Source: Desulfurivibrionaceae bacterium
GTDB taxonomy: Bacteria; Desulfobacterota; Desulfobulbia; Desulfobulbales; UBA5123
Assembly (NCBI GenBank): GCA_030145325.1
Contig: JAQYVW010000025.1
Location: forward strand, 1 to 40,098
Direction of reading: 5' to 3'
DNA: 40,098 nucleotides
Both the position numbers and the translations under genes were made by a program. Below the pieces are notes generated by a model. That model did not search any database, was not told the DNA's origin, and worked only from the letters and a program-made list of their open reading frames with translations. Shown here piece after piece: positions 1 through 40,098 of this stretch. The first letter of the stretch is position 1. Every line of letters starts with the position of its first letter.

Positions 1-131
1 ATTATCGCCCCGCCCAGCATGGCGTTCATCAACAGCAGGTGGAGAACGAAGGTCAGCATCAACAGAAACTGGAACCATCCCCAGGCCACCGGAATGGTAT
101 CCGGGGTGGGAATCAGAGCGGCGGGATCCAT
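1..131 (-). CDS. N-terminus of an integral membrane protein (partial)
   Basis: The gene runs off the left edge, so only about 43 N-terminal residues are visible. They begin MDPAALIPTPDTIPVAWGWF and continue into a hydrophobic stretch that reads as one transmembrane helix (FQFLLMLTFVLHLLLMNAML). The ATG at 131 has a good ribosome binding site, AAGGAG, about 7 bases upstream. A second ATG at 135 is out of frame and too close to that site. The opening resembles the first helix of multi-spanning membrane subunits found beside cytochromes in sulfate reducers, but this is an impression; 43 residues do not allow a family assignment. It diverges from the tRNA gene to its right. Confidence 0.6.
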   Translation of the reverse strand, partial: MDPAALIPTPDTIPVAWGWFQFLLMLTFVLHLLLMNAMLGGAI

Positions 132-338
132 GCATTATCTCCTTATATGTTTCGGCGGAAGAGGTGCGAAAAGGGGTTGTGGGGGGAGGCTCGAAACGGC
201 CCACCTATTGCGTAACCCCTTAATTTAATTTTTATTATATATAGAAGAAACCGCAAAAAGCAAAAGAATATCGGTTTCCGGGTCGGAAGGTTTAGGTAAC
301 CTGTTGTTCTGTACTTTTCGAGTAAGGCTATAAACTTG

Positions 339-369
339 TTGAAGAAGGGACAAAGATAAGGTATATAAT
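339..369 (+). promoter_or_regulatory. Putative sigma-70 promoter of tRNA-Arg
   Basis: A TTGAAG box at 339-344 and a TATAAT box at 364-369 lie just upstream of the tRNA. The spacing is 19 bases, or 17 if TATATA at 362 is used instead. The -10 box ends 16 bases before the mature tRNA 5' end, which suits a short leader. Confidence 0.5.
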
Positions 370-385
370 CGGGCACTAATTAAGT

Positions 386-462
386 GCGCCTGTAGCTCAG
401 CTGGATAGAGTGCCGGACTACGAATCCGTAGGTCGGAGGTTCGAATCCTCCCAGGCGCACCA
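386..462 (+). tRNA. tRNA-Arg (anticodon ACG)
   Basis: The sequence folds as a full 77-nt cloverleaf. The acceptor stem is GCGCCTG/CAGGCGC, the D stem is GCTC/GAGT with one G-U pair, and the anticodon loop is CTACGAA with ACG at 420-422. The T stem is GGAGG/CCTCC with loop TTCGAAT, and the CCA end is encoded (460-462). The ACG anticodon, deaminated to ICG, reads CGU, CGC and CGA. The outermost anticodon-stem pair (413/429) is a C-U mismatch, so that stem has only four pairs. The gene borders the restriction-modification island; tRNA genes are common integration points, but I found no second copy of its 3' end in the window. Confidence 0.97.
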
Positions 463-471
463 TGAATTGTC

Positions 472-507
472 AAGGGGTTAACCGTTTTCGGTTAACCCCT
501 TTTTTTG
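472..507 (+). terminator. Rho-independent terminator after tRNA-Arg
   Basis: A perfect 13-bp stem, AAGGGGTTAACCG paired with CGGTTAACCCCTT, closes a TTTT loop and runs into a T tract. It starts 10 bases after the tRNA CCA end. The A-rich left side means it could also work toward the left. Confidence 0.93.
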
Positions 508-649
508 TGTGGGATAACCACAGGCGGTATTTTTTGTGAATTTATCTCTCTGAGAATGTCGTCGAGAGTGGTCACTTTCTTGAAAAAGAAAAATCAGAGG
601 AAGGTGGCTGTGGGGCTCTAGGGATTGACTAGCTTCCCTGTCGCAACAC

Positions 650-2137
650 TTATTCCGCTACTCCCAGGTCTTCTGCTATCTCGCGAAACTGTTCCAAAGC
701 CGCTTTAAGATCTTCGACGATCTCGGCGGCGATGATCCCCGGTTCGGGCAGGTTATCGGAATCTTCCAATGATTCGTCTCTGAGCCAGAAGATATCGAGG
801 CTGGCCTTGTCGCGGTTGATGATCTCGTCGTAGTCATAGGCACGCCAGCGACCACTTTGGGTGTCTTCCGACCACGTTGGGTTGCGGTCCTGGCGGTTGG
901 CGGGGTTGTAATTCTCGACAAACTCGTCCAGGTCGGCCCGTTTTAAGGGATTGGTCTTGAGGGTGAAATGGATGTTGGTGCGCAGATCGTAGATCCAAAG
1001 CTTTTTGGTCCACGGGGTTTCTGAGGCCGGTTTCTTGTCGAAGAAGAGGACGTTGGCCTTGACCCCCTGAGCATAGAACAACCCAGTAGGCAGGCGCAGC
1101 AGGGTGTGAACGTCACAGTCGTGCAAAAGCTTGCGGCGCACGGTTTCCCCGGCCCCACCCTCAAAAAGAACATTATCCGGCACCACGATGGCGCAGCGGC
1201 CATGTTGCTTGAGCAAAGTTTTGACATGCTGGAGAAAGTTGAGCTGTTTGTTTGAGGTAGTAGCCCAGAAGTCTTCCCGTTCGACAATGTCCGCCTCCTT
1301 GGAAGCCTTGCCGTCTTCGCCGATAATGGTAGTGCTGCTCTTTTTGCCAAAAGGGGGATTGGTCAGGACTATCTCGAAGCGGTCGCCGGGGTCGGAGGCC
1401 AGAGCATCGCTTACCTTCAGGGGCAGTTTGCCACCGTTATTACCGATACCGTGCAGCATCAGGTTCATGGCGCAAAGACGGGCGGTACTCTGAACCAGTT
1501 CCCAACTGGAAAAGGTCGCGTCCTTAAGGGCGTGCTTCTCATCCTTGGTCATATTGGGGTTGTTGGCGACGATGTATTCATGGGCGGCCAGCAAAAAGCC
1601 GCCGGTGCCACAGGCCGGGTCACAGATGGTCTCGTCCGGTTTGGGCCGGATCACATCGACCATGGCCTGGATCAACGGCCTAGGGGTGAAATACTGCCCG
1701 GCCCCGGACTTGGTATCCTGGGCGTTCTTTTCCAGTAACCCCTCGTAGGCATCACCCTTGACATCGGCACTCATCACCGACCAGTTTTCCTTGCCGATCA
1801 GATCAACCAGCAGACGACGAAGCTTGGCCGGGTCTTGAAACTTGTTCTGGGATTTATTGAAGATCAGCCCCAGCAGCCCTTTTTCCTTACCCAATTGATC
1901 CAGAAGATGCCGGTAATGATCGAACAGCTCATCGCCATCCTTTTTGATCAGGCTGGGCCAGTCATACCCTGCCGGCACCGCACTTGGCTTGTTGTACGGG
2001 GCCTTGGTTCGCTCATCCGACATCTTGAGAAAGAGGAGATAGGTCAACTGCTCGACGTAGTCGCCGTAGCTCATGCCATCGTCGCGCAGGACGTTACAGT
2101 AGTTCCATAGTTTTTGGACAATATTTGCTGAGGTCAT
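650..2137 (-). CDS. hsdM: Type I restriction-modification DNA methyltransferase subunit HsdM
   Basis: This is the modification subunit, which transfers a methyl group from S-adenosylmethionine to adenine in the site recognised by HsdS. The 495 residues show the usual order: an HsdM_N helical domain (about 1-130), GQYFTPRPLI at about 147, the SAM-binding motif DPACGTGGFL at 173, and the catalytic adenine motif NPPF at 260-263. The length is normal for the family. It is the last gene of the minus-strand operon, 6 bases downstream of the AlbA/HATPase gene, so it is probably co-transcribed with it. The ATG at 2137 has only a weak ribosome binding site, which fits translational coupling to the gene upstream. 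Nothing suggests damage. Confidence 0.96.
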   Translation of the reverse strand: MTSANIVQKLWNYCNVLRDDGMSYGDYVEQLTYLLFLKMSDERTKAPYNKPSAVPAGYDWPSLIKKDGDELFDHYRHLLDQLGKEKGLLGLIFNKSQNKFQDPAKLRRLLVDLIGKENWSVMSADVKGDAYEGLLEKNAQDTKSGAGQYFTPRPLIQAMVDVIRPKPDETICDPACGTGGFLLAAHEYIVANNPNMTKDEKHALKDATFSSWELVQSTARLCAMNLMLHGIGNNGGKLPLKVSDALASDPGDRFEIVLTNPPFGKKSSTTIIGEDGKASKEADIVEREDFWATTSNKQLNFLQHVKTLLKQHGRCAIVVPDNVLFEGGAGETVRRKLLHDCDVHTLLRLPTGLFYAQGVKANVLFFDKKPASETPWTKKLWIYDLRTNIHFTLKTNPLKRADLDEFVENYNPANRQDRNPTWSEDTQSGRWRAYDYDEIINRDKASLDIFWLRDESLEDSDNLPEPGIIAAEIVEDLKAALEQFREIAEDLGVAE

Positions 2138-2143
2138 TGTTAT

Positions 2144-3991
2144 CTATTTCAATATTAATTTTTTGTACCCCTGTTGGGGGTGGCTGGGAGAGCCTGGAAA
2201 ACGTAACGTCAAAAGCCCATTCTTGAGCAGAGGCCTCAGGTAATGATTACGGATGCTGTCGGAATTGCGTTGTAGCAAATCCGCTAATGTTCGGAGCGTT
2301 AAAAATTCATCCGCGCACAATTGGATAATAGTGTTTTCGACTAATTCCCTATTTACACGTCTTTTTTTACGAACACATTGTGCAATGTTAAGAAGTTTTA
2401 GATAATGTTCGGAGCTCAAGCCGTAATGTTCGGAGGATGAAGCGTAATGTTCGGAGTTCATCTTCTGCGGTCCAGTTTGGTCGAAGAGAGATAAAATTCG
2501 AGGCGCAGCCTTAGACGGTAAACTGTAACGCGTCCCTCGCCCGGCCGAGCCGCTTTTATCAAGCCAGCCTTGGGAGACTGCATATTTCAGACGGTCGCCA
2601 ATTTCTTTTGGGTGTTCCCGGCGATATGGTTGGATATCGGAATTGCTTATTTTACCGAAACGGTGGGCCAGCATCAGAATAATTCGATCAAGCTCTGTAA
2701 GAGATGAATAGCGATCCCCAACCACAGTTCGCAATGCCTCTTCAACTGTTTCAGGGATCATACTTGCCACTGGCAGCCAGACGCGGGTCATTTCAAGTCC
2801 GGAATGCTCGGAGACAAGAGGCATAATCCAATGTTGTTCGCGCCAGGCCCGGAGGATTTTCTGAAACCCCGACCCCGCCTTTTCTCCCAAGCCGAGCATT
2901 TGAAACATTTTTTGCAAGTTAGGATTGCGAGGGTCCGTCACTCCGCCCTGGTAAAGGACACTACGGGGAATACGAAGACGGCCCGGATTGATAAAAACAA
3001 AGGCATCGGCTTTCTTGATAATAGTGATGGCCCGCGAGGATTGATGATCAGCGTGGATCAGGCAGTTGGCCAAGGCCTCCCGTAGCCCTTCGTGCACATG
3101 GGTTTCACCAAGGCGCACCGCACCTTTATCAAGTTTGAACGGGACATTGAGGTTCTCAACAAGTCTGGGATAGACTTTAAAATAAAAATTGAACAGGTTC
3201 GGCTCCCATTTCCCATCAACGGTCAGTCGAAATGCCCAGCGCTCCTCCGGGTCTTCGGTAAGCTTCTCTTGATAGTCAAGGTGGTAGTTGGGAAAGGCAT
3301 CAAGAATGCTTCGTTCGCGGCCAAACATCAACAAACCGGCTAAAGTAAGCCCTTCGCTGCCGGAGCGGCGATCGCGACGCCAACCGCCAAGACGTTCCAG
3401 CAACCGTGTATCATCTAAAGATAGAAAAGGGTGGTCAGGCTCGCGGGAAGAAAATCTATTGCGAAACGCCTTGATGGTTTCCACATCCAGATCGGTCAGA
3501 TCAAAATCTTCCAGAATCACCGCATCCTGAGGGTCATCACCTGCATCACGAAGCATTTGCCTCACTTCTGCTTCGGAACACCGATAGTCGCCTTCATGGT
3601 TTCGCTTATAGGTGCCGGTCATGGGGTTGCCATTGATATAGACCGGCCGCTGAGTACGCCCAGCTGGCGGAACATGGATAACGAGAACGGTTACACCGTT
3701 GATTTTCAGAATGGCTACATCCGCATCATTACAGATGGGGCTGTTTAATTTCTGGGGATTATTGTGAGAATCCCAGAAGATTTTCAACAAGGCCGCCGGA
3801 TTTTTAACCCCCTGCAAATGGAAGTTATCACCTTTTTGTTTTACCCCAAGCACCAATGTGCCGCCTTCGGTGTTTGCAAATGCAGAAATGGTGCACCAGG
3901 CGTCCTTGGGAAATCCTCCCTCGGCAGATTTGAACTCAACATCCAGCCCTTCACCAAGACCGATGAGATCTAATAATTTAGTCTCTTTCAT
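2144..3991 (-). CDS. AlbA_2 / HATPase_c_4 ATP-binding protein (COG2865 family), accessory to the type I RM operon
   Basis: The 615 residues begin with an AlbA_2 (Schlafen-like) nucleic-acid-binding domain at about 13-130, including the EGGTLVLGV stretch. A GHKL-type ATPase fold follows, with EALANCLIHAD at about 305 and GLGEKAGSGF at about 367. The C-terminal part is probably winged-helix. Such proteins are often annotated as transcriptional regulators or RecG-like helicases and recur beside type I RM genes; their role there is not firmly established. Residues of about 509-529 carry a sevenfold periodic SEHY motif. The start ATG overlaps the hsdS stop as ATGA and has an AGGA site inside the hsdS end, and hsdM follows after 6 bases. 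The protein may regulate the system or contribute to defence; this is inference. Confidence 0.88.
   Translation of the reverse strand: MKETKLLDLIGLGEGLDVEFKSAEGGFPKDAWCTISAFANTEGGTLVLGVKQKGDNFHLQGVKNPAALLKIFWDSHNNPQKLNSPICNDADVAILKINGVTVLVIHVPPAGRTQRPVYINGNPMTGTYKRNHEGDYRCSEAEVRQMLRDAGDDPQDAVILEDFDLTDLDVETIKAFRNRFSSREPDHPFLSLDDTRLLERLGGWRRDRRSGSEGLTLAGLLMFGRERSILDAFPNYHLDYQEKLTEDPEERWAFRLTVDGKWEPNLFNFYFKVYPRLVENLNVPFKLDKGAVRLGETHVHEGLREALANCLIHADHQSSRAITIIKKADAFVFINPGRLRIPRSVLYQGGVTDPRNPNLQKMFQMLGLGEKAGSGFQKILRAWREQHWIMPLVSEHSGLEMTRVWLPVASMIPETVEEALRTVVGDRYSSLTELDRIILMLAHRFGKISNSDIQPYRREHPKEIGDRLKYAVSQGWLDKSGSAGRGTRYSLPSKAAPRILSLFDQTGPQKMNSEHYASSSEHYGLSSEHYLKLLNIAQCVRKKRRVNRELVENTIIQLCADEFLTLRTLADLLQRNSDSIRNHYLRPLLKNGLLTLRFPGSPSHPQQGYKKLILK
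2403..2457 (-). repeat. Three 21-bp tandem repeats coding SEHY heptads
   Basis: The 12-mer taatgttcggag starts at 2403, 2424 and 2445, exactly 21 bases apart, inside the AlbA/HATPase gene. Each copy encodes SEHY within a seven-residue unit. The period is a multiple of three, so gain or loss of a unit keeps the frame. A single extra copy of the 12-mer core occurs at about 2285 in another frame. Confidence 0.85.
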
Positions 3992-5496
3992 GCCGTTTCC
4001 TGCAAATCTTCATTATTCTTAAGGAGTTGGCCGGAAAATGCCTTGCTTAAAATTGATTGCCGTAAGCGTTCGGAACGTCGAAGATTAGAATCAATTATTT
4101 TTTTAACTCCATCAATAACTGAAAGCCTACTTCCAACTTCATCTAAGATTGCACGCTGCTCTTTTTGAGGTGGAAGTGGTACTGCAATTTCTTTGAAACG
4201 TGCTAAGCTGACTTTTTGCTGCGCTACCCCTTTAGTTATTTGAAGTATTTGCGCTTTAAGTAATTGGGAATTTATCGCATTTACGAAAAATTCAGCGCCA
4301 GGCAGATAGGGCGATAGCGTCCATTTGATGCAATCAGCAGTAATAATAGCAAGTGGCTGCCCGACAGGATATAAACAAGCATCACCTGGTGGAGCACCCA
4401 TCTTGGTTATAAGTATATCGCCTCCGTTTATCGCATGGGCTTTTAGCTCTTTTGCTTTGGGCGTAGTAACGTATTTTGTATTTTCCCCTTCAAAGTCCCC
4501 TGTCCGGATGTTTCGTACAAAAACGAGTGGTACGCCTTTATCCCGGTAGTCTGACACTTTTAAATTGCTCCCAAACGGTCCAATTGCCAAAGAGTAATCA
4601 ACCCAAGATGCAAGCTGCGCTGGCGTTGCCCAAGTCCAAGTACTAGGAAGAGCAGGCAAGCCTTCGGATTTAGGTCCAGCAAGAGTTTTATATTTCTTCT
4701 TCCACTTATCATCCTTCGGGACTTTGCCTTTGGCTTTCATTTTGGCGAGTTCGGCTTCTTCCCATTTTTGGCGGCGTTCGGCGAGGATGCGTTCGAGGAG
4801 TTTGGCGGCTGGTTCTACATCGGGATGTTGTTTCCGCCATTCTTCGGTGAGTTTGCCTTCTACAGCGGCTTTAAGGACGGCGGCTTTGTAGCGTTTGAGG
4901 TTGGCCTTGACACGCTTGAGGTTGGCAACGGCTTCATCAAGCCGGGAGAATTGTTTTTCGATTTCCGCAACGATGCGATCAGCTTGTTTTAGTGGTGGGA
5001 CAGGAATAAATTGAGCGAATACGTCACCATCTCTTACCGCTGGGTAACTTGTACCGCGTTGAAACTTAGCCAGTTCGTTTAAGAACTTTTCATATTGAAC
5101 ATAATAAAAAAGATACTTCTTTAATTCCGGTTTCAATGCCCGAAGAACGCAAAAACCCGTTGATGCAATTTGCCCATCCAACTTCTCGGGAACACAAGCT
5201 ATATTCCTTAGATAGGTCCTAACTGTGGAAAAAACGATATCACCGCTTTGCACCAATTGACGTGCTCGTGAAGGCGCGTCTTTTCCAAAATATTTTTTGG
5301 TCTGTGCTATTTTTAGAATTATATTATCTACGCCTGAAATATCTATGTATTGAAATTCATGGTCAGGATTATCTTTGGGGTTGACCTTATCCACAGGCAA
5401 GCAAATATCGTTAATGGGGGCCAGATCCCAGTCAGACGGCAACTCTTCTTTTGTAAAGAGCGGTGATATAGATTCAACAGGTTTAATTTTTTTCAC
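3988..5496 (-). CDS. hsdS: Type I restriction-modification specificity subunit HsdS
   Basis: HsdS holds the methylase and restriction subunits on DNA and sets the target sequence. The 502 residues have the two-half layout of the family: a first target recognition domain (about 20-165), a helical spacer rich in Lys and Arg (about 180-225), a second recognition domain (about 285-435) and a final helical segment with ILSKAFSGQL. The first recognition domain ends with PVPPLKQADRIV and the second with VPLPPQKEQRAIL, the repeated family motif. The start is GTG at 5496, and the reading frame of an old hsdR tail stops on the overlapping TGA. The stop overlaps the next ATG. Recognition domains change quickly, so the target site cannot be read from the sequence. 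Confidence 0.95.
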   Translation of the reverse strand: MKKIKPVESISPLFTKEELPSDWDLAPINDICLPVDKVNPKDNPDHEFQYIDISGVDNIILKIAQTKKYFGKDAPSRARQLVQSGDIVFSTVRTYLRNIACVPEKLDGQIASTGFCVLRALKPELKKYLFYYVQYEKFLNELAKFQRGTSYPAVRDGDVFAQFIPVPPLKQADRIVAEIEKQFSRLDEAVANLKRVKANLKRYKAAVLKAAVEGKLTEEWRKQHPDVEPAAKLLERILAERRQKWEEAELAKMKAKGKVPKDDKWKKKYKTLAGPKSEGLPALPSTWTWATPAQLASWVDYSLAIGPFGSNLKVSDYRDKGVPLVFVRNIRTGDFEGENTKYVTTPKAKELKAHAINGGDILITKMGAPPGDACLYPVGQPLAIITADCIKWTLSPYLPGAEFFVNAINSQLLKAQILQITKGVAQQKVSLARFKEIAVPLPPQKEQRAILDEVGSRLSVIDGVKKIIDSNLRRSERLRQSILSKAFSGQLLKNNEDLQETA

Positions 5497-5561
5497 GTAG
5501 CCAAAGCCTCATTCAATTCTTCGATTATCACATTCAACTCCTCACCCAAAAACTGAAATCC
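5493..5561 (-). pseudogene. Residual 3' end of an hsdR gene (22 codons)
   Basis: Directly after the abi stop codon the same frame continues with GFQFLGEELNVII and then EELNEALAT before a TGA. This matches the last residues of HsdR: the intact protein in this window ends EQLNEVLAA, and a second remnant at 6627 ends EQLNEALAA. By hand, 13 of the last 21 residues agree with the second remnant. The TGA overlaps the hsdS GTG start as GTGA, the tight coupling expected of an ancestral hsdR-hsdS operon. The fragment therefore looks like the stump of the hsdR that originally preceded hsdS. The DNA differs clearly from both other tails, so it is not a recent duplication. Confidence 0.75.
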
Positions 5562-6491
5562 CTACGCAAACTGCCAAAACGGATCTTCCGTCCACTCATT
5601 CGGCATCCCCATATGTGCTCTGCTTACTTCCGGAAACTCTTCGAGTAATCCATACAATCTTGTATGCCAAGAAGAACCGGGGTTAATTTTACGAAGCAAC
5701 GTTTCAACAACCACCAGCAGATAATAAAGCCTACGGGTTGAGTTGATTTTTGGATCAGCCAAGGGAAGAGCGAGATCAGGCCAGCGAGCCGGGGGCTTTC
5801 GGGGTACTATCGGCCTGCTGCCGAATTCTCGATTCCATGTCCGTGATTGATGGGCGCAGACATTACGCAGGTCGGACAAAGCCCGAAACCATGAATGTAA
5901 CACCGTATCTGGCAAGTCCCAAAATCTTGCTATGGCCTGTTTATCTTCTTTAGTTCTTAAAAATGAAAAAAGAACAGAAACCTCCTTGAAAGTAAGAATT
6001 TCCATGACCATCCAGATTGGCGGCAAATCAGGTTCAGTGTATTTGTCCCGATAATGCTTGATAAAGGTTTCAGCCTGACTGTTATCACATTTTCGGCGCA
6101 CCTGCTCAAGCAGCCAACCATGCTCATAGCGGGTATCAAAAATCCCAGGGTCAAGATAGGCATGGGGGCCATGATGGGTCGCAAGAACATTCGTCATCCT
6201 AGTTCTAAGCGCAACTTCAATCCTTTCTATGGCATCAAGAATCAGTAGACGGAGGCGGCGATCAAAAACATACAGACGCAGGACATTCTCAAAATCAATG
6301 CCAGACTTGAATTTATGATCTGGATTTCCATTCTGAAAAGGCAAGGTGTAGGAGCTGAGGCGATAATAACTGATAACCGAAAGATAGCGTTCGGCACGTG
6401 ATCGGTCGGGAACAGAAAGCCCGCGTGCCTGCCATTGATCAAGGTGTTCGGAAATAGAAAGAGAGGGCTTGTCGAAAATGGTCATACCCAT
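5562..6491 (-). CDS. Abi_2 (AbiD/AbiF-like) abortive-infection protein with HEPN motif
   Basis: The 309 residues match the Abi_2 family in layout: a RYLSVISYYRLSSY motif near the start (about 35-48), the DAIERIEVALRTRM helix at about 86, and RNVCAH (Arg209, His214). The last is the R-x4-H signature of HEPN domains, many of which are ribonucleases. Members of this family act in phage resistance by shutting down infected cells, and they recur inside type I RM operons. The frame opens at ATG 6491, but the GGAG site is better spaced for the ATG at 6485 (MTIFDKP). The gene lies between two hsdR remnants, so it probably arrived with a rearrangement of the RM locus. Confidence 0.88.
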   Translation of the reverse strand: MGMTIFDKPSLSISEHLDQWQARGLSVPDRSRAERYLSVISYYRLSSYTLPFQNGNPDHKFKSGIDFENVLRLYVFDRRLRLLILDAIERIEVALRTRMTNVLATHHGPHAYLDPGIFDTRYEHGWLLEQVRRKCDNSQAETFIKHYRDKYTEPDLPPIWMVMEILTFKEVSVLFSFLRTKEDKQAIARFWDLPDTVLHSWFRALSDLRNVCAHQSRTWNREFGSRPIVPRKPPARWPDLALPLADPKINSTRRLYYLLVVVETLLRKINPGSSWHTRLYGLLEEFPEVSRAHMGMPNEWTEDPFWQFA

Positions 6492-6626
6492 GAACTCCGG
6501 GCATAAAAAAACCCGCCAAAGTGTGCATAACCGCGAACGATCATAGGCATGGCAGGTGTATTAAGAACAACATAAGTAGCTTTGTAAGTGAATGCAACGT
6601 TTTTTTCTATTTTCACTCTTTCCATT

Positions 6627-6842
6627 TTATGCTGCCAATGCTTCATTTAACTGTTCAATTATCAGATCCAACTCATCACCAAAAAGCTGGTGTACCTTTC
6701 CAAGCCCACCTTCCTGAGTAAAAGGCGCATAATCAAAATCTGTCGCTCCCGACATCCCTGTCTCCCGCGACACTAATACGTCCTGTATGTCGTCTGTTTC
6801 AATGCCGCAATTGGCGACAATATGGTTGCGGATCATATTAGG
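6627..6842 (-). pseudogene. 3' fragment of a second hsdR gene (about 70 codons)
   Basis: The frame reads MIRNHIVANCGIETDD at its start and ends with QEGGLGKVHQLFG and then EQLNEALAA followed by TAA. The intact HsdR has MIRDHVAGN at the same place and ends similarly; 21 of the last 35 residues agree by hand alignment. About 15 extra residues lie between the two matching blocks. Upstream the similarity stops abruptly, and the open frame runs into the arm of a terminator hairpin, so the apparent N-terminal residues are not real protein. There is no start, no helicase and no nuclease part. It is best read as the end of a lost hsdR allele. Confidence 0.82.
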
Positions 6843-6863
6843 AACCCATGAAAAAAACAAAAG

Positions 6864-6914
6864 AAAAACCCATATTATGTTTTGGGGCAGGGAAAACATA
6901 GTATGGGTTTTTTC
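6864..6914. terminator. Bidirectional hairpin terminator
   Basis: A 20-bp stem with one G-T pair (6864-6883 with 6893-6912) encloses a 9-base loop, ggggcaggg. It has A tracts on the left and T tracts on the right, so it could stop transcription both ways. It separates the hsdR remnant from the putative Fic antitoxin gene. Confidence 0.85.
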
Positions 6915-6939
6915 GTCCCATCTATGATATTTTTAAACC

Positions 6940-7110
6940 ATGCAAACGAAAAGCTTGAAAGAAACCAATCCTTATCTGGAAACCCCGGTAACTCGGGAAA
7001 AAGGTTTGTGGTCCAGCGTGTCGTCATCATCGGCAATCGAAGGCGTTCATGTCACCAAAGAGAAGGTCATCGGCCCGACGGTTACTTCTGTTCGTAAGCC
7101 TGAAGCTTGA
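6940..7110 (+). CDS. Small putative Fic antitoxin (56 aa)
   Basis: This short plus-strand ORF starts MQTKSLKETNPYLETP and contains SSSAIEGVHV at about 28-37. The SSAIEG string fits the Fic inhibitory motif [S/T]xxxE[G/N], which blocks ATP binding in the toxin active site, as in VbhA-type antitoxins. Small proteins with NPYL near the start and SSAIEG in the middle typically precede a fic gene; that is from memory of the family. Here the expected fic start is missing, and hsdR, on the other strand, begins its 3' end 77 bases later. The last part of a fic gene in the same orientation remains at 10319. The ribosome binding site is poor. It may be an orphan antitoxin. Confidence 0.62.
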   Translation: MQTKSLKETNPYLETPVTREKGLWSSVSSSSAIEGVHVTKEKVIGPTVTSVRKPEA

Positions 7111-7187
7111 CCTGGCGGCCCACTTCAATTTGAACTGTTAAGGAATTCTTAATAGTTGCCAGAGGTTCCAGCTCCCCTTCCTCATGT

Positions 7188-9986
7188 TTACGCAGCCAGA
7201 ACTTCATTCAACTGCTCCAGCACGGTGCCTGTTTCTTGGCCAAAGAGTTGGTAAAACCTACCCAGGCCTCCCTGCTGAATGAATGGCGAATATTCCAGGT
7301 CGTCCGAATCGATGGAAAGATTCCCCGCAACATGATCACGGATCATCACCAACCACTGGCGCTGTTCATCGCTGAACTTCTTGCCGGAGGACTCTTGCTG
7401 AGAGAGCCAGGCGTTAAAGTTTACCTCGACCATTTCCGGAAACGGCACCAACTCATTCTCCTGATGCATGGCAAAACGGACCAGCGAAACCAGATCAGTC
7501 AAGATATGCGGCGCATTAGCCCCCTTGACCTTGGCCTTTTCAAGAGCCGCGTAGCCATCCCAAAGAGTATCGACCCGAAAATGGTGCGGCGGCTTTTCGA
7601 TCATCCCGGCCAACTCCTTGATATCCTCAAAACGCAAACGGCTCTTGTAGGGCTTGCTATAAAGAACCTGCAAAGCGGTGATCTCGTCGCGATTATCGAC
7701 CAAAAATTGCTCGAAGGACTGAACCATCGACTTAACCTTTTCAAGAGCCTCGACGGAAAACTCGGCAGAGATCACCTGATCTTCACTGATGTTGTCGATG
7801 ATCTGCTCGTTCTTCTTCTTGACCTCGACCAGGAAGTTGCGTAGCGCCGGATTATGCAGCGGCTTGGTTGCCTCAACAATCAATTTGACCCCGGCCTGTT
7901 TGATCTGCGCTTCGCTAGGCTCTTCTCCGCCGTTATCCTGCCTAGCCCTTTCAATCTGGTTATCGGGCTTGATGGCCATGACCAGATCGGTGGTCAACTG
8001 CTCCAGAATTTTACCGCCGGAAAGCTCGGCCACCCTACTGTCATCCTCCGGCGTAATCTGCCGACCAATCCGGGCCATCCGCGCAGCCAGTGACGAAATC
8101 ACATCCGGCTCGGTATTGCCGAGGCTCACCGCCTGCAGGAGTTTTTCCAGACTGACCGTGGGCTTTCTCTCCATGGGTCGGGAATCAGTCTTGTCCATCT
8201 CGCAGACGCCGACGCAATCGACAATGATGAAATGGTCCTTGACCTTGGCATCCGGGGTGACTGATTGCAGATCGTTGCTGTTGATGATCCGCACCCCACG
8301 CCCCTTCATTTGCTCGAAAAAGGAACGGGATTTAACCGCCCGCATGAACATGACAATCTCCAGCGGCTTGATATCGGTGCCGGTGGCGATCATATCGACA
8401 GTGACGGCGATGCGGGGATTGAAACTGTTACGGAATTCGGCGATGAGTTCTTCCGGTTTCTTGCCGGTGGTCTTATAGGTGATCTTCTGGGCGAAATCGT
8501 TCCCTTTGCCGAACTCCTCGCGGATGATCTTGACGATATCCTCGGCATGACTGTCATCCTTGGCAAAGATCAAGGTCTTGGGAACATATTCCCGGCCAGG
8601 GAAGATCTCGGTGAGCACCTTATCCCGAAAGGTTTGAATAATGGTGCGAATCTGATCAACGGCCACCACGTCGCGGTCGAGCTTATTGGGATCGTACTCG
8701 AAATCCTCTTCCAGCTTTTCCCAGCGGGTGGTGCGGGTCTCGCGGTCGCGCTTGTCGATATAGTAGCCGGATTCGACCTTGGAGCCTTGTTCGGTGATCG
8801 CAGTCTTGATCCGGTAGACATCATAGTTGACGTTGACCCCATCAGCCACGGCCCGCTCGTGATCATATTCCATCACCAGGTTGCGGTTGAAGAAGCCGAA
8901 GGTCTGCTTGGACGGGGTGGCGGTAAGGCCGATCAGGTGGGCATCGAAATACTCCAGCACCTGTCGCCAAAGGTTGTAAATGGAACGATGGCATTCGTCG
9001 GTAATAATGAAATCAAAGGTAGAGATGTCAATATTGGGGTTGTACTCCAGAGGCAGAACCTCTTTGAACAGGCTGTTTAACCCTTGGAGAGATTGATCCT
9101 CGGCCTCTTCAGGCAACTCTTGGCCCCGGAGCATGGAGTAGAGGCGCTGGATGGTGCAAATGCAGACCCGAGCGGTGGTGTCGATGGTGTTTGAGGTGAG
9201 GCGTTGGACGATGAACTCTTCACTGAATTTATAATTATTGTAAGGCGAGACGTATTGCTGGAACTCTTTCAAGGTCTGCTTGCCAAGGTTGCCGCGATCT
9301 ACCAGGAAGAGAACGCGCTTGGCCCCGGCAAACTTGATGAGCCTATAGATAATGCTGATGGCGGTGAAGGTCTTGCCGCTACCGGTGGCCATCTGGATCA
9401 GGGCGCGAGGACAATCTTTGGCCAGGGATTTTTCGAGATTTTTGACCGCCTGAATCTGAGCGGGCCAGAAACCATCTTCGATGAGCTCCGGCATATTGCG
9501 AAGTCGGCCCCGGAGAGTAATCGATTGATCGAGATATTCGGATCGAGCTTCACCGGTTTTATTAACGGCCTTCTCTGCTTCCTCGAAGATGTAATCAGGC
9601 TTATGAAAGGCAAAAACCTGTCGGGAGCGAGGCGCGGGATCGAGATTGTTGGTGAATCGAGTCTCGTCACCGGTGGATTCATAACAGAACGGCAGCGGTG
9701 TGATCCAGGCAGGGAGACTTTCGGGTAAACCTTTGGCGTATTTCTCGGACTGGGTTTCAACCCCGGTGAGGGTGGTGCCGGTTTTTTTGGCTTCGATAAC
9801 CCCTGCGGCCTTGCCATCCACATAGAGAAGATAATCGGCAAATCCGTGCCCCTGTTTCAGGGGAAATTCGCGAATGGCAACACCCTTGCCAGCAAAGATA
9901 TTGGTATCCTTGATATCCTGAACAAGCCAACCGGCCTCGGTAAGCAATCGATCAATTTTTTCGCGGGCGTGAATTTCGCAGGTCAT
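7188..9986 (-). CDS. hsdR: Type I restriction endonuclease/translocase subunit HsdR
   Basis: HsdR moves DNA with an SF2 motor and cuts it when the HsdM/HsdS complex finds an unmethylated site. The 932 residues show a PD-(D/E)xK nuclease (Asp51 in ADYLL, Glu65 and Lys67 in VIEAKK), Walker A MATGSGKT at 199-206, DECH at 330-333, GLTATPSK at 353, and the motif V/VI region ATGTDIKPLE and QMKGRGVRI. An EcoEI-type C-terminal domain follows, ending EQLNEVLAA. All key residues are present, so it looks active. It is separated from hsdS by abi, a terminator and a plus-strand gene, so it must have its own promoter. The start ATG at 9986 has only a weak GAG site. It appears to have replaced most of a fic gene. 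Confidence 0.96.
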   Translation of the reverse strand: MTCEIHAREKIDRLLTEAGWLVQDIKDTNIFAGKGVAIREFPLKQGHGFADYLLYVDGKAAGVIEAKKTGTTLTGVETQSEKYAKGLPESLPAWITPLPFCYESTGDETRFTNNLDPAPRSRQVFAFHKPDYIFEEAEKAVNKTGEARSEYLDQSITLRGRLRNMPELIEDGFWPAQIQAVKNLEKSLAKDCPRALIQMATGSGKTFTAISIIYRLIKFAGAKRVLFLVDRGNLGKQTLKEFQQYVSPYNNYKFSEEFIVQRLTSNTIDTTARVCICTIQRLYSMLRGQELPEEAEDQSLQGLNSLFKEVLPLEYNPNIDISTFDFIITDECHRSIYNLWRQVLEYFDAHLIGLTATPSKQTFGFFNRNLVMEYDHERAVADGVNVNYDVYRIKTAITEQGSKVESGYYIDKRDRETRTTRWEKLEEDFEYDPNKLDRDVVAVDQIRTIIQTFRDKVLTEIFPGREYVPKTLIFAKDDSHAEDIVKIIREEFGKGNDFAQKITYKTTGKKPEELIAEFRNSFNPRIAVTVDMIATGTDIKPLEIVMFMRAVKSRSFFEQMKGRGVRIINSNDLQSVTPDAKVKDHFIIVDCVGVCEMDKTDSRPMERKPTVSLEKLLQAVSLGNTEPDVISSLAARMARIGRQITPEDDSRVAELSGGKILEQLTTDLVMAIKPDNQIERARQDNGGEEPSEAQIKQAGVKLIVEATKPLHNPALRNFLVEVKKKNEQIIDNISEDQVISAEFSVEALEKVKSMVQSFEQFLVDNRDEITALQVLYSKPYKSRLRFEDIKELAGMIEKPPHHFRVDTLWDGYAALEKAKVKGANAPHILTDLVSLVRFAMHQENELVPFPEMVEVNFNAWLSQQESSGKKFSDEQRQWLVMIRDHVAGNLSIDSDDLEYSPFIQQGGLGRFYQLFGQETGTVLEQLNEVLAA

Positions 9987-10318
9987 TTAATCTCAGCTTA
10001 TGACTTATATTCATAAAAGATTGACTGGACCTAAAACAGGTCAGGTAATAAAAAATAATATTCCTGTGGGACCCAGAGGGATGGCCTTCCTTTAAGGGTA
10101 AAAAAGATACCATCTTCGGCATGATACCAAGTTGATTACCCTTTTGGAGTGACCAAAGACAATCAATAACTACCTCTTTTTAGTAGTCCTGACAACCATA
10201 CCCCACCCTTCCTTATGGGGAAACCAGGGACACTCCCTTCATTTCTTACTGATTTTTTAGAAACCATTACTCCCCTCCATTCCCCCGTGACCTTTGGTGC
10301 CTGGCACCGGAGCAATCT
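9987..10318. other. Non-coding gap upstream of hsdR
   Basis: No convincing coding sequence is visible in these 332 bases, and I could not recognise fic coding sequence in any frame here. The hsdR promoter must lie in this gap. An inverted repeat TTATGA-N7-TCATAA at 9998-10016, 12 bases before the hsdR start, could be an operator but is short. The palindrome-like gggacactccc near 10228 is unexplained. Confidence 0.4.
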
Positions 10319-10540
10319 CATATCCACCCGGACATGGATGGTAATGGCCGGATCGGCCGTTTTCTGATGAACGTGATGTTGGCCGCCGACGGATATCCAT
10401 GGACTGTAGTGCCGGTCGGAGAGCGGAGCAGGTATCTCGCTGCCTTGGAGGCCGCCAGTGTCCGACAGGACATAATCCCTTTTCCTGAATTCATTGCCGA
10501 ACTGGTGCAAGGCAGACTTGACGGCAAACCCGTTCCCTGA
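10319..10540 (+). pseudogene. C-terminal remnant of a Fic-domain protein
   Basis: The frame reads HIHPDMDGNGRIGRFLMN, which contains the Fic signature HPxxDGNGRxGR: the catalytic His and the phosphate-binding loop of AMP-transferring Fic proteins. It then continues GYPWTVVPV and ASVRQDIIPF to the natural end GRLDGKPVP. These 73 residues correspond to the last fifth of a full-length protein of about 370 residues. No start codon or N-terminal Fic sequence precedes them: upstream of the first His the frame loses any resemblance to the family. Together with the antitoxin-like ORF at 6940 on the same strand, this marks the two ends of a fic locus whose middle has been replaced by hsdR. Confidence 0.8.
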
Positions 10541-10600
10541 CTTTGTGGTGATGATCGTATGTCTCGGCGTTGAAAGCACTGTGGCGATGGGGTGACGTTT

Positions 10601-10825
10601 TTACGGCCTCAATTTACTGGTCGCTTTTCTTCCTTCGTCGATTTGATAGACGAGGGTTTCCCCCCTCTTTTTTAACTCCCTTGCCGCCAACGCCGCCTTG
10701 CCGTCGGCGCTAAACCGTTCTCTGTTTGTCTCTGGGGAGGCCAGGTAAAGCTGGGCAATGGCAGCCCGAACACCATGGATTTTAATGTTTGACTTGTGGT
10801 TAGTTCTTTTGTAGAAATTAAAACC
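10601..10825 (-). pseudogene. Start-less coding remnant of unknown family (74 codons)
   Basis: An open frame on the minus strand ends LVYQIDEGRKATSKLRP. Its composition looks genuinely protein-like, with stretches IHGVRAAIAQLYLASPE and DGKAALAARELKKRG. It has no ATG, GTG or TTG in the first half, and a stop lies immediately upstream of its first codon, so it looks like the end of a lost gene. I do not recognise the family. It lies between the fic remnant and the hdrA pseudogene, in a region that has clearly undergone decay. Confidence 0.4.
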
Positions 10826-11066
10826 TTAATTTAGTCTTAATCATAAAAAAGATAGGGAAAATGTATAATATCATAAACTTATCACATTGAACGATGTGTT
10901 TTGCGAGCAGCCCGGTCGGGGTTGCCAAAACAATAGGCGCATCGTTTCCTTTCACTCTCCTCTGTTGATTTCTCTCCCTAGCTGAGGGTTTTCCTCTTCA
11001 GGGTTTCAGGACGCATGTCGCCGCCAAGCGCATAATGCATCTTGATCCATGAAGGAGGAACTCCTC

Positions 11067-11575
11067 GTGCATGCTCCAGTTTTAAATTCATCCCCTTTTG
11101 TTCGCGGCACCGTAATGGTTATCGGCGGTGGTGTTGCCGGAATCCAGGCATTCCTTTACCTTTCCGCTTTGGGCTATAAGGTCTGTCTGGTTGGGAAAAG
11201 CGCCGCCATTGGCGGGGTGATGGCCCGCCTGGCCAAGACCTTTCCCACCAACGACTGTTCCCTCTTCTTCATGGATGTCCGCACCCACGGCAAGGGTTTT
11301 GATGCTGCGCGGAATCTGCCAGATGTCGCCTGTTTCACCGACAATCTCTACTCCCACTCCCTTGAGACCCATAGTCACCTGGTCAAAATTATCCACGAGC
11401 AAAAGCTGAACCGGCTGGTGGCCGGTTGCCCCCCCGTACCCATGAGCCCCTCTTCCCAGCGACCATGGGGGAGGCGGGGATCAATTGGTCGCTGTTCGGG
11501 ATGGCCAATATCCGTGATCAGTGTTCCTGGCTACAAATACACGAGAAGGAGGCGGCCACCGCCAAGGCTGGCTGA
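11067..11575 (+). pseudogene. Decayed hdrA-like (heterodisulfide reductase subunit A) gene
   Basis: The likely original start is GTG at 11067, 9 bases after AAGGAGG. The frame shows the HdrA flavin-binding start, VIGGGVAGIQA and AAIGGVMARLAKTFPTNDCS. It then jumps directly to a distant HdrA segment, FFMDVRTHGKGFD, and again to FTDNLYSHS. A further shift occurs at a run of seven Cs (11429-11435), where HdrA would read C-T/P-P-R-T-H-E-P. One base is missing, and the correct continuation EPLFPATMGEAGINW then MANIRDQCSW is found in the next frame to a TGA at 11573. Intact HdrA is several hundred residues long and carries Fe-S cluster motifs that are missing here. Two internal deletions plus a frameshift make this non-functional. 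Confidence 0.85.
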
Positions 11576-11653
11576 GATTATATGCTTGGTCGGCAAAAGA
11601 TCGGTGAGAACGGCTGTCTGCCCACAGCGGGATCAATATTTAAGGAGAAGCCA

Positions 11654-12235
11654 ATGAAATGTGCGTTTTGCGGACAAAAACCAAAAAACAGATGTAATAG
11701 CGAGGGATTTGATTGCACTGGCGGCACCCTTGATCTCTCTGCTTATGCCCTGGCCGAGAATCAAGGTTTTCATAACCTCAGTGACCAGATGCGGGCTCAA
11801 TACGGCAATCAGCAGACTCGGTTGGAAGAGATTATCGAGTTTTCCCAGCGGGCGGGCTTCACCAAGCTCGGCATTGCTTTCTGTATCGGTCTGACTGAGG
11901 AGGCGGCCTTTGTTGCTGAGGTTTTAGCGAAGACCTTTAAGGTCGAATCGGTTTGCTGCAAGATGACCGGCCTTAATAAGGATGAGCATGGGATGAGTAA
12001 AATCCATCCAGAAAAGTTCGAAGTGGCCTGTAACCCCATCGGTCAGGCGATGATGCTCAATCGGGCTAAAACGGAGCTCAATATCCAGATGGGGCTCTGT
12101 CTTGGCCATGACATTCTCTTGCAAAAATATGCCGAAGCGCCGGTGACTGTTCTGGTGGTGAAGGATCGGGTTCTTGCCAACAACCCCATGGGAGTGGCGT
12201 ATGGCAGTTATTGGCGACAGAAGTTGGGAGGGTAG
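11654..12235 (+). CDS. DUF1847 cysteine-rich protein
   Basis: The 193 residues start MKCAFCGQKPKNRC and continue with a conserved GFTKLGIAFCIGL and the C-terminal VKDRVLANNPMG. This is the layout of the DUF1847 family, small proteins with N-terminal cysteines thought to bind metal, found mainly in anaerobes. Their function is unknown to me. I chose the ATG at 11654 because AAGGAG lies 6 bases upstream; an in-frame ATG at 11582 sits at the end of the hdrA pseudogene and has no such site. Cysteines occur at the N-terminus (Cys3, Cys6, Cys14) and in FCIGL, ESVCCK, VACN and GLCLGHD. It may have belonged with the lost hdrA gene upstream. Confidence 0.85.
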   Translation: MKCAFCGQKPKNRCNSEGFDCTGGTLDLSAYALAENQGFHNLSDQMRAQYGNQQTRLEEIIEFSQRAGFTKLGIAFCIGLTEEAAFVAEVLAKTFKVESVCCKMTGLNKDEHGMSKIHPEKFEVACNPIGQAMMLNRAKTELNIQMGLCLGHDILLQKYAEAPVTVLVVKDRVLANNPMGVAYGSYWRQKLGG

Positions 12236-12341
12236 GAAACCTTTTTTATAACCATTCAACTCAAACTAGGAGCAAGCAGATGCTTTAAATTACTGTTTTA
12301 GCGGTTAATTTCAATATTTTAGAATCTATTTAAGAGGAAAG

Positions 12342-14027
12342 ATGATGACGAAACATCTTGGTTTAATCATTTTGGCAGTTCTTTTGTTCGTGGTGCCGCC
12401 GGCGTACGGTAAAACGGTCTCCGGTATTATCAACATGGATTTTGATTTGTCTCGGCATCCTGCCGGGGAGGCAGTGCAACTGTGGATTCCTTATCCCGTA
12501 ACTGATGGTGACCAGAATATATCCAAGGTCAGGGTTTCCGGTAACTTCGCTGCCTCTGCGGTCTATACCGACCGTCTTTACAAAACCCCCATGCTCTATG
12601 TCCGCTGGGAGAAGGGGGCGACCAGCCGCAAGCTCAATTTTTCTCTGCATGCCGAGCGCAACGAGGTAATCCGTCGCAATTTCCCGGCGCAAGAGGCGGC
12701 CTGGGACCCGGCGGATTACGCGTCATATCTCGCCCCCAGCGCCCTTGCCCCAGAAAGCAAACAAACCACCGAGCTGGCCCAGAAAATTACCAAAGGCAAG
12801 TCTGGCGTATTGGCCAAAGCAAGAGCGATCTACGACTGGACGGTGGAAAACACCTACCGCAATCCCAACACCCGTGGCTGCGGCAAGGGTGATCTTTGTC
12901 AATTGCTCAAGGATCCGGGCGGCAAATGCGCTGACCTCAGCTCCATCTATGTGGCTCTCGCTCGCGCGGCCGGGGTTCCGACTCGGGAGGTGTTCGGGAT
13001 CAGGATGGGCAAGAAATCAAGTCAGGATATCAGCGGTTGGCAGCACTGCTGGGCCGAGTTTTTTCTGCCCGGATACGGCTGGGTGCCCGTAGATCCGGCC
13101 GATGTCAGAAAGAAGATGCTGGTGGAGAAACTGGCACTCAATGACGCCAAAACCAATGGTTACCGCGAGTACTTCTGGGGCGGTGTCGACGCTAACCGGA
13201 TCAAGCTTTCCGAAGGGCGGGATCTCACTCTCAATCCCGTTCAGCAAGGTGGGCCGGTCAACTACCTGATGTATCCTTTTGCCCAGGTTGGCGACACCAC
13301 CCTCGACTGGCTTGATGCCGCTAACTTTTCCTACTCCATCATCTATCATCAACAAGCCAAGGATGGCTACGGACTGATCGACACCGGCAATCTCAAGAAA
13401 CTGCTTGATGGCAAAGCGGAGATGACCGTGGTCGATGCCCGCAATCCCGAGGAGTTTCAGGAAGTGCATGTGCGAGGGGCAATCAGCGTGCCGGTGAAGC
13501 AGTGGGAGAAGTTTGCTTCCCGCCTGCCAGCGGACAAATCGGCCCGGATCATTTTTTACTGTAACGGCATCAAGTGTGGCAAGAGCAAGAAAGCGGCAAA
13601 AAAGGCCATCAAACAAGGGTATGACAACATCTATGTCTATGCCGACGGGATGCCGGTCTGGGAAGAGAAGGGGATGCCGATTTATGCCGGTCCAGACTAC
13701 GAGAAACGTATCGAGACCAGTAAGCTTTCTCCTGCCGCCCTCAATGCCTTGCTGCAAAGCGGGGCTGATACCTTCACGGTGGTTGATGTCCGGGACCCGG
13801 AAGAGTTTGACGAGGGGCATATTGCCGGGGCGCTCAATATCCCCGTGGCGGTCTTTGCCACCCAGTCGGCGGTTCTGGACAAGAAGAAAGAGATCATCGT
13901 CTACTGCAACTCCGGCGGGCGCAGCTACAACGCCTACCGGAAGCTGATGAAGCTCGGCTACAAGAAGATCAATCAGGCCATCTTCGCCGATTGGAAAGAG
14001 GCGGGATTACCGGTTGCCAAGCTGTAA
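12342..14027 (+). CDS. Exported transglutaminase-like protein with two C-terminal rhodanese domains
   Basis: A signal peptide (about residues 1-23, cut near PPAYGK) leads to a transglutaminase-like region with a complete Cys-His-Asp triad: Cys196 in GGKCADLSS, His235 in GWQHCWAEF and Asp251 in VDPADV. Two rhodanese domains follow. The first (about 350-450) has VDARNPEEF and an active-site loop starting at Cys407 (YCNGIKC). The second (about 463-561) has VDVRDPEEF and Cys522 (YCNSGGRS). Rhodaneses carry sulfur as a cysteine persulfide. The protein should act in the periplasm. The fusion suggests sulfur handling combined with a peptidase or acyl-transfer step, but the substrate is unknown. AAGAGGAAAG precedes the ATG. 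The small exported rhodanese gene follows after 46 bases, probably in one operon. Confidence 0.88.
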   Translation: MMTKHLGLIILAVLLFVVPPAYGKTVSGIINMDFDLSRHPAGEAVQLWIPYPVTDGDQNISKVRVSGNFAASAVYTDRLYKTPMLYVRWEKGATSRKLNFSLHAERNEVIRRNFPAQEAAWDPADYASYLAPSALAPESKQTTELAQKITKGKSGVLAKARAIYDWTVENTYRNPNTRGCGKGDLCQLLKDPGGKCADLSSIYVALARAAGVPTREVFGIRMGKKSSQDISGWQHCWAEFFLPGYGWVPVDPADVRKKMLVEKLALNDAKTNGYREYFWGGVDANRIKLSEGRDLTLNPVQQGGPVNYLMYPFAQVGDTTLDWLDAANFSYSIIYHQQAKDGYGLIDTGNLKKLLDGKAEMTVVDARNPEEFQEVHVRGAISVPVKQWEKFASRLPADKSARIIFYCNGIKCGKSKKAAKKAIKQGYDNIYVYADGMPVWEEKGMPIYAGPDYEKRIETSKLSPAALNALLQSGADTFTVVDVRDPEEFDEGHIAGALNIPVAVFATQSAVLDKKKEIIVYCNSGGRSYNAYRKLMKLGYKKINQAIFADWKEAGLPVAKL

Positions 14028-14073
14028 GCGCCATCAAAATACCAATATTAATTTAGAAAAGGATCATATACTC

Positions 14074-14499
14074 ATGAAGAAATTACTGTTTATTTGCTGT
14101 GTGGCATTGATGGGGATGGCCCAGGTTGCCCATGCCTGGACAAGCTATAACTATGTTGAACCCGAGCAACTGAAAGGTTGGCTGGAAGCGTCAAAGCCGA
14201 TGCTTATTGTCGACATTCAGGAAAAGAAGGATTTTGTCGTCCATCATATCAGGGGATCTCTTGAAACCAACGCCTATCCGGTGAAGTCCGACCATGATCG
14301 GCAAACCATCGATCCGGCGTTGAAGCTCTGTGATGCCAATCATTATGAGGCCGTGGTGGTTGTCTGTCCCCGTGGCAAGGGCGGCGCCAAGCGTGCCTAT
14401 GGGTATCTGGCCAAAAATGGGGTCACCGAGGGGAAACTCTATATCCTCACCGGCGGGATGGGCGGCTGGCCCTATGGGGATTGGGTCGACGGCAAATAA
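14074..14499 (+). CDS. Small exported single-domain rhodanese
   Basis: The 141 residues begin with a clear signal peptide (MKKLLFICCVALMGMAQVAHA) cut before WTSYNY. The rest is one rhodanese fold: VDIQEKKDF, HHIRGSLETNAYP and the loop VVVVCPRGKGGAK with the sulfur-accepting Cys98, ending with GGMGGWPYG. I used the ATG at 14074 because it opens the signal peptide; the in-frame ATG at 14014 overlaps the previous gene and would spoil it. The AAAAGGA site is about 10 bases from the start, slightly far. It follows the transglutaminase-rhodanese gene and ends at a hairpin, so the two form a likely periplasmic sulfur-transfer pair. Confidence 0.88.
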   Translation: MKKLLFICCVALMGMAQVAHAWTSYNYVEPEQLKGWLEASKPMLIVDIQEKKDFVVHHIRGSLETNAYPVKSDHDRQTIDPALKLCDANHYEAVVVVCPRGKGGAKRAYGYLAKNGVTEGKLYILTGGMGGWPYGDWVDGK

Positions 14500-14504
14500 T
14501 CAAA

Positions 14505-14543
14505 CAATATTCGGAGGGAGGATAATTCTCCCTCCGAATATTG
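14505..14543 (+). terminator. Hairpin, probable terminator
   Basis: A perfect 16-bp stem, CAATATTCGGAGGGAG with CTCCCTCCGAATATTG, encloses the loop gataatt 5 bases after the rhodanese stop. The following T tract is poor (ccgtcatttt), so it may be a weak terminator or an mRNA-stabilising hairpin. Confidence 0.65.
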
Positions 14544-14689
14544 CCGTCATTTTGCTGGCTGATAGGACATTGAGCAACGGGGTTGGGGGGATGGTCAACC
14601 TGGCACGGGGAAATATCCGCAAATGTGCTTGAGATGGTGTTTTTTGCTGGAATTTATAGTAGTAGAACATGTTTTAAAATTACAAATCA

Positions 14690-17236
14690 TTGGATCTATC
14701 AAAAAATCAGGATACCGAGAACGTGAATCAGCGCAGCTTTGAGAAGAGTACTCCCCCAGACAATCTAACCAATCTCCCCCCCTTGGGCATGGATGCCGAC
14801 GACTTAGCCGAAAATTTCCGGCGCTACTATACCTACCACCTGGGCCGAGATAGGAATTGTCGCTTACTGCATTACGCCTTCAGTGCCTTGGCTCTGGTGC
14901 AGAAAGAGCGGTTGATGGAACGATGGCGCAAGACTCGCTGCACCTATAAAGAACAGGATTCTCGGCGGGTTCATTACCTCTCCATGGAATATTTGATGGG
15001 CCGGGCCTTAAGTAATGTCATGCTTAACTTGGGCACCGAGGAAGAAACCATTCTGGCCCTGCATAAATTAGGGATGGATTTGGAGGAACTGGAATCGGCC
15101 GAACAGGATGCCGGGTTGGGCAACGGCGGATTGGGTCGTCTGGCCGCCTGTTTCCTTGATAGTTGCGCCACCCTGCAACTGCCGGTGATCGGCTATGGCA
15201 TCCGCTATGAGTACGGAATGTTCCGCCAGGCCATCAAGGCTGGTAAACAAGTGGAAGAACCAGATCATTGGCTGGAGACTGGTAATCCCTGGGAACTTGA
15301 GCGGCCGGAGTACAAACAACGCATTCAGTATGGTGGCCGCAGTGAAGAATATACCGACAGCCACGGGCAGTTGCGCCGCCGTTGGGTTGAGAGCCGGGAT
15401 GTTTTGGCCGTGCCCTTTGATATTCCCATCGCTGGTTACGAGAACGACACGGTGAATTCCTTGCGGCTTTGGAAGGCCATGGCAACCCAGGATTTTGATC
15501 TGGGCGAGTTCAATGCCGGCTTCTACCCTGAGTCGGTGGCCGCCAAGAACGCGGCAGAGCATATTACCATGGTTCTCTATCCCAACGATGCCAGCGAAAA
15601 CGGTAAGGAATTGCGCCTGAAGCAACAGTATTTCCTCGCTTCAGCCAGCCTGAAGGATGTGATCCGGCGTTGGGTTTCTATCCATGGCGACGAATTTTCC
15701 GATTTTGCGGCCAAGAACTGTTTTCAGCTCAACGATACCCACCCCGCCTTTGCGGTTCCGGAACTGATGCGTCTGCTGCTGGATGAACATGGCCTGTCAT
15801 GGCATCAGGCGTGGGAGATCACCACCAACTCCATGGCCTATACCAACCATACCCTGCTGCCCGAGGCCTTGGAAAAATGGCCGGTGCGGTTGTTTCGGCA
15901 GTGGTTGCCCCGGCTCCTGGAAATCATCTACGAGATCAACGCCAATTTTCTTTCCGAAGTGGCCGCCAAATGGCCCGGAGATGGTGACCGCCAGCAACGG
16001 ATGTCGGTGATTGAAGAAGGGGGAGACCCCCAGGTGCGGATGGCTTATCTGGCAATTATTGCCTCGTACTCCATCAACGGCGTCGCGGCCCTCCACTCGC
16101 AACTGTTGGTCAATGGGTTGTTTCGCGATTTTCATGAATTATGGCCCCAGCGGTTCAACAACAAAACCAACGGTGTTACCCAGAGAAGATGGCTTGCGGC
16201 CTGCAACCCAGGGTTGCGGGAGCTGCTCAATGCCACCATTGGCCGTGGTTGGTGTACAGAGCTGGAGCAACTTAAAAAACTGGTTTCCCATGCCGATGAT
16301 CCATCTTTTCAGGAGCAGTGGCGTCTGGTGAAGCACCACAACAAGGAACGGTTAGCTGCTCTGGTTAAAGCCGATTGCGGGGTCATCTTTGATCCCAAGG
16401 CCCTGTTCGAGGTTCAGGTCAAGCGGATTCATGAGTACAAACGGCAACTACTCAGCGCCCTCCATGTTATTCATCTCTACGCCCGGATCAAACAGGGGGA
16501 CACCGCAGACTGGCAGCCGCGTTGCATCCTCTTTGGCGGCAAGGCGGCGCCGGGCTATGTAATGGCCAAGCAGATCATCAAGCTGATTTGTAATATTGCC
16601 GAGGTGGTCAACAATGACTCCGAGGTTGGCGATAAGCTCAAGATTGCCTTCTTGCCGGATTACCGGGTCTCGGTGATGGAGGTGATCTGTCCTGCCGCCG
16701 ATCTGTCCGTACAGATCTCAACCGCAGGCAAGGAGGCTTCGGGGACCGGCAATATGAAATTCATGATGAATGGCGCTCTGACCATCGGCACCTTGGATGG
16801 GGCCAATATTGAGATCCTCGAAGAGGTGGGCGCAGAAAATTTCTTCCTGTTTGGCTTGAACGCGCATCAGGTTGCGGAACAGCGATCCGGCTACGATCCG
16901 CGCGCGCTGGTGGAACAGAACCCGGATCTGGCGCGGGTGATGCAGTTATTGCAATCGGGCCATTTCAATCAATTCGAACCAGGGATCTTCGCTGCCATTA
17001 TCGACTCAATCCTGAACCCCCATGACCCATGGCTGGTGGCTGCGGATTTCCAAACCTTTGTCGAGGCGCAAAAACAGGTAGCGGATGAGTATCAGGATCA
17101 GCAGAAATGGGCCAAGAAAAGTATCCTTAATGTGGCCCATAGCGGCAAATTCTCCAGTGACCGAACTATCCGGCAATACAACGAAGAGATCTGGAAGGCG
17201 ATCCCCACCACGCCCATGACTCCAGGGAGTGTTTGA
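14690..17236 (+). CDS. glgP: Glycogen/starch phosphorylase
   Basis: Glycogen phosphorylase releases glucose-1-phosphate from alpha-1,4-glucans using phosphate and pyridoxal phosphate. The 848 residues match the family length. Visible marks are VHYLSMEYLMGRAL, EQDAGLGNGGLGRLAACF, FQLNDTHPA, VKRIHEYKRQLL and the cofactor-lysine motif EASGTGNMKF at about residue 690. The start is uncertain: the longest frame opens with TTG at 14690 without a clear ribosome binding site, and an ATG at about 14789 (MDADDLAENFRR) would still keep the conserved core. It stands alone on the plus strand, with a hairpin before it and convergent minus-strand genes after it. Confidence 0.95.
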   Translation: MDLSKNQDTENVNQRSFEKSTPPDNLTNLPPLGMDADDLAENFRRYYTYHLGRDRNCRLLHYAFSALALVQKERLMERWRKTRCTYKEQDSRRVHYLSMEYLMGRALSNVMLNLGTEEETILALHKLGMDLEELESAEQDAGLGNGGLGRLAACFLDSCATLQLPVIGYGIRYEYGMFRQAIKAGKQVEEPDHWLETGNPWELERPEYKQRIQYGGRSEEYTDSHGQLRRRWVESRDVLAVPFDIPIAGYENDTVNSLRLWKAMATQDFDLGEFNAGFYPESVAAKNAAEHITMVLYPNDASENGKELRLKQQYFLASASLKDVIRRWVSIHGDEFSDFAAKNCFQLNDTHPAFAVPELMRLLLDEHGLSWHQAWEITTNSMAYTNHTLLPEALEKWPVRLFRQWLPRLLEIIYEINANFLSEVAAKWPGDGDRQQRMSVIEEGGDPQVRMAYLAIIASYSINGVAALHSQLLVNGLFRDFHELWPQRFNNKTNGVTQRRWLAACNPGLRELLNATIGRGWCTELEQLKKLVSHADDPSFQEQWRLVKHHNKERLAALVKADCGVIFDPKALFEVQVKRIHEYKRQLLSALHVIHLYARIKQGDTADWQPRCILFGGKAAPGYVMAKQIIKLICNIAEVVNNDSEVGDKLKIAFLPDYRVSVMEVICPAADLSVQISTAGKEASGTGNMKFMMNGALTIGTLDGANIEILEEVGAENFFLFGLNAHQVAEQRSGYDPRALVEQNPDLARVMQLLQSGHFNQFEPGIFAAIIDSILNPHDPWLVAADFQTFVEAQKQVADEYQDQQKWAKKSILNVAHSGKFSSDRTIRQYNEEIWKAIPTTPMTPGSV

Positions 17237-17414
17237 TTGATACCGACGGAGAGGTTGGCAGTAGTTCTGCTTGGTGGGGATCGGACTACGCTAAGCAATT
17301 GAAAAAAAGAAGATCAATGGGGAAAGGTCTTTGGGCGGGGTGTCTTGATAGTTTTAAGCCGAAAAAGGCAACGATAAAATCTCTAAGGTGCAACCTAATG
17401 ATCGGGAGGGGGCA

Positions 17415-17591
17415 TCACCGGGGGGATTTTTGCTTGATGGCCGTGAACGATGTTTTTTGCTGGGTAAGCTCCGTGTGTCGAGGTGGTTCTTTGTCGTTGG
17501 CAAGCACCGCCAATTCCTCGGCACTTACCCCTTGGTCGCGGGGTGGTTTCTCTGCTTGATTGTTGAGCCGCAGCTTGCTTATCTTGCCCAT
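17415..17591 (-). CDS. Possible small downstream ORF (58 aa), unknown
   Basis: A minus-strand ORF begins at an ATG inside the last codons of the ExeA-like gene (13-base overlap) and runs MGKISKLRLNNQAEKPPRDQ to KQKSPR. It is basic and hydrophilic, with a helical stretch SAEELAVLANDK. It would be the fourth gene of an operon whose other junctions are also overlaps. No ribosome binding site is clear and I recognise no family. It may be real or chance. The remaining bases between glgP and this ORF (17237-17414) show nothing I can name. Confidence 0.3.
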   Translation of the reverse strand: MGKISKLRLNNQAEKPPRDQGVSAEELAVLANDKEPPRHTELTQQKTSFTAIKQKSPR

Positions 17592-18424
17592 GTTACGGCC
17601 TGTTTTTCGGCGACGGTGCGGATGAGAGCCGGGGTGATGGTTGGGTGGGCGGCGGTGAGCGACTCCATTACCGAATTGTAGAGGAGACGGTTAATCTCGC
17701 GCGGGATACCCTGGCTCAGTTGGTGAATCGTGGCGTAGATGTTGGCGGGGAGGAGGTCGGCGCTGCCGCCGCATTTAAGGAGTCGGTACTTGATATATTG
17801 CTCGGTTTCTTGCTGGGACATGGGGTTAAGTTCGATCATAAAGGTGATTCGGCCCCGCAGGGCAGCGTAGCTGGGCGCGGCCAGGCGACGGCGCAGGGCC
17901 GGTTCGGCAATCAGCAGGACGGTGATCAGTTTCTCCCGTTCCGTTTCCAGATTGGCCAGGGTGCGGAGGAGGTGGAGTCCGTCAGCTTTGAGGAAATGGG
18001 CTTCGTCGATTACCACCACCAACCGTTTTCCCTGGTTGTGGAAGGCGATGGCCTTGGCCTGGAGCTGAGCCAACCGTTGCTGGGTAAAACGGGCGGCTTT
18101 TTCTTCCCCCAGTTCATTTAAGATCGCCTCCAGCAACACCCCCTTACCCATCCCAGGATAGGCAAAGATCAGGGCGGTTTCGTGATCACTACGATCAAGG
18201 TCGCGGAGGGAGATCTGCGAGACAAAGGTTTTACCCGAGCCGGAAACGCCGTTTAAGAGGATCAGGGCATGGCCGTCGGCGATGCCTAAGCGCAATTTGA
18301 TCAGCGCTTCCTCGTGCTGGCGGGTGCGGAAGAAGAGATTGCTGTCCAGTGAATCGCGAAAGGGGTTCTGGCGGAGGCCAAAGCTCTCTTGCCAGCTGAA
18401 GAGCGGGGTGGCGGCATGGCTCAT
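17579..18424 (-). CDS. ExeA/GspA-like AAA ATPase
   Basis: The 281 residues open with FSWQESFGLRQNPFRDS, the typical start of ExeA-family ATPases, followed by Walker A GVSGSGKT at 59-66, Walker B LVVVIDEAHFL at about 135 and the sensor-like GIPREINRLL. ExeA proteins work with secretion or cell-wall-linked assemblies, and relatives serve as transposition targeting ATPases. No periplasmic peptidoglycan-binding part is present: the protein is short and should be cytoplasmic. Its ATG overlaps the stop of the MinD-like gene as ATGA, so the two are translationally coupled. The pairing suggests a role in placing or building a polar or envelope machine, which is inference. Confidence 0.85.
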   Translation of the reverse strand: MSHAATPLFSWQESFGLRQNPFRDSLDSNLFFRTRQHEEALIKLRLGIADGHALILLNGVSGSGKTFVSQISLRDLDRSDHETALIFAYPGMGKGVLLEAILNELGEEKAARFTQQRLAQLQAKAIAFHNQGKRLVVVIDEAHFLKADGLHLLRTLANLETEREKLITVLLIAEPALRRRLAAPSYAALRGRITFMIELNPMSQQETEQYIKYRLLKCGGSADLLPANIYATIHQLSQGIPREINRLLYNSVMESLTAAHPTITPALIRTVAEKQAVTWAR

Positions 18425-19458
18425 GATTGGTCCCCTTTTTGCAGCATTTTTTTGTAGCGACCGAAGGCGGAACTGATCCGCAGTTCGCTCATCTCGTCCT
18501 GGAGCAGGGCCACGGCAAGGTTATGGGTGTGTTTGCTGACCCGGGCCTGGGGCCGGAAGACCGAGTAAGGGGTGCGGCGGGCAGTGGCTGCGCCCACCGT
18601 GGCATCCTTAAGGATGTAGCCGATATTTTTGACCTCACGGCTTAGAAAACGATTGGCGCAATCGCTGAACCGCAAGGCCACGTTGGCTGCCTGTTGTAGG
18701 GTGTCAGCCATGTTGACCACCGAGTAGATTGGGCGTTGGTCATGGTCGTTTTCCTGATCCAGTCCTTTCAGTAAACCGTAGGCGTCGGCCAGGGAGGTGA
18801 TGTCCGGGGTGAGGACGAAGATGACTTCATCGGCCGCTTTAAGAAAGTCCCGCACTTCGCGGCCCATGCCCGCGCCGGTGTCCACAATCATCACGTCGGC
18901 CAGTCGCTCTACCTCGCCCAAGGCCTTGATCATCTTTTGCCGACTGGCGTGGTCGCTGTCAGCCATGGCGATGATGCCGCTGCCACCGGTGATGATGCCG
19001 ATTCCTTCCGGGCCGTCAGCGATTAGTTGGGCTGGGGTTGCGTCGGCGGCCAGCATTTCCATCATCCCCGGGCGAGGATCAAGGCCTGCCAGGAGGTGGA
19101 TATTGGCCATCCCCAGATCACCGTCCACCACCACGCACATCTTTCCCAACCGCTGGATGGCGATGGCGAGATTGAGGGCGAGGTTGGTTTTGCCCACTCC
19201 CCCCTTGCCGGAAGTGACGGCGATAACTCGTCCGTAACGGGGGGAAGGAGGGGGCTGGCTTTCAGTGCGGCGAAGATGGATAGCCTGAAAGGCTGTCACC
19301 GCTTCGGCGGGGAACAACAGCGCCTCGCCGCGTAGAACCTTTACCGGTAGTTGCTCAGGGTATTCTGATTCGTAGAAACGGAGCAGGCTTTCCTCAAGAC
19401 CGGTGCGGGCGGCGATATCAGCAATGGTCAGCAGAGATTTGGCGTTGGCCGTGTTCAT
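18421..19458 (-). CDS. MerR-type HTH / MinD-FlhG-like ParA ATPase
   Basis: The N-terminal 65 residues look like a MerR-type helix-turn-helix (LLTIADIAARTGLEESLLRF). A linker leads to a ParA/MinD ATPase with the deviant Walker A SGKGGVGKT at 83-91, VVDGDLGMANIHLL (Walker A') and VMIVDTGAGMG (Walker B). Such ATPases position flagella, pili or chemotaxis arrays, and FlhG is the nearest named relative by motif. The added DNA-binding-like start is unusual for FlhG. The start overlaps the stop of the HDOD-kinase gene and its own stop overlaps the ExeA-like start, both as 4-base overlaps. No flagellar genes are visible nearby, so I do not give the name flhG. Confidence 0.85.
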   Translation of the reverse strand: MNTANAKSLLTIADIAARTGLEESLLRFYESEYPEQLPVKVLRGEALLFPAEAVTAFQAIHLRRTESQPPPSPRYGRVIAVTSGKGGVGKTNLALNLAIAIQRLGKMCVVVDGDLGMANIHLLAGLDPRPGMMEMLAADATPAQLIADGPEGIGIITGGSGIIAMADSDHASRQKMIKALGEVERLADVMIVDTGAGMGREVRDFLKAADEVIFVLTPDITSLADAYGLLKGLDQENDHDQRPIYSVVNMADTLQQAANVALRFSDCANRFLSREVKNIGYILKDATVGAATARRTPYSVFRPQARVSKHTHNLAVALLQDEMSELRISSAFGRYKKMLQKGDQS

Positions 19459-22208
19459 TTCTTCTTCCGTGGGTTGTTCTTTTTCTGCGCTTCCTTAAGG
19501 CCACGTTTGACGGTTTCCAGAACGGTTTCCAGGCGAAAAGGTTTCTTGAGGCAGGCGTAAGCCCCCAGCTTAACCGTGTTCTTGATCTCTTCCTTGGAGG
19601 CCAGGGCGGTGATGATCAAAACCTGCAGATCCGGGTATTCCTCCCTGATGAACTGTAATACCTCCAGACCATCCTTGCGGGGCATTCTGATATCGAGGAT
19701 GGCAAGCTGGTAGGTTTTTTCTTTGAGCCGTTTGATCGCTTCGATGCCGTCGAAGGCGCCATCTGCCTCGTATCCTTCCATGCGCATGCTGTCCAAGAGC
19801 ATTTCGTTGATCGCATGTTCGTCGTCCACCACCAGAATGCGAGGTTTTTCCGCTTTTGGGGCCACGGCGGTTTTTTCTTGCTCAAGATTTTCCCGCATCG
19901 CCCGTAACTGGTTGGATTTGTCCTGAGGAAGGGCAATGGTGAAGGTGGTTCCCTCCCCCTCCTTACTGGTGACCCGCATCACGCCGCCGTTATGTTCGAT
20001 GATGGAGTTGCAGACCGCAAGGCCTAAGCCGGTGCCTTCGCCCTCTTTTTTGGTGGTAAAGAAGGGGTCGAAGATCTTGCCCAGATTTTTCTGGCTGATG
20101 CCGCTGCCGTTATCGTTGATATGCACCTCCACCATTCCATCCGTTGCTTGATCAGTGAGGGTGATAGTACCGCCCTTCGGCATGGCGTGGTTGGCGTTGA
20201 TCAAGAGATTCATGAAGACCTGCTCGATCTGCAATGAATCAACCATCACCTCAACCATGTTCTCTTGCAAGCGGTTGTCGATCTTGATTTTGGTCATGGA
20301 GACCCGGTCACCGAGGACTTTGAGAACCCGCTCCATGATCACGCTTACCCGGTCAGCGATGAGTTTCGGTTGGGTGGGGCGGGCAAAGCTCATTAGATCC
20401 TGGACGATCTTGGCGATTCGTTCTTCCTGATCGCTGATTACTCGCAATCGTTCCTTGATGGAGTCTTCTTGATCCTCGCCGAGAAGACGTTGGAGGATCT
20501 GCACATTGAGTGAAATGATGGTCAGCGGGTTGTTGATTTCGTGGGCTGCGCCAGCGGCAAGTCTGCCAACGGTGGCCAAGCGGTGAGAATGGAAGAGCAA
20601 ACGCTGGCTTTCTTCCATGCGCCTGGCGGCGCGGGCGATATCATCGCTTTGGCGGATTAGATCCGCTTCCAGTAAAAGTCGTTCCAGGCCGTTGCCGGCG
20701 CTTAAGGTCAGGGTCTCAAAGTTTTTCAGTAGTTCCTGGTGGGGACGTTCGTCGTTGTCGTTGACATCGCCGAAATCAACCAGGAGTTGACCCAGCACCG
20801 GCAGTTTCCGGAAATGGGAGTGGGGGCCGGGGGAAAAAAAGGTGGCGAGAAACTCGCCGTCGGAGATCATGTCGATAACCTCTGTTTCCAGATCGTTATC
20901 CTTGCCCGGATCAATAATCCGTCGACTGAGCCTCTTTACTGCCTCCGCTTCGATAACATCGGTTTTCTTACCTTTGCCGTAACGTTTCAGCCGTTCCGGG
21001 TCTGTGGGTATTTGCAGGAGAAGAAAGGCCTCGCCGTCATACAACTGGCCGCTGTAAAAATTGTTGCTGGTGTCGCGAATCATGCACAGGCAGCGCCGTT
21101 TGCCAAAGGCTTGGTGGATGGCGGCGATGACGGTGGCGGCGGCATCGGCCAGGGGTAAACCCGGTCTCAGTTGCCGACACAGGGCTCCGGCAGCTTGCAG
21201 AACCCGATTGCTTTCGCCCAAGATACGATTGTCGTGATCCAGGCGGATGCTTAAATCGCCCAGGCGGCGATTGGCTGAGCCGATTAGTTTGTGGTATTCC
21301 TCTTCGTCCCAGAAGCCCAAGATATTGCCCACCTCGCGGCTGCGTTCTATCACCCCGTCCATCAACGAGTCGATGTCACTGGTGGTAAGATGGTGTTGGA
21401 GCATCATGGTTTCCAGGGCGAAATGGGTCTGTTGGTGACTGTGGGTGCCGGAGGAGAGGAAATAGCTGGAGCCGATACTGTGGGTGGTGCAGAGGAGGTC
21501 AGCAAAACGGATCAGTTTGGGGAGATTGTCCATCTCCGGCAGGATGGTTTCAAAAACCGGCTGATGGTGCTGCCACATTACCTTGGCGAAGATTTCCGGG
21601 AAGTTCCATTTCTCGGCTAATAAACGGCCCGTTTCGATATGATCGGTGCCCAGGATCTGCTGTTCGATGTCCAGGGGGGTGGCTCCCGTGGTGCTGTATG
21701 AGCCTTGCCGTTCCAGTTCCCGGCGTAGTTCAGCATATTCTTCAGGGAATTGGATATAGGCGACCAGTTGCCCCATGTCATGGAGGAGGCCGGCGATATA
21801 CGCTTCTTCCGGGACAGGAAAGCCCAAGCGCTTTGCCAGCTCTTCGGCGGTGACCGCCACCCCGATGGAGTGGAGCCAGAAGTTGAGCAGGCTCTGCCGA
21901 TCCCGACTTAATTGTTCGGCAAAGCAGTCGAAAACCGAGGCGGAAAGGATAATGCTGCGCACCGCATTGAGGCCCATGATAGATACCGCTTGGCGGATGG
22001 AAGCGGCCGGACGTCGGGCGCCGATATAGGCGGAGTTGGCGTAGTGGAAGATGCGGCTGGTGAGAACCTGATCGTTCTTAAGTAGATCGGCGATGGAATC
22101 AAAATTGGCATCCTCTCCTTCCAAGAGCCGGATGGCTTCCATGGCCACGGCAGGAAGGGTGGGAAGTTTGTTGACATCAAGAACCGGGTTCACGCTGTTG
22201 TCTAACAT
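19455..22208 (-). CDS. HDOD domain - histidine kinase - receiver hybrid sensor protein
   Basis: From the ATG at 22208 the protein has 917 residues. It starts with an HDOD signalling domain (NKLPTLPAVAMEAIRLLEG), then a poorly recognised middle region of about 250 residues that may be GAF-like, a HisKA box AAGAAHEINNPL, N box NLLINANHAM, G boxes DNGSGISQKNLGKIF and GTGLGLAVC, and a C-terminal receiver (ILVVDDEHAINEML, LDIRMPRKDG). The kinase phosphorylates its His and can pass the phosphate to its own receiver. No transmembrane segment is seen, so it senses cytoplasmic signals. I chose ATG 22208 because GAGGT precedes it; the longer frame needs a TTG at 22292. It is the first gene of a three-gene operon. 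Confidence 0.88.
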   Translation of the reverse strand: MLDNSVNPVLDVNKLPTLPAVAMEAIRLLEGEDANFDSIADLLKNDQVLTSRIFHYANSAYIGARRPAASIRQAVSIMGLNAVRSIILSASVFDCFAEQLSRDRQSLLNFWLHSIGVAVTAEELAKRLGFPVPEEAYIAGLLHDMGQLVAYIQFPEEYAELRRELERQGSYSTTGATPLDIEQQILGTDHIETGRLLAEKWNFPEIFAKVMWQHHQPVFETILPEMDNLPKLIRFADLLCTTHSIGSSYFLSSGTHSHQQTHFALETMMLQHHLTTSDIDSLMDGVIERSREVGNILGFWDEEEYHKLIGSANRRLGDLSIRLDHDNRILGESNRVLQAAGALCRQLRPGLPLADAAATVIAAIHQAFGKRRCLCMIRDTSNNFYSGQLYDGEAFLLLQIPTDPERLKRYGKGKKTDVIEAEAVKRLSRRIIDPGKDNDLETEVIDMISDGEFLATFFSPGPHSHFRKLPVLGQLLVDFGDVNDNDERPHQELLKNFETLTLSAGNGLERLLLEADLIRQSDDIARAARRMEESQRLLFHSHRLATVGRLAAGAAHEINNPLTIISLNVQILQRLLGEDQEDSIKERLRVISDQEERIAKIVQDLMSFARPTQPKLIADRVSVIMERVLKVLGDRVSMTKIKIDNRLQENMVEVMVDSLQIEQVFMNLLINANHAMPKGGTITLTDQATDGMVEVHINDNGSGISQKNLGKIFDPFFTTKKEGEGTGLGLAVCNSIIEHNGGVMRVTSKEGEGTTFTIALPQDKSNQLRAMRENLEQEKTAVAPKAEKPRILVVDDEHAINEMLLDSMRMEGYEADGAFDGIEAIKRLKEKTYQLAILDIRMPRKDGLEVLQFIREEYPDLQVLIITALASKEEIKNTVKLGAYACLKKPFRLETVLETVKRGLKEAQKKNNPRKKK

Positions 22209-22334
22209 GCCGACCTCGCAGGGGTTGGATGTTGTGCGAAAGAAACCGTATTGAACGCGATCATCTCCCGCGGTTCGGATTAATCCTGGCAACGGTCGTT
22301 GGTATGCGAAAATGTCTAAAATAAGGAGATTTTG

Positions 22335-22349
22335 CTAAATATTATTTAG
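22335..22349. promoter_or_regulatory. Small palindrome upstream of the HDOD-kinase operon
   Basis: CTAAAT-ATT-ATTTAG is a perfect inverted repeat in the AT-rich region upstream of the operon start. It could be an operator or a chance feature of AT-rich DNA. Confidence 0.25.
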
Positions 22350-22441
22350 AAATGCTTAAACAGTTCACGTGCTTTTGTCAATGGATAAAACGAAATAAAA
22401 CAATAGGTTGATTGGGGAAAAGGAGAGGCGGTGTTCCGTTG

Positions 22442-23269
22442 TTATGAAATGGGCAAGGCCGGGTCGCGAGACCATTCGTTCCAGGAGCCGAAATATACCC
22501 GCAAATGTTGAAAGCCGGCCAGTTGCAGAGCAACGTAGGTGTGGGCGGCTCTGGCCCCTTTAAAGCAGTAGATGATGATGTCGTCGTTCGGGGCGATGTG
22601 GTGTTCAGCGCCCAGCGCCCGTATGGCCGCTGGGGATTTGAAGGCTGGGCAGTTGGCATTGTCCATGAAGCGGTACCATTCGATCCATCTAGCTCCGGGA
22701 ATCTTTCCTTTCCGAGGAGCGAAATCGATGCCGTAGGGGGATGAACTGTAACCGCGCCATTCCGGTTCGTCGCGATTGTCGAGAAGGACGACGGAGGGAG
22801 AGTTGATGGCGGCAAGCACATCCTCGGTGACTGCGATCATGGTGGGATCCGGGGTGGCAACAAATTTGCCGGTGGTCTGGGGGGGAGCTGTCTTAGCGAT
22901 GGGTAGTCCCGCCTCTTGCCAGTTGTCGAATCCTCCGGCCAGAACTCCGGCCAAGGGGTGCCCCAGATAGGAGAGCAGCCAGTATCCCCGGCAGGCTCCA
23001 CCGTACTGGCTGGTAAGGTGATCCTCGTAAAAGATGGTGGGGCGGTCTATGCAAACCCCGGCATTTGCAAAAAAATTGGCAAAGGTTGCGGCCATCTCGG
23101 CAAGGGTTAGCTGTCTGCTGTCGGCAAGAAGGTAGTTGAAAACCTCAGGGATGTTCACCGCCCCGGGGATATGTCCTTGCTGGTAGGATTCAGGGGAACG
23201 GATATCAATGATGGTGGTGTCGGTGAGGTTAAGCAGGTCTTGGCAAGTATAGAGTATTTTTTTGTTCAT
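22442..23269 (-). CDS. Two-domain rhodanese (thiosulfate/3-mercaptopyruvate sulfurtransferase type)
   Basis: The 275 residues form tandem rhodanese domains. The first (about 8-125) has IDIRSPESYQQGHIPGAVNI but no catalytic cysteine loop, as is normal for the inactive half. The second (about 145-275) has LLDNRDEPEW and the loop YCFKGARA with catalytic Cys235. These enzymes move sulfane sulfur from thiosulfate or 3-mercaptopyruvate to acceptors such as cyanide or thiols. There is no signal peptide, so it is cytoplasmic. The CFKGAR loop is not the usual CG[S/T]GVT of MST or CRKGVT of bovine rhodanese, so the donor cannot be assigned. It is transcribed on its own, divergently from the REC-CheW fusion. 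Confidence 0.87.
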   Translation of the reverse strand: MNKKILYTCQDLLNLTDTTIIDIRSPESYQQGHIPGAVNIPEVFNYLLADSRQLTLAEMAATFANFFANAGVCIDRPTIFYEDHLTSQYGGACRGYWLLSYLGHPLAGVLAGGFDNWQEAGLPIAKTAPPQTTGKFVATPDPTMIAVTEDVLAAINSPSVVLLDNRDEPEWRGYSSSPYGIDFAPRKGKIPGARWIEWYRFMDNANCPAFKSPAAIRALGAEHHIAPNDDIIIYCFKGARAAHTYVALQLAGFQHLRVYFGSWNEWSRDPALPIS

Positions 23270-23308
23270 TGAGGGGTGATGGTAGTCTTTGTATTTGTGT
23301 TAATGGTC

Positions 23309-23329
23309 ATTTATCGTATATGGATAAAT
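23309..23329. promoter_or_regulatory. Inverted repeat in a divergent promoter region
   Basis: ATTTATC-N7-GATAAAT lies in the 187-bp gap between the divergent rhodanese and REC-CheW genes. Perfect 7-bp arms at this position could be an operator for either gene. Confidence 0.35.
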
Positions 23330-23456
23330 ATCATTGATTGCCAAGATCAGTTCAAATATCCTAAACTGGTTTGGTCGGTGAAATTAATCGAGTGTGATAT
23401 ACCCTTTTAAAGGAAGATAACAAGCTTCACTTTATAAGAGTGAGGGGGAATTTGCA

Positions 23457-25388
23457 ATGACAGTAGATTTGATGATGAAGATTTTATTGGTTGAGGATGC
23501 AGCCACCATGCGCAAGATGGAGGCCCGGATTCTTAACCAGGTTGGCTTTGAGAATATTGTCGAGGCGGCGGATGGACGTGAGGCCGTGGAGAAGTTGCAG
23601 TCCGAGGATAACATCGGCCTCATCATCAGCGATTGGGCAATGCCCAATATGGATGGTTATGAACTGCTTACCTGGGTGCGTGGCGAGGAGCAGTTTAAGG
23701 AAATTCCTTTTATTATGGCCACCGGCCACGGTGATAAAGCATACGTTGCCAAGGCCAAGGAAGGTGGGGCCAGCGGGGTGGTTGCCAAACCCTTTACCGC
23801 TGATGAATTGAAAGTTCTCATCGATGAGATCTTCGGAGTCAAGCAGGCCGAGGTCAAGAAGGATGAGGGGCCCAAGGTCAGCACCCAAGGTAAGGTGCGG
23901 CTGAAGATGGCCCATATCCAGATCACCGACCATCTGCCTTTAGGGGTGCTTCGGGATCAGGTCGAGTCTGGGGCCAAGAGTCCTGCCAGTTTCGATATCG
24001 AAACCCAATGCATGGCGGGCTGGAATCCGGTGCTGAAGGCCCTTGAAAATGGCGAGGTAGATGGTGCTTTGGTTCTTGCCCCCACCGCCATGGATCTTTA
24101 CAGCTACGAGGTGCCGATCAAGTTGGTCTTGTTTGCCCACCGGAATGGCAGTATTGCGGTGCGTAATGCCTCCGGCACGTATTCCAAGCCTTATCAGCAG
24201 TTTTTTAAGCATAAAAGTTTTCTAATCCCGCATAAGATGTCGGTTCACAATATGTTGGCGCATATGTATTTCTCGCAAATGGGTTTGCGGCCAGGGGTGG
24301 CGGGCAAGGAGGCGGTGAATGTCCTTTTTGATGTTGCGCCGCCCATCACGATGCCGGAATCTTTGAAGGAGAACCCTGAGGTCAGTGGTTTTATGGTTGC
24401 CGAGCCCATCGGTTCGCGAGCCATTGCTGCCGGGGTTGCCGAACGGCAGTTTCTGTCCAGTGAGATATGGGACGGTCATCCCTGTTGTGTGGTGGTTTTC
24501 CGTGATGACTTCATCAGCTCTTACCCGGAGGCGGTGCAGGAGTTTACCACCATGTTGGTTGAGGCGGGGCTGTTTATCCGTGATAATGTTGATCAGGCCG
24601 CCGATATTGCAGTAAAATTCCTCGATCCCCAAGGCACCCTGGGTCTTGAGGCAAATTTGCTCAGGAATGTGCTTTCTGATCCAGACGGAATCACCACCGA
24701 TGATCTCTATCCCGAGATCGCTGATCTTGATACCATCCAACGCTACATGACCAGCAAGATGGAGATCGGGCGAACCATTGATCTGGACCGTTTTGTTGAT
24801 ACTCGTTTTGCCGATGAGGCGTACCGGCAGTTGTCCCTTAGTCGTAAAAGCGGTCAGGAGCGGCAGGTGGCCAGTGACGGCGGCCAGCAGAAGCAGACCG
24901 TTTTTGAGCAGGTGGCTCAGTCCACCCGTGAGGGCAAGTACCTGATCTTTCAGCTTGCCGACGAAAAATATGGGGTCGGTGTTCTCGACGTTCGGGAGAT
25001 TATCGGTCTGATGGAGATTACTGAATTGCCGAACATGCCTTCCTTTTTTGAAGGGGTGATTAATCTCCGTGATAAGGTGATTCCGGTTCTTGACATGCGA
25101 GCCAAGTTTGGCATGGAGCGAGCAGAGCATACCGATCGAACCTGTATTATTGTGGTTGAAATCTCAGGGCTCAAGGGATCAACCCTGATGGGGGTGGTGG
25201 TGGACGGAGTCAGTGAGGTTGCCAATATCAAGGAAGAAGAGGTGGAAGACGCGCCGGTCTTTGGCGGCAGCGTCGATACCTCCTTTATTCTCGGGATGGC
25301 CAAACTGCAAATCGGCGTCACCATCCTCTTGGATATCGATCGGATTCTCCATACCAGTGAAATGGTGCAGTTGAGCGGGGCGATCTGA
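23457..25388 (+). CDS. Receiver - substrate-binding-protein-like - CheW fusion
   Basis: The 643 residues hold three modules. Residues 1-125 are a CheY-like receiver with Glu13/Asp14, phosphoacceptor Asp59 (IISDWAMPNMDG), Thr in IMATGH and Lys in VAKPF. Residues of about 140-440 resemble NrtA/TauA-type (NMT1-like) binding proteins (KMAHIQITDHLPLGVL, GEVDGALVLAPT, MVAEPIGSRAI). No signal peptide precedes this part, so it would sit in the cytoplasm. Residues of about 490-635 are a CheW domain (YLIFQLADEKYGVGVLDV, GVINLRDKVIPVLDMR). CheW links receptors to the CheA kinase. The fusion suggests that a small ligand and a phosphorylation input both act on a chemosensory array. A GAGGGGG site lies upstream of the ATG. 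No cheA or receptor gene is in the window. Confidence 0.85.
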   Translation: MTVDLMMKILLVEDAATMRKMEARILNQVGFENIVEAADGREAVEKLQSEDNIGLIISDWAMPNMDGYELLTWVRGEEQFKEIPFIMATGHGDKAYVAKAKEGGASGVVAKPFTADELKVLIDEIFGVKQAEVKKDEGPKVSTQGKVRLKMAHIQITDHLPLGVLRDQVESGAKSPASFDIETQCMAGWNPVLKALENGEVDGALVLAPTAMDLYSYEVPIKLVLFAHRNGSIAVRNASGTYSKPYQQFFKHKSFLIPHKMSVHNMLAHMYFSQMGLRPGVAGKEAVNVLFDVAPPITMPESLKENPEVSGFMVAEPIGSRAIAAGVAERQFLSSEIWDGHPCCVVVFRDDFISSYPEAVQEFTTMLVEAGLFIRDNVDQAADIAVKFLDPQGTLGLEANLLRNVLSDPDGITTDDLYPEIADLDTIQRYMTSKMEIGRTIDLDRFVDTRFADEAYRQLSLSRKSGQERQVASDGGQQKQTVFEQVAQSTREGKYLIFQLADEKYGVGVLDVREIIGLMEITELPNMPSFFEGVINLRDKVIPVLDMRAKFGMERAEHTDRTCIIVVEISGLKGSTLMGVVVDGVSEVANIKEEEVEDAPVFGGSVDTSFILGMAKLQIGVTILLDIDRILHTSEMVQLSGAI

Positions 25389-25501
25389 TTGGTGGCGGTG
25401 GAAAAGGCGGGGGCTTGGTTGGATCTGTTATCATTGCGGGTAGGGAATGGCGATAGCGGGGTAGGCATGTTGACAGGAACAAGGTACGCCGGGAAAGTTT
25501 T

Positions 25502-27466
25502 GTGGGAAAAGAGCAGGAATTGAAAAAAGTTCATGGCCCTTTGGCGATGCTGGCGCCTCTGCTCCTGCTTGGCCTGACAACCTTGGTTTATGCCAATACC
25601 TTTGGCGTTCCTTTTCTGTTTGATGATGCCGGTAATATTACCAAGGTCGCTGCTTTTCGTTTTGCGACCATTTCTTGGCCCAACCTGTGGCATGCCGCCA
25701 CCCATGGTTTTCTTCAGCATCGTCCCCTGGCGAACCTCTCTTTTGCCTTCAATGTCCATTGGGGTGGTTCAGATGTCTGGGGATTTCATCTGGTCAATCT
25801 GCTTGTGCATCTGGCAACGGCATTGGTCTTGTACCGGCTGCTGGTTGCCACCTTGAAGTTGCCCTCTTTACGAACCCGTTATAATGGCTGTGCTGGTGAA
25901 CTTGCCATGGTGGCGGCGCTTATTTGGGCTATCCATCCAATCCAGACCAACGCCGTTACCTATATCGTCCAGCGCATGACCACCATGGCTGCTTTGTTTA
26001 CCCTTGCGGCCTTGTATTGCTATCTGCGCGGGAGGTTGGCAGAGGTTGCCTGGCATTGTTGGGGTTGGTTTGCGGTTGCTTTGCTTGCTGGTGGTCTGGC
26101 TTTGCTTAGTAAGGAGAATGGTGCCATCCTGCCGGTGCTGGTGGCGAGCTATGAGATTTTTTTCCTGGCCGATTCTGGTCAAGGTATAGCTTGGCGGCGA
26201 TTGCTGCCTTGGCTGGGAGTTGCTGTGTTGCTGCTGGGGTTGTTGGCAGTTTTATATTTGGGTGAGGATTTTCTTGTTACTATCCAGCACGGGTACCTTG
26301 GCCGTGATTTTACCATGGGTGAGCGGCTGCTCACCCAGTCGCGGGTAATCTTTCTTTATTTAAGTTTGTTGCTGTTGCCCCTGCCTGGGCGGCTTAATCT
26401 TTGTCACGATATTGCCATTTCTCACCACCTCCTGGCACCTCCGCAAACGGCGGTGGCCATTCTCGGTCTGCTGGTTTTCGTGGCGGCAGCAGGGTATCTG
26501 TTTCGGCGAGATCCCTTGGCCTCTTTTGCCATTGTCTGGTTTTTTGCTGGTCTGCTCATCGAGTCAACGATAATTCCTCTGGAGATGGTTTTCGAGCACC
26601 GTCTCTACCTTCCTTCAACTTTTATTTTCTTGCCGGTTGTGGTTTTGCTTTATCGTCTTTTTTCTTCGCGGCCATGGGCGGCTAGATTGTTGTGGGGGAC
26701 GGTGATTGTTTTTCTCGCGGTCTGCACTTGGCAACGGAATGAAACCTGGGGCTCATCCTTTTCCTTATGGTCCGACGTGGTGCATAAATCCCCTCAGTTG
26801 GCGCGTGGCTATGCCAATCTGGGGCGGGCCGTGGAAACGCAGGGAGAGCATGTTGAGGCCGCCCGCCTTTTTCGTAAAGCCATTTTGCTTAATCCGGGGG
26901 ACGGTAAATCGTACGATAATTTGGGGGTGGTTTATGCCCGGCAAGGCCGCTATGAAGAGGCGGAGCAGATTTTTACGCGGGCCCTGGCCATTAATCCTGG
27001 TGATCGGGTGGCGATTTCTAATCTGGGGAATCTCTATGCGAAGCAAGATCGTTGTCAGGCGGGGGGGGAGTTTTTTACCGCCATGTTGTCTCGACCGGGG
27101 GTAGATCAGGCGGCGGTTTTTGCCGAACTGGCCAATGTTTCACGCTGTCTCGGCAACTTGCCTTTGGCCATTACTCAGGCTCGGCGCTCTTTGGGTCTCG
27201 ACGAAAATCAGGTGGCAACGAGAATTACCTTGGCCATCGCTCTTTATGAGACGGGTCATTTCGATGAGGCCATGGGGGAATTTCGCAAGGCTTGGGTGGG
27301 TGGATACGATGTGGTCGGCCTGTTGTTGAACGTCGCCAGAGCCAAATTTGCTGCGGGCGGCAAAGAAGAGGCCAGGCAAATTGTTCGGCAGGTGCTGGCT
27401 CTTGAGCCCCAGAACCGTGAAGGCTTGCTGCTTTCGGCGGCGTTTAGGCAAGCATCAGGTAGTTAA
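25502..27466 (+). CDS. Polytopic membrane protein with C-terminal TPR repeats (TMTC/GT39-like)
   Basis: The first 430 or so residues contain about ten hydrophobic helices and the early loop FLFDDAGNITKV, where an acidic DD follows the first helix as in PMT/GT-C type glycosyltransferases. The rest (about 435-650) is a series of TPR repeats, for example ARGYANLGRAVETQGEH and GKSYDNLGVVYARQGRYEEA. This layout matches bacterial proteins related to the TMTC O-mannosyltransferases; whether they glycosylate proteins or lipids is unproven. The frame opens with GTG at 25502, with no strong ribosome binding site, so the exact start is uncertain. It ends 68 bases before the convergent diguanylate cyclase gene. 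Confidence 0.82.
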   Translation: MGKEQELKKVHGPLAMLAPLLLLGLTTLVYANTFGVPFLFDDAGNITKVAAFRFATISWPNLWHAATHGFLQHRPLANLSFAFNVHWGGSDVWGFHLVNLLVHLATALVLYRLLVATLKLPSLRTRYNGCAGELAMVAALIWAIHPIQTNAVTYIVQRMTTMAALFTLAALYCYLRGRLAEVAWHCWGWFAVALLAGGLALLSKENGAILPVLVASYEIFFLADSGQGIAWRRLLPWLGVAVLLLGLLAVLYLGEDFLVTIQHGYLGRDFTMGERLLTQSRVIFLYLSLLLLPLPGRLNLCHDIAISHHLLAPPQTAVAILGLLVFVAAAGYLFRRDPLASFAIVWFFAGLLIESTIIPLEMVFEHRLYLPSTFIFLPVVVLLYRLFSSRPWAARLLWGTVIVFLAVCTWQRNETWGSSFSLWSDVVHKSPQLARGYANLGRAVETQGEHVEAARLFRKAILLNPGDGKSYDNLGVVYARQGRYEEAEQIFTRALAINPGDRVAISNLGNLYAKQDRCQAGGEFFTAMLSRPGVDQAAVFAELANVSRCLGNLPLAITQARRSLGLDENQVATRITLAIALYETGHFDEAMGEFRKAWVGGYDVVGLLLNVARAKFAAGGKEEARQIVRQVLALEPQNREGLLLSAAFRQASGS

Positions 27467-27534
27467 GCGGTGTGCCGGTGGGAAGGATCTGACCGCTATT
27501 TTGTGATGGTAGTTTGTCGCGTAACCTCAGAAGC

Positions 27535-29112
27535 TTAAGTGTAAACCACCACCAGATTCCGTTGTTCTGCTTTGGCCTGATAAAGTGCTTTGTCGGCATA
27601 GGCCAGTAAATCCTGCGGAGATTGTGGATTATGCGCCCGGAAAGAGGAGACACCGATACTGGCGGTAACTTGCTTTTTATGCGAACCTTCGGTGTGGACA
27701 TGTGATTCCAGTCTGGCCCGCATTCGTTCGGCGATGACCATACTGCCCTCAAGATCGGTATCGGGTAAAAGGATTACGAATTCCTCGCCACCATAACGGG
27801 CCACCACATCGGTATCCCTCGCCTCCTCTTTGAGGATTCGCCCGATTCCTTTCAGAACCAGATCCCCGAAGGCATGGCCGTGGCTGTCGTTAATCTTCTT
27901 GAAGTGATCGAGGTCGATGATCATGCAACTGTAGTCCGAATTGCCGCGCGCCGCTAAGGCAAAATCCCGTTGAAGCACCTTGTGGAAATAGCGATAATTA
28001 TAAAGGCCGGTTAACTCATCCTTGATGGCCTGCTCTTGCAGAATCAGGTTGACCCGTTCCAACTCGGTTGCTTTGGCGGCAATCTCTTGTAGGTAACGGG
28101 CCTCAATCTCAAGGGCATACTTTTTTTCTTGAATCCGAAAAAGCAGGGTGGTGCCAATTCCGAAAAAGAGCAGTACCGCAATCACCAGCAGGATAGCCTG
28201 TCGGGAATGCCGTTGGATCGGCGCGGAGATAGCGCTGAAGGGCAGGGTGACGCCGAGTCCCCAGTTCATGTTTTTAAACTTTATGGGTGCATAGGCGATG
28301 AACTTGGTTTGAGGATGACGCCCTTGTTGGTTGGCAATGAAAATATCTACCCCGTCTCGCCCGGCAGCGATTTCGTGCTTGATGGTTTCTCTGTTTGCAC
28401 ACTTTGTCTCAACACAGCCAGATGGGGAATCTGCATCTTTTAAGTCTTCATCCCTTGGCGGTGGTGAGAGGAAGTGGCCTTGCTCGTCGATCAATACCGG
28501 CACCGCGCCGCCTCCGAACTTGATCGGATGGATGTAAAGAGAGTTAAGGGTGTCGATATTAACCAGCGCGCAGGCAATGCCTACCAGTTTGTTATGGGCA
28601 GCAATGGGGACGGAAAGGGCCACCACTTGATGACCGCTGTTATCAAGAAAGTGCGGACTAACTTGGGGAAGAAAATCCTGGGAAAAAGCCGCCATATCGA
28701 GTTCAGCGGCTAGAGTTGCCCCTCCCACCTCAACTCCTGCCGGTACAGATGTTAGGAGTTTGCCGGTGGGGTCAAGGATGGCAATAGATTCCAACTCTTG
28801 TTGGTGGGCCTGGTAGAAAATGTGCAATCTTTGCATCTCGGGGCTGGTTGCGGAGATGGATAGGTTTTCTCGTTTGAACAGAGGGTCGCCAGCGATTTCT
28901 CGCAAAGAGTTTACATGATCACTCAGATGTCGTTCCAGGGAGGTGGCGGTGGACTTGGCAATCATCAGTAATTGCTGTTTGGTTAGGCTCACCAGCGTAC
29001 TTTCGAATTGATGGTGTGCTTGCCGAGCCATCAAGACAATGGCGAGAAAGAAGGTTAGCGCCCCGAGCAGGATGAGGTTTGTTTTCGTGCGTAATGAAAA
29101 ATTATGTCGCAT
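27535..29112 (-). CDS. Membrane diguanylate cyclase with extracytoplasmic sensor domain
   Basis: An N-terminal transmembrane helix (LILLGALTFFLAIVLMA, about 13-29) is followed by about 270 periplasmic residues that look like a Cache sensor domain, then a second helix (AILLVIAVLLFFGIGTTLLF) and a short coiled segment. The GGDEF domain begins at DELTGLYNYRYF and has an intact GGEEF active site (about 441-445). RDTD, five residues before it, is the RxxD product-inhibition site. It should make cyclic di-GMP from two GTP in response to a periplasmic ligand. The gene appears to be transcribed alone, convergent with the TPR gene. Confidence 0.92.
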   Translation of the reverse strand: MRHNFSLRTKTNLILLGALTFFLAIVLMARQAHHQFESTLVSLTKQQLLMIAKSTATSLERHLSDHVNSLREIAGDPLFKRENLSISATSPEMQRLHIFYQAHQQELESIAILDPTGKLLTSVPAGVEVGGATLAAELDMAAFSQDFLPQVSPHFLDNSGHQVVALSVPIAAHNKLVGIACALVNIDTLNSLYIHPIKFGGGAVPVLIDEQGHFLSPPPRDEDLKDADSPSGCVETKCANRETIKHEIAAGRDGVDIFIANQQGRHPQTKFIAYAPIKFKNMNWGLGVTLPFSAISAPIQRHSRQAILLVIAVLLFFGIGTTLLFRIQEKKYALEIEARYLQEIAAKATELERVNLILQEQAIKDELTGLYNYRYFHKVLQRDFALAARGNSDYSCMIIDLDHFKKINDSHGHAFGDLVLKGIGRILKEEARDTDVVARYGGEEFVILLPDTDLEGSMVIAERMRARLESHVHTEGSHKKQVTASIGVSSFRAHNPQSPQDLLAYADKALYQAKAEQRNLVVVYT

Positions 29113-29451
29113 CTGAAGTTCCAGGCTAGGGCGCTAGGTGATGGCCTAGCATGCAATAATTTTTTGAGTAATTAGATATTTAACGTTAAGTGTTTATTAA
29201 CATATTGGTGTTGTTTGCCAAAGGTAAATTGATTTTGTCCGCTAACCGGGGTGGGTGTTTAGTTTTGTTGGTCACCGAATATGTTCCTTGCTGACTCAGC
29301 ATAATCCTTAAGGAAGCGGCCTTGACAGTGGCTCGGAGATGATTATTCTCTCAGCAAATTAATGGTCTTGTCCGAGACCAATTCCGTAGTTTTCTACAGC
29401 AGATTATAAAAGACGTCGTGGCAATTATGCATCCTGCAGGAGGTCAATGGG
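29113..29451. other. Intergenic region between divergent diguanylate cyclase and htpG
   Basis: These 339 bases hold the outward promoters of both genes and the htpG leader. Apart from the TTGACA/TATTCT pair at 29322 and the AGGAGG at 29438, I see no gene, RNA fold or repeat. No CIRCE element is present. Confidence 0.5.
29322..29349 (+). promoter_or_regulatory. Putative promoter of htpG
   Basis: A perfect TTGACA (29322-29327) and a TATTCT (29344-29349) are 16 bases apart, 160 bases upstream of the htpG start. The preceding C gives CTTGACA, which partly resembles a sigma-32 -35 box, but no CCCCAT-type -10 is seen. Confidence 0.45.
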
Positions 29452-29547
29452 ATGTGCAGGGCACGGACAAAGCCCACGGCTAATGACCTAACTTATAGAG
29501 GTGACATTGATGAGTACCGAGAATGCCCAACCCCATGCCGAGACTAA
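29452..29547 (+). CDS. Possible leader ORF overlapping the htpG start (31 aa)
   Basis: A perfect AGGAGG at 29438-29443 stands 8 bases before an ATG that opens a 31-codon frame, MCRARTKPTANDLTYR onward. It overlaps the htpG start in a different frame and stops at 29545. This is a better-placed ribosome binding site than that of htpG itself, so a translated leader coupled to htpG is possible. The peptide resembles nothing known to me and could be accidental. Confidence 0.25.
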   Translation: MCRARTKPTANDLTYRGDIDEYRECPTPCRD

Positions 29548-31393
29548 GGAATTCCAAGCTGAAGTTAAGAAGCTCCTTGATATCGTAATTCATTCGCTCT
29601 ACACCGAGCGGGAGATCTTCCTCCGCGAGCTGGTTTCCAACGCTGCCGACGCCTTGGAAAAGTACCGTCACCAAAGTCTCCTTGAAGAAGAGACCTTTGA
29701 CAGCCACCTGCCTCTGGAGATCAACATTGAGGTGGATGACGACAAGAAGACCGTCACCATCACTGATACCGGCATTGGCATGGATCGTGGTGAACTTGAG
29801 GGCAATCTCGGCACCATCGCTCATTCTGGCTCCAAGACGTTTTTTACCAAACTTGATGACGCAGCCCAAAAGGATGTCAACCTCATCGGCCAGTTCGGGG
29901 TGGGTTTTTATGCCGCCTTCATGGCTGCCGACAAGGTAACCGTCCAGTCCCGTTCTTACCGGATGGATGATGCTGGTCATCAGTGGGAATCAGACGGTGT
30001 CGGCAGTTTCACCATCTCTACTTGCCCCGGTATTCGTCGCGGCACCAAGATCATCCTCGAACTGAAAGATGATGCCCATGAGTTTGCCGCCGACACCAGG
30101 ATCAAAAGCATCATCAAGCGTTATTCCAGCTTTGTCTCCTTCCCCATCAAGGTTGCCGGTGAAGAGATCAACACCGTGCAGGCCCTCTGGGCCCGGAGCA
30201 AGAGCGAGATCAAGGATGAGGAGTATGCGGATTTTTATAAGTTTGTCGGCAATGCGGTGGATGAACCGCTGTTGCGCCTGCATTTTTCCGCTGATGCGCC
30301 CTTGGCCATCAAGGCGCTGCTCTTTGCCCCGGACAGCAATATCGAGAAGATGGGCTTTGGTCGTACCGATCCTGGGGTTAGTCTCTATTGCCAGCGGGTG
30401 CTCATCGATCAGCATTCCAAGACTATCCTGCCCGAATGGCTCCGTTTCCTGAAGGGGGTCATCGACAGCGAGGATCTGCCCCTTAATATCTCTCGGCAGG
30501 CCTTGCAGGATAACGCCCTGGTCGCCAAGATCAACAAGGTGGTTACCTCGCGATTCCTCAAGCAGTTGGGAGAGACGGCCAAGAAAGAGCCGGAGACCTA
30601 TGAGAAATTTTGGGATGAATTCGGCGCTTTTTTGAAAGAGGGGGTGGTTTCCGATTTTACGCATCGGGATGCCTTGGGTAAGTTGCTCCGTTTTGAGTCT
30701 TCGGCCAGCGAGCCGGGCAAGCTCATTTCCTTGGCCGAATACGTGGAGCGGATGGGCGAGGAGCAAAAGGAAATTTATTATATCAATGGCACCAGCCGCG
30801 ATGATATCGAGGCCGGTCCCTACATCGAGGCCTTCCGCAAGCGTGATCTGGAAATTATCTACACCGTTGATCCCATAGACGACTTCGTTTTCAGCCATTT
30901 GGCGATGTTTGACGAAAAACAACTGGTCTCAGCCGACCGTGGCGATTTGAAGCTGCCCGGCGATAAGGATGAGGAGAGCGAGGAAGAAAAGAGCGAGGAA
31001 GTGAAGGCCGAAGAGAAGGCCACGGAAGGGCTCACCGCCTGGATGAAAGAGGTGCTGGGAGACAAGGTCAAGGAGGTGCTGGAGTCCAAGCGCCTTGAGG
31101 ACAGCCCGGCCATCATCGTCAACCCGGATGCCTTCATGACCAGTAGTATGGAGCGCCTGATGCGTTCTTCCGGTCAGGGTGGGCAGCAGTTCGGGGCCAA
31201 GAATCTTGAGATTAACAGTCACCATGCCTTATTGCAGGGATTGGCAGAACTGAAAAAAAATGACGAACCTTTTGCCAAGTCGGTTGTCGAACAGATATAC
31301 GACAACGCCATGATTCAGGCTGGCTTGATGGTTGAGCCCCGCTCCATGGTGGAACGTTCTTACGAGATTCTCGCGCGAGTGGTGAAACCATAA
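29510..31393 (+). CDS. htpG: Molecular chaperone HtpG (Hsp90)
   Basis: HtpG is the bacterial Hsp90, an ATP-driven dimeric chaperone of the cytoplasm. The 627 residues show the GHKL ATPase N-domain (YTEREIFLRELVSNAADALE, DTGIGMDRGEL, GQFGVGFYAAFM), the middle-domain motif LPLNISRQALQDN and a dimerisation domain ending MVERSYEILARVVKP. I chose the ATG at 29510, with GAGGTGA just upstream, over a GTG at 29501. A highly charged stretch at about 490-505 (DEESEEEKSEE) is a local oddity between the middle and C-terminal domains. A strong hairpin follows the gene, so it is likely monocistronic. Confidence 0.97.
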   Translation: MSTENAQPHAETKEFQAEVKKLLDIVIHSLYTEREIFLRELVSNAADALEKYRHQSLLEEETFDSHLPLEINIEVDDDKKTVTITDTGIGMDRGELEGNLGTIAHSGSKTFFTKLDDAAQKDVNLIGQFGVGFYAAFMAADKVTVQSRSYRMDDAGHQWESDGVGSFTISTCPGIRRGTKIILELKDDAHEFAADTRIKSIIKRYSSFVSFPIKVAGEEINTVQALWARSKSEIKDEEYADFYKFVGNAVDEPLLRLHFSADAPLAIKALLFAPDSNIEKMGFGRTDPGVSLYCQRVLIDQHSKTILPEWLRFLKGVIDSEDLPLNISRQALQDNALVAKINKVVTSRFLKQLGETAKKEPETYEKFWDEFGAFLKEGVVSDFTHRDALGKLLRFESSASEPGKLISLAEYVERMGEEQKEIYYINGTSRDDIEAGPYIEAFRKRDLEIIYTVDPIDDFVFSHLAMFDEKQLVSADRGDLKLPGDKDEESEEEKSEEVKAEEKATEGLTAWMKEVLGDKVKEVLESKRLEDSPAIIVNPDAFMTSSMERLMRSSGQGGQQFGAKNLEINSHHALLQGLAELKKNDEPFAKSVVEQIYDNAMIQAGLMVEPRSMVERSYEILARVVKP

Positions 31394-31476
31394 GCAAATA
31401 TTGATGGGCTCGTAAAAAGTCCATGGTACTGCATTGTTGCGTCGTCAATTCTCGCGAGGAGTGCAGCTTGGATTAG

Positions 31477-31532
31477 CAACTGATCTCGGCCTGGGGTATT
31501 ATTGCCCCAGGTCGGAATCAGTTGTTTATTTT
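31477..31532 (+). terminator. Terminator after htpG
   Basis: A long hairpin runs from 31477 to 31524 (CAACTGAT...ATCAGTTG outer arms and CCTGGGG/CCCCAGG inner arms, loop tattattg), followed by TTTATTTT. It ends transcription before the ABC transporter genes. Confidence 0.85.
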
Positions 31533-31644
31533 AACGCTTTCAGCATATTCAGGGAACTGGCATCAATTCCAAAATTATAACTATCTAGATTTGCTCCAGT
31601 CTGATAGTTACCACATCTATCAAACAAATACAGCGGCGGTCAAC

Positions 31645-32592
31645 ATGATCGAGGTAGTGGAACTGTGCAAGAGTTACGGTGAGGTGGAGGCGTTGCGTGA
31701 CGTCTCCTTTTCGGTTAAGCCCGGTGAGATTATCGGTCTCCTTGGCCCCAATGGTGCGGGCAAGACCACCTTGATGAAGATTCTCACCGGCTACTTACAG
31801 CCCTCCGGTGGCAGCGCCAGGGTTAACGGCCTTGAGGTGTTGGAAAATACTCAAGAGGTGCAAAGGGTTATCGGTTACTTGCCGGAAAACGCCCCTCTCT
31901 ATCCGGAACTTTCCGTGCAGGGCTATCTGCAGATGATCGCCGACCTGCGGGAGATCCCCACCGCTGATCGGCAACGGGCTCTTTCCCAAGCTATTCATGC
32001 CGTGGGTCTTGAAGATCGGCTGACCCGGTCGATCAACACCCTGAGCAAGGGGTATCGGCAGCGGGTTGGGCTGGCCCAGGCCATCTTGCATCGACCCAAC
32101 CTCTTGATCCTCGACGAGCCAACCAACGGCCTCGATCCCACTCAGATTGTTGAAGTTCGCCGTTTGGTGAGGAAACTTGCTAAGCACGCCACGGTGTTGA
32201 TCTCCACCCACATCCTTTCTGAGGTGGAGGCCAGTTGTGACCGGGCGATTATCCTGATGGCCGGCGAGGTTAAGGCCGATGCCAAGCTCTCGGAGCTTGC
32301 CGCCACCGCCGACGCCATGGTCACTATCGCCGCCACTGATAACGATGAAATGGTGCTCTCCACCCTTGCTACCTTAGCCGGCGTTCGTAACGTGGCGGTG
32401 GTGGCCCATGATGATGGTCGGGTGCGGATTAGGGTGCATGGCAGCACTGACCGGGATCTCTGCCCGGAGATTTATCAACTGGTTCGCGATAACGACTGGT
32501 TGCTGCATGAACTGCGCCCCGAGGTTCGTACCCTGGAGGCGGTATTCAACGATCTGGCCGCTGCCAATCAGGTTCATGGAGGTGTGCAATGA
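31645..32592 (+). CDS. ABC transporter ATP-binding protein (GldA/NatA-like)
   Basis: The 315 residues form a standard ABC ATPase: Walker A GPNGAGKTT at about 34-42, signature LSKGYRQRVGLAQA, Walker B LLILDEPTNGLDP and the switch His in ISTHIL. A C-terminal extension of about 90 residues follows, as in exporters of the GldA/NatA group. I placed the start at ATG 31645 (MIEVVELCKSYG). A longer in-frame start at 31522 would cross the downstream side of the htpG terminator and adds sequence unlike the family. The ribosome binding site is weak. The stop overlaps the start of the permease gene (ATGA), so the two are coupled. Confidence 0.92.
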   Translation: MIEVVELCKSYGEVEALRDVSFSVKPGEIIGLLGPNGAGKTTLMKILTGYLQPSGGSARVNGLEVLENTQEVQRVIGYLPENAPLYPELSVQGYLQMIADLREIPTADRQRALSQAIHAVGLEDRLTRSINTLSKGYRQRVGLAQAILHRPNLLILDEPTNGLDPTQIVEVRRLVRKLAKHATVLISTHILSEVEASCDRAIILMAGEVKADAKLSELAATADAMVTIAATDNDEMVLSTLATLAGVRNVAVVAHDDGRVRIRVHGSTDRDLCPEIYQLVRDNDWLLHELRPEVRTLEAVFNDLAAANQVHGGVQ

Positions 32593-35492
32593 GTCCGATG
32601 ACTTCTCTGGCCAAAAAGGAATTGAAGGCCTATTTTGGCTCGCCCATGGCGGCGATCTTTATCGGTTCCTTTTTGCTTTCCGCGCTTTTTTCTTTCTTCT
32701 GGGTGGAAACCTTTTTTGCCCGTAATATCGCTGACATCAGACCCCTATTTCGTTGGATGCCGCTGCTGTTGATCTTTCTTGTTTCGGCCCTCACCATGCG
32801 GCAGTGGAGCGAGGAGCAGAAGATGGGCACCCTGGAGGTGCTGCTGACCATGCCGGTGAAGCTTTCCCGGTTGGTGCTGGGGAAATTCCTGGCCGTGCTC
32901 ACCCTGGTCACCATTGCTCTGGCCCTTACCGGCGCCTTGCCCCTCACCGTTGCCTGCATGGGTAACCTGGATTGGGGGCCAGTGATTGGTGGCTATTTTG
33001 GGGCGATGCTCATGGCCTCGGCCTATATCGCCATCGGCTTGTATATCTCTTCCCGCACCGATAATCAGATTGTTGCCCTGATCCTTTCCGTACTGGTTTC
33101 CGGTCTCCTCTATCTGATCGGTTCCGAGGGGATCACCGTCTTCTTCGGCAGCAATGTTGGCGAATTTCTGCGTTCCCTGGGTATCGGCAGTCGTTTTGCC
33201 AGTATCGAACGGGGGGTGATAGATCTCCGCGATGTGGTCTATTATCTGACCCTGACTGCTTTCTTTCTCACCCTGAATACCGTGGAATTGGACAAGAAAC
33301 GGTGGAGCAGCGGCCCCCACACCGCTGCTTATCGTCGCAATATCATTCTTTTTACCATCTTGCTGGCAGCAAACATGCTGGCGGTTAATGTCTGGCTCAA
33401 CCACAACCACGCCCTGCGTTTTGATCTCACTGAAGGCCATGAATATTCCATCTCGCCGGTGAGCCGTGATCTTCTCGCCAGCGTCAACGAACCGTTGTTG
33501 ATTCGTGGCTATTTCAGTGCCAAGACCCATCCCCTGTTGGCTCCGCTGATCCCACAAATTCGTGATTTGTTGGAGGAGTATAAGGTTGCTGCCAACGGGA
33601 AGTTGGAGGTTTCCTTTGTTGATCCCAAAGACGATGAGGCCCTGGAAACAGAGGCCAATCAGCTCTACGGAATCAAGCCCATCCCCTTTCAGGTTGCGGG
33701 CCGTTATGAAGCCAGCGTGGTTAATTCCTACTTTCATCTGTTGATCAAGTATGGCGATCAGTATGTAACTTTGGGTTACAACGACCTTATTGAAGTGCGC
33801 CATAGTAAGGACGGGCAATTGGATGTGGGGTTGCGAAACCTTGAATACGATATCACCAAGTCCATCAAGAAGGTGGTGTACGGTTTTCAGAGTCTGGAGA
33901 CCATCTTTGACAATATCAAAGAGCCCATGGCGTTGGTGGCGATAATCTCCGCTGACGGATTGCCGGAATCCTTTGCCCCGTTGCCGGATCATATCCGCGC
34001 CGTGGCTGCGGCCCTTGGCAAGGAGTCGGGCGGTAAGTTGAAATTTGTTGAAATCGATCCCGATCACAACGCCAATCTAGATCGTAAGGAGATCCTGGAG
34101 CAATATGGGGTTGAGCCCCTTTCGCTCTCCTTTTTTGCCGAGCAGTCCTTTTACCTCCACCTACTTATCAAGGTTGGCGACAAGCTTGATAATGTCTACC
34201 TGCGTGGCGATATGACGGAGGTTGAACTGCGGCGGGAGGTGGAAGCGGCGTTGAAACGACATGGAACCGGCTTTATGAAGACGGTGGCCTTTCTGGCTCC
34301 TGCCGCCATGCCGCCGGAGATGGCGAGGATGCGGCAGGCTCCGCCGGATCAGTATCAAACCTTTCGGCAGGTGCTGGCAGAGAACTACAACGTCGTCAAC
34401 GCTGATCTTGCGAAAGGGCATCTGCGCGACGATATCGATGTCCTCCTCCTGGCTGCACCGCAGGATCTCACCGATAAGGAGCGCTTTGCGGTGGATCAGT
34501 TCCTGATGCGGGGTGGCTCGGTGGTGGCGCTGGCCGGGCGCTACAGCCTTGATCTTAACCAGGCTTCACAGTCCTTACAGGTAAAGGAACTCACCGACGG
34601 TATCGAAAAACTCCTTGAGCACTACGGGGTGACGGTGGATAAGGCCATGGTCATGGACAGCCGCAATGAGCCTTTCCCGGTGCCGGTGAGTCGTGACCTG
34701 GGCGGATTTATGGTGCAGGAGATCAAACAGATCCCCTATCCCTTCTTTGTTGATGTCCGTGCTGACGGCATGGACGACAAGAGCCCGGTGGTGGCAAATT
34801 TGCCAGCAGTGACCATGAACTGGGTTTCACCGCTCACCGTTGCTCAGGAAAAGAATAAAGGTCGGAAGGTGGCAACCTTGCTCCACTCCAGCCCGGATTC
34901 ATGGCTCCATGAATCAACGGATATTCAGCCTGATTTTGCTCGCTTTCCGCAAAGCGGGTTTGCCAAAGGTGGTGAGCGGGGGAGTCATCCCCTGGCGGTT
35001 ACGATTCAGGGTGCTTTTACAAGTTGTTTTGCCGATCAGCCCGATCCGCGACTGGTTGTGGACGAAGAGGAAATCCCCGCCGGGAAAGGCAAGGATCATC
35101 AACAAAAAACCAAGAAAGAGCAAAAAGAGTTGTTAACCCCGATGCTGAAACAATCACCGTCAGCAGCCAAGTTAGTGGTGGTTGGTTCATCCGATTTTGT
35201 TAATGACGCGGTGGTAAGTATCTCCCGCTCCATTGGTCAGGATCGCTATCTTAATAGTCTGGAGTTTTTACAAAACATCGTTGATTGGGCGGTGGCGGAT
35301 GATGATCTACTCACCATTCGTTCCCGTGGTCAGCATGCCCGGCTTTTGGAGCCCATGGGGCATCAGGAGCAAACCTTCTGGGAATGGCTGAATTACGCAC
35401 TGGCTTTGTTGGCCTTGTTGTTGGTGAGTTTTTACGCCAGTCGCCGTCGCCGCCGGGAAGTGATGATGGTCCTTGATCCGCCGCAAAGCTAA
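32589..35492 (+). CDS. Fused ABC-2 permease and GldG-like auxiliary protein
   Basis: Residues of about 1-245 are an ABC-2 type permease with six or so helices (LPLLLIFLVSALTMRQWSEE, QIVALILSVLVSGLLYLIG). A further helix (IILFTILLAANMLAVNVWL) opens a GldG-like part of about 650 residues (FDLTEGHEYSISPVSRDLL, FVDPKDDEALETEA) of the ABC_transp_aux type, closed by a final helix (ALALLALLLVSFYASRRRR). In gliding Bacteroidota, GldF and GldG are separate proteins; here permease and auxiliary protein form one 967-residue chain. It works with the ATPase upstream and the DUF4340 protein downstream, a gene trio seen in many bacteria that do not glide. The cargo is unknown. Confidence 0.9.
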   Translation: MSPMTSLAKKELKAYFGSPMAAIFIGSFLLSALFSFFWVETFFARNIADIRPLFRWMPLLLIFLVSALTMRQWSEEQKMGTLEVLLTMPVKLSRLVLGKFLAVLTLVTIALALTGALPLTVACMGNLDWGPVIGGYFGAMLMASAYIAIGLYISSRTDNQIVALILSVLVSGLLYLIGSEGITVFFGSNVGEFLRSLGIGSRFASIERGVIDLRDVVYYLTLTAFFLTLNTVELDKKRWSSGPHTAAYRRNIILFTILLAANMLAVNVWLNHNHALRFDLTEGHEYSISPVSRDLLASVNEPLLIRGYFSAKTHPLLAPLIPQIRDLLEEYKVAANGKLEVSFVDPKDDEALETEANQLYGIKPIPFQVAGRYEASVVNSYFHLLIKYGDQYVTLGYNDLIEVRHSKDGQLDVGLRNLEYDITKSIKKVVYGFQSLETIFDNIKEPMALVAIISADGLPESFAPLPDHIRAVAAALGKESGGKLKFVEIDPDHNANLDRKEILEQYGVEPLSLSFFAEQSFYLHLLIKVGDKLDNVYLRGDMTEVELRREVEAALKRHGTGFMKTVAFLAPAAMPPEMARMRQAPPDQYQTFRQVLAENYNVVNADLAKGHLRDDIDVLLLAAPQDLTDKERFAVDQFLMRGGSVVALAGRYSLDLNQASQSLQVKELTDGIEKLLEHYGVTVDKAMVMDSRNEPFPVPVSRDLGGFMVQEIKQIPYPFFVDVRADGMDDKSPVVANLPAVTMNWVSPLTVAQEKNKGRKVATLLHSSPDSWLHESTDIQPDFARFPQSGFAKGGERGSHPLAVTIQGAFTSCFADQPDPRLVVDEEEIPAGKGKDHQQKTKKEQKELLTPMLKQSPSAAKLVVVGSSDFVNDAVVSISRSIGQDRYLNSLEFLQNIVDWAVADDDLLTIRSRGQHARLLEPMGHQEQTFWEWLNYALALLALLLVSFYASRRRRREVMMVLDPPQS

Positions 35493-35555
35493 TGGCATCA
35501 TCTTCATCCCGATAATTATTACGAGTATGTCAAACTGTAAGTATCTAGAGAGAGA

Positions 35556-36518
35556 ATGATGAGCAGAGTAAATAAGATCCTGGTGTTATTGCTGATCTCG
35601 CAGTTGTTTCTAATCGCCTACGTTTATCGTCCTAATCAGAGTAGTGGCCCGCCCACGGTGCATTTCTTCACCGATGTCGATGCTGGGCAGGTGGTGGGCT
35701 TAACCATCGCCGATAAAAGCCAGTCGGTGGCGATGAAGAAAGAGGGCGATATTTGGCGACTGAGTGCCGATCCCGCCTATCCCGCCGACACCAAAAAGGT
35801 TGAGATGCTGGTGAAAAAGCTGCTGACCCTCACCTCGTCGCGGTTGGTGACTCGTACCATTTCAAGTCATAACCGCCTGCAAGTGGCAGAGGACGATTTT
35901 AATCGTAAACTGACCTTGACCCTTAAGGACGGTGAAACCAGGCAATTATTGCTGGGCACTTCACCCAACTACAAAACCACCCATGTCCGCGCTGCCGATG
36001 ATGACAACGTGTATTTGGTAAAAGATCTGGCCGCTTGGGAGGCAGCTGTTACCCCGGACGATTGGTGGGACAATAACTATCTGGATGTGCAGCCTGCCGA
36101 ACTCAAAAAAGTTATCTTGCAGAATAGCCATGGTCGCATTGAACTTTCTCGTGATAGGGATAATAAATGGCAGGCGGTTGGCATGGTGGCAGGTAAAGAA
36201 CTGGCTGACGAAGCGTTAAATCATTTTTTGGATAAGGCGTGTCTTGTGCAGCTAAGTTCATACCTGGGCCGCGACCTATCCGACCAGAAATTCGGTCTTG
36301 ATAAGCCATTGGCTGATCTGGAGATTGTTACCGCCGAGGGCTCCATCCGACTCAAGGTTGCTGCGGCTGGGGATGACAAAAAGGATGAGTATGTTGCCAA
36401 GGTCAGTGATTCACCTTTCTATGTAACCGTTCACGGTTATGAAATTAACCCCATCCTGGACACCAGCCTGAATAAACTGCTTGTGGACAAGAAGGATGGG
36501 GAGGTGGCAAAGGAGTAA
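35556..36518 (+). CDS. DUF4340 membrane-anchored protein
   Basis: An N-terminal hydrophobic anchor (KILVLLLISQLFLIAYVY) is followed by about 295 residues that should face the periplasm. DUF4340 features include VVGLTIADKSQSVAMKKEG, WRLSADPAYPADTKKVEMLV and LLGTSPNYKTTHVR, in a repeated beta-rich pattern. The family nearly always follows GldG-like ABC genes and is thought to be a subunit of the same exporter; no activity is known. Two ATG codons stand next to each other (35556 and 35559); either could be used. It lies 63 bases after the permease gene and completes the cluster. Confidence 0.88.
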   Translation: MMSRVNKILVLLLISQLFLIAYVYRPNQSSGPPTVHFFTDVDAGQVVGLTIADKSQSVAMKKEGDIWRLSADPAYPADTKKVEMLVKKLLTLTSSRLVTRTISSHNRLQVAEDDFNRKLTLTLKDGETRQLLLGTSPNYKTTHVRAADDDNVYLVKDLAAWEAAVTPDDWWDNNYLDVQPAELKKVILQNSHGRIELSRDRDNKWQAVGMVAGKELADEALNHFLDKACLVQLSSYLGRDLSDQKFGLDKPLADLEIVTAEGSIRLKVAAAGDDKKDEYVAKVSDSPFYVTVHGYEINPILDTSLNKLLVDKKDGEVAKE

Positions 36519-36574
36519 GGGGGCTTGAAAAGCGAGGGACTCAATCTGTTTTTTAGGCAGAGGAGGTTTTTTTA

Positions 36575-36601
36575 TTGAAGTTGCGGTCACTTGTGTATAA
36601 T
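36575..36601 (+). promoter_or_regulatory. Putative promoter of the rhodanese-MBL gene
   Basis: TTGAAG (36575-36580) and TATAAT (36596-36601) are 15 bases apart, a little short but with a perfect -10. An inverted repeat TTTAGT-TTTC-ACTAAA at 36609-36624 lies around the expected transcription start and could bind a repressor. Confidence 0.45.
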
Positions 36602-36661
36602 AATAAACTTTAGTTTTCACTAAACTTGTATCTAAATTAATGCCTAAAAACGAGGTGACCA

Positions 36662-37834
36662 ATGGCAGAGCCCTTTATTTACACCGCAAATGAACTGTTT
36701 GAGTGGTTGTGCGGCAAGCCGGATTTTGTCTTGCTGGATGTTCGCAATGAGAAAGAGTTTGCCAACTGGTCCGTTGAAGGGCCTCATCTCTGCCCCTACA
36801 TCAACATCCCCTATTTTAATTTTATTGAGGATGTCAGTGACGGCATCGCCATGATTCCCAAGGGGGAAAAGATCCGGGTGGTCTGCTCCAAGGAGGGTTC
36901 CGCCAAGTACGTGGCTGAGCAATTGATCGCCAACGGCATCGAAGATGTTGGCTACCTCAAAGAGGGTATCGTCGGTTGGGGCAACGCCCTTGTGCCACGA
37001 AAGGTTAACAGCGACGGTGATTACGAACTTTACCAGTGTATCCGCCCCGGCAAGGCTTCTTGCAGTTATATGTTGATCGCAGGTGGCGAGGCCATGGTTT
37101 TTGACCCCTCCCGCAATGTTGAGGTTTACACCCAGCTGGCCGAAAGCAAGGGTGCCAAGATCGTTCGTAGTTTTGAAACCCATCGCCAGGCCGATTATAT
37201 CTCTGGTTGCCAGTTACTTAAAGAAGCCACCGGCTGCACAATTTGCGTCAACAGCAATGATTTTGAGGGCGCGGACTTTGAATATGAAGCGGTTAACGAT
37301 GGCGACAGTTATAGCTGTGGTTCTGTGGAGATAAAAGCTCTTCATACTCCTGGTCACACCATGGGTTCTACCTCATATCTGGTGGACGGCAAATTTCTCC
37401 TCAGCGGTGACACCATCTTTATTAAGTCCGCCGGTCGCCCTGATCTAGGCGGTAAATGGGAAGAGTGGGCACGGGTTCTCTATCTTACCCTTTTCGTCAA
37501 GATGCGTGATCTTGATGATGACTTGCTTGTCTTGCCCGGCCATTTTGTGGAATGGGATGAAGCCAACGACCAGTTCTTATTCGTCGAGAAATTAGGGGTT
37601 CTCAAGCAACGGGTTGATGCTTATCAGATGGTCAACGAACTCCATTTTAAGGAGTTTGTTAGAGATAATATGCGCCAGCAGCCGGGGATCTATACCGATA
37701 TTCGGCGGGTTAACGGCGGTTGGGTCAAGCCAACCCCTGAAGAAGCCGATACCATGGATCTGGGTAAGAACGAGTGTAGCGTCAGTAAATACGGAAAGAT
37801 CGGCGTCAGCGCCGAAGCGCAACGGCAGTCTTAA
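36662..37834 (+). CDS. Rhodanese / metallo-beta-lactamase-fold fusion (persulfide dioxygenase-like) with altered metal site
   Basis: Residues 1-110 are a rhodanese domain with Cys75 in VVCSKEGSAKYVA. Residues of about 120-300 are a metallo-beta-lactamase fold with HTPGHTMGSTSY (His232), LLSGDTIF (Asp250) and VLPGHF (His294). Comparable enzymes oxidise or hydrolyse glutathione or CoA persulfides using an iron bound by HxHxDH. Here that motif reads HRQADY (174-179): the first His and the Asp remain, but the second His is Gln and the last His is Tyr. Iron binding may therefore be altered, or a sub-family uses other ligands. Domain order is the reverse of the common MBL-then-rhodanese type. The start ATG follows GAGGTGACC. 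Confidence 0.87.
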   Translation: MAEPFIYTANELFEWLCGKPDFVLLDVRNEKEFANWSVEGPHLCPYINIPYFNFIEDVSDGIAMIPKGEKIRVVCSKEGSAKYVAEQLIANGIEDVGYLKEGIVGWGNALVPRKVNSDGDYELYQCIRPGKASCSYMLIAGGEAMVFDPSRNVEVYTQLAESKGAKIVRSFETHRQADYISGCQLLKEATGCTICVNSNDFEGADFEYEAVNDGDSYSCGSVEIKALHTPGHTMGSTSYLVDGKFLLSGDTIFIKSAGRPDLGGKWEEWARVLYLTLFVKMRDLDDDLLVLPGHFVEWDEANDQFLFVEKLGVLKQRVDAYQMVNELHFKEFVRDNMRQQPGIYTDIRRVNGGWVKPTPEEADTMDLGKNECSVSKYGKIGVSAEAQRQS

Positions 37835-37876
37835 TTAGTCGATAAATACTCGTTCGTCTGAGCGTGATTGCCAGTG

Positions 37877-37920
37877 AACCCTGTGATGTCTTGAAGTTCT
37901 GAGATGTTACAGGGTTTTTT
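37877..37920 (+). terminator. Terminator after the rhodanese-MBL gene
   Basis: AACCCTGT (37877-37884) pairs with ACAGGGTT (37909-37916), with some further pairing inside the arms, and is followed by a T tract to 37920. Confidence 0.7.
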
Positions 37921-38264
37921 AGTTTGATGACGGGATGGAGAAAAACGAACCCCCGTGCCGGGTTCGGAGGGTGAGCTGCGAAATCCTTTTGAGGTGGGCA
38001 GGCACCAAATATCGCAGGGATTCACACTATAGTCGGGTTGGACTTTTGCGCAAAGGGCTTCTTACTTCTTAGGATCAAAAAAACGGGTCATTTTGTGCCT
38101 GGGTGGTCCATGGGGCGGGGTTTAATTTGTTACGGAAATTGGTTGATTGTTTCCCTCAACAGGTGTCAAGTTGCAGTGAAACTGTTATAGTAAGCACTTC
38201 TAAATAGTGCTTGTGCGTTGACGGTGATGTTGCAAGCTGGGCTGAGAAGTGGGGAAATGGACTG
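37921..38264. other. Intergenic stretch with a small GC-rich hairpin
   Basis: No protein gene is convincing in these 344 bases. At 37946-37966 CGAACCC and GGGTTCG form a perfect 7-bp stem around a 7-base loop; it recalls a tRNA T-arm but no cloverleaf can be drawn. The promoter of the receiver gene at 38265 should lie in the second half, but I see no clear boxes. Confidence 0.35.
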
Positions 38265-38669
38265 GTGCAAAAAGAAGATCTAAAGATACTTATTGTTGAC
38301 GATTTTGAATTGCCGCGACGGTTGATCAGAAATATGCTCAATGATATCGGTTATGAAAATCATGCCAATATTTTGGAGGCGGTTGATGGTGTCGATGCTA
38401 TCAACGTCTTGCGATGTCACGCCATCGATCTGATTATCTGCGATTGGGTGATGCCGGAAATGTCTGGGCTTGAAGTGCTCAGGGCTGTGCGTCATGATCC
38501 GAAATTGGCTAAGATTCCTTTTATCATGGTTACTGCCGAGGCGGAAAAAGATAAGATTATGGACGCGATTAAGGCCGGGGTGAGTCAATATATTGTTAAA
38601 CCCTTTGCCGCCGATGCTCTGTACGCTAAGATTAAGGTGGTTATGTCTAAGAAGGTGGCCTGTCACTAA
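38265..38669 (+). CDS. Stand-alone CheY-like receiver protein
   Basis: The 134 residues form one receiver domain: VDDFELPRRL with the acidic pocket Asp12/Asp13, phosphoacceptor Asp60 in IICDWVMPEMSG, Thr in FIMVTAEAE and Lys in IVKPF. There is no output domain, so it acts by binding a partner, as CheY does. I chose the GTG at 38265, which has GGGGA about 9 bases upstream; a TTG at 38211 would add 18 unconserved residues. It resembles the receiver at the start of the REC-CheW fusion at 23457 (both have the IPFIM and KPF blocks), so they could belong to one chemosensory pathway. It ends at a strong terminator. Confidence 0.88.
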   Translation: MQKEDLKILIVDDFELPRRLIRNMLNDIGYENHANILEAVDGVDAINVLRCHAIDLIICDWVMPEMSGLEVLRAVRHDPKLAKIPFIMVTAEAEKDKIMDAIKAGVSQYIVKPFAADALYAKIKVVMSKKVACH

Positions 38670-38702
38670 AAATGGCGATGGGTAGATTATCTAGGTGAAA
38701 AT

Positions 38703-38740
38703 AAAAAAGGTAGTAATCGCATGCGATTACTACCTTTTTT
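38703..38740. terminator. Bidirectional terminator between receiver and NRPS genes
   Basis: A perfect 38-base palindrome (AAAAAAGGTAGTAATCG, loop CATG, and its complement) has A and T tracts at its ends. It can serve both convergent genes. The 158 bases from here to the NRPS stop show nothing I can name. Confidence 0.93.
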
Positions 38741-38898
38741 GGTGTGGGCCAAGGCGGGAGCTTGGGCTGAGCCAGGATAGCAATGCCGGCGGCATATTAG
38801 CGTGCTCAGCGGAAAAAAGGGTGTTGTTAACAGAACTCAACGCAGCCATGTCGTTGTCTCGCTGCCGAGCTAGGTCACGATTGCCGTTGGCTCACTTC

Positions 38899-40098
38899 TT
38901 ATGGGGCCTCTTCTCTGCGGCAATTTCTAAAAATCTCTGTAATAATCTCCAGATTGGCTTTTTCAAAGATGTCATTGTGACCGCAGCCGATGCTGCTTGC
39001 TCTTACTTCATCGCAGTATTGGCCCCAAGTTGAAATGGGGTCATATTTTTTCCAGATCTCCGATGCCAACGCCTTAACAAATGTCACTGTTCCAGAATAC
39101 TGCTCTGGTCGATAATCCTGATAAGCTTGATAGGAGCTGTTGATGACTGCTACTAATTTTGTAAGGTTCGCGAGCTCAAACCAGTAGGGAACAGTTCGGT
39201 CTGCTCTTGCACTGTTCAGCAGTTGTTGCAGCCGTTTTTGCCGTGAGTTTTGTGGGGTGAGATGAAATCCCATTTGCTGGGCGACAAAATCGACATCGTC
39301 TTTGTATTGTGGTGCTCCGGTGAGGTCAAAGATATGGTGGGGGGCGGCATCAATAATGACTAGGGTTGCCACTTCTGCGCCGGTATTTTTCAGTATCCTG
39401 GCCATCTCAAAGGCAATGATCCCCCCTAGGGACCATCCTGCCAAATGATAAGGTCCTGTCGGTGAAATCAACTGGATTTCATTGACGTAGATGCTTGCCA
39501 TCGCTTCAATAGTTGTTAATGGGTCACGGTCATCTGCAATCCCTGGGGCTTGCAAACCATAAAATGGTTGGTTCTTGCCAAGGGAGCGGGAGAGGTTGAG
39601 GTAGGCCAGGGGGGTTCCTGCCAGTGGGTGGACCATGAACCAAGGTTTCTTTTCTCCTTTGGCGTGCAGTGAAATAAGGGAGGTTGCGGTTTCTTTGCCA
39701 CCCGAGGATTTTTGTAACTCACCGGCAACGCCCTCCACGGTTGGATTCTCAAAAAGGGTGGAAATAGAGATCTTTCTCCCGAGTTTTTCTTCAAGTTTCT
39801 GGATCAGTTGCAGGCTGCTCAATGAATTGCCGCCTAAGGAAAAGAAGCTTTCGGTGATCCCACAGGGAGCAACTCCTAAAGTTTCTTGCCAAACCTCCAA
39901 GACATCAATCTCCATTTGGGTTCTGGGGGCGACAATCTCTTCTTCGGCAAGTCCGATGGCATCAGGAGCTGGTAAGGCCCGCCGGTCCATCTTGCCACTG
40001 GGAGCAAGTGGCAAGGTATCCAGAAAAGTATAGGTGGCAGGTTGCATGTAGTCGGGCAGGTTTTCTTGCGCCAGCAGGCGCAGCGCCTTGGTCAAGTT
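38899..40098 (-). CDS. C-terminal part of a nonribosomal peptide synthetase (A-PCP-TE, partial)
   Basis: The gene enters from the right edge; 399 residues are visible. They start in the last section of an adenylation domain, with the A10 motif LPLAPSGKMDRRAL. A peptidyl carrier protein follows with SFFSLGGNSLSSLQL, whose serine takes the phosphopantetheine arm. The rest is a type I thioesterase with nucleophile motif GWSLGG and a late His in IGCGHNDIF, which releases or cyclises the finished peptide. This is the terminal module, so the product leaves the line here. The rest of the cluster lies outside the window and the substrate cannot be read, because the specificity residues of the adenylation domain are missing. 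It probably belongs to a biosynthetic gene cluster unrelated to the receiver gene beside it. Confidence 0.95.
   Translation of the reverse strand, partial: NLTKALRLLAQENLPDYMQPATYTFLDTLPLAPSGKMDRRALPAPDAIGLAEEEIVAPRTQMEIDVLEVWQETLGVAPCGITESFFSLGGNSLSSLQLIQKLEEKLGRKISISTLFENPTVEGVAGELQKSSGGKETATSLISLHAKGEKKPWFMVHPLAGTPLAYLNLSRSLGKNQPFYGLQAPGIADDRDPLTTIEAMASIYVNEIQLISPTGPYHLAGWSLGGIIAFEMARILKNTGAEVATLVIIDAAPHHIFDLTGAPQYKDDVDFVAQQMGFHLTPQNSRQKRLQQLLNSARADRTVPYWFELANLTKLVAVINSSYQAYQDYRPEQYSGTVTFVKALASEIWKKYDPISTWGQYCDEVRASSIGCGHNDIFEKANLEIITEIFRNCRREEAP

Follow-up and report, generated by a model that had tools for sequence, protein, structure and literature searches.

The one experimental precedent that we found for a sensor fused to CheW is CheWS of Treponema denticola, a SAM sensor in which CheW is joined to a CheR-like SAM-binding domain and which is proposed to sit beside CheA in the chemosensory array (PMC10653840). 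CheV proteins also carry CheW in a soluble polypeptide, here together with a phosphorylatable receiver (PMC12691637, PMC4742279). On the side of the binding proteins, NasS is a cytoplasmic NrtA-like sensor that is paired with a REC-type partner, NasT (PMC3795266), and the ABC ATPases NrtC and CmpC have a cytoplasmic C-terminal regulatory domain with an NrtA-like fold (PDB 8WM7, 9UAI, 9UAK). NasS and these regulatory domains are precedents for a transport binding protein that serves as a sensor inside the cell.

The window analysed here, a stretch of 40,098 nucleotides from a Desulfurivibrionaceae bacterium, contains an open reading frame (23457-25388, + strand) that joins a receiver, a binding domain of a type usually located outside the cell, and CheW. 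It begins with an ATG directly preceded by the run GAGGGGG, and encodes a predicted cytoplasmic protein of 643 amino acids with three Pfam domains that score over their curated cut-offs. Residues 9-122 (23481-23822, +) are a CheY-like receiver (Response_reg, E 1.2e-25), residues 145-385 match NMT1_2 (PF13379, E 5.4e-28, 98.9 bits against a cut-off of 24.7) within a two-lobed NrtA-type binding domain that, from Pfam and fold, extends over residues of about 145-460 (23889-24836, +), and residues 494-633 (24936-25355, +) form a CheW domain by Pfam and fold (PF01584, E 3.8e-34, 117.7 bits against 23.5). The order and positions of the three domains given in a preliminary description of this DNA were therefore correct, and its statement that there is neither signal peptide nor membrane segment also holds. 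No signal peptide is recognisable in the 643-residue protein, since the receiver begins at residue 9, and no membrane segment is seen outside the CheW fold, within which the hydrophobicity peak lies (19-mer, mean 1.74, residue 564). Membrane anchoring and export of the fusion were rejected on these grounds.

Comparison with the described systems sets the protein apart from each of them. Like CheWS, it is a soluble protein that combines CheW with a cytoplasmic domain which, from its fold and conserved pocket, would bind a small molecule; CheWS, however, has a methyltransferase-like sensor, places CheW first and is without a receiver, whereas here NMT1_2, of the NMT1/NrtA fold, takes the place of the CheR-like SAM domain. 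With CheV it shares CheW and a receiver whose sequence has the residues for phosphorylation (D14, D59, T89 and K111), but CheV runs from an N-terminal CheW to a C-terminal REC, while in the fusion REC comes first and about 310 residues of binding domain separate the two. NasS and NasT likewise couple a cytoplasmic NrtA-like binding protein to REC, yet they are separate proteins with an RNA-binding ANTAR output and retain the nitrate-coordinating residues; the fusion has a CheW output and no ANTAR partner NasT, and its nitrate ligand set is incomplete, with Cys at the position of a Lys in CmpC that would be equivalent to NrtA K269. The regulatory domains of NrtC and CmpC resemble the middle domain in fold (TM about 0.7) but are attached to an ABC ATPase, and CmpC reads HPGK where the fusion reads HPCC. 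The closest solved structure in both fold and sequence, 3UN6, keeps the CC, STH and H..G positions but is an exported transport subunit without REC or CheW. The fusion is not a CheV (domain order, additional sensor), a CheWS (sensor fold) or a NasS (nitrate ligand position, output). The preliminary description knew of no account of this architecture, and we also found no description of REC-NMT1_2-CheW in the literature; it may be among the 30 undescribed CheW architectures that PMC10653840 counted in Pfam 35.

Both terminal domains have conserved key residues. The receiver has the fold of CheY (Foldseek TM 0.94) and aligns with E. coli CheY at about 42%. Its predicted phosphorylation site, Asp59 (23631-23633, +), is invariant in 81 of 81 relatives, as are D14, T89 and K111 in the same 81 proteins with a receiver and substrate-binding domain (REC-SBP), and the fact that these residues never vary suggests that phosphorylation is under selection. 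The CheW domain, taken from the full-length AF2 model, matches E. coli CheW in the core signalling unit (Foldseek TM 0.90). Glu514 (24996-24998, +) and Arg538 (25068-25070, +), each invariant in 74 of 74 fusions, correspond to Glu38 and Arg62 of E. coli CheW, which form the salt bridge that brings the CheW faces for receptor and kinase into alignment (PMC3828127). Residue conservation, together with the operons considered below, suggests that the CheW domain of the fusion could dock at CheA P5 and receptor tips.

In the full-length AF2 model, built from 18 sequences, the binding domain has a poor second lobe (pLDDT <50 at 235-260 and 277-330), and this was cured by modelling the middle domain with a 70-sequence alignment (pLDDT 94.1, pTM 0.91). 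The closest PDB fold (TM 0.91, rmsd 2.4) is that of 3UN6, a zinc-bound ABC binding protein from S. aureus, followed by the cytoplasmic CmpC regulatory domain and then NrtA, with TM values of 0.71-0.91 over the three. 3UN6 also tops the sequence-profile search, ahead of the regulatory domains of CmpC and NrtC and, after these, NrtA. The resemblance to NrtA-type proteins first noticed from the sequence, which structure prediction could have contradicted, is real, and the domain has an NrtA/CmpA-type binding fold.

Conserved residues point to a pocket in this fold. His228 (H87 of the domain; 24138-24140, +) is present in all 55 aligned REC-bearing or fused rows and in 5 of 5 Tat-exported relatives, His264 (H123 of the domain; 24246-24248, +), in an SxHN motif, in 54 of the 55 rows, and the motif His341-Pro-Cys-Cys344 (HPCC; 24477-24488, +) in 55 of 55. 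Altogether D158, H159, W189, H228, S232, H341, P342, C343 and C344, in the numbering of the window protein, are invariant in the 55 rows, and with the exception of H159 they are, like H264, also kept in the five Tat-exported relatives. In the profile alignment HPCC pairs with HPGK in the regulatory domain of CmpC and with YCCV in 3UN6, and SxHN with SMHN of CmpC and STHY of 3UN6; the Lys of the CmpC domain faces an invariant Cys of the fusion family. HPCC may also lie at the same structural position as the CCCFC motif of Thi5/Nmt1. In NrtA, K269 and H196 balance the charge of nitrate (PMC8786288); by inference His264 would be the counterpart of NrtA His196, and a Cys would stand where NrtA has K269.

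The fusion is widespread. A search with the middle domain found relatives in 30 of the 96 genomes of the order, and the complete REC-SBP-CheW fusion occurs in 24 of the 96, including that of the window, with identities to the window protein of 48-87% among the other fusion genomes (about 23). One of the 24 has a gene split by an apparent frameshift. In a MAG of the same genus the fusion gene is read as two overlapping ORFs (L056:5164-7162, also L023), through either a frameshift or a sequencing error. Relatives are encoded on 204 stretches of named GTDB genomes, and the 80 loci kept from these hold 72 REC-SBP-CheW, 8 REC-SBP and 2 SBP-CheW ORFs. The fusion in named genomes ranges over Desulfobacterota, Ignavibacteriota, KSB1 and Latescibacterota; the titles of records with relatives include Desulfobulbaceae, Desulfobacterales, Desulfacinum, Candidatus Magnetocorallium, Ignavibacteria/Melioribacter, KSB1, Latescibacterota, one Acidobacteria MAG and one Bacteroidetes MAG. 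Desulfacinum infernum DSM 9756, Desulfamplus magnetovallimortis and Desulfonema magnum all have the fusion. Its conservation across the order and the 72 ORFs at named loci argue against chance or a MAG chimera, and an assembly chimera or binning artefact is ruled out by the finished chromosome of the isolate Desulfonema magnum, which encodes it. The viral contigs searched held no relative.

Phylogenetic analysis of the binding domain places all REC-SBP proteins in one clade (support 100/99), which has signal-less stand-alone binding proteins as its neighbours; the exported forms, Tat and lipoprotein, fall outside it. Several REC-SBP sub-clades are without CheW, and at two loci (L129 and L130) a TPR tail replaces it, suggesting that REC plus the cytoplasmic binding domain is the core unit and CheW its commonest output. 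To judge from the sequences of these CheW-less and TPR-tailed siblings, the core can act without CheW. In the CheW-domain tree support was low (44/68) and compatible with either one or several origins. The TPR-tailed genes (L129:2321-4201, L130:5941-7821) lie between ParA-like and Hsp70-like genes, named by eye. Close relatives of the middle domain also include signal-less stand-alone binding proteins of about 310 amino acids (L131:2542-3465, L132:6220-7143, L133:3125-4093, L139:6469-7404), which one family of the order conserves close to housekeeping genes (judged by eye). Elsewhere the same HPCC binding domain is fused to an ECF-type sigma factor (Sigma70_r2 + r4; L034:922-2340, G078:C5), possibly a ligand-controlled sigma factor, with a molybdopterin-type oxidoreductase-like ORF downstream (by eye).

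Within the window the only che gene near the fusion is a lone CheY-like ORF, and no CheA or receptor gene is nearby. Other genes on this stretch encode an HDOD-HisKA-HATPase-REC hybrid (19455-22292, -), an unusual mix of HDOD and kinase, and, in tandem, an XrtA/PEP-CTERM-type ATPase and a MinD/ParA-like ATPase (17579-18424, -; 18421-19458, -), both below curated cut-offs. The genome as a whole has 24 chemoreceptors and four CheA matches. One cluster, C161, comprises CheA, CheW, CheR, CheD, HDOD, a REC protein, CheX and CheB (CheB and HDOD by eye), and no paralogue is closer to the CheW domain of the fusion than the CheW of this cluster (56%). The genome also carries two tandem, nearly identical pairs of CheW and receptor genes (L135:10569-17148, G000:C158).

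Analysis of the relatives was more informative on gene context. The gene order at two loci (L072 and L091) is CheA, CheR, fusion; a CheX gene follows the fusion at L091 and L113, and at L113 CheR precedes it at the contig edge. The CheA of L091 aligns over its full length with the C161 CheA of the window genome (43%). All 24 fusion-bearing genomes of the order have CheA, and the N-terminal region of the C161-type CheA is found in 24 of 24 fusion genomes against 27 of the 72 others (Fisher p 1.7e-8, with genomes treated as independent of shared ancestry). One genome (G007) has a second fusion copy (C1:783045-784001) before MCP, CheR and CheB genes (by eye) and a CheA match at C1:790103, and CheW-less REC-SBP siblings lie in complete che operons at L124 and L125 (most gene names by eye). 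Domain homology and these relatives suggest that the window protein is a member of a chemosensory array.

We lean, by a modest degree of confidence, towards the view that the fusion is a soluble adaptor-sensor of the CheV/CheWS kind, which sits in the array, reads a cytoplasmic ligand and is subject to feedback by phosphorylation. The C-terminal CheW would occupy the CheW position beside the P5 domain of a CheA, for which the C161-type protein of this genome is the likeliest candidate, and docking would hold the central binding domain inside the array and in the cell interior. There, a two-lobed clamp of the NrtA/3UN6 type could close on its ligand, and the linker might relay closure to the interface of CheW and CheA and so alter kinase activity, so that array output would follow an internal rather than an outside concentration. 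The CheY-like receiver, presumably phosphorylated by the same CheA, could provide feedback as adaptation or gain control, in the manner of CheV. Docking and feedback enter this model by analogy with the biology of CheW and CheV (PMC3828127, PMC12691637); incorporation into the array, the direction of signalling, the role of phosphorylation and the ligand are all put forward here as proposals. The preliminary description had proposed that an array could in this way read an internal metabolite without a receptor. The cytoplasmic domain, the invariant pocket and CheW residues and the relatives in che operons bear out the first part of this proposal but not receptor-free operation, and since the host has 24 chemoreceptors and four CheA, modulation of existing arrays as by CheV is at least as likely.

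As to the ligand, the His/His/HPCC pocket and the family's gene company favour a soft transition metal or its complex over nitrate or sulfonate, and nickel or another soft metal is our leading guess, at no more than about a one-third chance. Metal precedents exist in the NMT1/NrtA fold class in the zinc of 3UN6 and the CCCFC iron motif that fungal Thi5/Nmt1 needs (PMC10512395), and 3UN6-like NitT/TauT transporters accompany clade B Ni-CODHs and are proposed importers of a metal such as Ni2+ (PMC6344411). CheW-less REC-SBP genes are found beside HypA-HypB (L110:8372-11038), near NiFe(Se) hydrogenase subunits with a Cache-type MCP gene between (L126:6779-12921) and near a NiFe(Se) hydrogenase small subunit with a receptor gene between (L097:92-3929); HypB is present in the window genome. 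The nickel lead is post hoc and comes from few loci, mostly of CheW-less siblings. It is possible, but in our view rather unlikely, that the same device instead binds a small oxyanion (nitrate, nitrite, bicarbonate or formate) or a sulfonate, as NasS, NrtA, CmpA and SsuA do. By Pfam and NCBIfam the domain falls among NMT1_2 and SsuA-type proteins, its fold is close to those of NrtA and the regulatory domain of CmpC, and the Trp and SxHN positions are retained; against this, the invariant Cys at the CmpC Lys position (by inference NrtA Lys269) argues against plain nitrate binding, the NCBIfam SsuA score of 61 bits is far under the cut-off of 163.5, and zinc occupies the nearest solved structure. 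For the same reasons of Cys and zinc, the nitrate, sulfonate and thiamine ligands suggested at the outset are probably wrong.

Gene neighbourhoods also raise the idea that the fusion senses how loaded or how active a NitT-type ABC importer is, as the NrtC/CmpC regulatory domain does, and reports it to the array. At six Desulfobacterales-type loci (L066, L086, L088, L095, L101 and L108) an ABC ATPase gene lies <100 bp 3' of the fusion, and in five of them genes for a permease and for a Tat-signal binding protein that also has the HPCC motif come next (L088 stops at the contig edge). At L117 and L118 a signal-less binding protein, ATPase, Tat binding protein, permease and REC-SBP are encoded in one run, and CheD is close by. 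In both sequence and fold, moreover, the regulatory domains of CmpC and NrtC rank among the best matches. Most loci, however, have no transporter, those that do belong to a few related Desulfobacterales, and the fusion is the sole PF13379 protein of the window genome, so that no matching importer exists there and a ligand must enter otherwise; we consider transport coupling improbable. L117:5094-11894 and L118:5025-12076 each encode, in a single gene run, three different PF13379-type proteins (signal-less, Tat-exported and REC-fused) along with CheD, an Hpt protein and an ABC transporter. SaoX, SaoA and SaoP of the Sec-assisted organometallic system are among the best NCBIfam models for the family-linked ABC proteins, all well under curated cut-offs; membership of SaoX was rejected (NF040735 cut-off 300 bits, best relative about 69, the window domain without a listed match), and SaoL had no match in the window genome in a search whose control was uninformative. 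That the protein is a CheV-type adaptor only, with a binding domain that has lost its ligand and serves as a structural spacer, would fit the full conservation of CheW and the CheY-like REC and a host with numerous chemoreceptors, such as those where CheV is found (PMC12691637). Yet a spacer would not keep pocket residues that match the REC active site in invariance across phyla, nor a motif common to exported transport relatives, and we hold this to be a fairly remote prospect. It seems very doubtful that the middle domain is an NMT1-fold enzyme such as Thi5, MqnA-type enzymes or DszB, with catalysis by Cys/His and CheW as a localisation tag: Thi5, with its required CCCFC iron motif (PMC10512395), DszB and other such enzymes are among the fold-search matches, but binding proteins are the closest, and HPCC is also present in Tat-exported ABC binding proteins, which bind and do not catalyse.

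CheWS is the only characterised CheW-fused sensor that we found in the literature. An array-embedded adaptor-sensor of the type favoured here would extend to behaviour the principle seen in NasS and NrtC, in which a transport binding protein is re-used as an internal sensor. The family is large, spans several phyla, has invariant REC, pocket and CheW residues and includes cultivable strains, so that the reading of a cytoplasmic ligand by an array through its adaptor ring is directly testable. More speculatively, and with the odds in our judgement clearly against it, these proteins may represent a widespread class of array-embedded cytoplasmic metal sensors, in which a 3UN6-type HPCC clamp acts through CheW with receiver feedback and lets anaerobes steer according to the supply of nickel or another soft metal within the cell instead of a receptor-bound signal. 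In broader terms, the fusion probably lets swimming sediment bacteria tune their chemotaxis array to something inside the cell.
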